Positions 1 through 49,035 of a stretch of DNA of 49,035 nucleotides are shown piece after piece. Every line of letters begins with the position of its first letter. Within the stretch, counting starts at the first letter, position 1. The notes beneath the pieces are model-generated. The model was not told where the DNA came from. It did no database searches and saw only the letters and a list, made by a program, of their open reading frames with translations. The stretch is from Gammaproteobacteria bacterium. GTDB lineage: Bacteria > Pseudomonadota > Gammaproteobacteria > Xanthomonadales > Marinicellaceae. Both the position numbers and the translations under genes were made by a program. The stretch lies in NCBI GenBank assembly GCA_024280395.1, contig JAJRQG010000012.1:1-49035 (forward strand), read 5' to 3'.

Positions 1-214
1 CATCCCATTCATTCAAACCGGTTCCTGTCCCATTATAAATTAGACCATTTTTGGCTTGAGCCAGCCACCAGTTTTGATTACCACCTTGGTGCATAAAAGA
101 GTCATATGTTTCTGTAACGGGCAAGCCAATTTCAGCATAATCTGTTGCAGAGAATGCCGGCATTGACATCAATAGATATAGTACTAGATATTTGATGATA
201 TTAAAATTTCTCAG
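1..214 (-). CDS. 5' part of an exported protein of unknown function, runs off the left edge
   Basis: The minus strand is open from the window edge to about 214. It encodes a signal-peptide-like stretch (IIKYLVLYLLMSMPAFSA) followed by a mature start TDYAEIGLPVTETYDSF and an aromatic segment near NQNWWLAQAKNGLIYNG. That pattern, a Trp-rich strand then NGL and a Tyr, resembles the beta-propeller blades of ligand-binding sensor proteins, but too little is present to be sure. No ATG precedes the signal peptide. The only ATGs, at 169 and 163, would delete most of it, and a CTG at 214 would give a complete signal peptide (MRNFNIIKYL...). The start is therefore uncertain. It is separated from the nuclease gene upstream by a terminator. 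Confidence 0.5.
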   Translation of the reverse strand, partial: MRNFNIIKYLVLYLLMSMPAFSATDYAEIGLPVTETYDSFMHQGGNQNWWLAQAKNGLIYNGTGTGLNEWD

Positions 215-261
215 GGTTTTTAATATTGTACTATTTTTTGGACTGGCTAAATATCCTTTTC

Positions 262-297
262 AAAAAAAAGCCCATAATTATTTCTATCATGGGCTTT
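262..297 (-). terminator. Rho-independent terminator after the nuclease gene
   Basis: A 9-bp perfect stem (AAAGCCCAT at 267-275 with ATGGGCTTT at 289-297) is followed on the minus strand by an eight-base T run. It lies about 40 bases past the stop codon of the nuclease gene and should end its transcript. Confidence 0.85.
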
Positions 298-337
298 AAT
301 TTAACTATAATATTGTGTTGAATTAGTCCATTAAGAC

Positions 338-2596
338 TTATTCAAAACCATTCTTAAACATAGCATCAAATACACAACTGTTCTGAAAAATACAAGCCAC
401 CCATTCTGGATGATCGATAAATGGATTGCGGTTTGTTTGATAGGAAAAAACCACTTCATTGCGTTGTCGTTCTATGTCATCAACAGGGTCATCTATATGC
501 CATTGTAATAAAGTACTGAGCTTACCCATGTATGCAGGAGATCCCGCGGTACCTTGAATCAAACTTACGTTGTCAGTTAAAATTAAATCCGGTTCAGTTG
601 TACCAGTAGAGTCAACCTCTCCAAGTCCTTCGTAACGCACATCCATATAGAACATGGCTCTTGCAACATCGCCTTTTCTGAAATTCCAAGCTTCAAAAAC
701 TGTATTGTTTGTCCAGTTTGAATTACCAGGATAAGTACTACCAGTATTGCCACCTTCTGTTGCACCATCACCATCACCATCGTACTGAGTTGTTTGTAGT
801 GATGCATTTGTACAGGTGTTATCTATACTGGGGTTGCAATTATCATAATATTTATTTCCACGACTTGAATTATACCCTGCATCTGACATCATTAAGTGAT
901 GTGCATCTGTTCTTGGTGCATTATTGGTTGGATTTGAGAATCCCAAAGATTTTGGCCATGTATGTTCACGATTATAAGATTGCTGCCCACCACCATTATA
1001 GGTGTAGGAAATATTTCTATAAACCATCCAGACTTTCTCAGCTACCATGTTATTTAAATCTACAGCTGTGTTGTGGTCTTCATCTGCAAAAGACAGTATA
1101 TCCCATGTATCTGTTGTCCCACCAGAATAAGGGAAAGAGACATGACCTTTAATAATATCATGCAAAGTTGTTCTTAAAGTTATAGGGGTTGAAGGATCTG
1201 CATTAATATAATAAGGAAGGACAGGACAAGTATTGTTAATCGATCCTGCAGTTGGGGTTACTTGCATATAGGTTGAAGTATTCAACACTCCACCTGCTCC
1301 ATTTGAACAACGTGCATTGGATTCAGTGGCAACGGCAGAATTTCCATCTTCGTTGACTTGAGGTTCTCCACCATTGAGTAAAGCCAATAACCCACCATCA
1401 TCAGGTGTGCCCATGTGATAAACCATGGCATCGATAATTTCACCGACAAAATCCACATCATTGATGCTATCGCCATTGTTAAAATTGCTGATATTTTTAA
1501 AATAAATCGCCACAGCACTGGCATCATCATTGAGGTTGCCACCTAAGGCTAGGTCAGGTGTAAGGCCTGCGGAGTCACTGATTAAAAAATAACCATTGCC
1601 ATCCATTGTATTTCCTGATAAATCAACAGTCCTATAAATTGTATCATCGCTGCCCTGATAGAAAACCAAAGTTACATCATTTAAACTGGCACCAATTGTG
1701 CCATACAATTCAATAAAATCAGCTGAGCCAATGGCATCTACTTCATTGATTATAATATTTGGAGCCACGGGAGGAGGAGGCGTACCTGCAGCATTAGGAG
1801 AAGGCATGCCTTCATAAAAGGTTAAATTCAAATTTTCAGAGGTTTCATCACTGCCATTGATTCCATTGCCGCCAGTTTGAGTTTCAATGCCTTCATTTAA
1901 GGATTCATCTCTTTGCCAAGTCATGCCAGCAGCATGAGCAATGGCAGAAATAACGGCTTGACTGCCAATTCCTATATCATTTTGATAAGTGCTGGTTAAT
2001 GCGTCGCCATCAGGACCATCAATTGCAATACCTGTTTTGTCAATGGCTTCATTTTTATCTCCCCATAGGACATAATCTAGATCTTGTACAAGGTCAGTTA
2101 TTCCATCCCATGAATAGAGAACAGCAACTTCACCACCTGATAATCCCCCTTGACCACCGATCGAACCTGCAACTGCTTCCAGCATATCAGGAATGGCATC
2201 AGGTGAAGCTGGTACCTCTTCATAAAGCTCATAAGTTGGATCTTCTCCATAAGTTGTATTGAAGTTGGTAGACCCATTTAAAGCTATAGTTTGATATTCA
2301 CCGGGACTGATCATGGCTCCATTGGGAAATCGTGCATGGAAATCAGCAAAACCACCGCCACCACCGCCACCTAAAACAATTTGATAGTAATACGTTCCAG
2401 CACCACCTGCAAAGGTGGCATCGGTTAAATAAACATTGGTTAAATCAACCGTGGTCGCTCCACTGTTGTGAATTTCAATAAACTCACCGAGCGTTGGCGT
2501 AACAGCAATTTCGGTAATCAACAAGTCTGAAACATCGGATAATGCAATGTTAGACACTAAAAGTGTAACAATTGTAAAGGCAATAATTTTTTTCAT
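338..2596 (-). CDS. Secreted endonuclease I-family nuclease with two lamin-tail-like domains
   Basis: This 752-residue protein has a signal peptide (about residues 1-20). Residues 24-60 (LLITEIAVTPTLGEFIEIHN) and 280-345 (IIINEVDAIGSADFIELYG) each look like the first strands of a lamin-tail domain, an immunoglobulin-like fold common in bacterial extracellular nucleases. The catalytic part spans about 460-735. It carries NREHTWPKS (542-550, with the presumed general-base His545), DAHHLMMSD (564-572) and NSSRGNKYYDNC, the pattern of the beta-beta-alpha-metal endonuclease I family (E. coli EndA, Vibrio Vvn). A poly-Gly run sits near residue 76. The protein ends in FDAMFKNGFE, a tail shared with other exported proteins here. 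It probably degrades DNA or RNA outside the cell for nutrients or matrix remodelling. Family assignment is firm; the role is inferred. Confidence 0.9.
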   Translation of the reverse strand: MKKIIAFTIVTLLVSNIALSDVSDLLITEIAVTPTLGEFIEIHNSGATTVDLTNVYLTDATFAGGAGTYYYQIVLGGGGGGGFADFHARFPNGAMISPGEYQTIALNGSTNFNTTYGEDPTYELYEEVPASPDAIPDMLEAVAGSIGGQGGLSGGEVAVLYSWDGITDLVQDLDYVLWGDKNEAIDKTGIAIDGPDGDALTSTYQNDIGIGSQAVISAIAHAAGMTWQRDESLNEGIETQTGGNGINGSDETSENLNLTFYEGMPSPNAAGTPPPPVAPNIIINEVDAIGSADFIELYGTIGASLNDVTLVFYQGSDDTIYRTVDLSGNTMDGNGYFLISDSAGLTPDLALGGNLNDDASAVAIYFKNISNFNNGDSINDVDFVGEIIDAMVYHMGTPDDGGLLALLNGGEPQVNEDGNSAVATESNARCSNGAGGVLNTSTYMQVTPTAGSINNTCPVLPYYINADPSTPITLRTTLHDIIKGHVSFPYSGGTTDTWDILSFADEDHNTAVDLNNMVAEKVWMVYRNISYTYNGGGQQSYNREHTWPKSLGFSNPTNNAPRTDAHHLMMSDAGYNSSRGNKYYDNCNPSIDNTCTNASLQTTQYDGDGDGATEGGNTGSTYPGNSNWTNNTVFEAWNFRKGDVARAMFYMDVRYEGLGEVDSTGTTEPDLILTDNVSLIQGTAGSPAYMGKLSTLLQWHIDDPVDDIERQRNEVVFSYQTNRNPFIDHPEWVACIFQNSCVFDAMFKNGFE

Positions 2597-2678
2597 AATA
2601 AACCTGGAAAATGATGGGGTGATTATATTACTCGAAATTTATGACAATTTCATTAAATTTATGGATTTGAATATTGCT

Positions 2679-2718
2679 AAAAAGAAAAAAGGCGTTATTA
2701 GCAATGTCCAATAACGCC
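2679..2718 (-). terminator. Rho-independent terminator after the doxX-like gene
   Basis: GGCGTTATT (2691-2699) pairs perfectly with AATAACGCC (2710-2718). On the minus strand the stem is followed by a T-rich stretch, 26 bases past the stop codon of the DoxX gene. Confidence 0.85.
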
Positions 2719-2744
2719 CTTTGTGCTTTTAATTTAAGGTGTTT

Positions 2745-3422
2745 TTATGCTTGCGGAGTCATCAGCTTATTTGCAATTAATGCAAGTAGTCCAGCAATAG
2801 CTAGACCACCACCAAAATATGGCATAACAAAAGTTAAAGGAACTCCGACAGCTAAGAGCGCTAAACCCCACATACCCAAATCTGAATTTTGTGCATCACT
2901 GTCTGTATAATGAGTCAGTTTAGCCAATAAATTATCTAAACTAAATTTTCCTGCACCGCCAAATAACAGTGGCATCAACATAATGACATACAACAAAGGC
3001 AATTTATAATTTCCAGCACCATTGTTAGAAATAGAATAACCTTCCCACAGTTGACTTAAACTGCTATAACTTTCAGGCCAGTGTACTGCTGCTGTTGCAA
3101 CAACGGTAATAATAATAAGTGAAACAGCCGCAAAACGAGTAAATAAACCAAATAATATCAGAAAAGCACCAAGCATTTCTCCCCACATTGCCATACTCCA
3201 ACTAAAGTCAGCACTGATTGAATTAAAAGGAAATGGGAATGAATCATGAATTGATGCAAACCAGTTGCCTTCAGATCCACCATCATATTTCATTTTACCT
3301 GCTTCCCAAAACTCCCAAAAGATAATGAGCCTTAAAAATATTTGTGGAAGAAAAGTACCAGCAGCATTGAGTCGTGTGACTAGCGCCTGCCAAAATGTTT
3401 TACTGCTATTGACTATGTTCAT
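2745..3422 (-). CDS. DoxX-family integral membrane protein
   Basis: This 225-residue protein has about five hydrophobic segments (roughly 22-38, 80-112, 141-156, 183-198 and 203-217). The N-terminal pattern LPQIFLRLIIFWEFWEAGKMKYDG is typical of the DoxX family, whose members often sit in redox or metal-stress loci. It lies 134 bp downstream of, and co-directional with, the EGKCG repeat peptide. DoxX proteins accompany EGKCG-type precursors in Hvf/bufferin loci, so a membrane role in peptide maturation, export or electron supply is plausible. A terminator between the two genes means that either readthrough or a separate promoter is needed. Membership of the family is secure; the functional link is inference. 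Confidence 0.85.
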   Translation of the reverse strand: MNIVNSSKTFWQALVTRLNAAGTFLPQIFLRLIIFWEFWEAGKMKYDGGSEGNWFASIHDSFPFPFNSISADFSWSMAMWGEMLGAFLILFGLFTRFAAVSLIIITVVATAAVHWPESYSSLSQLWEGYSISNNGAGNYKLPLLYVIMLMPLLFGGAGKFSLDNLLAKLTHYTDSDAQNSDLGMWGLALLAVGVPLTFVMPYFGGGLAIAGLLALIANKLMTPQA

Positions 3423-3501
3423 TAAATGTTCTCTCGTGTTGTTTTATTGAATTAACTAATAAGACCCAAATTATAATAGGTCATTGCATTTATTTTAAAC
3501 A

Positions 3502-3533
3502 AAAAAAAGACATCATAGTTGATGTCTTTTTTT
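3502..3533. terminator. Terminator hairpin between the repeat-peptide gene and doxX
   Basis: A-rich AAAAAGACATC pairs with GATGTCTTTTT around a six-base loop (3515-3520). The stem is flanked by A and T runs on both sides, so it could act in either direction. It lies 24 bases past the stop codon of the EGKCG peptide gene. Confidence 0.8.
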
Positions 3534-3556
3534 ATTCACTGAATTCAGTCTATGGA

Positions 3557-4093
3557 CTAACCACATTTTTTCTCAGCTTTTTTGTCACCACATTTCTTGT
3601 CGGCTTTCTTATCGCCACATTTCTTGTCAGCTTTCTTGTCGCCACATTTCTTATCGGCTTTTTTATCGCCACATTTGCCTTCACCACATTTCTTTCCAGC
3701 TGCTTTCTTGTCACCGCATTTGCCTTCGCCACATTTCTTTCCAGCCGCTTTCTTGTCGCCGCATTTGCCTTCACCGCATTTTTTGCCAGCTGCTTTCTTG
3801 TCGCCACATTTACCTTCACCGCATTTTTTGCCAGCCGCTTTCTTGTCGCCACATTTACCTTCACCGCATTTTTTGCCAGCCGCTTTCTTGTCGCCACATT
3901 TCTTTTCAGCTTTCTTATCGCCGCATTTGCCTTCGCCACATTTCTTATCACCACCTTTTGTTGCATGAACAGAAGTATCGGCATCAACTTGTGCAAAAGG
4001 ACTGTTTGATGCGTTGGCTGTAGAAACGAAGCTAAAAACAGCAAAAATTAATGCTGCAAAAGTTACAAATGTTAATCTAGATTGAGTTTTCAT
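3557..4093 (-). CDS. Exported Cys/Gly/Lys-rich EGKCG-repeat peptide, HvfA-like RiPP precursor candidate
   Basis: This 178-residue protein has a clear signal peptide (1-28, cut after STANA), a short linker, and then an almost pure repeat of D, K, A, G, C and E. Residues 68-142 are five exact copies of DKKAAGKKCGEGKCG, and residues 143-178 are four copies of a nine-residue unit (DKKADKKCG, the last with AE). I count six EGKCG motifs and 17 cysteines. EGKCG is the motif whose cysteine is modified by multinuclear non-haem iron oxidases (DUF692) in HvfA/bufferin-type copper-binding peptides. The next gene encodes DoxX, a usual partner. No DUF692 or DUF2063-type gene is in the window. A good Shine-Dalgarno (GAGAGGAAAA) precedes the start. 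Reading frame choice is firm because only this frame has a signal peptide; the chemistry is inference. Confidence 0.8.
   Translation of the reverse strand: MKTQSRLTFVTFAALIFAVFSFVSTANASNSPFAQVDADTSVHATKGGDKKCGEGKCGDKKAEKKCGDKKAAGKKCGEGKCGDKKAAGKKCGEGKCGDKKAAGKKCGEGKCGDKKAAGKKCGEGKCGDKKAAGKKCGEGKCGDKKADKKCGDKKADKKCGDKKADKKCGDKKAEKKCG
3560..3892 (-). repeat. In-frame tandem repeats inside the EGKCG peptide gene
   Basis: Positions 3668-3892 hold five 45-bp units, each encoding the same 15 residues. Positions 3560-3667 hold four 27-bp units encoding nine residues. Synonymous third-position differences between units show the amino-acid repeat is conserved beyond recent duplication. Both unit lengths are multiples of three, so copy-number change would keep the frame. 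Confidence 0.9.
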
Positions 4094-4189
4094 ACGTTTT
4101 CCTCTCTTAAATATTTATAAAAAAAATAATATGTTAATATATTATTGAAAGCCATCATACCTTGTTTTATCTAAAATTATTCACAAAAG

Positions 4190-4206
4190 TTTAAAAATTT
4201 TAAACA
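4190..4206. promoter_or_regulatory. AT-rich palindrome between the divergent repeat-peptide and trpD genes
   Basis: GTTTAAAAATTTTAAAC is a perfect 17-base palindrome, about 97 bases upstream of the repeat-peptide start and 131 upstream of trpD. It could be an operator for either gene. AT richness makes chance formation easier, so support is modest. Confidence 0.3.
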
Positions 4207-4282
4207 AATTTAATATTCAACTTAGGAAACAAAGACCACAGTAATGAATTAATATTTCAGATTTAATCATTATTATTTAGCT

Positions 4283-4288
4283 ATAATT
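4283..4288 (+). promoter_or_regulatory. Possible -10 element of the trp operon
   Basis: A consensus TATAAT lies 49 bases before the trpD start. I see no convincing -35 hexamer at the usual distance, so this is only a candidate promoter. Confidence 0.3.
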
Positions 4289-4336
4289 AGTATTATCGCT
4301 AAAATATAGAGCACACTTAACATTTAAAAAATACTT

Positions 4337-5353
4337 ATGTCAGCAATTCAACAAGCCCTTAGCATACTCGGCGAAAAGCTATCACTACCCATTGGGTTAA
4401 TGAGCAAAGTGATGAATCAAATCATGGACGGCGATGCAACTCAAGCACAAATTGGTGCTTTATTGATGGCATCAAAGATTAATGGTGACACTGTCCAAAC
4501 CATTACAGAAGCAGCCAAGGTGATGCGTGACCGAGCTTCAAAGGTTAAAGTAGAAGGCGATTTTGTTATTGATACCTGCGGTACGGGTGGAGATGGCATT
4601 GGTTTATTTAATGTTTCAACCGGAGCCGCCATTATCGCAGCAGCAGCAGGCTGCAATGTTGCAAAACACGGCAATCGTTCGGTTTCAAGCACTACTGGCT
4701 CAGCAGATGTTCTTGAAGCTGCTGGATTAAATTTAAATTTAACCGTTAAACAAATAGAAAATTGTATTGATCAATGTGGTATCGGTTTTTTGTTTGCACC
4801 AGCCCACCATGCTGCAACCCGTCATGCAGTTGCTCCCCGAAAAGAAATAGGTTTGCGAACATTCTTTAATCTTTTAGGTCCACTGACCAATCCTGCAGAT
4901 GCACCCAATCAAATTATGGGTGTCTTTGCCAAAGATTGGATGCATAAAACAGCAGAAGTATTGAAAGAATTGGGATCACGGCATGTGATGGTGGTTTTTT
5001 CTGAAGATGGCATGGATGAAATTTCTATCTCTGCTCCTACGTTTGTTTGTGAACTTAAAGCCGGTAAAATTTCAGAATATACTATCCAACCTGAAGACTT
5101 TGGCGTTAAAACACAATCTTGTGAAAGTTTGATTGTCAAAAGTGCCGAAGAAAGCTTGGCTTTAATCAATCAAGCGTTCGCCACAGGAAAAGGAGTAGCT
5201 GCGGATATATTGGCACTCAATGCAGGTGCCGCAATTTATGTTTCAGGTAAAGTTAATAGCATGCAAGAAGGTGTTAAGTTAGCACAAGGTGTATTACAAT
5301 CGGGTTTAGTAGAAAATAAATTTAAACAATTAATTGAGTTAACAAATGTCTGA
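4337..5353 (+). CDS. trpD: Anthranilate phosphoribosyltransferase
   Basis: TrpD joins anthranilate to phosphoribosyl pyrophosphate in tryptophan synthesis. The 338 residues match the family length. The PRPP-binding motif GTGGDG, the KHGNRSVSSTTGSADVLEAAG stretch and the anthranilate-site segment HHAATRHAVAPRKEIGLRT are all visible. It heads a compact operon: its stop codon overlaps the trpC start by eight bases (ATGTCTGA). No trpE or trpG lies upstream in this window; the neighbouring gene is the divergent repeat-peptide gene. No leader peptide with Trp codons is apparent before it. Confidence 0.96.
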   Translation: MSAIQQALSILGEKLSLPIGLMSKVMNQIMDGDATQAQIGALLMASKINGDTVQTITEAAKVMRDRASKVKVEGDFVIDTCGTGGDGIGLFNVSTGAAIIAAAAGCNVAKHGNRSVSSTTGSADVLEAAGLNLNLTVKQIENCIDQCGIGFLFAPAHHAATRHAVAPRKEIGLRTFFNLLGPLTNPADAPNQIMGVFAKDWMHKTAEVLKELGSRHVMVVFSEDGMDEISISAPTFVCELKAGKISEYTIQPEDFGVKTQSCESLIVKSAEESLALINQAFATGKGVAADILALNAGAAIYVSGKVNSMQEGVKLAQGVLQSGLVENKFKQLIELTNV

Positions 5354-6137
5354 TATATTAACCAAAATCCTCAACACCAAACTTGAGGAAATTAAACTTG
5401 GCAACCAACAACAGTGTTTAGAAGATTTAATTGCATGTACGCAAGATTTGCCCGCTTGTCGAGATTTTTACCAAGCTATTCAAAATAAAATTGATGACAA
5501 ACAAACAGCGGTTATTGCTGAGGTCAAAAAAGCCTCTCCATCAAAAGGATTAATAGCGAAAAACTTTGACCCTGTGGTTGCAGCCCAATCTTACGAAAAA
5601 GCAGGAGCTGCGTGTTTATCGGTATTAACCGACGAACAGTATTTCCAAGGACACAATGATTATTTAAAGCAAGCCCGTTCTGCAGTGAATATTCCTGTAT
5701 TGAGAAAAGATTTCATCATAGGTGCTTGGCAAGTTTATCAATCACGTCAGCTGGGAGCTGATTGTATTTTATTGATCGTTGCTGCTTTGGCTGATCCTGC
5801 CTTGTATGAACTAACGGTATTGGCTCAGGATTTAGGCATGGAAGTTTTAATGGAAGTACACGATGAACAAGAATTACAACGGGCTTTAAACACCCCTGCT
5901 CGCTTGATCGGTATCAATAACCGAAATTTGCGAACATTTGTAACCGATTTAAATACGTCAGTGGTGTTATCCAAAGGAGTGCCCAATGATAGAATTGTTA
6001 TCAGTGAAAGTGGTATTCACAGTTCCGACAACATCAAGATGCTACAAGATCAAGGCATACAAACTTTTCTAATTGGTGAAGCATTTATGCGAAAAGACAA
6101 TCCTGGTGCTGAACTATCTAGGTTTCTAATGTGCTAA
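5346..6137 (+). CDS. trpC: Indole-3-glycerol phosphate synthase
   Basis: This 263-residue TIM-barrel enzyme closes the indole ring of carboxyphenylaminodeoxyribulose phosphate. Family signatures are AEVKKASPSKG (catalytic lysine strand), VLRKDFIIGAWQVYQSR, LMEVHDEQEL, GINNRNLRTF and ISESGIHS. It is the stand-alone form, not fused to TrpF as in E. coli. It overlaps trpD at its start and the YihY-like gene at its end, so the three are translated as a coupled unit. Confidence 0.96.
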   Translation: MSDILTKILNTKLEEIKLGNQQQCLEDLIACTQDLPACRDFYQAIQNKIDDKQTAVIAEVKKASPSKGLIAKNFDPVVAAQSYEKAGAACLSVLTDEQYFQGHNDYLKQARSAVNIPVLRKDFIIGAWQVYQSRQLGADCILLIVAALADPALYELTVLAQDLGMEVLMEVHDEQELQRALNTPARLIGINNRNLRTFVTDLNTSVVLSKGVPNDRIVISESGIHSSDNIKMLQDQGIQTFLIGEAFMRKDNPGAELSRFLMC

Positions 6138-7351
6138 AACAAAGAATCGACACGTTTAGGCGGTTTATCAAAGAGGTCGGCAACCAATTTGTAGAAAACG
6201 AGACAGCACTGTCTGCATCCTCCTTGGCCTATACTACCCTGTTATCACTTGTTCCTTTCATGACTGTTTTGGTCACAATTTTTGCTGCCTTTCCCCAATT
6301 CGGAAATGTCAGCGATCAAATACAAGACTTTGTCTTTTCAAATTTTGTTCCTACTGCAGGTGAAGTGGTACAAGAATACATCAACGGTTTTGTTGATAAA
6401 TCACGCAATCTGAAACTCAGCATGTCACTGTTCGTATTTGTTACTTCCATTATGATGATGTACACCATGGAAAAAGCCCTAAACCGCATCTGGGATTCCA
6501 AACCATCCGGCAATGTTATTAAAAAAATACTGGTTTATTGGACCGTACTAACCATGGGGCCACTATTGGTTGGCGGTGGATTGGCATTGACTTCATACAT
6601 GTTTAGCTACTCTGGTCTGGCTGGCATTAAAATATATTTATTGAAATTTCTACCTGTCATTGCTTCAACGGTGGGCTTTTTCTTAATTTATTTAATTGTC
6701 CCCAATCGAAAAGTTAGTTGGAAATCAGCTTTAATTGGCGCATTGGTCGGAGCAATCTTATTTGAGATGGCAAAACGGGGATTTGCCTGGTACATCACTA
6801 CTTTTCCAAGTTATCAGCGTGTTTATGGTACTTTAGCTACCATACCCATATTCTTATTCTGGGTGTACTTATCATGGAATATCATTTTATTAGGTGGCAC
6901 TATTGCTGCCACTCTTGAAACCTCTCGTTGGAGAGGTCATGTTCAATCTTATAGTGGTAATCACAGATTTTTAGTGGTTATGGATGTTCTCTACCAATTG
7001 TGGCATGCGAGTAAAAAAGGCAAAACCATAACCTTACATGAAATTTTCAACAGACTAGAAAATGTACCTGACAATGAACTGCATGAACAGTTGGACTGGC
7101 TAGAGGAGAATAATATTATTCAAATCAACCAAGACGGAGACTATGTGTTGCTTCGAGACTTAGACAGCATCAGTATTGGTAAACTTTATACAATGGGCCG
7201 TTTCAGCTTGCCAATGAACACAACAAATAATTTTGATTTTTTTGAACCATTTATTAAAGAAATCTGGTCTAAGATATTTCCTAATATGAAACAATCGGTA
7301 AAAACCGTATTTAAACAACTAGAAAAAACAGAGAACAACAATGAAAATTAA
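6131..7351 (+). CDS. YihY/virulence factor BrkB family membrane protein
   Basis: This 406-residue inner-membrane protein carries the YihY/BrkB core. The N-terminal signature ALSASSLAYTTLLSLVPFMTVL is followed by about six hydrophobic segments up to roughly residue 265, including the GTLATIPIFLFWVYLSWNIILLGG region. The family was once misnamed ribonuclease BN and its biochemical role is not settled. A cytoplasmic C-terminal extension of about 130 residues looks like a small winged-helix-like region (EIFNRLENVPDNELHEQLDWLEENNII). The gene overlaps trpC by seven bases and the following TlpA-like gene by eleven, so it is part of the trp operon, which is an unusual partner. Confidence 0.9.
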   Translation: MLKQRIDTFRRFIKEVGNQFVENETALSASSLAYTTLLSLVPFMTVLVTIFAAFPQFGNVSDQIQDFVFSNFVPTAGEVVQEYINGFVDKSRNLKLSMSLFVFVTSIMMMYTMEKALNRIWDSKPSGNVIKKILVYWTVLTMGPLLVGGGLALTSYMFSYSGLAGIKIYLLKFLPVIASTVGFFLIYLIVPNRKVSWKSALIGALVGAILFEMAKRGFAWYITTFPSYQRVYGTLATIPIFLFWVYLSWNIILLGGTIAATLETSRWRGHVQSYSGNHRFLVVMDVLYQLWHASKKGKTITLHEIFNRLENVPDNELHEQLDWLEENNIIQINQDGDYVLLRDLDSISIGKLYTMGRFSLPMNTTNNFDFFEPFIKEIWSKIFPNMKQSVKTVFKQLEKTENNNEN

Positions 7352-7883
7352 TATCATCTTAATACTACTGATAATTTTAAGCAGTTGTAGCCAAGAAAAC
7401 CAAGAAAGCCAAAGCAGCACCGACTCGACTGAATCAACTCAAGACCAAATAAACAAACTTCAAATTGCAGAAGAAAAAGGGTTTGATTTCAGTTATCCTG
7501 ACTTAGAAGGAAAGCAAGTAAAGTTATCAGACTATCGCGGTAAATGGGTTGTAGTAAACTTTTGGGCAACTTGGTGTCCACCTTGCCGCAAAGAAATACC
7601 TGATTTTGTTAAATTCAAATCCCTTTACAGTGATAAAATAGAAATTCTGGGCATCAACAATGAAGATGCTGACAATAGCGACATTCAAGATTTCGTTTTT
7701 GAATACGAAATCAATTATCCAGTGATGCGTGCTGATGTTTACAATCCCAGTGATTTTTCAAGAAAAAACACCATGGGATTACCAACAACTGTGATTTTCA
7801 ACCCTCAAGGTATTGAAGTAGCAAAACGAGTCGGACCCATGCACTTTGATGATTTGGTTGATATCATCAAACCTAACTCTTGA
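7341..7883 (+). CDS. TlpA-like lipoprotein thiol-disulfide oxidoreductase
   Basis: The 180-residue product has a lipoprotein signal with lipobox LSSC (lipidated Cys16), a Ser/Gln/Asp-rich linker to about residue 45, then a thioredoxin fold with the redox motif WATWCPPCRKE (Cys79 and Cys82). The cis-proline region is GLPTTVIF. It is probably anchored in a membrane facing the periplasm and reduces disulfides, for example in cytochrome c maturation, but no ccm gene is near. It is the last gene of the operon, overlapping the YihY-like gene by eleven bases. Confidence 0.92.
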   Translation: MKINIILILLIILSSCSQENQESQSSTDSTESTQDQINKLQIAEEKGFDFSYPDLEGKQVKLSDYRGKWVVVNFWATWCPPCRKEIPDFVKFKSLYSDKIEILGINNEDADNSDIQDFVFEYEINYPVMRADVYNPSDFSRKNTMGLPTTVIFNPQGIEVAKRVGPMHFDDLVDIIKPNS

Positions 7884-7910
7884 ATTTTATAGCTCAAAAT
7901 ATCAGTTGTT

Positions 7911-7947
7911 AACAATGTCAATGTTTATAGCTTATATTGACATTGTT
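7911..7947 (+). terminator. Hairpin downstream of the trp operon
   Basis: AACAATGTCAAT (7911-7922) pairs perfectly with ATTGACATTGTT (7936-7947). The T run comes only about 16 bases later, so this may be a weak terminator or a 3' stabilising hairpin. Confidence 0.5.
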
Positions 7948-8072
7948 CTAGGCTTTACCTGTTTTTTTAAATAAATTTATTTTTTTCAATTCAACGCTTG
8001 ACACGCTAGTTGTTTACATATAGTCATTTTTGAGTTAAAGTATAATATCAATTATAAATCGGGGGATTAAAA

Positions 8073-8813
8073 ATGAAAAAAATACTCACAGTATTATTTT
8101 GCTTAAGTATGTTACCAGCATTAAGTTTTGCTGAAGAAAAAAAACCAACTCTATTGGCAGATGTTTGGTCAATAACACCCAATTATGGGCAAGAGTCAGA
8201 ATTTTACTCTGCTCTCAAAGAACACATTAAATTTCGCAAAGAGAAAAAAGACCCAAGAGAGTGGAATATCTACAACCAAGTTGTAGGCAATGATCTTAAC
8301 ACTTATGTGATAAGAGCTTGTTGCTTTGAATGGGAGGCACAAGATAGTTATATAGAATGGGGACAAAAGGAAGGCGTTAACCAACACTTTAATTCAACAG
8401 TTGGTCAATATGTTGCTCATGCTTCACATAACCTATCTATTTTGGACCAAAAAAACAGTTACTGGTCGGATGATGTCGATGCTAGCTATGTAGGAGTCAC
8501 GAGCTATAAGTTGAAAAATGGTTCTAATAAAAAATTTGATAAAGCACTTGAATCAATTGTTGATATTTTAAAAGACAATAAGTGGCCAAGAAATTTTGCA
8601 TTCTCATATCCTGTAACAGGTGAAACAAATCGCATGACTATCGCCACACCTTATAAAAACTATGCAGACATGGCGCCGCCAGAAGTCAGCATCTTTAAAT
8701 TTGTTTCCGATCATCTGAAATCTGAAAAGAAAGCTCAAAAAATGTTCGATGATTTTTCATCAGGAATAGAATCTAGCAGTTACTACATTTATCAAGAAAA
8801 TACATCTTTGTAA
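8073..8813 (+). CDS. Exported protein with two probable ferredoxin-like (dimeric alpha-beta barrel type) repeats
   Basis: I do not recognise a named family. The 246-residue product has a signal peptide (1-20, cut after ALSFA). Two halves show the same predicted order of strand, helix, strand, strand, helix: VWSITPNYGQESEFYSAL to FEWEAQDSY (about 29-96), and VTSYKLKNGSNKKFDKAL to YKNYADM (about 146-206). That order matches the small ferredoxin-like units of the antibiotic-monooxygenase/NIPSNAP type, here as a tandem fusion. Two adjacent cysteines (ACCFEW) are notable for a periplasmic protein. A strong Shine-Dalgarno (GGGGG) precedes the start. It stands alone, with its own terminator. Confidence 0.75.
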   Translation: MKKILTVLFCLSMLPALSFAEEKKPTLLADVWSITPNYGQESEFYSALKEHIKFRKEKKDPREWNIYNQVVGNDLNTYVIRACCFEWEAQDSYIEWGQKEGVNQHFNSTVGQYVAHASHNLSILDQKNSYWSDDVDASYVGVTSYKLKNGSNKKFDKALESIVDILKDNKWPRNFAFSYPVTGETNRMTIATPYKNYADMAPPEVSIFKFVSDHLKSEKKAQKMFDDFSSGIESSSYYIYQENTSL

Positions 8814-8827
8814 TTCATGTCTTACCT

Positions 8828-8860
8828 AACCCCATAATTGGTCATCAGTTATGGGGTTTT
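8828..8860 (+). terminator. Rho-independent terminator
   Basis: AACCCCATAA (8828-8837) pairs with TTATGGGGTT (8849-8858), followed by a short T run. It lies just after the stop codon of the exported alpha-beta repeat protein. Confidence 0.8.
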
Positions 8861-8905
8861 CTAATATGTTCTTTATCCATCAGGACATATCATCCTATAA
8901 ACAAG

Positions 8906-9049
8906 TCATTTTTTAAGCGCCTTTTCTTCTTCGGCAATTTTTTTCATAAAGAAACGGTAAAACCACACTGCCATTCCTATAATAAATAAAATAACACCCA
9001 AGCTCAAAATACCCACATAGCTATCAAAAACTCTAAAAAACAATTCCAC
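8906..9049 (-). CDS. Small single-pass membrane protein, DUF3149-like
   Basis: A 47-residue frame begins with GTG at 9049. The product has one hydrophobic helix (GILSLGVILFIIGMAVWFY) followed by a basic and then acidic tail, FMKKIAEEEKALKK. Size, topology and the tail resemble the DUF3149 small inner-membrane family of gammaproteobacteria, which has no known function. AGAGAAA upstream could serve as a weak ribosome site. It lies 68 bp downstream of the lysine-pathway fusion gene on the same strand and may be cotranscribed with it. The membrane segment makes it a likely real gene despite the GTG start. Confidence 0.6.
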   Translation of the reverse strand: MELFFRVFDSYVGILSLGVILFIIGMAVWFYRFFMKKIAEEEKALKK

Positions 9050-9117
9050 AATATTTCTCTAATCAATTCCAATGATGTAATTTTACAATAGAAATACCGA
9101 ATATAAATTGATGCTCA

Positions 9118-11652
9118 TCAAGAATCAATAAATATCTCTTGTGCAGGTTCTCTTAAATTGTACCTAGATGCCATCGCATACCCATAAGCCCCTGAATTGG
9201 CAATTAGGAATATATCTCCTGCTTTGGTCATTGGTAATTTTCTATCGACGCCCAAAATATCACCAGTTTCACATATTGGACCAACAACAGTTGCTGTTAT
9301 TTCAACCGCCTCATCCAATCGGGTAAGATTGACTATATTGTGCCATGAGCCATACAATGCAGGTCGGATCAAACTGTTCATTCCTGTTTCTAGGCCAATA
9401 TATCCACTGTTGCCTTTGACCTTAGTTTGTGTCACTTTAGCCAGTAAAATTCCTGCATTGGCGACCAAGAAACGACCCGGCTCCATCCAAAACTGAATGT
9501 TAGAATATTTATTTTTAAAAGAGAGTATAATTTCATCCAGTTTTTGCATGTTTAACCCTTGCTCATGGGGATTTTCAGTGATTCCGTATCCACCACCCAT
9601 ATTGATGATCTCTACATCTTGAAAAATCGCAATTTGATCGGTCAAATACTGAATAATGCGTTGCCAGTTTTGGTGTTCTAAAATACCACTGCCCGCATGT
9701 GCATGTAAGCCTTTAACAATAATATCGTTGGCATCACAAAAAGCTTTCAAATCTTGTAACTCAGAATGGTGAATACCAAATTTAGATTGTTCGCCAGCAG
9801 TACGAACATATCGGTGATGCCCACTGCCATGACCGGGGTCTAATCTCACTAAAATACTTTGCCCTTTAAATACATCGGGATATTGTTCTAGAATAAATTT
9901 ATTATCTATGGTTACATGAAAACCTTTAGCAAATGCCTCTTCGTATTCTTGAATTGCTGCAAAATTGGGAGTAAATAGTACATTGTCCTGTTTTAGATTA
10001 TCAATTGTTTCTTCAATTCTTTTTATTTCACCTGGAGATACCGTTTCTAGCCCTACTCCTTGTTGGTATATGATTTTCAAAACATCTCTATTGGGATTGG
10101 ACTTCATGGCAAAAAATATTTTATCAACACTCGTTAATGATTTTAATAAAACAATCTGCTGAATAATGGTCTTTTGATCATAAACATAACACGGCGACTG
10201 TGCCTGTGCCAACTCTAATAACTCATCGCGACTTGTTTGCCACCAGCTCTCAGGAATATGCTGCTTGTTTGTTTGTTTATTAATCAATTCTTCCCAAGTC
10301 GCTCCAAAACCATATTGGTTGGCATTTTCCGCAATCAAACCATCATGTAAGGCTATCAACAGCTTATCTGCTTGGTCTTCATCTACCACTATACTGGTGT
10401 TCAAATCGTTGGATGATTGTGAAGTTAAGTAAATGCGTTGTTCAGCAAAGTTAGAAATAATGGGAGCAATGACTCCCAATAATGCACGCATTCTATATCC
10501 CACCAAGGTTACCGCTGAACAATTTTTATAAATCGTCACATCACAAAAAACCATTAATGTATTTTTTAAATTTTCTAAAATCTCATCATTGATAATGTTA
10601 TCAGTGGTATCAAGAGAAATGGTGACATTGGTTTGAGCTGTTACCACAATATCAACCGACAAGCCCAGTTTTTCGAAAACAGTAAAGATTTTTCCCATAA
10701 AACCAGCTTGGTGCCACATATTCATAGAGTCCATCGAAACCAAAGTGATTTTGTGCCTAACATTGATTGCCCGAACACGTGGGCTGGTGGATTCATAGCC
10801 CTTTTGTATGACAGTACCCGTGGCTTCCATATCTTTAGAGTTGTAAATATGTAAAGGAATATTATTTTGTTCCGCTGGCAATATACAGCGCGGATGCAGT
10901 ACTTTTCCACCACTGGCAGCAATTTCACGGGCCTCTTCATAACCAATTTTTTCAATCAATCTGGCCGTTGGAACCACATGCGGGTTAGCACTAAATATCC
11001 CATGCACATCTGTCCAAATTTCTATTCTTTTGGCATTTAATGCCACGGCCAAATACGCAGCCGAGGTATCAGATCCTCCACGACCCAAAACGATGGTATT
11101 ACCATCAGAATCCGATGCAATAAAACCTGGCATAATGGCGCAATCTTGGTTTAATGTTGCAGATTTGATGCTGCATTTTGCTGATAATATTCTACTTTCT
11201 TGTGAACGATCATCATCAGCGCGACTAATAAAGATTTCCTTGGGGTTAAGTTGCTCAACCTTCAAATATTGCGATAAAAATGCAAAAGCAACATTGTTAG
11301 TCATGGTTTCACCAAAACTTAAAATTTTGGCAACGTCATAAGCTGACAATATTTTTCGTTCAGAAAATGAAAGCAATTGTTCAATTGTGCTTTCATTATC
11401 AAAGGAAATTTTCAGTTCATTACTTAATGCTTGAATAGAATCATTGATTTCCTTAACCAGAGTTTTATCTTGAGTAGCTGCAAACATTTCAAGTAAATTG
11501 GTTATGCCTGATTTGGCAGAATGAACAATGACCACTGAAAACCCTTGGTTTAAACGCAGGTTTACAATCGTAAGGATTTGTTTCCAGCGTTCAAGATTTG
11601 ATACACTGGTACCGCCAAATTTTAAAATAACTATAGGTTTAATATCGCTCAT
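9118..11652 (-). CDS. lysAC: Bifunctional aspartate kinase / diaminopimelate decarboxylase
   Basis: The 844-residue protein fuses the first and last enzymes of lysine synthesis. Residues 7-290 are the aspartokinase domain (KFGGTS at 11-16, GRGGSDTSAAY at 190-200, WTDVHGIFSANP at 213-224). ACT-type regulatory repeats follow at about 300-445, and a linker runs to about 475. The PLP-dependent decarboxylase fills 480-840: Lys517 in FFAMKSNPN is the expected PLP lysine, with HAHAGSG (650-656), MGGGYG (685-690), EPGRF (724-728) and the active-site CETGD (794-798). Both halves look complete. The same fusion is known in Xanthomonadales and a few other gammaproteobacteria. Feedback by lysine through the ACT region is likely. 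The gene is divergent from the LonB-like gene, with 83 bp between. Confidence 0.95.
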   Translation of the reverse strand: MSDIKPIVILKFGGTSVSNLERWKQILTIVNLRLNQGFSVVIVHSAKSGITNLLEMFAATQDKTLVKEINDSIQALSNELKISFDNESTIEQLLSFSERKILSAYDVAKILSFGETMTNNVAFAFLSQYLKVEQLNPKEIFISRADDDRSQESRILSAKCSIKSATLNQDCAIMPGFIASDSDGNTIVLGRGGSDTSAAYLAVALNAKRIEIWTDVHGIFSANPHVVPTARLIEKIGYEEAREIAASGGKVLHPRCILPAEQNNIPLHIYNSKDMEATGTVIQKGYESTSPRVRAINVRHKITLVSMDSMNMWHQAGFMGKIFTVFEKLGLSVDIVVTAQTNVTISLDTTDNIINDEILENLKNTLMVFCDVTIYKNCSAVTLVGYRMRALLGVIAPIISNFAEQRIYLTSQSSNDLNTSIVVDEDQADKLLIALHDGLIAENANQYGFGATWEELINKQTNKQHIPESWWQTSRDELLELAQAQSPCYVYDQKTIIQQIVLLKSLTSVDKIFFAMKSNPNRDVLKIIYQQGVGLETVSPGEIKRIEETIDNLKQDNVLFTPNFAAIQEYEEAFAKGFHVTIDNKFILEQYPDVFKGQSILVRLDPGHGSGHHRYVRTAGEQSKFGIHHSELQDLKAFCDANDIIVKGLHAHAGSGILEHQNWQRIIQYLTDQIAIFQDVEIINMGGGYGITENPHEQGLNMQKLDEIILSFKNKYSNIQFWMEPGRFLVANAGILLAKVTQTKVKGNSGYIGLETGMNSLIRPALYGSWHNIVNLTRLDEAVEITATVVGPICETGDILGVDRKLPMTKAGDIFLIANSGAYGYAMASRYNLREPAQEIFIDS

Positions 11653-11735
11653 ACTATTCCAAAAATATTGTTTCTTTTAATGATTTTTTGAATGTATAAT
11701 CAGTAAACGACTTATGCAAGACAATTAAAACAATT

Positions 11736-14120
11736 ATGAAGAATGAAACCATAAACAACACAAAACTCAATTGGCAACAGGTCAGATGGAACTGTGATGT
11801 CAAAGAATTGACATTTCAAACCACCCAAGATGTTCAACCAGTAACCGACATTATTGGGCAGGATGAAGCCCTAGAAGCATTGGAATATTCGATTGAAAGT
11901 CGTGCCTTTGGACAAAATGCCTATATTAGAGGGCTAAATGGTACGGGTAGATTAACCATGATTTGTAATTTTCTGCATAAAAGAAAACATCAAATGTATA
12001 CCAAACATGACCAATGTTATGTGGCCAATTTTTTACAACCAGACCGGCCCAGACTCATCACTTTAAAAGCAGGAGAAGCCATCTATTTCAAACGCTGGAT
12101 GAAAAAATTTTCGGATTATGTCACCAAAGATTTAAACAACCAATTAGAGTCTGACTCTGTAAAAAATAAAAAAGCTTTAATTGAAGAAAAAACCCAAGAA
12201 TCTGTTAAAACTTTATCCAAACCTTTTGAAAAAGAACTGGCAGATAATCAATTGATTCTAGTCAATTATAAAACCGACAACGGTATGCAAGCCGTTATTT
12301 CACCATTGATAGACGACAAACCCGTCAACCCGGAACAATGGCAAGAGTTGATAAACGAAGAAAAAATTAACGAAGAAAAACAACAACAAGTCCAAGATGA
12401 CATAGTTAAGTTTAATAACAAATTACAAGATATGATGAAACAAATCAATCATATTAAAGCCCAACAAACCGAGGAAACTCAGGAACTCATTGAAAAAAAG
12501 GCCCGACAGTTACTCCATGCACAATCTGCAGCCATCCTAAAAAGATTTCACACCGATGGCGTACAAGAATATTTAAATGATGTCGCTGAAGATGTGATTG
12601 AGCAGTTTTTCTATTCACAAAAAGAACAATTTTACCCGCACCTTAGGTACAACGTTAACATCTTGGTTTCTCATAAGAAAAATACCGATTGCCCGATTAT
12701 TGTTGAACGCGTACCAACACTGGCGAAATTGTTAGGGACAATTGAATCTAAGTGGGGAGAAAAAGGTCCTGAATTATCTGATCACATGAGTATCACTGCT
12801 GGTACATTACTGCGGGCAGATGGAGGTTTCTTGATTCTTGATGCCAGGGAAATTATATCAGAAACAGGCGCGTGGAAAATCTTAACCCGCACCCTAAAAA
12901 ATAGATTATTAGAAATAGTGCCTGCCGAAATGGCCTGGCCTTTCTCACAACCCACTCTTAAACCAGAACCGATACCCGTGAATGTTAGGGTAATTTTATT
13001 GGGAGATGCGAACACATATTATATGTTGGACAATCATGATCCTGATTTTCCAGAATTGTTCAAAGTTTTAGTTGATTTCGATACAGAAATTGCACGAACA
13101 GAAAAAAATTATCACAATTATGCAGCAGTTCTTTCTCGATTGGTCGCTGATGAGGACTTATTACACTTTGATAAAACAGGAGTTGCTGCATTAATCGAGC
13201 ATGGCGCAAGAATATGCGCCCGCAAAGACAAATTAACAACCAACTTTCCACGGGTCGCTGATTTGGCCCGTGAAGGACACTACTTGGCAAATAAAGCCAA
13301 AGCAAAAACAATCACTGGACAACACGTCAACGATGCCATCATGCGAACCAAATCTCGTGGTGGCTTACCTTCAAAGAAATTCCAAGAAATGCTATCCAAC
13401 GGAACAATTAACGTATTCACAAACGGTGAACAAATCGGTGAAATCAATGGGTTAGCAGTTATTCATGCAGGCCCTGTGGTTTATGGCTTTCCTTCTCGCA
13501 TCACGGCAACAGTTGCGCCAGGGCGAGCAGGTGTAATCAATATTGAAGGAAGGGCCGATATGTCTGGTTCCATTCACACCAAAGGATTTGCTATTTTGGG
13601 TGGATTATTGAGACACGTACTGCCAACCAATCATCCTCTAACCTTTAGTGCTTCCATTGCTTTTGAGCAATCTTATGGTGGCATTGACGGTGATTCAGCA
13701 TCAGGTGCAGAGTTTTGTTGCCTAATCTCAGCCATGACCAATATTCCTATCAGTCAAGAATACGCCATGACAGGAGCAATTGACCAACACGGTCGTTTAC
13801 AAGCCATTGGTGGCGTTAATGAAAAAATTGAAGGATTCTTCGATACCTGCAAAGCCCAAGGTTTTACTGGCACCCAAGGGGTGATAATCCCAGAATCCAA
13901 TGCTGGAGATCTAATGTTGCGAGCCGATGTGCAACAAGCCGTAAAAGTTGGACAGTTCTCCGTACACGCAGTTAGTCAAGTCGCCCAAGCCCTAGAAATC
14001 TTGTGTAAACAACCTACGGGAATACTTATCAATGGCGAATACCCAGAAAACAGTATACTATTCAAAGCCATGGAAAAATCGAACTTATTTTGGAAAAATA
14101 CAAACGGCAAGAGTGAGTAG
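11736..14120 (+). CDS. LonB/YcbZ-type Lon-like protease
   Basis: The 794-residue protein has an N-terminal AAA-type region, a helical insert rich in Gln and Lys (about 130-275) and a C-terminal Lon protease domain. The catalytic dyad is visible: Ser654 in IDGDSASGAEF and Lys697 in IGGVNEKIEGFF, 43 residues apart as in E. coli Lon (679/722). It lacks the Lon substrate-binding N-domain, like E. coli YcbZ. The Walker A stretch at 66-72 is GLNGTGR, with Arg72 where a Lys is expected, and the Walker B-like strand is GGFLILDA, so ATP hydrolysis may be weak or absent. It is followed after three bases by the OsmC gene. Confidence 0.9.
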   Translation: MKNETINNTKLNWQQVRWNCDVKELTFQTTQDVQPVTDIIGQDEALEALEYSIESRAFGQNAYIRGLNGTGRLTMICNFLHKRKHQMYTKHDQCYVANFLQPDRPRLITLKAGEAIYFKRWMKKFSDYVTKDLNNQLESDSVKNKKALIEEKTQESVKTLSKPFEKELADNQLILVNYKTDNGMQAVISPLIDDKPVNPEQWQELINEEKINEEKQQQVQDDIVKFNNKLQDMMKQINHIKAQQTEETQELIEKKARQLLHAQSAAILKRFHTDGVQEYLNDVAEDVIEQFFYSQKEQFYPHLRYNVNILVSHKKNTDCPIIVERVPTLAKLLGTIESKWGEKGPELSDHMSITAGTLLRADGGFLILDAREIISETGAWKILTRTLKNRLLEIVPAEMAWPFSQPTLKPEPIPVNVRVILLGDANTYYMLDNHDPDFPELFKVLVDFDTEIARTEKNYHNYAAVLSRLVADEDLLHFDKTGVAALIEHGARICARKDKLTTNFPRVADLAREGHYLANKAKAKTITGQHVNDAIMRTKSRGGLPSKKFQEMLSNGTINVFTNGEQIGEINGLAVIHAGPVVYGFPSRITATVAPGRAGVINIEGRADMSGSIHTKGFAILGGLLRHVLPTNHPLTFSASIAFEQSYGGIDGDSASGAEFCCLISAMTNIPISQEYAMTGAIDQHGRLQAIGGVNEKIEGFFDTCKAQGFTGTQGVIIPESNAGDLMLRADVQQAVKVGQFSVHAVSQVAQALEILCKQPTGILINGEYPENSILFKAMEKSNLFWKNTNGKSE

Positions 14121-14123
14121 AAA

Positions 14124-14534
14124 ATGACAACATCATCAGTAAAATATCAAGGCCAATTAAGAACCTCAATGGTTCACCTTCAATCCAATAGCGAAGTAAT
14201 CACCGACGCGCCAGTAGATAACCATGGCAAAGGTGAAGCCTTTTCGCCTACAGACCTAGTGGCAACAGCTTTGTCGAGTTGCATGATGACGATTATGGGG
14301 ATAAAAGCCAATGATTTGGGGGTTGATATTGCGGGTACTTCTGCAACTATCAAAAAGCACATGAGTGTAACTCCAAGACGCATCAGTGAAATTGAAATGG
14401 TGATTACACTCAATCAAAACTTTGATAGCAGAACCAAGAAACTATTAGAAGCTGCTGCCCTAACCTGCCCTGTGGCTCAAAGTTTACACCCAAAAACCAA
14501 ACAGGTAGTAGAATTTATATATCCAAAAGAATAA
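14124..14534 (+). CDS. OsmC/Ohr-family protein
   Basis: The 136-residue protein has the two conserved cysteines of the OsmC fold: Cys53 in ALSSCMMTIMG and Cys115 in ALTCPVAQSLHP. Members reduce organic hydroperoxides with these thiols. The sequence is closer to the general OsmC-like branch than to the classic Ohr type. The start is three bases after the stop of the LonB-like gene, so the two are probably one transcript, combining a protease and a peroxide-handling enzyme under a stress theme. Confidence 0.9.
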   Translation: MTTSSVKYQGQLRTSMVHLQSNSEVITDAPVDNHGKGEAFSPTDLVATALSSCMMTIMGIKANDLGVDIAGTSATIKKHMSVTPRRISEIEMVITLNQNFDSRTKKLLEAAALTCPVAQSLHPKTKQVVEFIYPKE

Positions 14535-14600
14535 TTTATTTGTCCTAAATTTTTAAGAATATTGTATGTAGTTGTATGTTTACACAATTCGAGACTAAAA

Positions 14601-15455
14601 ATGCCCCTATATTACAAAAAACATCTATTATTCCTTTTGATTATCGTAAGTGCAAATAAATCCTATGGAGAAGTCAATGCCTTCCCTACAATACTGGCTG
14701 TGCAAAAACCCGTTCTTCACTTAAGCTTTGATGATGGAACAGGTTCTGATTTGGCATTAGATACATCGGTTAATATGAATGATGGCACATTAACAAATAT
14801 GGATTCAGCTACTGACTGGGTAATCGGTGTTGCAGGAATGGCCATTGATACAGATGGTGCAAATGATTATGTGAGTGTTGCAGATGATACCAGTTTAGAT
14901 TTTGGTACAAGTGATTTTACAGTATCTTATTGGTTTTATAAATATTCGACTACCAGCTCATATAGCTATGGTGTAAACAAATGGTCAACCGGAGCAAATC
15001 CCGGTAACAATGAATGGACCTTAAGCCCAGCAACTGGATTTCCTCAGGTGCACAAAGCCGCTTTTGTAATTGAAATTGGTTCTACGGCTTATGGTATTGG
15101 CGATCCAAACACCTTCACACTGAATGCTTGGCACCATTTGGTAGGTGTTCGTCAAGCCGAAAAAATTTCTTTGTACGTTGATGGTGTATTGGTAAACACC
15201 AGAAACGATATTCCTGTCAATGCTTCTATCAATAATGTTGGCAGGGAGTTAAGGATTGGCCAGAATCAAAATACATCTGCTTTATTCCCAATGGCTGGCA
15301 TGTTTGATGATCTGCAAATTTACCGATTGGCCGCAACTGATGGTGATGTAACAATTGGAAATAACGCCACCGGAGACATTGCAATTCTGTTTAATAATCC
15401 TGGCATGGAATTGCCTTTTGAAGAAGCTATATTCAAAAATAGTTTTGAAAATTAA
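14601..15455 (+). CDS. Exported LamG-fold (concanavalin-like) protein with GFE-like tail
   Basis: Starting at the ATG at 14601, preceded by GAG at a good distance, gives a 284-residue product with a signal peptide (KKHLLFLLIIVSANKSYG). An in-frame ATG at 14562 exists but would put 13 extra residues before it. The domain runs from LHLSFDDGTGSDLALDTS through NDYVSVADDTSLDFGTSDFT and WHHLVGVRQ to the strand SLYVDGVLVNT, the classic LamG/concanavalin A-like sandwich that binds carbohydrate or protein. The C-terminus, EEAIFKNSFEN, is a variant of the GFE tail seen on other exported proteins here. It converges on the MBL gene with only seven bases between and no terminator. Confidence 0.85.
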   Translation: MPLYYKKHLLFLLIIVSANKSYGEVNAFPTILAVQKPVLHLSFDDGTGSDLALDTSVNMNDGTLTNMDSATDWVIGVAGMAIDTDGANDYVSVADDTSLDFGTSDFTVSYWFYKYSTTSSYSYGVNKWSTGANPGNNEWTLSPATGFPQVHKAAFVIEIGSTAYGIGDPNTFTLNAWHHLVGVRQAEKISLYVDGVLVNTRNDIPVNASINNVGRELRIGQNQNTSALFPMAGMFDDLQIYRLAATDGDVTIGNNATGDIAILFNNPGMELPFEEAIFKNSFEN

Positions 15456-15462
15456 ATGGTAT

Positions 15463-16407
15463 TCATTTATCCAAAAGAATAACATTTGTCGAAAAAACAT
15501 CCAAATCATCGGCAAAAATGACGGTTCCTGAATAATTTTTCTTTATTTCATCTAAAGTCTGCTGTTCTTTGCCCAAAGTTCGGTTCATTCGATGTGACAG
15601 TATCAATTTTTTTGTGTTGATATGTTTGGCAATTTCACCAATCTGTGTGGGTGTCATGTGCAGTGATTTGGCTACACGACCCGCATTTTCTGGTACTGCA
15701 TTGTGAGCCACAAATAAGTCTGTATTTTTCAGTTCAAGGTTCTCAAACCCTTGGCCATTTGTATCACCACTAAAAACAAGGGTTTCTCCACAAGATTGAA
15801 TAATATAGGCAAACGCAGGTATTGGACCATGTTTTACTTTGTGAGCAAATATAGTCAGGCCATCTTTTTTGAATATCATTTGTGTCTTTTCAACATTTTT
15901 GATGTTATTAGAAACCAATTTATAATCACTGTTTTGTTCTACATCTACCATATCAGATAAATACTTGAATGCTCCTTTGTTTTTATCAAATAATGCGGCA
16001 ACAAATTCTGTCATCGAGGGCATTGTTTCATTGCCATAAGGCCCAAAAACAGGCAGATTTGAGTTTCTATCACCAAACCATGAGGCTTTCACCAATGCAG
16101 ATAAATCATTGCTATGATCAGCATGAAAGTGAGTGAATAAGATGACTTCCAAATCTTCCCAATGGGCATTTGATTGTCCATAACGCAAAGCTGATCCTCC
16201 ACCAGCATCAATCAGAACAATTGCCTTATCGTTTTGCCAAACCAAATAAGCTGAAGAGGCTCGATCGGTGGTTAATTCAGGACCACCCGACCCCAAAACT
16301 TGCACTTTCAAATGTTGATTTTCGCACAACTCAATGGTTTCGTGGGCCAAACAAACAGACAGATTAATCCCTAGCAATAATATTACAATAAAAATACTTT
16401 GCTTCAT
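15463..16407 (-). CDS. Exported MBL-fold metallo-hydrolase
   Basis: The 314-residue protein has a signal peptide (about 1-21, LSVCLA) and a metallo-beta-lactamase fold with the zinc motif THFHADHSND (His93, His95, Asp97, His98). Further metal-site elements are KHGPIPAFAY, FSGDTNG and SHRMNR. The architecture is nearest to the ribonuclease Z/arylsulfatase-like branch of MBL enzymes. The signal peptide points to a periplasmic hydrolase rather than tRNA maturation. Its ATG overlaps the stop of the DUF1631 gene by four bases, so the two are translationally coupled. The substrate cannot be read from the sequence. Confidence 0.88.
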   Translation of the reverse strand: MKQSIFIVILLLGINLSVCLAHETIELCENQHLKVQVLGSGGPELTTDRASSAYLVWQNDKAIVLIDAGGGSALRYGQSNAHWEDLEVILFTHFHADHSNDLSALVKASWFGDRNSNLPVFGPYGNETMPSMTEFVAALFDKNKGAFKYLSDMVDVEQNSDYKLVSNNIKNVEKTQMIFKKDGLTIFAHKVKHGPIPAFAYIIQSCGETLVFSGDTNGQGFENLELKNTDLFVAHNAVPENAGRVAKSLHMTPTQIGEIAKHINTKKLILSHRMNRTLGKEQQTLDEIKKNYSGTVIFADDLDVFSTNVILLDK

Positions 16408-18515
16408 GCTTTATCAAGCATCACAATAGATCGATCTTGCAGTCCTTTGACCAAATCTTTCGGCATTTTATCAACCACCTTTAAACCCCTAGCATTTACA
16501 AACAAAAACATACCAGTTTTCGGGCTTGCCCATGATAATTGCGCTTTTACTGAATTTTTATAGCTCCGTTTAAACTCAAACCAAGTTCCTATAGAGATTT
16601 GATTGATGAAGTTTTTGTCTTTTTTATTCAAACCAATCAAAGTGTATTCTTTATGTTGTTCAGTTTGTTCAGTTTGTTCTTGGACCGTTTGAATATCTCT
16701 ATCAGTAACTTTAGAATAAATTCTGGTCATCGCTTCATCAGCCTGAGGTTGACCATCTGATGAATCAATTTCTGTAACCTTATCAAGTTGCTCAGGTGTG
16801 CTTCTAAGCTGGTGAGCCACAATTAAACATTGTTTAAATTCATCAACTTTATTCTCAAGACCTTCTCCATTATATGCTACCAACTTTAATCCTTCTGCAT
16901 ACTCCAAACACAACTTTTCTATCCTTTTTTTAATAATGACTTCGTATTGCTCTGACTGAATGGTTTCAATTAACTCGTCGATAAAGTTGATCTTAACCAG
17001 GTATTCGTCAGATGTATCTGAATGTCTTACCAAGAGTAAGACCAATAGATTTTTCCAAGCACCCAATAACATATTTTTAATCAAAGCAGGGAGTTCAACA
17101 TTATTAACTTTATGGGCCAATAATGCCTCAACAGTCTTCATTGCATTAACTATCCGATCCCTTCCTTTTAATTTGTTTTCTACCCTGCTCTGTTCTAATT
17201 TAAATTCATTTTTTTGCTTATCAATAAATACTTTGTATGTTGCTAACTGCTTGGCAAAAAAGACCTGATCCAATTTATCTCGTTCTACAATATTGGCTAT
17301 CACTTTATCTACCTTATTGATAAAAACATTGTCCTTATCTTTCTGTTTACTCCAACCAACAGATGCTTTGGTAATTAATACCAAAATCAATTGAGCAGGA
17401 TGTAGCTTATTTGTCAACAAAGTTTTATCAGTCAATGCAGCCTTTATATAAGGAATGTGTAACTTAGTTAGCAGCATTTTAATATCTGCAGGAATATTTC
17501 TATCACCTGATACCAACTGGAACATCATAGTAATAAGGTTAATTGCATCCTTATCAGGTTGACTAAGACCCTGATTTTTATTTTTAAATCGGGCCCGTTT
17601 AAATTGAATCAATAATGCATTCTTTATATCTATGGGTGAAATTTCAATTGGGTCTTTACCAGAGAGGTCTTTAATCATCTTTATTTGCAAATTAAGCAAT
17701 ACATCACAAATGGAATCGTAATTGATGAAGCTATTCTGATTCTTAGATTTAACTTTATTTTTATTTGGAATTGACTCTTTTAACTTAACCTTTTTTATGC
17801 CTTTTTTAAGTTTTTCAATCATCATCTGATTGTTAATGCCCGGCAAAATTCCATTGTCATGCAGATATTTATTGGTATCTTGGTAAACATCAACGAGCTT
17901 ATCTAAAACGCTACTTTCAAATAGTTGATACAAAACCAACTTAATTTCCAAATCTAAATGTAACAATCTTATGCTTTTAGCAAAAGCAGAAACCAAAACG
18001 TGGGGACAAATAGGAATGTGATGTGATTCTATTGGGCTTGCATTCAATACAGCAAATCTGGGCATAAAAGCAACCAAATCTTCTTTGTAAGTCTCATCAA
18101 ATTTTTCTATTAGAGCATTTTGTACTAATTTTTCTTCAATATCACTTTTGTCAACTGATGCAGTGATAGCTTTTATTTTTTTTACTTCTCCAGTTATTTT
18201 TGCCTCAAAGTAATTAAAATTCCTTTCTTCAAACAACTTAAATGTATTTTTCAAAGTACTTAAAAAAGAAGTCAGCACATTAAATTTATGAACTCTAATT
18301 GATTTCAACGACTCGAAATAGCTTTTTTGTTTGGTATGGTTGCCAGCTTTTTCAGCCATTTCGAACAAATGAGAATCTACTTGAGAAAAGTAGATGACCA
18401 TAATGTCTTTCATACTTTTCCCAAACACAGTTTGAATATGATTCAATAATTTATCTGAACCCTGGAATGGTTTTAAATTCGCTTCTACGTTTTTGTTGTT
18501 ATTTTTATCTGTCAT
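16404..18515 (-). CDS. DUF1631-family protein
   Basis: The 703-residue protein is mostly helical and has no signal or membrane segment. The segment around 45-75 (SQVDSHLFEMAEKAGNHTKQKSYFESLKSIRVHKF) matches the family hallmark of DUF1631, a gammaproteobacterial family of about 700-750 residues. A Lys-rich loop sits near 240-265. The C-terminal 90 residues (IGTWFEFKRSYKNSVKAQLSWASPKTGMFLFVNARG) look like a PilZ-type beta-barrel, which could bind cyclic di-GMP, although the canonical RxxxR motif is not obvious. The function of the family is not established. It is coupled to the MBL hydrolase and divergent from the two-component system. Confidence 0.85.
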   Translation of the reverse strand: MTDKNNNKNVEANLKPFQGSDKLLNHIQTVFGKSMKDIMVIYFSQVDSHLFEMAEKAGNHTKQKSYFESLKSIRVHKFNVLTSFLSTLKNTFKLFEERNFNYFEAKITGEVKKIKAITASVDKSDIEEKLVQNALIEKFDETYKEDLVAFMPRFAVLNASPIESHHIPICPHVLVSAFAKSIRLLHLDLEIKLVLYQLFESSVLDKLVDVYQDTNKYLHDNGILPGINNQMMIEKLKKGIKKVKLKESIPNKNKVKSKNQNSFINYDSICDVLLNLQIKMIKDLSGKDPIEISPIDIKNALLIQFKRARFKNKNQGLSQPDKDAINLITMMFQLVSGDRNIPADIKMLLTKLHIPYIKAALTDKTLLTNKLHPAQLILVLITKASVGWSKQKDKDNVFINKVDKVIANIVERDKLDQVFFAKQLATYKVFIDKQKNEFKLEQSRVENKLKGRDRIVNAMKTVEALLAHKVNNVELPALIKNMLLGAWKNLLVLLLVRHSDTSDEYLVKINFIDELIETIQSEQYEVIIKKRIEKLCLEYAEGLKLVAYNGEGLENKVDEFKQCLIVAHQLRSTPEQLDKVTEIDSSDGQPQADEAMTRIYSKVTDRDIQTVQEQTEQTEQHKEYTLIGLNKKDKNFINQISIGTWFEFKRSYKNSVKAQLSWASPKTGMFLFVNARGLKVVDKMPKDLVKGLQDRSIVMLDKA

Positions 18516-18661
18516 ATTGTCAATTTATGCGCTATCTATGTTCAAAACAAGCAATATAAAATGGTTGAATTGAAGACACACCAACCAAAATGTTATTATT
18601 TCGTGATAAATAAAGTTACACTTAATATACAATGAAAACATGATAATATCGGGAAATCAAC

Positions 18662-19372
18662 ATTAAAAGTAAAATATTAATTATTGAAGATGAATTTGAC
18701 ATAGCAAAGCTCGTTAAATTGCACTTATCTGAAATTTGTGACAAAGTTGAGATAGCAAGTGATGGCCTTAAAGGGTTACAAATGGCGCTCGATCGCCAAT
18801 GGAATGCTATTGTATTGGATCTTCGCCTCCCTGGCATGAGCGGCCTGGATATTTGTAAACAACTCCGAGCAAAAGGAAAATACACACCCATATTGATGCT
18901 CACTGCAAAATCAACCGAATTGGATCGAGTGCTTGGATTGGAAATTGGTGCAGATGATTACCTAACAAAACCCTTTAGTGTTTTAGAATTGGTTGCACGA
19001 GTTAAAGCGTTACTAAGGCGTTTTGATGCATCTTCTGGATACAGTTCAGGAAATAAAAACAACACTTTGACTTTTAAGAACCTGACAATCATAACCGATG
19101 AACGTCGAGTGATTTTCAAAGACAAAGAAATTGAGTTAACCGCCAAGGAATTTGATTTGTTGCATTTCTTCGCCTCAAACCCAGGTAAAGCCTATAAACG
19201 TTCACAGTTATTAGATCAAGTGTGGGGTTACGGACATGACGGCTATGAGCACACGGTGAATTCTCACATGAATCGACTAAGAAACAAAATAGAACCAGAC
19301 CCAGATAACATACAGTACATAAAAACCATCTGGGGCGTTGGGTACAAATTTATAGCGGAGCCTGTTGAATAA
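18662..19372 (+). CDS. OmpR/PhoB-family response regulator with a non-standard start
   Basis: The receiver domain begins KILIIEDEFDIAKL (acidic pair), has the phospho-acceptor Asp in VLDLRLPGMSG, the Thr in LMLTAKS and the Lys in YLTKPF. A winged-helix output domain follows from about residue 135 (ELTAKEFDLLHFFASNPGKAYKRSQLLDQVWG). In this frame the first stop upstream is at about 18645, and there is no ATG, GTG or TTG before the first receiver strand. The only sensible initiator is ATT at 18662, with GGGA eight bases upstream, giving 236 residues, the normal family size. A TTG at 18719 would delete the first strand and its acidic pocket. The kinase gene follows immediately. Confidence 0.88.
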   Translation: MKSKILIIEDEFDIAKLVKLHLSEICDKVEIASDGLKGLQMALDRQWNAIVLDLRLPGMSGLDICKQLRAKGKYTPILMLTAKSTELDRVLGLEIGADDYLTKPFSVLELVARVKALLRRFDASSGYSSGNKNNTLTFKNLTIITDERRVIFKDKEIELTAKEFDLLHFFASNPGKAYKRSQLLDQVWGYGHDGYEHTVNSHMNRLRNKIEPDPDNIQYIKTIWGVGYKFIAEPVE

Positions 19373-19373
19373 A

Positions 19374-20825
19374 ATGAAATCATTAAACCAAAAACTCTCT
19401 TTGTTGTTGTTAAGCCTGTTCATTATAGTTGGTATTCTTTTGGGAATGATAACCCGTTATTCAACCGTACAGTACAATTTAGAAATCACCCAAAGACTCA
19501 ATGGTTCTATTGCCATGTATGTTGCCAATGAAGAACCCTTAATTATCGATGGCCAATTCAATGAAAAGGCATTAAAAAGACTTGCTCAACAAGCCATGAT
19601 AATCAACCCCACAGTTGAAGTGTATTTACTCAATTCGAACGGCGAAGTTTTAAGTCATAACTTGCCACCTCAAAGCGTCCAATTGAACAAAGTTCCTCTT
19701 GGTCCAATTAACCAATTTCTAAAACAGAACTCTAAACGTCCTATTCTAAATAGCGATCCACGCAGCCCAGCAAACGATAAGACTTTTTCAGTGTCTAAAA
19801 TCATAAATAATGGTATTGAAGAAGGGTATGTTTATGTTATTCTTGGTGGTAAAAAATACGAAGAAATAACCAGCAATATCAGTAAGAATTATATCTTACA
19901 ACTCACATTTTATGCCATCTTGGCTGTCATCATCATGGCCTTTTTGATCGGTAGTTTAATGCTGACAAAATTAACCCGTCCCTTAAAAACACTAAGAGAC
20001 AAAGTAGTGCAATTTCAAAAAACATCCAAAGAAAGTGATAAAAACTACGATGGAGATGAGATTCAACAGCTAAACAGCGCTTTTACCGACATGTCCAATC
20101 GAATAGACAACCAATTGCTACAAATTAAAAATGCCGATCAAGCCAGAAGGGATTTAATCACCAATGTATCGCATGATTTACGTACGCCTTTATCTTCCAT
20201 GCAAGGATATTTGGATACCCTATTGATAAAACAAGAAAGCATGAGCAAGGAATCAACTCAAGAGTACATATCCATTGCTCGAAAACATTGTGGAAGATTG
20301 GGCATCATGATTAATGATTTATTTGAACTATCCAAATTAGATTCGAATATCATAAAACCCAATCTAGATAACTTTTCCATGGCAGAATTAATACAAGATG
20401 TAAGTATAGAGTTTTCACATCTTGCCGAGCAAAAAGGATTAGAGCTCAAGATGAAGCTACTTGAAGGCAATACCAATGTAAGGGCCGATATTGGCTTGAT
20501 GCAACGGGTGCTTGAAAACTTGATTAGCAATGCCATTAAACACACCAGTGAAAATGGTGAAATAATAATTAAGCTAGAAAATTCAAACGATGGATTTAAT
20601 ATTATTATCCAAGACACAGGTCGCGGTATCAGCGAACATGAGTTACCCAATATATTTAATCGCCTCTATCGTGCAGAGAATACTTCAAACGAATCATCCA
20701 ACTCTTCTGGGTTGGGGTTGGCAATCGTTAAAAAAATTCTGGATATTCATCATTCTACCATCAAAGTCACTAGTCAATTGAATCAGGGGACTCAGTTCTC
20801 TTTTTATCTGCCTTTTGCAAGATAA
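19374..20825 (+). CDS. Sensor histidine kinase, partner of the preceding regulator
   Basis: The product (483 residues from the ATG at 19374; a TTG at 19365 adds three) has a membrane segment at about 6-28, a periplasmic sensor region of about 140 residues and a second membrane segment near 172-195. HAMP, then HisKA with NVSHDLRTPLSSMQGY (phospho-acceptor His), and an HATPase domain follow, with NLISNAIKHT (N box), DTGRGISEHELPNIF (G1) and SGLGLAIV (G2). GGAG at 19357-19360 is four bases from the TTG and thirteen from the ATG, so the start is undecided. The signal sensed is not evident. It forms a two-gene operon with the regulator. Confidence 0.93.
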   Translation: MKSLNQKLSLLLLSLFIIVGILLGMITRYSTVQYNLEITQRLNGSIAMYVANEEPLIIDGQFNEKALKRLAQQAMIINPTVEVYLLNSNGEVLSHNLPPQSVQLNKVPLGPINQFLKQNSKRPILNSDPRSPANDKTFSVSKIINNGIEEGYVYVILGGKKYEEITSNISKNYILQLTFYAILAVIIMAFLIGSLMLTKLTRPLKTLRDKVVQFQKTSKESDKNYDGDEIQQLNSAFTDMSNRIDNQLLQIKNADQARRDLITNVSHDLRTPLSSMQGYLDTLLIKQESMSKESTQEYISIARKHCGRLGIMINDLFELSKLDSNIIKPNLDNFSMAELIQDVSIEFSHLAEQKGLELKMKLLEGNTNVRADIGLMQRVLENLISNAIKHTSENGEIIIKLENSNDGFNIIIQDTGRGISEHELPNIFNRLYRAENTSNESSNSSGLGLAIVKKILDIHHSTIKVTSQLNQGTQFSFYLPFAR

Positions 20826-20928
20826 AAAGATACAGTGGTTTTCTTTGTTAGAAAATCGTGACTTTTTCGGGATATTGGCGTGATTTTTATTATTTAAAAT
20901 AGCCTCACATTAAAAAATGAGGTACACC

Positions 20929-22788
20929 ATGAAAATCTTTAAGAATATAATATTGGCAGCTGCAATAGCTTCCGCTTCGGCATTACATGCCACAGAAATA
21001 AAAGTAAAAGTAGAAGTATTAACCTCAACTGGAGGCGTTTTTTTAACACCTTTATGGGTTGGTTTCCACGATGGAAGTTTTGACAGTTATGATCTAGGAT
21101 CACCAGCTTCTGCAGGAATTGAAAGGATTGCAGAAGATGGAGATGCCAGCGAATTAAGTGCCTTATTCCAATCAACCACAAGCAACTCACAAGATGCAGT
21201 GATATTAAATCCTGAAGGTTTTTCTGGAGCACCTGTGTTTGAACCAGGAAGCTCATCAACCATGGTTTTTGATTTAGATGAAAACAACCAAAAATATTTG
21301 AGCTATGCCAATATGGTTATTCCTTCTAATGATGCATTTGTTGGCAACGATGATCCGATGGCTCATCAATTATTCGATGAAGATGGAAAATTTGTTGGCC
21401 CTTTTACTTTCACGGTTTATGGCTCTCAAGTTAGAGATGCTGGAACAGAAGAAAATACAGAATCTGATGCTGCCTTTTTGAATCAATCTGCTGGAAACAC
21501 TGGGAACATGACATCTGACAACATCTCATCCCATCTTGGCTTCAATGGATCCATGGGCAATCCTGATGCTACTCCTATGAATATCTTAGGTGGCACAGTT
21601 GCTTCAGGCGACATGATTGATTCAACAATGGGAGATTTTACCACTTCAAATTATGCCATCATGCGCATAACGGTTTCTCAAAACAGCACACCTATCCGCG
21701 TGTCCATTAAAAATAGCGCCATGACTGATGGAACATTTTTAACTCCTTTTTGGGTGGCTTTTCATGATGGCCAATTTGACACCTATGATGTTGGCACACA
21801 AGCTAGCGCAGGAGTAGAGCAGATTGCTGAAGATGGCAACAGCACTACATTGTCAACCGAGTTCGCTGAATTCGGCAATGGTTTTGATACAGTAATCACC
21901 AACCCTGAAGGATTCGCAGGCGCTCCTTTGTTCGACCCAGGCTTGTCTACCATGCAAGTATTTGACCTTGATCCAACAGTTAACAAATACTTCTCATATG
22001 CTTCTATGGTATTGCCCTCAAATGATGCATTTATAGCCAATGGTGATCCAAAACGTCACCAAATTTTTGATGACGAAGGCAACTTTACAGGTGCTCAATC
22101 ATTCAAAATTTATGGTTCTCAAGTCAAAGATGCTGGAACCGAAGAGAACAACGAATCAGATGCTGCATTCTTCAATCAGTCTGCAGGCAATACCGGCGTA
22201 ACAACAGCTGACAACATTTCCACTCATGTTGGATACAATGGCTCGGTAGGCAATCCAAATGGTTCACCGCAAAATTTCTTAGGAGGCACCAACCCTGCTG
22301 GTTTACTATTTGATGAAACGGCTGCAGATTTCAGTATTGAAGGGTCTCAAATCGCGGAGATCGCCATTTCAAGACTAATTGATGGTTCATTTAGTGGCAC
22401 TTGGTATGACCCTAACCGTTCTGGTGAAGGCTTGGTAATAGAAGTGACCAATGATGCCAATTCAACTGAAGCCAGAGCTGTTGTATCATGGTACACCTAT
22501 AGCGCTGACAATACCGCTACTCAAAGCTGGGTGATTGGAAATGGTCCAGTTGTTGGCGATACAATCTTAGCGGACATGACCATAACAAATGGTACAAGTT
22601 TTGGTACGGACTTCAATACTGATGATGTTATTAGAACACCTTGGGGGCAAGTGAGTATAAAATTCACTGACTGCAACAGTGCGGTACTAACATTTGATTC
22701 ACTTGATAGCAATTTTGGTAACGGAAGCTATCAGTTACAAAGACTAACCACGGGACCTGTTGACTATAAAGGTGCTTGTCAGTTATAG
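20929..22788 (+). CDS. Exported protein with two Spondin_N domains and a C-terminal beta domain
   Basis: The start at 20929 is chosen because GAGGT lies six bases before it, inside an alternative ATG at 20917. The product has 619 residues and a signal peptide (cut after ALHA). Two very similar Spondin_N-like domains follow (about 22-245 and 250-465). Each has TPLWVGFHDG or TPFWVAFHDG, AGIE/AGVE-xIAEDG, a PSNDAF strand and GSQV-DAGTEENxESDAAF. The last 140 residues begin GTWYDPNRSGEGLVIEV, a beta domain recurring in exported proteins of this lineage, and end in a Cys-containing ACQL. Bacterial Spondin_N proteins are secreted and may bind metal or surface ligands; the role is unknown. Confidence 0.85.
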   Translation: MKIFKNIILAAAIASASALHATEIKVKVEVLTSTGGVFLTPLWVGFHDGSFDSYDLGSPASAGIERIAEDGDASELSALFQSTTSNSQDAVILNPEGFSGAPVFEPGSSSTMVFDLDENNQKYLSYANMVIPSNDAFVGNDDPMAHQLFDEDGKFVGPFTFTVYGSQVRDAGTEENTESDAAFLNQSAGNTGNMTSDNISSHLGFNGSMGNPDATPMNILGGTVASGDMIDSTMGDFTTSNYAIMRITVSQNSTPIRVSIKNSAMTDGTFLTPFWVAFHDGQFDTYDVGTQASAGVEQIAEDGNSTTLSTEFAEFGNGFDTVITNPEGFAGAPLFDPGLSTMQVFDLDPTVNKYFSYASMVLPSNDAFIANGDPKRHQIFDDEGNFTGAQSFKIYGSQVKDAGTEENNESDAAFFNQSAGNTGVTTADNISTHVGYNGSVGNPNGSPQNFLGGTNPAGLLFDETAADFSIEGSQIAEIAISRLIDGSFSGTWYDPNRSGEGLVIEVTNDANSTEARAVVSWYTYSADNTATQSWVIGNGPVVGDTILADMTITNGTSFGTDFNTDDVIRTPWGQVSIKFTDCNSAVLTFDSLDSNFGNGSYQLQRLTTGPVDYKGACQL

Positions 22789-22813
22789 TTTGACAAAACC
22801 CTTCAACAAGATT

Positions 22814-22842
22814 AAAGCCATCAAAGATACTTTGATGGCTTT
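22814..22842. terminator. Terminator between convergent genes
   Basis: AAAGCCATCAAA (22814-22825) pairs with TTTGATGGCTTT (22831-22842) around a five-base loop. It sits between the convergent Spondin_N gene and the small exported protein gene, and its A/T ends allow use from both sides. Confidence 0.75.
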
Positions 22843-22910
22843 ATTGGCATAGAGGCAGCTAAAATACTTTTTAAGTCTGCCAATAACAATACCAGTAGAG
22901 TAATAGCTAT

Positions 22911-23171
22911 TTATTCTACTGCCATACTCATAATGGTTTCAATATCTTGTATTTGAAACCAGTATTTACTGCCATCACTTTTTTTTATTTGCACCCAACA
23001 ATCCTCAATATCGGTGATTTCATAGACATACATTTTTGATTCAGATCTAAACTTAATCCAGTATTTTTCATCATCATCTATGCCAGGGGGCATTTCACAC
23101 AATGGTTCTGCCACTGCATTGAAAGAAAAAGCACCCAATACAAAACTTAAAATAAGCCTAATTTTTTTCAT
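22911..23171 (-). CDS. Small exported protein of unknown function
   Basis: The 86-residue product has a signal peptide (1-21, cut after FNAVA) and a mature part of about 65 residues rich in aromatic and acidic residues (KYWIKFRSESKMYVYEI, CWVQIKKSDGSKYWFQIQ). Two cysteines could form a disulfide. The alternating pattern predicts an all-beta fold with SH3-like spacing. AGGAG lies seven bases before the ATG. I know no family for it. It follows the broken LRR gene on the same strand, about 100 bp away, and may share its transcript. Confidence 0.7.
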   Translation of the reverse strand: MKKIRLILSFVLGAFSFNAVAEPLCEMPPGIDDDEKYWIKFRSESKMYVYEITDIEDCWVQIKKSDGSKYWFQIQDIETIMSMAVE

Positions 23172-23272
23172 GATATTCTCCTAGAATTTTATTTTTTCAT
23201 CATTTGTAAAATATCCGCATGATGATTACGGCTGTAGATAGTTTTCATCCAAAGGTCTTATATATTGAAATT

Positions 23273-24538
23273 TCACCACAATACAACATCAGATAAACAC
23301 TGTTCTTGTTCCTGCACCTCATACCACAAACCATCACTCCAAACTTGCACACCATCAAGGTAATCAAGCAACCGGCTTTGCATGATTTCAAATACGCCAT
23401 CCAGTTGACGCAGGTATATTTTGACATTGACTTTCTTATTGCTATCAACACCTTTGGCAATCAGTTTGGGGGGTTCATCTTCGGGCAACAATTCCACATC
23501 TGAAAAATCAATAGCAAATTGTGCTTCGGTAGTTTTAAATACCACCACCGATGATTCAAAACCGTTACTGAAAATATCGCACATCATTCCTCCATCTGTG
23601 ATTGTCCAGTTGTAGTTGGCAATAATACTGGCTCTGGCAGCTTGTGCTATTGTACTGCAGTATTGACTGTTACCAGCGTCAAAAGACACATTACTTTTAA
23701 GGTTTTGATCAGCAAAACCGATTAACATCTGATCATAACTAGACGTTGGTAGAGTTATTCCAGCAAACATGCCATCCATGAAGGTTACATTTGAAATATC
23801 CCAGCTACTGGTATCGGGATTGGTTGATGTGGCGCCACTAAACATTTCACGCATGTCAGTTACAGAGGATGTGTTTCAGTTGCTGGTATCTGGGTTTGCC
23901 GATGTAGCAGCTTTAAACATTCTCCACATACTTTTTACTGATGATGTATCCCAATTGCTGGTATCTGGATTGGCCAATATAGCAACATAAAACATATAAC
24001 TCATACTTACAACCGACGATGTATCCCAATTACTGGTATCTGGATTGGCGGATGTAGCCCTATAAAACATATAGTTCATATCTCTTACATTTGAAAAATC
24101 AGGGGTATCGGTAGCTGTTATGTTCAAGTTTTCTGCCAAGAAAAATGCACGATTCATAACTCGCCACCTCAGAGTTCCCCATTGCTCTACAGTCAATATT
24201 TTTTTAGCAACTGAGCTAATACCAAGATTGGAATAAAAACCAGGAAAACCATCCCCTGTACCAGTATTGTCTTTTATTCTTATGGTATATACCCCAGGAA
24301 CAGGATAATTGCAGGTAAAGTCATCTGTTCTAGCAGTTGCTTCATCGATTCCATCATTATCGCAATCAACATTGTAATTATAACTCGCACCTGCAGTTAC
24401 AGGTTGCTTATAGATTGTAAATTGACGAACTGTTCCAGCTCCCGGATTGTCTGTTTTTACAGTAATTACAAAATCATCAGTAGGGGCTGCATGGATGATA
24501 GATGTGACACATAATAAAACAACAATAATACTTTTCAT
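23273..24538 (-). pseudogene. BspA/DUF285-like repeat surface protein interrupted by an in-frame TGA
   Basis: The frame runs 422 codons from ATG 24538 but is broken by TGA at 23876-23878, which leaves 220 residues upstream. A signal peptide (MKSIIVVLLCVTSIIHA) and a beta domain are followed by repeats of the type MSYMF-x5-NPDTSNWDTSSV, as in BspA-like leucine-rich surface proteins. At the break one repeat reads NPDTSN-stop-NTSSV, where its sister repeats have Trp (TGG). The frame continues unchanged (MREMFSGATSTNPDTSSWDISNV). Further on, DIFSNGFE, elsewhere a C-terminal tail, is followed by SS and about 100 more residues, so the usual stop is also missing. It may be a recent nonsense mutation, a sequencing error, or a readthrough product. 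Confidence 0.75.
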
Positions 24539-24620
24539 GGTTTGCTCCTAAAATACTTCAATCAGCACCACTCTGCCAATAACAGATTTATCTTGTATTG
24601 TATGTTTTTAAATATTTGAT

Positions 24621-24660
24621 TTCTGAGAAAGTTATGAGCAAAGTATGAGGAATTTATGAG
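24621..24660 (-). promoter_or_regulatory. Four direct heptamer repeats with an 11-bp period, probable operator
   Basis: On the minus strand, heptamers CTCATAA (24660-24654), CTCATAC (24649-24643), CTCATAA (24638-24632) and CTCAGAA (24627-24621) are each separated by exactly four bases. An 11-bp direct-repeat period is the arrangement used by OmpR/PhoB-type winged-helix regulators. It lies about 83 bp upstream of the LRR-like gene and between it and the divergent CadC-like regulator. Confidence 0.7.
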
Positions 24661-24782
24661 ATTCATCTGATTTTTTTCATTAACATTCAAATACAGACAT
24701 GTTTCTGATAACTATTCGATGGTATTTTAACCACCAATAAGGTAACATTTCATTTCTAAGAACCTACATAAAAAAATCACTT

Positions 24783-27056
24783 ATGCTCTACCAAATAGAA
24801 AATGCTAATTACGATGATGTGAATGGGGTTATGGTAAAAAAGGGCAAAGAATACAAACTAACCAAAACCCAAAAGAATCTACTCAATTATTTAATTAAAA
24901 ACCCATGTACCATTCTATCCAAACAAACACTGATGGAAGAAGTTTGGAACCGAGTAGTTACCGAAAATTCTGTCGATCAAATTATTTCCTATTTACGCAA
25001 TTATTTGGAAGAAAACCCAGCAAAGCCCACCATTATTGTGACCCACTTTGGCAAAGGAATCAGCTTTGAGACACTGGCAGTAAAAATCAAGAAAGACTCA
25101 GGACAAACTAAAAAAAATAGTAATAACCTTTTGTGGTTAACCCTACTTATCACTTTGACTTTATTTTTTGTATATTGGATAAATAAGACCAACAACAATC
25201 CAGACACCGATATTTCTTCACAAGCGGCTCTAAGCAATAAGAAAATGCTCATTCTGCCCATAACTTTCAGTGATAAAAATATTGACTCTGTGGCGCAAAT
25301 CGGAATTCGCAGCTTGATGAAAACTACTTTTAACAATCTTGACTCAGAAGGACAATTGCTATTTGACAACACCAGTTTATCAGCCCAACAAGCGATAGAA
25401 AAACACTGGAGACTTGAAGATGACTTACTTGTTATTCGTTCAAACATCATAAAGAATGGTGAGATTTATGAGTCAATTATTGAGCTAAATGATGGCATCA
25501 ATACATACAAACCAATTCTCTTATCCGCCAATAACATTAACGATCTGGTCAATAATCAGATTGCCTATATTGCAGATTTTAGCCAGTCAATGACAGAAGA
25601 CAAGGACATCAATCTTCCAGATTTTACCAGTAATGATAAATATATTTTGGCATTGGGCTATAAAAAACTGGGCAACCTAGAAAAAGCCCAAAAGTTAATT
25701 AAAGAAATTCTTTATGAAGATGAAGAAAATCACCCAGTACGATTAAGTTTGGCAGAAATCCTCTATACAGAAAATGCCTACGATGAAAGCCTATCACAAC
25801 TTAACACATTAAAAGCTACTGATGCTTATCAAACCATGGCTGCCGAGATTGAATTGGGTATTGCTAAAGTTAACTATTCTAAAAAACTATTCGATCAAGG
25901 TATTGACGACTTAACCCTTTTTCAAGCCAAGCATAGCAATATAAGCGATATTAAAATTGCCAAAATCCAACTACAATTGGCAGATGCACATTTGGCATTG
26001 AGTCACCTTAAAACTGCCATGAAATTTTACAAACAATCAATAGCCAAAGTTGATGCCTTGTTAAATTCTTTTATTTTTGCTCAAAGTTACTTTGGTCAAG
26101 CCGAAATCTTATTGAAATCGTCACTAGATAGCAACGTATTTGAGCTGTACAAAAAAGCCTATGAAAATGCACTGTTGGCTCAAGATATTCCTTTTCAGAT
26201 TAAAGCTTTAAACAGGATGTCATTTATTTCCATGAACAATTATGAGTGGGAAAAAGCCATCAACCTAACTAAACAGGTCATTGCTTTACACGAAATGGGC
26301 AATGACAAAAACAATTTGGGCATAAGTTTGGGGACGTTGGTTGCAATTTTGAACCTTAGGGGAGAATTCACCCAAGCACAAGAGGTCAATGAACGTTTAG
26401 GAAAGATTGCCGCAGAAATAAATTCTGAAACTTTACATTTGCATTACTTGCACTACAAAGCGGTGTTGACCATGAACAATTTTGATTGGATTAGCGCCCA
26501 ACAACTCATTGATGAACAACTACAGCTAGCAAAGTCAGCGAAAAACTATAGCATGCAATTGAACAATACGTTTTTACAATTGGAATTGATTTTATTGAAA
26601 AAGGATTCAGGAAACTTCATGCCTGAGTGGGACAAAGGAGTTGCCGAAATCAAACAGTTGGGATTTGAACGTTATCAAGTGTATATGGATTTGTATCTGG
26701 CCCGTTATCTCGCCCTTATTGCAGATGACAAGAAAGCCATTAAACTGTTCAAAAATGTATCTGAAAGGGCATTACAATCCAAAGATATTAAGATATATGT
26801 TGATGCCCAAACCAGAATGGCAAAAGTGTTACTCAAATCCAGCCCAAAAGAGACACTGGATTTACTCAATAAGCTGGAGCAATACAACCCTCACCCCAAT
26901 CCCTACTTGGACGTAAAAGCCGAAGCACTGTATAAGTTGGGCAAAAAAATCGAAGCCTTGAGTATTCTCAATCAAGCCAAATTGGTTTATCACGAAAGTT
27001 GGACAGCTGAAAACCAAGCTTTATTAGAACTCATAAAAAAAGACCTAAAATCTTAA
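24783..27056 (+). CDS. CadC/ToxR-like membrane transcriptional regulator with a TPR sensor region
   Basis: The 757-residue protein begins with a winged-helix DNA-binding domain (5-100: KLTKTQKNLLNYLIKNPCTILSKQTLMEEVW, then NSVDQIISYLRNYL and the wing FGKGISFET). After a charged linker comes one membrane helix (115-133, LLWLTLLITLTLFFVYW). The remaining 620 residues lie outside the cytoplasm by the CadC model. They contain a domain to about 275 and then repeated helical pairs that look like tetratricopeptide repeats (for example LALGYKKLGNLEKAQKLIKEIL). It is a one-component regulator that binds DNA while membrane-anchored. Matching 11-bp-period repeats flank the gene on both sides, upstream of the LRR-like and beta-helix genes, its likely targets. 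Confidence 0.88.
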   Translation: MLYQIENANYDDVNGVMVKKGKEYKLTKTQKNLLNYLIKNPCTILSKQTLMEEVWNRVVTENSVDQIISYLRNYLEENPAKPTIIVTHFGKGISFETLAVKIKKDSGQTKKNSNNLLWLTLLITLTLFFVYWINKTNNNPDTDISSQAALSNKKMLILPITFSDKNIDSVAQIGIRSLMKTTFNNLDSEGQLLFDNTSLSAQQAIEKHWRLEDDLLVIRSNIIKNGEIYESIIELNDGINTYKPILLSANNINDLVNNQIAYIADFSQSMTEDKDINLPDFTSNDKYILALGYKKLGNLEKAQKLIKEILYEDEENHPVRLSLAEILYTENAYDESLSQLNTLKATDAYQTMAAEIELGIAKVNYSKKLFDQGIDDLTLFQAKHSNISDIKIAKIQLQLADAHLALSHLKTAMKFYKQSIAKVDALLNSFIFAQSYFGQAEILLKSSLDSNVFELYKKAYENALLAQDIPFQIKALNRMSFISMNNYEWEKAINLTKQVIALHEMGNDKNNLGISLGTLVAILNLRGEFTQAQEVNERLGKIAAEINSETLHLHYLHYKAVLTMNNFDWISAQQLIDEQLQLAKSAKNYSMQLNNTFLQLELILLKKDSGNFMPEWDKGVAEIKQLGFERYQVYMDLYLARYLALIADDKKAIKLFKNVSERALQSKDIKIYVDAQTRMAKVLLKSSPKETLDLLNKLEQYNPHPNPYLDVKAEALYKLGKKIEALSILNQAKLVYHESWTAENQALLELIKKDLKS

Positions 27057-27079
27057 TTTTTCTTTAATTTTTTCACTTT

Positions 27080-27108
27080 CTCATAAATTTCTCATAACTT
27101 TCTCAGAA
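27080..27108 (+). promoter_or_regulatory. Three direct heptamer repeats with an 11-bp period, probable operator of the beta-helix gene
   Basis: CTCATAA (27080-27086), CTCATAA (27091-27097) and CTCAGAA (27102-27108) are separated by four bases each. The last two heptamers and their spacer are identical to those in the site at 24621-24660, and both sites have the same orientation relative to the gene they precede. It ends 54 bases before the beta-helix start codon. Confidence 0.7.
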
Positions 27109-27162
27109 TTGAGCCTAACACAATAAGGTAAACTAAGAGGACTTACAACAGATGGGAAAAAC

Positions 27163-27948
27163 ATGAAAACTCGACTATTAATACTTTTATTGTCCTGCAA
27201 TTACTTGTCAATCGCTATTGCAGTGAATGGCGTTATAGAAATCAACCAAACCTGTGCTACTCAACTGGGGTGTTTTAGTGGTGATTCTGCGGGATTCCCT
27301 GTAAGGATAAATGGAAATGCCGGAAGCAGCTATAGGCTTACAAGCAACCTGGTTGTTCCTAGCATAACTCAAGATGGCATAAATATTACTGCCCCAAATA
27401 TTGAAATTGATTTGAACGGTTTTGCTATCATGGGCATTGATTGTGTTGGAGTAACGACAAGTTGTAAACCCCCAACAAGAAGTTTTGGGGATGGAATCAC
27501 CACAGCAGATTCCAGTTACCACTCTATTTCTATTAAAAATGGTAGTATTCTTGGAATGGGGAGACGTGGCGTTTATTTATCAGGTGAAAATTCAAAAATT
27601 GAAAATGTGACTTCGAAGTGGAACGGAGCTGATTCCCTATCTATAGGACTGCTTGTAGGTGATTATGGAAAAATTAACAACTGTACAGTAATAGGAAATA
27701 TTAAAGGCATTGAATTCTCAAATGGAGCAATAATAAGCAATAATATTGTTTCAAATAATAATACTGGTATAACAGGACTCCTACAGTCTATGGTGAACAA
27801 CAATATCATCATTTCAAATACAAATACGGGGCTGAGCCTAGGAACAACATCAGCTTACAAAGATAATGTTATTGATGGTAATGGCACAGCTATAAGCGGA
27901 GGTATTGATGCAGGTGGAAATATTTGTGGTACTTCAATATGCCCATAA
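27163..27948 (+). CDS. Exported right-handed parallel beta-helix protein
   Basis: The 261-residue product has a signal peptide (1-20, cut after SIAIA). Its body is made of short strands and Asn/Gly turns (NIEIDLNGFAIMGI, SISIKNGSILGMG, SKIENVTSKW, GKINNCTVIGN, IISNNIVSNNNTGI), the signature of a pectate-lyase-like parallel beta-helix with NosD-type repeats. Several cysteines near the ends may form capping disulfides. There is no clear catalytic site, so it could be a polysaccharide-binding or adhesive protein. It follows a probable operator of the CadC-like regulator, and its stop overlaps the start of the next gene by ten bases. Confidence 0.82.
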   Translation: MKTRLLILLLSCNYLSIAIAVNGVIEINQTCATQLGCFSGDSAGFPVRINGNAGSSYRLTSNLVVPSITQDGINITAPNIEIDLNGFAIMGIDCVGVTTSCKPPTRSFGDGITTADSSYHSISIKNGSILGMGRRGVYLSGENSKIENVTSKWNGADSLSIGLLVGDYGKINNCTVIGNIKGIEFSNGAIISNNIVSNNNTGITGLLQSMVNNNIIISNTNTGLSLGTTSAYKDNVIDGNGTAISGGIDAGGNICGTSICP

Positions 27949-28739
27949 GAATAGTGTCTTCAATTACGGTATTGCTATTGTGCCTTGTATCATCTGTTTT
28001 CGCACAAACCACCACTGTTTTAACTGAAATTCGGTTGGTTTCTGACATTGACAGTGCCATGCCTGGAAGTTCTGGAGATGTTTACAACAGTGATGATAGC
28101 ATTATTGCCTTTTCTCTTGGCAGTAACACCGCAACAACCACCAATGATTTGGGTACGCTAGACCAAACTGGCATTGATGGTTTCCATAGAACTGGAGATG
28201 GCTGTGGTGATTCCATCTACAGTCTAGACACTGCGACTGTGATTGCTGGAACAGCCATGCGCCCATCTGATGTGTTTACCGCAGCAGGAACCAAAGTATT
28301 GGACGCATCTTCAGCTGGCATACCAGATGGCATCAACATTAATGCCATTAGTCGTGATCCAGAAACTTGTGATTTGTTATTTTCTATTGACAGCATTGCC
28401 TCTTTGGGCGGCACGGCTTATAAAACCGATGACATTATTCGCTTTAACGGTTCGGTTTTTAGCCTATATCAAGCAACCAATTTGAATGTAAATATTGATG
28501 CACTGCACATTTTATCTACAGAACGACTATTGATTAGCACAGATGTAGGAGAGTCTTTGCCTGATGTTGATGCCTTGGATGAGGAAGTATTTGAAATAAA
28601 TACGGGTATCACACCTTTTCAGTTGCTCAGTTTCGAACCATCTGCATTCAACACATCATGGCAAGCCGCAGACCTAAATGCCTTATGGGCATTGCCCAAA
28701 CCTACCGAAGATTTCATGTTTGCAGATGGTTTTGAATGA
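27939..28739 (+). CDS. Exported protein of unknown function with C-terminal GFE tail
   Basis: From the ATG at 27939 the product has 266 residues with a signal peptide (VSSITVLLLCLVSSVFA). A TTG at 27924 would add five residues and is less likely. The mature protein is acidic and strand-rich, with repeated Asp-rich turns and phrases such as GDVYNSDDSIIAFSLG and AISRDPETCDLLFSIDS, which resemble beta-propeller blades. It ends in EDFMFADGFE. I do not recognise a family. It overlaps the beta-helix gene and so should share its control by the CadC-like regulator. Confidence 0.78.
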   Translation: MPIRIVSSITVLLLCLVSSVFAQTTTVLTEIRLVSDIDSAMPGSSGDVYNSDDSIIAFSLGSNTATTTNDLGTLDQTGIDGFHRTGDGCGDSIYSLDTATVIAGTAMRPSDVFTAAGTKVLDASSAGIPDGININAISRDPETCDLLFSIDSIASLGGTAYKTDDIIRFNGSVFSLYQATNLNVNIDALHILSTERLLISTDVGESLPDVDALDEEVFEINTGITPFQLLSFEPSAFNTSWQAADLNALWALPKPTEDFMFADGFE

Positions 28740-28866
28740 AATCGGCCTGATAAACACATTTATAAATAGGTCTCCAATAGCAATCTATTGCAGTATAAGG
28801 TAATATTTAACTTTTGAAATTGCCACAACCTATGCGCTATAAAGATTGCTCTCTATTGGAACCAAC

Positions 28867-30336
28867 ATGAATAAATGCGTACTTTACATCCTCCTTTTAT
28901 TTCAAACTTTTGTCGCATTTAGCGCACAAGAAATTGAAGACTCGGTTGTCAAAATATTCGCAGCGAAACAATCGCACAATTTTAATGAGCCCTGGAAAAG
29001 CAACAGTATACGACGTTCATATGCAACAGGTTTCATCATTGATAACAACCGCATTCTTACCAATGCCCATGCAGTTTCCAATGCCCGATACATTCAAGTA
29101 AGGTTTGGTAATGATCCAAGGAAAAAGGATGTCGAACTTGAATACATTTCAGATGATTATGATTTAGCCATCTTAAAATTTTCTGATACAATTGATATTC
29201 CAAAAATCAAACCATTGAAATTTTCTGATTCACTAAAGCTAAAAGAGAAAGTGGTGGTTTATGGTTATCCCATGGGAGGTGATAAGCTAAGTATTACTGA
29301 AGGAATTATTTCACGAATCCAATTACACACTTACGCTTTTTCACAAAAGAAATATACCACCATGCAAACCGATGCTGCAATAAACCCAGGCAACAGCGGC
29401 GGCCCAGTTTTGCTTAATGGTAAAGTTATTGGCGTAGCCTTCCAAGGCATATCTCGCGCGAATAGTATCGGCTATATGATCCCCTCCCATATTGTCAAAC
29501 ACTTCTTAGAAGACATTAAAGACAAAAAATACGATGGTATTCCGGCTTTAGGTATTAAATGGATGCCGTTAGAAAGTAGTATCCACCGCAATATGCTGGG
29601 TATGCAAACCAATGAAACCGGTATTTTAATCAAAAAAATCAACCCATCTGCAAAAATAAATAAAGTTTTAAAACAGAATGATGTCATCTTAAGCATTGAA
29701 AATTATGATATTGGCATTGATGGCAGCATTCAATTCAACAACAATGCCAGAATTGGCTTTGGTTCTATTTTGGAATATAAAAAATTTGGCGACAACATTA
29801 AAATCAAATTTTTGAGAGATGGTAAACGGCAAAGTATAACTTTTCAATTAGAAAAGCCCGACAAAAAAGCCGTGGTCGATGTATATAAAAGTGACACGCC
29901 TCCCTCCTATTTTATCACCTCTGGTTTTGTCTTTGAGAAACTAAGTATCAACTACATCAATCAATACAACGCCAAACTTCGTAATCCCGCATACACACCT
30001 TATGATTTAATCAAATTAATTGATGACTATCCAGAAGGCGTCGATGAAATTGTGTTTATCGTTACCGTGCTTCCAGATGTTTCCAATGAAGGGTATCAAA
30101 ATTTACGCAATATTGCGATCAAAGAAATCAATGGTGAAAAAATCATTGATTTCCAAGACTTCATTCATAAAATTAAAGAAAAAAGGTACGCCGTATTAAC
30201 AGATTTCAAGGACAATTCCTTTGTAATCGACAATGAATTGTCAGAGAAAAGAGATTCCAAAATCAAAGAGATTTATAATATTTCATCGCTTTTATCTAAA
30301 GATTTAGTTAGCTTGAACTCTAACAATGTTGAATGA
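28867..30336 (+). CDS. Deg/HtrA-like serine protease with PDZ-like region
   Basis: The start at 28867 gives a signal peptide (1-20, cut after AFSA) and 489 residues. The trypsin-like triad is clear: His68 in ILTNAHAV, Asp99 in DDYDLAIL and Ser177 in NPGNSGGPV. A PDZ-like domain follows (about 220-330, ILIKKINPSAKINKVLKQNDVILSI). A further region of about 150 residues has a second partial PDZ-like segment (IAIKEINGEKIIDFQDF). The layout resembles plant-type Deg9 and related bacterial proteases more than DegP. It should act in the periplasm on damaged or specific substrates. Its end overlaps the GNAT gene by eleven bases. Confidence 0.9.
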   Translation: MNKCVLYILLLFQTFVAFSAQEIEDSVVKIFAAKQSHNFNEPWKSNSIRRSYATGFIIDNNRILTNAHAVSNARYIQVRFGNDPRKKDVELEYISDDYDLAILKFSDTIDIPKIKPLKFSDSLKLKEKVVVYGYPMGGDKLSITEGIISRIQLHTYAFSQKKYTTMQTDAAINPGNSGGPVLLNGKVIGVAFQGISRANSIGYMIPSHIVKHFLEDIKDKKYDGIPALGIKWMPLESSIHRNMLGMQTNETGILIKKINPSAKINKVLKQNDVILSIENYDIGIDGSIQFNNNARIGFGSILEYKKFGDNIKIKFLRDGKRQSITFQLEKPDKKAVVDVYKSDTPPSYFITSGFVFEKLSINYINQYNAKLRNPAYTPYDLIKLIDDYPEGVDEIVFIVTVLPDVSNEGYQNLRNIAIKEINGEKIIDFQDFIHKIKEKRYAVLTDFKDNSFVIDNELSEKRDSKIKEIYNISSLLSKDLVSLNSNNVE

Positions 30337-30850
30337 GCTTGCAAAGATTTCTTTAGTTACTCTGCTTGATATTGAACACTTGAAATCAATAGGAAAACGT
30401 ACGTTCTATGAAACATTTGTAAAGTCCAATAGCAAAGAGGATATGCAGAAATATTTAGCTGATAACTTTTCTACGCAAATATTAACTTCCGAACTAAACA
30501 ATCCTACTTCGCAATTCTATTTCGCAAGAGTGAACAACCAAGTTATAGGCTATTTAAAGATCAACTGGGCACAATCACAAACCGAAACCAACCATGACAA
30601 TGCTTTAGAAATTGAAAGAATCTATGTTTTGAAAGAATATTTAGGCAAGCAAGTTGGAAAAATTTTATACAACAAAGCTTTGCAGGTAGCTCAAGACAAA
30701 ACCCTAGAATACGTTTGGCTAGGGGTTTGGGAACACAATCCCAGAGCAATAAGGTTTTATGAAAAAAATGGCTTTGTCATCTTTGACAAACACACCTTTA
30801 CAGTTGGCACTGATGATCAAATAGATTTACTCATGAAGTTAAAACTATAA
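30326..30850 (+). CDS. GNAT-family N-acetyltransferase
   Basis: The 174-residue protein shows the acetyl-CoA-binding core: the strand NALEIERIYVLKEYLGKQVGKILYNKAL (motif A, with a loosened Q/RxxGxG loop) and the C-terminal WLGVWEHNPRAIRFYEKNGFV (motif B). This form is close to the PaiA/spermidine-acetyltransferase-like branch, but the substrate is unknown. It is coupled to the protease gene by overlap and encodes a cytoplasmic enzyme. Confidence 0.9.
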   Translation: MLNELAKISLVTLLDIEHLKSIGKRTFYETFVKSNSKEDMQKYLADNFSTQILTSELNNPTSQFYFARVNNQVIGYLKINWAQSQTETNHDNALEIERIYVLKEYLGKQVGKILYNKALQVAQDKTLEYVWLGVWEHNPRAIRFYEKNGFVIFDKHTFTVGTDDQIDLLMKLKL

Positions 30851-30920
30851 ATTAAAATTGTTTAAAGATATAAGTGTTAGTTGTATAATCTTATCCCATT
30901 AAGAACCATTCAAATTTATC

Positions 30921-33515
30921 ATGATGAATACCAAATACCGCAAAACATTACCACATTCAAAACTAGATTATTTTGATACACAACAAGCAGTAGAGGACAT
31001 CCAAACAGGTGCTTATGCCAAAATGCCGTACACTTCTAAAGTATTGGCAGAAAACTTGGTTCGTCGCTGTCCAGCTGAAACATTAACCGCTTCCTTAGAA
31101 CAGCTCATTGAGCGGAAAACAGATTTAGATTTCCCGTGGTTTCCTGCAAGAGTCGTGTGTCATGATATTCTAGGACAAACTGCCTTTGTAGATTTGGCAG
31201 GACTACGCGATGCAATTGCCGATAAAGGCGGTGATCCTGCGCAGATTAACCCTGTTGTGCCTACTCAATTAATTGTTGATCATTCTCTTGCAGTAGAGCA
31301 TGCTGGTTTTGAAAAAGACGCATTTGAAAAAAATCGTGTCATTGAAGACCGAAGAAATGAACACCGGTTCCATTTCATTGATTGGTGCAAAACAGCATTC
31401 AAAAATGTCAATGTTGTCCCTCCAGGCAATGGCATCATGCACCAAATTAATTTAGAACGCATGTCGCCTGTTATTCAAGCGCGAGATGGTGTGGCCTTTC
31501 CTGATACACTCGTTGGTACCGATTCTCACACACCCATGGTTGATGCCTTAGGTGTTATAGCAATCGGCGTTGGAGGCCTGGAAGCTGAAAGTGTTATGCT
31601 GGGTCGTCCATCTTATATGCGACTACCAGATATTATCGGTGTCGAGCTCACAGGTAAACCACAAGAAGGCATCACCAGTACCGATATAGTTTTGGCGATT
31701 ACCGAATTTTTACGCAACCAAAAAGTAGTTTCATCTTTTTTAGAATTTTATGGTGAAGGTGCTGCAGCCTTAACTCTTGGGGACCGTGCAACCATATCCA
31801 ATATGACCCCAGAATTTGGCGCCACTGCTGCGATGTTTTCTATTGACCAACAAACCATAGATTACCTGCGATTAACAGGACGCGAAGAAGAACAAATTAA
31901 ACTGGTCGAAACCTATGCCAAGCAAACGGGTCTGTGGGCAGATGCAATGGTTGATGCCGAATACGAACGCGTGCTTACTTTTAATTTATCATCAGTTGAC
32001 CGCACGCTTGCAGGCCCTTCTAATCCTCATACTCGTTTAGCTGTCAAAGATTTATCGGCAAAAGGCATTACTGGCGATTACAGTTATCAAGAAGGACAAA
32101 TGCCAGATGGCGCTTGCATTATTGCAGCCATTACTTCTTGTACCAATACCAGTAATCCGCGCAATATGATAGCCGCAGGATTAATTGCCCGCAATGCCAA
32201 TAAATTGGGCTTAACCCGTAAACCATGGGTTAAAACTTCTCTAGCTCCAGGCTCAAAAGCAGTAACACTGTATTTAGAAGAAGCCAATTTATTACCCGAA
32301 CTCGAACAACTCGGGTTTGGCGTAGTAGGTTATGCCTGTACATCATGCAATGGCATGAGTGGAGCATTGGATCCAAAACTCAAACATGAAATTGAAGAAA
32401 GAGAGCTTTACACCACTGCGGTTCTTTCAGGCAACCGTAACTTTGATGGACGTATTCATCCACATGCTGAACAGGCTTTCCTTGCCTCTCCACCATTGGT
32501 CGTGGCTTATGCCATTGCCGGCTCCATTCGGTTTGACATTGAAAAAGATATTCTCGGTTATGATAAAGACCGCAATCCAATCATATTAAAAGACATCTGG
32601 CCAACTGATGAAGAAATCAACAAAGTCATAGCCCAAAGTGTAAAGCCTGAACATTTCACCAAGGTATATGAACCCATGTTCAAACTCAACGTCACTAGCG
32701 ACAATGATACCAAACCACTGTATGACTGGAATGAAAAAAGCACCTATATTCGCCGCCCACCCTATTGGGAAGGCGCATTAGCTGCCAAACGTACCATGAA
32801 AGGCATGCGACCACTGGCAGTACTCGGTGACAACATAACCACCGATCACCTTTCACCCTCCAATGCCATCCAACTATCCAGTGCAGCAGGTGCATACCTT
32901 GACAAAATGGGCTTGCCCGAAGTGGACTTTAACTCCTATGCAACACACCGTGGCGATCACCTCACCGCCCAACGTGCCACATTTGCCAACCCAAAATTAT
33001 TTAACGAAATGGTCAAAGATGAACACGGAGAAACCATCCAAGGTTCACTTGCCAGATTAGAACCCGAAGGCACACAAATGCGTATGTGGGAAACCATAGA
33101 AACTTATATGAAAAGAAAGCAACCGTTAATCATTGTTGCCGGCAAAGACTATGGGCAAGGCTCCTCAAGAGATTGGGCAGCCAAAGGCGTTCGATTGGCA
33201 GGAATTGAAGTACTACTCGCCGAAGGATTCGAACGTATCCACCGCACAAACTTACTGGGCATGGGTGTATTGCCATTAGAATTCACCAACAATGAAAACC
33301 GAAAAACCTATAACATAGACGGCACAGAGACCTACGATGTCCAAGGTGAAATTTTACCCAATTCCGAAATGTCGGTTATTATGACACGTAAAAATGGTGA
33401 ACAAGAAACTATACCCGTTAAATGCCGACTAGATACTGCCGATGAAGTTTTGGTTTATGAAGCTGGTGGGGTGTTGCAGAGATTTGCAAATGAGTTTTTG
33501 AAAGAAAAAAATTAA
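30921..33515 (+). CDS. acnD: Fe/S-dependent 2-methylisocitrate dehydratase AcnD (aconitase family)
   Basis: The 864-residue protein has the length and N-terminus (YRKTLPHSKLDYFDTQQAV, YTSKVLAENLVRRC) typical of AcnD rather than AcnA. The 4Fe-4S ligands are Cys407 (TSCTNTSNP) and Cys473 and Cys476 (ACTSCNGMSG). The substrate-binding stretches VGTDSHTPM and GQGSSRDWAAKG are intact. AcnD dehydrates 2-methylcitrate in the methylcitrate cycle and can also act on citrate. It is usually next to prpC and prpF; neither is here, so it may serve as an aconitase. A second ATG at 30924 is equally possible as the start. Confidence 0.88.
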   Translation: MMNTKYRKTLPHSKLDYFDTQQAVEDIQTGAYAKMPYTSKVLAENLVRRCPAETLTASLEQLIERKTDLDFPWFPARVVCHDILGQTAFVDLAGLRDAIADKGGDPAQINPVVPTQLIVDHSLAVEHAGFEKDAFEKNRVIEDRRNEHRFHFIDWCKTAFKNVNVVPPGNGIMHQINLERMSPVIQARDGVAFPDTLVGTDSHTPMVDALGVIAIGVGGLEAESVMLGRPSYMRLPDIIGVELTGKPQEGITSTDIVLAITEFLRNQKVVSSFLEFYGEGAAALTLGDRATISNMTPEFGATAAMFSIDQQTIDYLRLTGREEEQIKLVETYAKQTGLWADAMVDAEYERVLTFNLSSVDRTLAGPSNPHTRLAVKDLSAKGITGDYSYQEGQMPDGACIIAAITSCTNTSNPRNMIAAGLIARNANKLGLTRKPWVKTSLAPGSKAVTLYLEEANLLPELEQLGFGVVGYACTSCNGMSGALDPKLKHEIEERELYTTAVLSGNRNFDGRIHPHAEQAFLASPPLVVAYAIAGSIRFDIEKDILGYDKDRNPIILKDIWPTDEEINKVIAQSVKPEHFTKVYEPMFKLNVTSDNDTKPLYDWNEKSTYIRRPPYWEGALAAKRTMKGMRPLAVLGDNITTDHLSPSNAIQLSSAAGAYLDKMGLPEVDFNSYATHRGDHLTAQRATFANPKLFNEMVKDEHGETIQGSLARLEPEGTQMRMWETIETYMKRKQPLIIVAGKDYGQGSSRDWAAKGVRLAGIEVLLAEGFERIHRTNLLGMGVLPLEFTNNENRKTYNIDGTETYDVQGEILPNSEMSVIMTRKNGEQETIPVKCRLDTADEVLVYEAGGVLQRFANEFLKEKN

Positions 33516-33593
33516 GAGAAGTAATGCGAAGGGCGTGAAGTTAAAAAAATGTGATAAAATCAAATTTTTCTATAATAAATGGAGAATAAACAC

Positions 33594-34166
33594 ATGCATA
33601 TAAGAACCAAAAGTAAACTGAAAACAAATAAACTGATTTTGTTTGTTTTTCTTATATTTATTACAGAATATGCACTTGCTCAAACAAATAAGCTTGAGGC
33701 AATTGTTGCTAAGAAAGCACCGAGTTGGAATGTAGCATTTCAGAAAGATTTTGGGGTGGGTAGGGGTACGATTAGAGAATTTCTCCCTAAGAGAGAAAAA
33801 ATAAAAAAATGGAAACATCTAGCAACAATACAGTTTATTGAAGGAGAAAGTCTGTCACCTATAGAGTTCATGCAAACTTTAAAAGTAAAAATGACCAAAA
33901 GGTGTAAAGACACCAAATGGAATATTATTAATGAAACAAAATACACCATCACTTATGAATGGAGTATCGATTCTTGCAAAAAAAATAAAGACCAGCATGA
34001 AATTGCTAGAATTTTACAAGGAAATGATGGCTTGCATCGCATAGCTTATACTGAAAAGAAGAGTGAAATGGATATGAACAACAAAAAGATTTGGCTTTCA
34101 GTAATCTATGATGCATATGTTGCAAAAGGAAGTCCAGATAATCCAGTAAATTTGGAATCTCATTAA
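33594..34166 (+). CDS. Small exported protein of unknown function
   Basis: The start at 33594 is preferred because GGAG lies nine bases upstream, inside the alternative ATG at 33579. It gives 190 residues with a basic N-terminus and a hydrophobic segment (LILFVFLIFITEYALA). The mature part is Lys-rich, with two cysteines (KRCKDTKW and DSCKKNK) that could form a disulfide and alternating strands such as LATIQFIEGESLSPIEFM and KYTITYEWSID. I know no named family for it. It stands alone after acnD, with no terminator seen. Confidence 0.7.
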   Translation: MHIRTKSKLKTNKLILFVFLIFITEYALAQTNKLEAIVAKKAPSWNVAFQKDFGVGRGTIREFLPKREKIKKWKHLATIQFIEGESLSPIEFMQTLKVKMTKRCKDTKWNIINETKYTITYEWSIDSCKKNKDQHEIARILQGNDGLHRIAYTEKKSEMDMNNKKIWLSVIYDAYVAKGSPDNPVNLESH

Positions 34167-34253
34167 AAGTTATAGAAGCAGATCAAATCAATTTACTTAT
34201 TATACTTCCATCAAAACCGACATAAGATCAACATCTATATCTGCTAGGTTTTC

Positions 34254-34384
34254 GGATGCGAGGTTTTAACCTCGCTTTACTCGATGTGGTAATAAAAACA
34301 GGTCATTCACAAGATTGCTATAGGGTCATTTATTGCTTTAATTTAGTTTATAGATTGAAAAGGCAAGGTTAAAACCTCGCATCC
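34254..34384. repeat. REPIN-like pair of inverted palindromic repeats in a gene-free stretch
   Basis: The 343-bp gap between the exported protein and cspA holds a perfect 19-base inverted repeat: GGATGCGAGGTTTTAACCT (34254-34272) and its complement (34366-34384), 93 bp apart. The left arm also contains the self-palindrome CGAGGTTTTAACCTCG. Two REP-like palindromes in opposite orientation around a spacer is the form of a REPIN or small MITE. I see no second copy in the window and no gene inside. Confidence 0.55.
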
Positions 34385-34456
34385 TTGAGTTCTTTCACCT
34401 TCTTATAGCGCAACTCAACTTACATTTCTCCTAACAATTAATTAATAAATAATAGC

Positions 34457-34486
34457 AAAAAAAAACCGGTACAAGACCGGCTTTTT
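34457..34486 (-). terminator. Terminator after the cold-shock gene
   Basis: CCGGT (34466-34470) pairs with ACCGG (34476-34480), with flanking A/T pairs that extend the stem. On the minus strand a long T run follows. It lies 24 bases past the cspA stop codon. Confidence 0.8.
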
Positions 34487-34509
34487 TATACTTCAACTAA
34501 AGTATGTGC

Positions 34510-34716
34510 TTATTGAGGCACTACATTGTTAGCGCAAGGTCCTTTTTGACCTTCTCCAATTTCAAATTCTACGGCTTGACCGTCATTTAATGTAGCGAAA
34601 CCGCCACCACTTTGAATAGCTGTGTGATGAACAAACAAATCTTTGCTGCCATCTTCTGGGGTAATAAAACCAAAACCTTTGTCTGGATTAAACCACTTTA
34701 CTGTACCTTTACTCAT
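34510..34716 (-). CDS. Cold-shock protein, CspA family
   Basis: The 68-residue protein is a single cold-shock domain that binds single-stranded RNA and DNA. RNP1 is KGFGFI and RNP2 is DLFVHH; the start SKGTVKWFN and the end [10 protein letters not shown] are typical. It acts in the cytoplasm as an RNA chaperone. The upstream 426 bp has no other gene, leaving room for a long 5' leader as in other csp genes, although I cannot prove a cold-box. Confidence 0.96.
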
Positions 34717-35142
34717 AATATTTTCTTCATATTGATTGGTGAAAAATAAATAATCCTACAACCGAATTCACCGTTTAGATGTAAGAATTTCATGTTAAAT
34801 CAGAATTCAAAATGACTAAATATAATTTGAGTAATAATGGTGTTTAGAACAGAAGAAGTTATTGATCGCAAGTTTGACTTGCTAGAATGATAATTGCTTG
34901 TATTCTCAAACCGTTTTGGCAAAACTAATTTTGCTTCTACGTCTGATTTATTGGCATTATACAGAGATTACCTGAAGATTACCTGAATAAACCATACATA
35001 TGAGGTATATGCATAATTAAAATCGGTGGGAATGTAGCCAACATTTCAATATTTGGGTAACAAATAAATTAATAAGAGTTACACTTATGATACATATTCA
35101 ATTATTTCATTCACAAGTTAAATAAAAATAGGCCCCAGTAAA
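34717..35142. other. 426-bp gene-free region upstream of cspA
   Basis: This stretch separates two minus-strand genes. It probably holds the promoter and long leader of the cold-shock gene. Two things stand out: an exact tandem duplication of the 11-base unit GATTACCTGAA (34966-34987), and a 17-codon plus-strand frame (34837-34890) that is too short to call. No terminator for the phosphatase gene is evident. Confidence 0.5.
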
Positions 35143-36840
35143 TCAACACAATTCTTTTTTCATGATCAACAAGTTCCCATAGCCATCTTTTGGGGTTGCA
35201 AATTCCCAGGAATCCATCACACTGTCGATGATATTGATACCCAGTCCACCTGGACGAGTTTGAGTTAGGTCACGGGGTTTGATTGAGTTGTCATAAACCA
35301 GTGAAGCGTAGTCTCTTAAATAAAAGACCAAGGTATTGTTTTGGAGTTTGAACGATAAATCTATGTTGCCAGTTTCATCGTTGTTGTAAGCATGACGATA
35401 AATGTTGGTCACTGCTTCGTCTATACACAATACCAATTGCTGGATAGATGATTCATCAAAGTCGAGTTTTTCCACCACTTCTGACACCTTTTCCCGAACC
35501 ATTTTAAGGTTGACTGGATCTGCCATAAAACTGATGCCATCAATATAGGTTTCTTGAATATTATCACGCCTTTCAACCAACAATAATGTCGCATCATCGA
35601 ACAATTTTTGTCTTCTAACATAAGTAATAATCTTCCCTACTCTTACTTCTGCCGATTCTGCCTCAATAGTTTTGATATATTCAATTAAACCTTCGGTACC
35701 CAATTGCTCACCATTTTCCAAACGGGCATCGGTTAAACCATCGGTTAAAAAGTACAATCCTCCTCCTCCCAATGCCGTTTCTTGTTCAGGAAAATCTAGA
35801 TCAGCATCAATGCCCAAGGGCGGGGCACTGGCAATCCAAGAGTGTATACTGCCACTTTCTGAACATTTGTGAATTACTGGTGGCAATCCAGCATTGGCCC
35901 AAACTACACGGTCTTCTTTCGGATAAAAATAGCCTGCTGCTACACAGACGAACATGCCTCTTGATGAATTTTCACACAACTCTTTGTTGGCTTTTTCTAA
36001 CCATTTAGAAGGGCATAATCTGTCTTTGCCTATCCAACGCAATAAACTACTGGCCCTAACCATCAACATGGACGCATCCAACCCCTTACCAGAAACGTCA
36101 CCCACTACAAAACCGACACAATCATCGCCCAATTGGAAGTAATCATAAAAATCACCTGATACTTCATAAGCTGGAACATTGGATCCAACTACTGGAAATG
36201 GTGGTTTAATTCGAGCAGGCAATAACGATCTTTGCAGCCTTCTTGCCAAGGTAATTTCCTTTTTAAGTCGATTTTGTTCAACCAAACTTAAGGTTAAACG
36301 GGCATTATTGATCGCCAAAGCAATAGGGGATGCCAATAGACGTAAAATATCTTTATCACGATTTTCAAAAAAAACTTCTTCGACACTTTCGCCTTGTTTA
36401 TTCAATACCTGTAAAACACCTATGTTCTCACCTGCCGCAATCAAGGGTGTGCACAAAACAGATTTGGTCTGAAAACCAGTCAATTGATCAACATTGCAGT
36501 TATAGCTGCTGTCTTTTTTAGCATCTCTCACCATGTGACAAACACCAGACCCCAATGTTTTCCCAACCATACTGTCATTCACATCAACATCAATGCCTTT
36601 AATGTCAACAGGGCCGAAACTGGCCCTACAAACTAACTTTTTGTTATCTTTATTGTATAAAAACACCGAGGCAGCTTCTGCATCCATGTATTCTGCAATT
36701 TGCTCGACAGCAAAATTTAGAGTTTCATCAATATTCAATGACTGTACAAATGCTTGAGATAAATCCGCCAGCAATTTAAGCTGGTCTAATGTTCCTGCAG
36801 ATTCATCATTGTGTGTTTTAAGAAAACTTTCAGTAGCCAT
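35143..36840 (-). CDS. GAF / SpoIIE phosphatase / HATPase signalling protein
   Basis: The 565-residue cytoplasmic protein has three domains. A GAF domain (about 25-180, with AAASVFLYNKDNKKLVC and LCTPLIAAGENIGVLQVLNKQ) is followed by a helical linker and a PP2C/SpoIIE phosphatase (195-410), with the metal-binding GDVSGKGLDASMLM and FLTDGLTD. An HATPase domain of the RsbW/SpoIIAB type (425-560) has DEAVTNIYRHAY as its N box and RPGGLGINIIDS as its G region. Such proteins control partner-switching through STAS anti-anti-sigma factors, combining phosphatase and kinase in one chain. No STAS gene is nearby. It starts two bases after the pssA stop, so the two genes form one unit. Confidence 0.9.
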   Translation of the reverse strand: MATESFLKTHNDESAGTLDQLKLLADLSQAFVQSLNIDETLNFAVEQIAEYMDAEAASVFLYNKDNKKLVCRASFGPVDIKGIDVDVNDSMVGKTLGSGVCHMVRDAKKDSSYNCNVDQLTGFQTKSVLCTPLIAAGENIGVLQVLNKQGESVEEVFFENRDKDILRLLASPIALAINNARLTLSLVEQNRLKKEITLARRLQRSLLPARIKPPFPVVGSNVPAYEVSGDFYDYFQLGDDCVGFVVGDVSGKGLDASMLMVRASSLLRWIGKDRLCPSKWLEKANKELCENSSRGMFVCVAAGYFYPKEDRVVWANAGLPPVIHKCSESGSIHSWIASAPPLGIDADLDFPEQETALGGGGLYFLTDGLTDARLENGEQLGTEGLIEYIKTIEAESAEVRVGKIITYVRRQKLFDDATLLLVERRDNIQETYIDGISFMADPVNLKMVREKVSEVVEKLDFDESSIQQLVLCIDEAVTNIYRHAYNNDETGNIDLSFKLQNNTLVFYLRDYASLVYDNSIKPRDLTQTRPGGLGINIIDSVMDSWEFATPKDGYGNLLIMKKELC

Positions 36841-36842
36841 TT

Positions 36843-37622
36843 CTATTCCTTTTCATCTTCCACTGCTTTTTTCTTATCCGCACGATTCTTTTTTAAACTG
36901 TACAAGGTAAATATAATTCCCGATATTGCATAACCACTGAATACCACCAATAACACTTTGGCTGGAGCTAAAGTAAGAAGCACAAAAATCATCACCAACA
37001 ACAAAATCCACACAAAAGGCACAGATTCTTTAAAAGGCAAAGTTTTAAACGAATAGTATCTAAACCTTGATACCATCAATAAACCTGCTATCAAAGTAAT
37101 ACCAAGAGAAACAAATTGTAACGATTCACCAGTAAAACCATGATCAACGGCCACCCAAACAAAGGAGCTAACCAATGCAGCAGCCGCAGGTGATGGCAAT
37201 CCTTGAAAATACGCTTTGTCAATCGTGCCAATTTGTACATTAAATCTAGCCAAACGTAATGCTCCACTTACTGCATAAATAAATGCCACAAGCCAACCAA
37301 TTTTACCCATAACTGGATGTATTTGACCCAATGAATGCAATGACCAGTTGTACATTAATAATGAGGGTGCTAAACCAAAAGAGATTAAATCTGATAATGA
37401 ATCGTACTGTTCGCCAAATGCACTTTCAGTATTGGTCAATCTTGCCACACGGCCATCCAATCCATCCAACAAGGCAGCTATAAAAACAGAAATGGCAGCA
37501 ATTTCAAATTTGCCATTAATTCCTGCAATTATTGAGTAATAGCCTGCAAATAATGCGCCAGTTGTAAACAAGTTTGGTAGTAGGTAAATACCTTTTTTGG
37601 CCGAATCTGAAATTTTTGTCAT
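36843..37622 (-). CDS. pssA: CDP-diacylglycerol-serine O-phosphatidyltransferase
   Basis: The 259-residue membrane enzyme makes phosphatidylserine, the precursor of phosphatidylethanolamine. The CDP-alcohol phosphotransferase motif DGLDGRVARLTNTESAFGEQYDSLSD follows the pattern DGxxAR, eight residues, GxxxDxxxD. About seven or eight hydrophobic segments follow, and the C-terminus is a charged Lys/Glu tail. This is the type II, integral membrane form, unlike the peripheral E. coli enzyme. The next gene, a signalling phosphatase, is two bases downstream. Confidence 0.93.
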   Translation of the reverse strand: MTKISDSAKKGIYLLPNLFTTGALFAGYYSIIAGINGKFEIAAISVFIAALLDGLDGRVARLTNTESAFGEQYDSLSDLISFGLAPSLLMYNWSLHSLGQIHPVMGKIGWLVAFIYAVSGALRLARFNVQIGTIDKAYFQGLPSPAAAALVSSFVWVAVDHGFTGESLQFVSLGITLIAGLLMVSRFRYYSFKTLPFKESVPFVWILLLVMIFVLLTLAPAKVLLVVFSGYAISGIIFTLYSLKKNRADKKKAVEDEKE

Positions 37623-37750
37623 GAGTCAATTTAATGATTATAATCGGCAATTATAACACCTTTGCCTTTGAATCTTATTAATATCTGGCAAAATCTTAAT
37701 TGCACTATAGAATATCAATTAATGACTAACTTTGTTAGATAACAAAACAA

Positions 37751-38959
37751 ATGATAAACAAATCAAAAAAACTACAAGGTGTTTGTTACGATATCAGAGG
37801 TCCTGTTCTAGATGCAGCAAAACGTTTAGAGGACCAAGGCAATAAGATATTAAAACTCAACATCGGCAACCCTGCTGCCTTTGGCTTCACCACACCTGAT
37901 GACATGCGAAAAGATGTCATTCACCACTTGCCTGATGCCGAAGGATATTGCGATTCAAAAGGTTTGTACTCTGCAAGAGTGGCTATTTATCAAAACTATC
38001 AACAACAATTTAAGGGTTTAACTTTCGAGAATGTTTTCATTGGAAACGGTGTCAGCGAATTAATTTTAATGTCAATGCAGGCTTTGTTAAATGAAGGCGA
38101 TGAAATTCTGATACCAGCACCAGATTATCCGTTATGGACGGCGGCGGTAAATTTATCAGGCGGCAAAGCTGTCCACTATTTATGTGATGAAACCCAAGAC
38201 TGGGAACCTGATTTAACTGACATAGAGTCAAAAATAACCAAACAAACCAAGGGGATTGTTGTGATTAATCCCAACAACCCAACTGGAGCTGTTTATTCCA
38301 CAAAAACCTTGCAAGCGATAATCGAACTAGCAAGAAAACACAAACTCATCATCTACAGCGATGAAATTTATGACAAAATCCTATACGATGACGCACAATT
38401 CACATCCATAGCCACTTTAGCAAATGATGTTATGTTTGTCACCTTTAACGGTCTATCCAAAACTTATCGGGCCGCCGGTTATAGAACTGGTTGGATGGTA
38501 TTGAGCGGAAAGTTGCACCATGCAGAAAACTATATCCAGGGACTTGAAATGATTGCATCAATGCGTTTGTGCGCCAATGTTCCAAGCCAGTTTGCGATTC
38601 AAACAGCTTTAGGTGGCTTTCAAAGTATTAATGAGCTGATGTTAAAAGATGGCAGACTAAACCAACAAAGAATAACCACTTATAAAATGATTAATGCCAT
38701 CCCAGGATTATCCACCACCAAACCCAAGGGAGCATTATACAATTTTGTTAAAGTTGATATAGCTAAGTTCAACATCACCAACGACGAGCAAATGGTTCTG
38801 GATCTACTAGAACAACAACACATTTTATTGGTACATGGCACAGGCTTTAATTGGCCAAAACCCAATCATTTCAGGTTGGTTTATTTGCCACATGTAGAGG
38901 TTCTTGAAGATGCCATCACTCGAATGGGAACTTTTTTCAGTAATTATAGCCAAACTTAA
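37751..38959 (+). CDS. alaA: Alanine-synthesising glutamate-pyruvate aminotransferase
   Basis: The 402-residue PLP enzyme is close to E. coli AlaA along its whole length: VCYDIRGPVLDAAKRLE, LNIGNPAAFGF, GYCDSKGLYSAR, PAPDYPLWTAAVNLSGGKAVHYL, INPNNPTGAVY, and the PLP lysine in NGLSKTYRAAGYRTGW. It makes alanine from pyruvate and glutamate in the cytoplasm. It is the first of four co-directional genes with short gaps (21 bp to the YwbE gene). Confidence 0.95.
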   Translation: MINKSKKLQGVCYDIRGPVLDAAKRLEDQGNKILKLNIGNPAAFGFTTPDDMRKDVIHHLPDAEGYCDSKGLYSARVAIYQNYQQQFKGLTFENVFIGNGVSELILMSMQALLNEGDEILIPAPDYPLWTAAVNLSGGKAVHYLCDETQDWEPDLTDIESKITKQTKGIVVINPNNPTGAVYSTKTLQAIIELARKHKLIIYSDEIYDKILYDDAQFTSIATLANDVMFVTFNGLSKTYRAAGYRTGWMVLSGKLHHAENYIQGLEMIASMRLCANVPSQFAIQTALGGFQSINELMLKDGRLNQQRITTYKMINAIPGLSTTKPKGALYNFVKVDIAKFNITNDEQMVLDLLEQQHILLVHGTGFNWPKPNHFRLVYLPHVEVLEDAITRMGTFFSNYSQT

Positions 38960-38979
38960 AGAGATTTAGAGAGATTAAA

Positions 38980-39171
38980 ATGAATGGACAATTGAGAAAA
39001 AACGTAAAAATAGGCAGCACTGTAGAAATTGTAGAAAAGCATAATCAACGCAGTGGTCAATTAACCAGCGGCATAGTAAAAAACCTATTAACCAACTCTC
39101 CATCTCACCCACATGGCATAAAAGTCAGGCTAGAAACAGGGATTGTCGGCAGAGTTAAAGAAATACACTGA
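38980..39171 (+). CDS. YwbE-family small protein
   Basis: The 63-residue protein matches the YwbE (DUF2196) family by length and sequence (KNVKIGSTVEIVEKHNQRSGQLTSGIVKNLLTNSPSHPHGIKVRLETG). It is basic, all-beta and probably cytoplasmic, with a KOW-like look that suggests nucleic-acid or ribosome association, but no function is established. AGAGA lies just upstream. It sits between alaA and the DUF4124 protein. Confidence 0.9.
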   Translation: MNGQLRKNVKIGSTVEIVEKHNQRSGQLTSGIVKNLLTNSPSHPHGIKVRLETGIVGRVKEIH

Positions 39172-39238
39172 TAAATTCAAAGAAAAAAATTTTGAATTGT
39201 GCTATAAATACAACTGTAACCTTTTAAAGAGAATTAAC

Positions 39239-39703
39239 ATGAAAATTATTATTCTGATATTAACGCTTTTACTATCAAATCAGCTTATAGCAAAACAGAA
39301 AATTTACAAATGGACAGATGCAAATGGCAATGTTCACTACTCAGAAGATAAACCTATCAATACTCAGGTGAAAGAAGTTAAAGTAGCTACAGGTAGATCA
39401 AAACCAAAAAATACTTTCATGAACAAACAAGAAAATGAAAGTGAACCAACTGATTCTCAAGAAACAAAATCTACTGACGAGAAAGCTTTTGACGAATACA
39501 ATAAAAGAGAAAAAGAAAGAGCTGAAAAACGACAAAATGTAGAAAGCTGTAAAGCTGCAAAGAAGAATCTTGTAACTTTACAAAACTCAACCAGAGTTCG
39601 AAGAAAAGACCCCACAACAGGAGAGTATATGCAAATGAGTAACAATCAACGAAACAGCGCATTGAAATCCGCTAAAAAACTCATACGAGATGTTTGCAAA
39701 TAA
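39239..39703 (+). CDS. Exported DUF4124-domain protein
   Basis: The ATG at 39239, preceded by AAAGAGAAT, starts a signal peptide (IIILILTLLLSNQLIA); upstream in-frame codons overlap the YwbE gene and are not needed. The 154-residue product has DUF4124 at its N-terminus (QKIYKWTDANGNVHYSEDKP), then a charged region rich in Glu and Lys that is probably coiled or disordered (70-120) and a C-terminal helix pair with two cysteines (ESCKAAKKN and DVCK). DUF4124 proteins are periplasmic and common in gammaproteobacteria; their role is unknown. It ends three bases before the TRAP binding-protein gene. Confidence 0.88.
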   Translation: MKIIILILTLLLSNQLIAKQKIYKWTDANGNVHYSEDKPINTQVKEVKVATGRSKPKNTFMNKQENESEPTDSQETKSTDEKAFDEYNKREKERAEKRQNVESCKAAKKNLVTLQNSTRVRRKDPTTGEYMQMSNNQRNSALKSAKKLIRDVCK

Positions 39704-39706
39704 CGC

Positions 39707-40801
39707 ATGAAAAGAAGAAACTTAATAAAAGCCATAGGGGCTGTTTCTGTCGCAACTGCTCTATCCGCATGCAAACCCAAAGAGCAAAACTGTGAGGCCA
39801 ATACTACAAGACAAAAAACCTATAATTGGAAAATGGTCACAGCATGGCCAAAAAACTTTCCAGCTTTAGGGACAGGTGCAAACTTCTTAGCAAAAACAAT
39901 CACCAAAATGAGCGGTGGAAGAATCAAAATCACCGTTTATGGCGGTGGTGAACTGGTTCCTCCTTTGGAAGTATTTGATGCCGTATCCAATGGCACTGCG
40001 CAAATGGGACATGCTGGCAGCTACTATTGGAAGGGAAAAGTCCCAGAAGCCCAGTTTTTTGGTGCCGTTCCCTTTGGTATGAATGCCCAAGAAATGAATG
40101 CATGGTTATATCATGGTGGTGGATTAGATTTATGGACTGAACTATACGAACAGTTCAACTTGGTTCCTTTTCCCGTAGGCCAAACAGGTGTACAAATGGG
40201 CGGCTGGTTTAACAAAGAAATCAACACCAAAGAAGACATCAAAGGTTTAGTGATGCGTATTCCTGGGTTGGGTGGAGAGGTATTTAAACGTGCTGGAGGT
40301 TCTCCAAAGTTACTTCCAGGTTCCGAGTTGTTTACTTCTTTACAAACGGGAAATATTGACGCCACTGAGTGGGTTGGCCCATACAATGACTTGGCTTTTG
40401 GACTTTATCAAGCGGCAAAATATTATTATTACCCCGGTTGGCACGAACCCACAGCTTGTTTGGAAGGAATGGTTAACAAAGAGGCTTATGATGCTTTGCC
40501 TGATGACTTACAACAAATCATCAAAATTGCGTGCATGGCTGCCAACCAAAATATGTTGTCAGACTTTACCGCCAAAAACAGAAACGCCTTAGACACTTTG
40601 ATCAATGAACACAAGGTAGAATTACGACAATATCCCAAAGAGGTATTAGAAGAATTTAAATTTCATGCAAAAGCGGTATTTGATGAATTGGGTGAGAAAT
40701 CCGAAATGGGTAAACGAATCTATAAATCGTACAAATCTTTTGCAAGTCAAACCAAAAGCTGGCTAGATATTTCTGAAAATGCTTATTTTAAAGCACGATA
40801 A
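39707..40801 (+). CDS. TRAP transporter substrate-binding protein (DctP/TakP type), orphan
   Basis: The 364-residue protein begins MKRRNLIKAIGAVSVATALSAC, a twin-arginine-like signal that ends in a lipobox (Cys22). The mature part is a DctP-family solute-binding fold: KMVTAWPKNFPALG, the RIPGLGGEVFKRAGGSP stretch with the substrate-binding arginine, and TSLQTGNIDATEWVGPYNDLAFGLY. The WVGP and YYYPGWHEP segments are close to alpha-keto-acid-binding TakP proteins. No DctQ or DctM membrane subunits lie beside it, so the transporter partners must be elsewhere or absent. It is the last gene of the alaA run. Confidence 0.9.
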   Translation: MKRRNLIKAIGAVSVATALSACKPKEQNCEANTTRQKTYNWKMVTAWPKNFPALGTGANFLAKTITKMSGGRIKITVYGGGELVPPLEVFDAVSNGTAQMGHAGSYYWKGKVPEAQFFGAVPFGMNAQEMNAWLYHGGGLDLWTELYEQFNLVPFPVGQTGVQMGGWFNKEINTKEDIKGLVMRIPGLGGEVFKRAGGSPKLLPGSELFTSLQTGNIDATEWVGPYNDLAFGLYQAAKYYYYPGWHEPTACLEGMVNKEAYDALPDDLQQIIKIACMAANQNMLSDFTAKNRNALDTLINEHKVELRQYPKEVLEEFKFHAKAVFDELGEKSEMGKRIYKSYKSFASQTKSWLDISENAYFKAR

Positions 40802-40820
40802 TTGCTATAAACCCGTAAGG

Positions 40821-40849
40821 TGGGCCTTGCCCATCATCGATTAGATGGG
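40821..40849 (+). promoter_or_regulatory. Alternative hairpins over the glnE start codon
   Basis: TGGGC (40821-40825) can pair with GCCCA (40829-40833), or CCCATC (40830-40835) can pair with GATGGG (40844-40849). The second stem includes the ATG of glnE. The two stems exclude each other. No good Shine-Dalgarno is present, so start-codon access could be structure-controlled. Confidence 0.3.
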
Positions 40850-43208
40850 TATCTTCAATCTCAGTCCTTTTGTCGAAAACCAATTCAAACAATCGCCTGC
40901 ATTAACCCAATTAATTGTAGGTGATTTAGATTTAGCAACCGACTGGTCTGATTATAAAATTCAACATCCACACTTGGATATTTTTGCTTTACCCAGAAAA
41001 TACCGTCAATCACGATTGGCACTAATTGCAGCAAGAGATTTAGAAAGAACCAACCCTGAATCACACATCCACACATTAAAACAAACCAGTCAATTGGCGA
41101 AGCTGATGATTGAGTTTGCTTACGAAACTGCTGTTAATGAATTGGAACAACAATTTGGCCAAGTGTTCAACCAACAAGGTAAAAAACAGAATTTTATTAT
41201 CTTTGCTCTAGGAAAACTTGGCGGACATGAGTTGAATTATTCATCCGATGTAGATTTGGTCTTTTGTTATTCTGGTAATGGTGAATCCGATGGTAAAAAA
41301 TGTTTGGATGCTTCCACTTATTTTCCTCGATTAGGCAGACGCATTATACAAATTCTGGATGTCGTAACTTCTGATGGTATAGTCTATCGTGTTGACATGA
41401 GATTGCGTCCCTTTGGCAGTGCTGCACCTCTGGTTTGCAGTGTCAGCAATTTATTGCATTACTTAGAATCAGAAGGCCGAGACTGGGAAAGATATGCTTG
41501 GATGCGTGCCAGTTATGTAGCTGGAGACAAATCAATTGGCATCAATACATTAGAAGAGATTCAACCTTTCATCTACCGAAAATATTTGGACTACAATATC
41601 TTTGAATCATTGCGTCAAATAAAACAACAAATAGCACGCCAACAATTGGATGACGAAGACAATATTAAATTAGGAATGGGCGGCATTCGAGAAATTGAGT
41701 TCATTGTTCAGACCTTACAAATAACTTTTGCGGGCAGAGACAAACAGTTACGTGGCAATGATTTGTGGCAACAAATGCATAACCTACAAACCCAAGGACA
41801 CATCAGCTTAGAGAATTTGCAACACTTGACAGCCGCATGGTTGTTTTTACGCAAACTTGAAAATCTCTGCCAAATTATCCATGACAGAGATTCACACCAC
41901 CTGCCCGAAAACCCAAAACAATTGGCGCTTTGTATGGGTTATAAAGATACCAAATCCCTTTTAAAGCAGTCTCAAATATATAGAAAAAATGTACACGACA
42001 TCTTTGAAAAATTATTTTTGAGTAATAAAACCAGTACCTCTCCAATGCTTGAAAATTTACAAATTCAAACCATAAAAGATGAAATTTCCAAAAAAAATCA
42101 TCCTAAGCAAAACAAACATAAAATTTATGCCGCTTATGATGCGATAATTCCTTTGTTGGACAAGCATGAAAATAGCGAAATAATTATCAAACGTTACCAA
42201 CAAGTGATTGACTCAGTCAGTAAACGCACCAGTTATTTATCTATGCTAATTGAATCGTCCTTAATTCTTAAAAAACTTATTCAGCAAATTTCTCACAGCG
42301 AATATTTCTCAAACTCAATTGCAAAAACCCCATCTTTGCTTGAAATGTTATTTGATGGAATTAACCAAGAAGATTTTGACATTGAACATCAATGGCAGTT
42401 TTTTTCAAGCAAACAGAAAATGGATGATGATGAACAATATTTAGAAAAACTTTGCCAGTTTAAAAAAAACATACAATTCAAAGCTATCATGGCTTATATT
42501 GATGAAATAAATGATGCTCAAACCACCAGTAAAATACTCAGCAATTTGGCTGGATTTATTCTATCATTGGTCATAAAACAAGCCTGGGAACAGATACAAA
42601 ACAACATAGCCTGCGAGATTCAAACCGATGATTTAATCGTTATTGCTTATGGGTCACTGGCCATGCGAAACATGCATTTACAATCAGATTTTGACCTGGT
42701 TTTTATCCTCAATCAGGACATCAATGATAACAACCACAAATTTATCATGCGTTGGATTAAACGCATTATTCACCTGTTGTCGGTTAAAACCTACTCTGGA
42801 AGCTTATATCAGCTAGACACACAACTGCGACCCAATGGCAAATCTGGAGCAGCCATAGTGACTCAATCAAGCTTTGAAAACTATCAACTCAACGAAGCTT
42901 GGCTCTGGGAACATGCCGCCTTAATAAAAACACGCGCTGTATATGCGACAAAGGCTCAAACTGAATGGTTTAACAGTTTAAGAAAAAAGATTCTTTGTCA
43001 AAAGAGAGATCCCAAAGCCATTGATAAGGATCTAATGGACATGGCTAAAAAATTAGAGCAACAGAGCAATAAAAAACACCAACAAGAGTTTAAATTTTTA
43101 GGAGACCTATTAAAACAAGCCAATAAAAACCCTGAAATTTTAGAACGTATCCTAATCAACCAACAAAACAGTCAATTAAAACTAGATAAATCAATCAACC
43201 ACATATAA
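40845..43208 (+). CDS. glnE: Glutamine synthetase adenylyltransferase/deadenylylase, C-terminally shortened
   Basis: GlnE adds and removes AMP on glutamine synthetase under PII control. This copy has 787 residues against about 946 in E. coli. The N-terminal deadenylylase half is complete: LGKLGGHELNYSSDVDLVF, VDMRLRPFGSAAPLV and GMGGIREIEFIVQ. The second nucleotidyltransferase site keeps SDFDLVFIL and LDTQLRPNGKSGAAIV, but the glycines before it read YGSLAMRNMHL. The protein stops about 60 residues after AWLWEHAALIKTRAVY, lacking the usual last 90-odd residues with the second GGxxDIEF motif. Only 38 bp separate it from the convergent gene, so the missing part is not simply out of frame. Confidence 0.9.
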   Translation: MGIFNLSPFVENQFKQSPALTQLIVGDLDLATDWSDYKIQHPHLDIFALPRKYRQSRLALIAARDLERTNPESHIHTLKQTSQLAKLMIEFAYETAVNELEQQFGQVFNQQGKKQNFIIFALGKLGGHELNYSSDVDLVFCYSGNGESDGKKCLDASTYFPRLGRRIIQILDVVTSDGIVYRVDMRLRPFGSAAPLVCSVSNLLHYLESEGRDWERYAWMRASYVAGDKSIGINTLEEIQPFIYRKYLDYNIFESLRQIKQQIARQQLDDEDNIKLGMGGIREIEFIVQTLQITFAGRDKQLRGNDLWQQMHNLQTQGHISLENLQHLTAAWLFLRKLENLCQIIHDRDSHHLPENPKQLALCMGYKDTKSLLKQSQIYRKNVHDIFEKLFLSNKTSTSPMLENLQIQTIKDEISKKNHPKQNKHKIYAAYDAIIPLLDKHENSEIIIKRYQQVIDSVSKRTSYLSMLIESSLILKKLIQQISHSEYFSNSIAKTPSLLEMLFDGINQEDFDIEHQWQFFSSKQKMDDDEQYLEKLCQFKKNIQFKAIMAYIDEINDAQTTSKILSNLAGFILSLVIKQAWEQIQNNIACEIQTDDLIVIAYGSLAMRNMHLQSDFDLVFILNQDINDNNHKFIMRWIKRIIHLLSVKTYSGSLYQLDTQLRPNGKSGAAIVTQSSFENYQLNEAWLWEHAALIKTRAVYATKAQTEWFNSLRKKILCQKRDPKAIDKDLMDMAKKLEQQSNKKHQQEFKFLGDLLKQANKNPEILERILINQQNSQLKLDKSINHI

Positions 43209-43246
43209 CCCAAATCCCGATATAGAAGATACGAGAAAAGTCCAAT

Positions 43247-45088
43247 CTATAATTTATTTTCAGAACAAAACTGAGCAAACGATTGAGACAATAGCTTTAC
43301 ATCAACATCCGGCGAGAGTGCGACCCTAACAATATAATCTTTATCTTCTTCTTTGGTTGTTCCTTGAGTCGATGTTGCTGGTATCGTCCAATAACTGCCT
43401 TTAAGCTGGCCATAACTGACACAGTTTTTACAATCCTTTGGGTGCGCATTGATCATAAAGTCAATGAGTTTTATATTGAGCTTCCTTTGGTTCTCACTGC
43501 GTTCTTGCTTGGTCTCTCCACTGGTTGGCAAATCCAAAGAAAAAACCGACGGCATAAAACCTTGTTGTGCGATAACATCAGTTACATAATAAATTTTAGA
43601 TTGCGGCAATAAGGCAAGAATAGTATTAACCAATTCACGGGTCTTTTCATAAGCTTGTTTAATCCGACTGGGCATGGACGGCATATTTTCTGCCAATGTT
43701 TGTAATTGATCAGAATTTGCCTCATTGTCAGATAATACCAAATGACTTGAAATCAGATCGAGCAGGTCCTTTGCAGCATCATTGGCCGTACAATAACCTG
43801 CTATACAACGGCCGCCACTTGGAAATTTTGAACCACTGGCAAAAGAGATGATTTTGACTTCATTAAGTTCACTTTCTGGATGCAACAATCTTACATTGGG
43901 ACAAAATGTTTGATCCACCATGAAAAAGGGGCCTACCGCTAAGTCACCATTGTGCGTCAATCTTTTGCGGGTTAAAACTTCTTCCAGTTTCTTCATATTA
44001 GGAACTTCAACTCTGGGGTTAGTAGGGATTTCAGCCAAAACCAAAGAAACACCATCTGCATCTGCAACCGATGACAATGCTTCGTCAAGGCTGGAAACCA
44101 GATCTTGATCACCATCCACTAGCATATCAACAATGCTCACATTTGGAATCAAGTCGGCGACTCGTCTGGATTGATCATTGGTTCCGCCATAACAATTGGG
44201 CGGCAATATGATTTTAATGGCTTTATCAGGATATTGTGTTTGCGCATTCTCTACCAAACCCATCAGCATCGCATATTGGATAGACAAACCACTGGATGCA
44301 ATTAATGGTGTTAATTGGCTGCCAGTATTTTCTTGGATACAATTAACTACCATCAATTTATCTTTCTCATGACTGTCAATATGCAGGCTAGTTTTATTGT
44401 TTACAATCTCATTTAATGCATTCAAACAATTAGGCGGAGTCATAGCGATGGTTTCACGTCTTCTGACATGCTGAATATCGCTGACAGTGTTGATGTCGGA
44501 ATGATGAACATGCAGGATGCAGCCAAATGTTGGATGAATATTGACAGTAACATCAATATTTACCGAAGTTTTCAAAGCTTTATTAAGGTCATTTTGAGTG
44601 ACGAACACCACTGTGCCTTCAGAATGTTGTGGAATTTTTGAAACATCACTGATTTTATGACAAGTAAAGAGATACCCGTAGATGGTTTTTAATCTTTGCT
44701 CATCAATCAAAGGAGAACGATCACAATCATGGTAAATATGGGTTAATTGACCATTTAAAGTATCTTTGCGCAACAGTGACAAAATTGGCATTGTATGGGA
44801 GGCAAATGCAACCACTTTATCAACGGACACATGATTAATCTCAGACACAACCCATTCCAAAAGACTGGACAATTGATGACCCAAACGAATGTAATCATAT
44901 GCCGTTGGCAATTGTTCCAAATCGTTTGAAGAATACTCACCACTGGATACAAGCTTTTTCAACTCAGCAAGAAACTCAGATTTTGCCTCTGATTCATTGT
45001 AGATATCCAAACGATGCGTGGTTAAATCTACCCAGCTTTGTGGGTATTTTTTGAGTAAGTCTCTGATTGAATCTAAAAATTTTGCCAT
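43247..45088 (-). CDS. PLP-dependent enzyme of Cys/Met-metabolism type with long N-terminal extension
   Basis: The 613-residue protein has a fold-type I PLP core from about 255 to 560: IASSGLSIQYAMLMGLV, LPPNCYGGTNDQSRRV, AEIPTNPRVEVPNM, FFMVDQTFCPN and the PLP lysine Lys421 in SFASGSKFPSGGRCIAGY. These match cystathionine gamma-synthase/lyase-type enzymes. About 250 N-terminal residues have no clear match; they include strand-rich parts (HTYHD-like and TVNIHPTFGCILHVHHSD) that could be a decayed or regulatory domain. The exact reaction is unknown. No methionine-pathway genes are adjacent. It converges on glnE. Confidence 0.72.
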   Translation of the reverse strand: MAKFLDSIRDLLKKYPQSWVDLTTHRLDIYNESEAKSEFLAELKKLVSSGEYSSNDLEQLPTAYDYIRLGHQLSSLLEWVVSEINHVSVDKVVAFASHTMPILSLLRKDTLNGQLTHIYHDCDRSPLIDEQRLKTIYGYLFTCHKISDVSKIPQHSEGTVVFVTQNDLNKALKTSVNIDVTVNIHPTFGCILHVHHSDINTVSDIQHVRRRETIAMTPPNCLNALNEIVNNKTSLHIDSHEKDKLMVVNCIQENTGSQLTPLIASSGLSIQYAMLMGLVENAQTQYPDKAIKIILPPNCYGGTNDQSRRVADLIPNVSIVDMLVDGDQDLVSSLDEALSSVADADGVSLVLAEIPTNPRVEVPNMKKLEEVLTRKRLTHNGDLAVGPFFMVDQTFCPNVRLLHPESELNEVKIISFASGSKFPSGGRCIAGYCTANDAAKDLLDLISSHLVLSDNEANSDQLQTLAENMPSMPSRIKQAYEKTRELVNTILALLPQSKIYYVTDVIAQQGFMPSVFSLDLPTSGETKQERSENQRKLNIKLIDFMINAHPKDCKNCVSYGQLKGSYWTIPATSTQGTTKEEDKDYIVRVALSPDVDVKLLSQSFAQFCSENKL

Positions 45089-45295
45089 CGAATTTAATTT
45101 TATTTTTAAAAATGTATTGTAACTGTTTTAGTAAACGCTTTAAACAATATTTTCACACCTTAAAGATCATGAAGCAAATGAAGGTTATCCTATAGGTTAT
45201 TAAACACCATCGGTGATATTTAAAGATATAACTGTTAAGTATGGTCCTGTTTAACTACAATGGCTGTCACTGAGAAATGGTCAAGAAAATTCAAA

Positions 45296-45610
45296 ATGAA
45301 GAAAACCTATAAATTAACCCACCCAAAAATAAAGTATGCACGCCTCATAGATGCAGCCAAACATGATGTGAAAAAATATTTAAGAAGAGAACGCAATAAA
45401 AAATTACCACAAGGCGTTGACTATTGGGACTTTGATTGTAAATATGGAGTATCCGAAAAAGAAGCCAAAGTGATTGACTTGTCTGACATTAATAAATGCA
45501 TTGACCAAGCACAAGCAGCAAATCTAGAATCATTTTATCTAGAAATCATGGCCACAGCCGGTCACCGCAAGAAAAAAGAAGAAAGTAAGGAGTGGCCAAA
45601 AAATAATTAG
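45296..45610 (+). CDS. DUF6172-type small conserved protein
   Basis: From the ATG at 45296 the product has 104 residues and starts MKKTYKLTHPKIKYARLIDAAKHDVKKYL, the form seen in the DUF6172 family; an ATG at 45260 would add twelve residues. The middle, LPQGVDYWDFDCKYGVSEKEA, is the conserved core. It is basic, probably cytoplasmic, and may bind nucleic acid, but no function is known. It sits 14 bp before a zinc-ribbon-like gene and is probably cotranscribed with it. Confidence 0.8.
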   Translation: MKKTYKLTHPKIKYARLIDAAKHDVKKYLRRERNKKLPQGVDYWDFDCKYGVSEKEAKVIDLSDINKCIDQAQAANLESFYLEIMATAGHRKKKEESKEWPKNN

Positions 45611-45624
45611 AGAATAGTTGTCAA

Positions 45625-45876
45625 ATGGCAAAACCCAATAAAAAAGGCCCAATTGCAACAGTTGACATCTTTTGCAGCAAATGTAAAACCCAACTTTTCA
45701 AATATCGAAAAGGAGGAAAAGGGTCATTGGTTAAATGCTTCAAGGAACGAATCACCAAAGACTTTACCACCCAACCTTGTATCTGCCCAGGTTGTGGATT
45801 GCAATTTGCTCGCGATGTCCTAGTCCGAGGGACACCTGCGTTCAAAATGATTGGTGGAAAGGTGTTTATTAAATAA
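45625..45876 (+). CDS. Small zinc-ribbon-like protein
   Basis: The 83-residue protein has CSKCKTQLFKY near the N-terminus and CICPGCGLQFARD after residue 50, giving two CxxC knuckles able to hold one zinc. Between them is a basic loop (RKGGKGSLVKCFKERITKDF). It is probably a cytoplasmic nucleic-acid- or protein-binding ribbon. It lies 14 bp after the DUF6172 gene, and the pair may work together. Confidence 0.8.
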   Translation: MAKPNKKGPIATVDIFCSKCKTQLFKYRKGGKGSLVKCFKERITKDFTTQPCICPGCGLQFARDVLVRGTPAFKMIGGKVFIK

Positions 45877-46043
45877 TGCTTGATCGAGAAACCAAAACCA
45901 TCATCTCAGCCGAGCCCAAGCGAGAGCAGTGATCAATCTTTTAATTTGGAATGAAATTTTTATAAGTGTCAATTTAAGGAGTCCTTATCCTTTCACCTTA
46001 CTTATTGTTATGATACACATTTTGAATACTTGAGCATTTCCTT

Positions 46044-46577
46044 ATGGCGATAAAGCCAACCATCTATAAACTGCAAATAGCCATTTCTGATTTTAACCGA
46101 GACCACTATGATTCTGTCAATCTCACCGTTGCTTTGCACCCTTCGGAAACATTGGAAAGGATGATGGCAAGAATCGTTGCATATTGCATCAACGCTCAAG
46201 AAAACCTCACATTTACCAAAGGGCTTTCAAATGTAGAAGAGCCTGATATTTGGGTGAAGACTCTCGATGATTTAATTTCTCTATGGATTGAAGTGGGCGA
46301 GCCAACGCCAGAACGCATAAAAAAATCCAGCCGCCTTGCTCCTAAGGTTAAAGTGTATAGTTTTAACAGCAAATCTAACACTTGGTGGGAACAAAGTAAA
46401 AACAAAGTGAGCCCGTTTAAAAATGTACAATTTTACCAATTTAATTGGCGACAAACCCAAAACCTAGCATCATTTGCTAAACGCACCATGGATTGGTCGC
46501 TCAGTATCAGTGGTGATACAGTTTATATAACAGATGAAAATCAAGAATGTGAATTGGAGATCAGAGAGCTAAATTAG
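46044..46577 (+). CDS. yaeQ: YaeQ-family protein
   Basis: The 177-residue protein matches YaeQ by size and by its conserved parts: IYKLQIAISDFNRDHYDSVNLTVALHPSETLERMMARIVAYC, EPDIWVKTLDDLISLWIEVGEP and RIKKSSRLAPKVKVYSF. The fold is a variant of the PD-(D/E)xK nuclease fold; an acidic Asp and Glu with a Lys in that core are visible. YaeQ is cytoplasmic, widely conserved in proteobacteria and of uncertain function, sometimes linked to RfaH-dependent transcription. It stands alone. Confidence 0.94.
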   Translation: MAIKPTIYKLQIAISDFNRDHYDSVNLTVALHPSETLERMMARIVAYCINAQENLTFTKGLSNVEEPDIWVKTLDDLISLWIEVGEPTPERIKKSSRLAPKVKVYSFNSKSNTWWEQSKNKVSPFKNVQFYQFNWRQTQNLASFAKRTMDWSLSISGDTVYITDENQECELEIRELN

Positions 46578-46698
46578 CATTTTTCTACACTGCTCCGTAC
46601 GATAATCACTTTTGAGTCTTGCTTATTCAACAGACTTATTCTGTTCATGGTAAAATAGATTTCATATCAGAATACCTAACTAGCTCCAACCAATAATA

Positions 46699-48636
46699 AT
46701 GAAAAACAATCCATTCCCAATCAAACAATGCGACGCGCTTGAATTAAGTTTTGATGAGCAAGGTTCGGCGTATTCGAATAATTATGGAGATATTTATTTT
46801 CAACCGGGAATTGGGTTGGACGAAAAGAACCATGTGTTTTTAAAAGGCAATCATTTGCCTGAAAACTGGAGCAATAAATCATTGTTTACCATTGGCGAAA
46901 CAGGTTTTGGTACGGGTTTAAATTTTCTTAATACTCTAAAATCTTGGAACCAAACAATAAGTCAAACTGATAACAACAAGCAACTATTGCACTACATAAG
47001 TTGTGAACAGCATCCGATGAACAAACAACAGTTGCAACAAGCACTGTCAACTTTCCCAGAATTGGATATCTATTCAAAACAACTCATCAACCGTTATCCT
47101 CAGTTTTTGCTGTACGGCTTACACCGATTACATTTCAAACAATACAACACCACTTTAACTCTAATATTCGGGGATTGTGTTGATGCTTTTAACAACATTG
47201 ATGCATCAATTGATGCTTGGTTTCTAGATGGTTTTGCTCCCAGTAAAAACTCAGATATGTGGAGTGATCAATTATTTAAAGCCATTGCTGATAAATCACA
47301 CCTTAGTACAACTGTAGCCACCTATACGGTTGCCAGAAAAATCCGAGAAAGTTTGCAAGCTGTAGGATTTGAGATAACAAAAACCAAAGGATTTGGACAA
47401 AAGCGCGAAATGTTAACGGCCAAATTAATGACTGATGACAAAACAATGGACAAACAGCCGTGGTTCTATACCTTTAAATCTAGTAAGCAAGAAACCTTTA
47501 CCATCATTGGTGCAGGAATTGCAGGATTAAGCATTGCACAAAAATTACAAGCCCAAGGCAAGAAAGTCACATTGATAGATAGACAGAAACAACCTTGTTT
47601 AGAAACCTCTGGTAATCCCCAAGCCATGGTGATGCCTTCTTTCGATATCAATGACTCACCTGAGGCGAGGTTTTATTTAACGGCTTTTTTGTATGCCATT
47701 CAATACTATTCTACAGAATTTTATCATCCTGTTGGCGTACATGAATTGGCCTTTACAGACAAACAAATTCAATGGCAAAAACGATTTTTACAACAATTTA
47801 ATTTGCCCAATGACCTTATTCAACACTATAAGAACGGATTGCTTTATCCTCAAGCTGGCTGGTTAGATACCCAAGGTCACGCTAACACTATTTTTCAGCA
47901 ACTAGATAACTACCAACAAGACGAGATCACTTCAATAAAATACATAGATGGCATATGGCACCTCTATGAAGACAGTTTGCTAGTACACAGCACTGAAACC
48001 CTTGTTCTGGCCAACGGAATAAATATTAAACGCTTAATGCCAGACTATGAATGGCCGATTGTCCCCAAACATGGTGAGATCAGTTATTTTAACTCATCGG
48101 ACATGCACAATACCATTGCCAATAACCCACATATCCAGTTGTGCAAAGGTTATATCACTCCCAGTTGGAATGGTGTGCAAACAATGGGTGCCACATTTGA
48201 ACATTTGCCCGAAAACCACTGGTTTGAATCCCCACAAACCAGCGTACAACACTGGCAGAAAAATACCGAACTTTGGAACAATACCCCCTATGCTGAACTA
48301 CTGAAACAAGACGTCAGTGTCCAATCACGTGCGGGATTGCGTGTTACTACGCCTGATCATTTGCCCATTTGCGGTGGCTTAATCAACCAACAATTGTTTA
48401 AAAAAGACTATCACGATATTCGACATGGCAAACATTGGAAGCAATATCCAACTCCTCAAACCATTGACAATCTATATGTTCTGACTGGTCTGGGTTCAAG
48501 AGGTTTTACCTCAGCACCGATATTGGCAGAATTTCTGGTCAACCAAATGCTTGGACAGCCACAGGTTTTAAATAAAAGGATGCAAAAGAGCATTCATCCC
48601 AATCGATTTTTGTTTAAGTCATTGAAAAAGAAATGA
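46699..48636 (+). CDS. mnmC: Bifunctional tRNA wobble-uridine modification enzyme MnmC
   Basis: The 645-residue protein has both MnmC activities. Residues 1-250 are the SAM-dependent methyltransferase (MnmD part) with GETGFGTGLNFL (66-77) and DGFAPSKN (178-184). Residues 265-620 are the FAD-dependent oxidoreductase with FTIIGAGIAGLSIA (267-280), a C-terminal LTGLGSRGFTSAP FAD segment and the SRAGLRVTTPDHLPICGG stretch. It removes the carboxymethyl group and then methylates to give mnm5s2U34 in several tRNAs. The length equals the E. coli enzyme. It is preceded by a 121-bp gap and is a single gene. Confidence 0.96.
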   Translation: MKNNPFPIKQCDALELSFDEQGSAYSNNYGDIYFQPGIGLDEKNHVFLKGNHLPENWSNKSLFTIGETGFGTGLNFLNTLKSWNQTISQTDNNKQLLHYISCEQHPMNKQQLQQALSTFPELDIYSKQLINRYPQFLLYGLHRLHFKQYNTTLTLIFGDCVDAFNNIDASIDAWFLDGFAPSKNSDMWSDQLFKAIADKSHLSTTVATYTVARKIRESLQAVGFEITKTKGFGQKREMLTAKLMTDDKTMDKQPWFYTFKSSKQETFTIIGAGIAGLSIAQKLQAQGKKVTLIDRQKQPCLETSGNPQAMVMPSFDINDSPEARFYLTAFLYAIQYYSTEFYHPVGVHELAFTDKQIQWQKRFLQQFNLPNDLIQHYKNGLLYPQAGWLDTQGHANTIFQQLDNYQQDEITSIKYIDGIWHLYEDSLLVHSTETLVLANGINIKRLMPDYEWPIVPKHGEISYFNSSDMHNTIANNPHIQLCKGYITPSWNGVQTMGATFEHLPENHWFESPQTSVQHWQKNTELWNNTPYAELLKQDVSVQSRAGLRVTTPDHLPICGGLINQQLFKKDYHDIRHGKHWKQYPTPQTIDNLYVLTGLGSRGFTSAPILAEFLVNQMLGQPQVLNKRMQKSIHPNRFLFKSLKKK

Positions 48637-48699
48637 TTAACTAATTCTGTATTACTTCTCACACTTAAAATAATTATAAAACATTGCTACAATTATCAC

Positions 48700-49035
48700 A
48701 TGAACTATTATTTATCAAATAAAGCCAAAACCGATTTTAATAAAGCACCTATGCGACGTCTTGTTGGCTTTGCATTGGGCTTGATAATTGTTTTATTGTT
48801 GATTTTTCTTAGTCCTGATGACAAAGGACATCATACATTTTATACAATGATTGTTACACTGGGTTTACTCTATATTTTCTTGTGAAAAAGTGATTTGTTG
48901 CATGTATTAAACATTAAAAAAGCTAAATTGTATTACAAGAAGGGCAAACTCAAAAACATTAGCCTATATTTGAAAAACAAAGAGTTAATTGTTCTGAATG
49001 ATAGTTTTGATAAGCTAGATTTAATGCTTATAGAA
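48700..49035 (+). pseudogene. Membrane protein frame interrupted by an in-frame TGA, runs off the right edge
   Basis: From ATG 48700 a 61-residue product has two hydrophobic segments (RRLVGFALGLIIVLLLIFL and FYTMIVTLGLLYIFL) and ends at TGA (48883-48885). The same frame stays open to the window end with a plausible continuation (KSDLLHVLNIKKAKLYYKKG, then KNISLYLKNKELIVLND). The TGA falls right after the second helix, where a Trp (TGG) would give a natural junction. Two readings remain: a 61-residue protein followed by a second gene starting at TTG, or one membrane protein broken by a nonsense change. No family is recognised. Confidence 0.5.

What the first reader, a model, noticed from the sequence alone, without database searches (positions are those of the whole stretch)
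2745..4093. EGKCG-repeat exported peptide paired with DoxX but without an MNIO maturase
The peptide has a signal sequence and six EGKCG motifs, the motif modified by DUF692 (MNIO) oxidases in Hvf/bufferin copper-binding RiPPs. Its downstream neighbour is DoxX, a common member of such loci. Neither DUF692 nor its DUF2063-type partner is in the window. This could be a split locus, with a maturase elsewhere acting in trans, or an unmodified thiol-rich metal buffer using the same scaffold.
Basis: partly seen in the sequence, partly recalled or inferred. Interest (0 to 1): 0.75.

Follow-up and report, generated by a model that had tools for sequence, protein, structure and literature searches.

The report
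Copper-peptide precursor that lost its maturase
A bacterial lineage kept and remodelled the cysteine-rich exported peptide of a known copper-binding system after losing the enzyme that normally modifies it, which suggests that the bare peptide is useful on its own and makes that idea testable.

Summary
Window 3557-4093(-) encodes a 178-aa HvfA-type peptide with an export signal (6 EGKCG among 17 Cys). Window 2745-3422(-) encodes HvfX, the DoxX-like member of hvf (oxazolin/captophorin) operons.

No MNIO and no DUF2063 match was found in the 99%-complete genome, so "maturase in trans" is not supported. The absence is genus-wide: HvfA-type repeats in 8 of 11 genus genomes, HvfX in 6 of 11, HvfB-type MNIO in 0 of 11 (one has a bufferin-type MNIO in a separate cluster). 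Among 398 genomes of the order, 178 carry HvfA-type repeats; the 7 of these without any MNIO all belong to this genus.

Sister genera carry hvfA-hvfB-hvfC-hvfX, in 7 of 19 loci followed by the same LTD/endonuclease gene that follows hvfX here. So hvfBC was lost from between retained genes. Cys in EGKCG is 206/212 in sisters but 49/138 in the genus, while Cys-rich repeats stayed, became more cationic, and lipoprotein copies appear. The window's repeat units differ by 16 synonymous and 0 amino-acid changes.

Best reading: an unmodified, thiol-rich periplasmic soft-metal buffer derived from a RiPP precursor. Metal binding is inferred, not shown.

The parts
3557..4093 (-). hvfA-like gene: exported Cys/Lys-rich repeat peptide (178 aa; 17 Cys, 6 of them EGKCG), without its maturase
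3656..3874 (-). array of five units (four of 15 aa, KKCGEGKCGDKKAAG, and a last one of 13 aa); adjacent units differ by 16 synonymous and 0 amino-acid changes (position computed from residues 74-146 of the ORF)
3495..3550 (-). stretch with a strong hairpin flanked by A/T runs (terminator-like by inspection) between hvfA and hvfX
   Evidence: sequence; fold -18.6 kcal/mol, z -4.6; the consensus terminator scan did not list it
3470..3499 (-). sigma-70-like promoter match in front of hvfX (10 of 12 bases); consensus match only
   Evidence: 11 such matches in the region, 6.6 expected
2745..3422 (-). hvfX: DoxX-family membrane protein of hvf operons, 225 aa
   Evidence: NF050144 140 bits; dN/dS 0.06-0.26 in the 6 of 15 genus pairs with finite dS; genus clade 97/97
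2687..2722 (-). terminator-like stem-loop (15 pairs) just after hvfX
338..2596 (-). LTD + Endonuclease_1 protein, collinear neighbour of hvfX here and in 7 of 19 sister-genus loci (synteny marker, not claimed to share the function)
4337..5353 (+). trpD (named by inspection), divergent 5' neighbour of hvfA in this genus (synteny marker)

Best explanation
This is an orphaned captophorin/oxazolin (hvf) locus. The ancestor carried hvfA-hvfB-hvfC-hvfX; in the window's genus the MNIO (hvfB) and its partner (hvfC) were lost while the peptide gene and hvfX were kept [supported by synteny and distribution]. The peptide carries an export signal, and several relatives also hold a copy with a lipoprotein signal [from sequence, by inspection]. 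It then works as an unmodified, cationic, thiol-rich periplasmic protein that binds soft metal ions, most likely Cu(I), through its many cysteine thiolates, like a periplasmic metallothionein [inferred]. HvfX has a role that does not require thiooxazoles: it is under purifying selection without MNIO, and in one relative it was found without HvfA repeats [selection and distribution shown; the role itself is unknown, possibly in envelope redox or metal stress].
For: MNIO/DUF2063 not found in the genome. HvfB-type MNIO in 0 of 11 genus genomes; the one PF05114 hit is BufB-type. HvfC profile: no credible hit in 11 genomes (for its sensitivity see evidence against). HvfA repeats in 8 of 11 and HvfX in 6 of 11. 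Order: 171 of 178 HvfA+ genomes have an MNIO; all 7 exceptions are in this genus. 19 sister loci hvfABC, with hvfX in 18, 7 followed by the same LTD/endonuclease. HvfX of the genus is one clade, 97/97. Cys in EGKCG 49 of 138 here vs 206 of 212 in MNIO+ sisters, with Cys content kept. Array constrained: 16 synonymous, 0 nonsynonymous; 0 of 9000 neutral simulations gave 0 amino-acid changes. HvfX dN/dS 0.06-0.26 in the 6 of 15 pairs that could be computed.
Against: I found no metal-binding, expression or mass data for these peptides. EGKCG is still kept exactly in each unit of the window's array, which could mean that something still recognises it. FonBC tolerates many motif changes in vitro (PMC13097082, passages), so motif drift alone does not prove that modification is impossible. 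The HvfC profile did not detect even the bufferin-type DUF2063 protein of G002, so it would miss distant partner proteins, and PF09836 itself was searched only in the window's genome. The genomes are fragmented assemblies. Three of 11 genus genomes show no HvfA repeats and five no HvfX; G005's exported copy carries a frameshift (real or a sequencing error). The g4 relative G032, with MNIO, is also cationic (+14) and has a lipobox-like signal, so neither trait is tied strictly to MNIO loss.
Confidence: 0.6

Rival explanations
1. Split locus: an MNIO encoded elsewhere in the genome, or on an unassembled replicon, still modifies the peptide in trans.
For: Antoine et al. raise modification by an MNIO at another locus for unlinked precursors (PMC12452194 section 20). 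EGKCG motifs persist. G002 has an MNIO in another cluster.
Against: 0 of 6 genus genomes that are at least 90% complete and at most 5% contaminated have PF05114. The HvfB profile finds only the G002 gene at E<=10. That gene is BufB-type, 322.6 bits over its cut-off of 310 and under the HvfB cut-off (228.8 vs 360), beside its own DUF2282 precursor.
Confidence: 0.07
2. Decaying relic: peptide and hvfX are leftovers of a lost pathway and are drifting.
For: The maturase is gone. G005's exported copy is frameshifted and G007's is cut to two Cys. HvfX is missing from 5 of 11 genomes. [quoted passage not shown]
Against: 16:0 synonymous to nonsynonymous differences between units of an array whose AAG-ending unit was seen only in the window's species among the peptides read. 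HvfX dN/dS 0.06-0.26. Lipoprotein-type copies with up to 23 Cys. Retention in 8 of 11 genomes.
Confidence: 0.13
3. Replacement: a non-homologous enzyme now modifies the EGKCG half of the cysteines.
For: Within each window unit one Cys remains in perfect EGKCG while the other sits in KKCG.
Against: No new enzyme gene was seen beside hvfA in the loci read; the neighbours are trpD-trpC-yihY-tlpA (named by inspection), hvfX and the LTD/endonuclease. No candidate was searched for genome-wide.
Confidence: 0.08
4. Co-option to a non-metal role: a cationic Cys-rich envelope peptide for thiol redox protection or surface binding.
For: Net charge beyond residue 30 is +8 to +27 in six full-length genus rows, against -13 to +5 in twelve MNIO+ g3 rows and +14 in the one g4 row. 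A DoxX homologue in another genetic context protects against oxidative or sulphur stress (PMC12452194 section 21).
Against: Cys fraction and C-x4-C pairs are kept, which fits metal coordination at least as well.
Confidence: 0.12

Closest known systems
HvfA/HvfBC/HvfX, oxazolin of Haemophilus influenzae (PMC13419390, passages seen)
   Same: Sec signal, KCG/EGKCG repeats with C-x4-C pairs, HvfX in the locus
   Different: HvfB and HvfC were not found here; many Cys have lost the EGKCG context
Fontiphorin / captophorins (PMC13097082, abstract and passages seen)
   Same: EGKCG-type repeat precursor with a DoxX gene as frequent neighbour
   Different: no MNIO and no PME1 (DUF2063) here, so 5-thiooxazoles are not expected
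Buf_EGKCG precursors in genomes without MNIO (67 of 2583 complete genomes; PMC12452194 Table 3, section 20 read)
   Same: the same phenomenon: precursor without MNIO in the genome
   Different: there a count only; here a genus-level loss with synteny, motif drift, selection and lipoprotein-type copies. Whether their 67 overlap with this lineage is unknown
Bufferins Buf1/Buf2
   Same: exported Cys-rich copper RiPP precursors; G002 has a Buf1-type (DUF2282) cluster
   Different: another precursor family; not the peptide studied here
Metallothioneins and copper storage proteins (recalled)
   Same: would work by unmodified thiolates
   Different: no sequence relationship tested or claimed

Membership tests
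HvfA-type RiPP precursor (captophorin/oxazolin) | HvfA-family repeat signature | tested here: met
   NF050137 41.3 bits vs cut-off 19.5
HvfA-type RiPP precursor (captophorin/oxazolin) | HvfA equivalog model NF050188 | tested here: inconclusive
   54.7 vs cut-off 95; the one MNIO-linked sister HvfA tested also fails, 60.9
HvfA-type RiPP precursor (captophorin/oxazolin) | N-terminal Sec signal | tested here: inconclusive
   hydrophobic N-terminus by inspection; no predictor available
HvfA-type RiPP precursor (captophorin/oxazolin) | Cys mostly in EGKCG | tested here: not met
   6 of 17 in the window, 49 of 138 in 12 genus rows, 206 of 212 in 19 MNIO+ sister rows
hvf / captophorin biosynthetic gene cluster | MNIO maturase (HvfB) | tested here: not met
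hvf / captophorin biosynthetic gene cluster | DUF2063/PME1 partner (HvfC) | tested here: not met
   PF09836: none in the window's genome. HvfC profile: none credible in the genus, but that profile is insensitive to distant DUF2063 proteins
hvf / captophorin biosynthetic gene cluster | DoxX-like HvfX | tested here: met
   NF050144 140.4 vs 80
hvf / captophorin biosynthetic gene cluster | 5-thiooxazole on Cys | not testable with these tools
   needs mass spectrometry
Periplasmic metallothionein-like buffer | Cu(I)/soft-metal binding by thiolates | not testable with these tools
   needs purified peptide

The most novel reading that the evidence does not exclude
A RiPP has reverted to an ordinary protein: after losing its maturase a genus kept, amplified and re-tuned the precursor as an unmodified, partly lipid-anchored thiol metal buffer, so thiooxazole formation is a dispensable improvement of a scaffold that already works, and HvfX serves the cell independently of RiPP maturation.
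Probability: 0.5. Interest if true: 0.75.

Novelty: new variant of a known kind. Interest (0 to 1): 0.6.

Why it matters
Whether thiooxazoles are needed for the function of EGKCG peptides, and what HvfX does, are open. HvfX is called uncharacterised (PMC13419390, passage), and the authors of the Microbulbifer study were hesitant to assign a copper-protective role to their EGKCG cluster (PMC12538549, passages). Precursors without MNIO have been counted and their meaning only guessed at (PMC12452194 sections 20-21). This genus is a natural maturase loss with retained, constrained peptides, next to sister genera with the full operon. It gives matched pairs for testing what the modification adds, and it argues that HvfX is not only a maturation protein.

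Tried and rejected
HvfX structure prediction from the four sequences allowed (window plus L084-L086) gave mean pLDDT 44.7 and was discarded; no fold search was run. Search of solved structures with HvfX: one match at E 0.78, taken as chance. Deletion scar at the sister genera's hvf site (after the E2 dehydrogenase gene, named by inspection): that gene was found in 10 of 11 genus genomes and is followed there by an FKBP-like gene (Pfam FKBP_C tested on L094 only; the other nine judged by their first residues). tblastn of HvfB, HvfC and HvfX at E<=10 gave only chance-level matches at these sites (HvfB best E 2.6, HvfC best 0.044 over 25 aa, HvfX 3.4), so no remnant was found. G003 had no E2 match. 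An upstream alignment of five genus members shows short conserved blocks but no regulator site I could name. The Fisher p-value printed is not used as evidence because the genus is one clade. The Pfam matches of the peptide to Glutenin_hmw and HC2, both under their cut-offs, were rejected as low-complexity resemblance. A maturase missed through divergence was judged unlikely because PF05114 and the HvfB profile both detect the BufB-type MNIO of G002, at E 1.4e-94 and 3.1e-53; the HvfC profile does not have that sensitivity.

Full report
WHAT IS THERE. The ORF at 3557-4093(-) encodes 178 aa: a hydrophobic export signal (by inspection), the motif SNSPFAQ, then 17 Cys in Lys/Gly-rich repeats. Six Cys are in EGKCG, five in GKKCG, four in DKKCG and two in EKKCG. 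It passes the NCBIfam HvfA repeat model NF050137 but not the HvfA equivalog NF050188, which the one maturase-linked sister peptide tested also fails. A strong hairpin with A/T-run flanks (within 3495-3550, z -4.6; not listed by the consensus terminator scan) and a promoter-like match (3470-3499) separate it from 2745-3422(-), which is HvfX (NF050144, 140 bits). A terminator-like stem follows hvfX (2687-2722). Separate transcription of the two genes is therefore likely, but inferred.

NO MATURASE. PF05114 and PF09836 give no match in the window's genome (99.3% complete, 158 contigs). In the 11 genomes of the genus PF05114 matches 1 (G002). That gene passes the BufB model and fails the HvfB model, and lies in a cluster with its own DUF2282 precursor and DUF2063 partner. 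A profile of nine sister-genus HvfB proteins finds nothing else at E<=10. A profile of six HvfC proteins finds only a 34-residue match at E 0.24 in G008. It also misses the DUF2063 protein of G002, so it cannot exclude distant partner proteins. HvfA repeats are present in 8 of 11 and HvfX in 6 of 11.

HOW UNUSUAL. In 398 genomes drawn from the order, 178 have HvfA repeats and 304 have an MNIO of any type. Of the 178, 171 have both; the 7 without MNIO are all in this genus, and 0 of 170 outside it lack an MNIO. Outside the family I did not check whether these MNIOs are HvfB-type or linked to HvfA. The 7 are not independent cases: one loss in the genus ancestor is the simplest account. In print, 67 of 2583 complete genomes with Buf_EGKCG lack MNIO (PMC12452194, section 20 read). 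Among the papers listed by my searches (listings capped, open-access library only) I saw no study of such a lineage.

WHERE HVFBC WENT. In the sister genera g3 and g4, 19 of 21 genomes (17 of 18 and 2 of 3) have the HvfA peptide directly before HvfB. The other two, G022 and G030, less complete, gave neither. HvfC follows in 19 of 19 loci, and HvfX in 18 of 19, the other being cut by a contig end. In 7 of 19 the next gene is the LTD/endonuclease that also follows hvfX in the window (54% identical in G013); several of the other loci are short. Within the genus the same gene follows hvfX in 5 of 6 HvfX loci (window, G002, G003, G004, G009, judged by its N-terminus); G001 has another gene there. 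So hvfA-hvfX-LTD in the window is hvfA-hvfB-hvfC-hvfX-LTD without hvfBC. The left flank differs: E2 dehydrogenase in the sisters where it was read, trpD in the six genus genomes where that side is assembled (G000, G001, G005, G007, G009, G010; both genes named by inspection). G004's peptide genes lie on a contig with other neighbours. In the genus the E2 gene is followed by an FKBP-like gene in the 10 genomes where E2 was found, with no hvf remnant. Which left flank is ancestral is undecided. HvfX of the genus forms one clade (97/97), which argues against piecemeal import. No tree was made of HvfA itself, whose repeats do not allow one.

WHAT DIFFERS WITHOUT THE MATURASE. In MNIO+ sisters 206 of 212 Cys are in EGKCG; in the genus 49 of 138 (19 sister rows; 12 genus rows from 8 genomes; truncated rows kept; the first 30 residues of rows not marked as fragments left out; G005's frameshifted exported copy not counted). 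Glu at the first motif position is kept at 30% to 100% of Cys depending on the genus row (47% in the window); elsewhere it is mostly Lys, Ala, Gly or Asp. In an AlphaFold model FonB places that Glu between two Arg, and a substrate with Arg there was not processed; other non-proline changes at positions 1 and 2 were tolerated (PMC13097082, passages). Cys fraction is kept. Net charge beyond residue 30 is -13 to +5 in twelve g3 rows, +14 in the one g4 row, and +8 to +27 in six full-length genus rows. Five genus genomes (G001, G004, G005, G007, G010) carry a copy with a lipobox by inspection. The g4 relative G032, which has an MNIO, also shows a lipobox-like signal and a positive charge, so these traits are not new or strictly tied to the loss.

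SELECTION. Comparing the window's array with itself one 15-aa unit along gives 16 synonymous and 0 nonsynonymous differences over 34 synonymous and 140 nonsynonymous sites; the 9-aa tail gives 7 and 1; G001's exported copy 11 and 0; its lipoprotein 14 and 4; two MNIO+ controls 10 and 0, and 8 and 0. Neighbouring comparisons are not fully independent. In 9000 neutral simulations (three transition biases, 3000 each) none reached 0 amino-acid changes. The AAG-ending unit was seen only in the window's species among the peptides read; G001 has a 14-aa unit ending in AE. The constraint is therefore most likely younger than the loss; that dating is inference. HvfX has dN/dS 0.06-0.26 in the 6 of 15 genus pairs where dS is finite; the rest are saturated. 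G004's HvfX has an odd N-terminus next to a contig end.

HVFX AND PEPTIDE COME APART. G003 has HvfX with no HvfA repeats found, and another gene sits directly before hvfX. G007 has the peptides with the LTD/endonuclease directly after them, and no HvfX match in its genome. As assembled, HvfX therefore has no strict need of MNIO, and in these two genomes the two genes do not need each other.

MECHANISM. Shown: a peptide with export signal, loss of the maturase, constraint on the repeats, motif difference. Inferred: reduced thiolates bind soft metals in the periplasm, most likely Cu(I), since modified relatives bind copper (PMC13097082 abstract and passages; PMC13419390 passages). What remains odd is that one EGKCG per unit is kept exactly. 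It may be the better metal site, or it may mean that an unknown enzyme still acts.

IDENTITY. The genus name was not determined.

Noticed in passing
L001 (G002:C170), 1167-3552: A separate Buf1-type cluster (DUF2282 precursor, BufB-type MNIO, DUF2063, and a sigma-factor-like gene by inspection) in one genus member only.
   Followed up: partly
L031 (G003:C27), 294-728 (-): A PCu(A)C copper chaperone gene and a DUF4139 protein lie beside hvfX in a genome where no HvfA repeats were found.
   Followed up: no
window 7341-7883 (+): A TlpA/ResA-like thioredoxin lipoprotein (by inspection) lies in the divergent block trpD-trpC-yihY-tlpA next to hvfA, seen in six genus genomes; a possible reductant for exported thiols, untested.
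   Followed up: no
window 4094-4336: Short blocks (around GGTCTTT and TTTTGTGAAT) are conserved upstream of hvfA in the five genus members aligned.
   Followed up: partly
L034 (G005) about 9620; L035 (G007) 8323-8466: The exported hvfA copy is frameshifted in G005 and shortened to two Cys in G007, while their lipoprotein-type copies stay long.
   Followed up: partly
L033 (G004:C135), 3165-3365 (-): A fragment of an acidic KCG-repeat peptide (28 D/E vs 9 K/R) lies upstream of the lipoprotein-type copy, opposite in charge to the other genus peptides.
   Followed up: no
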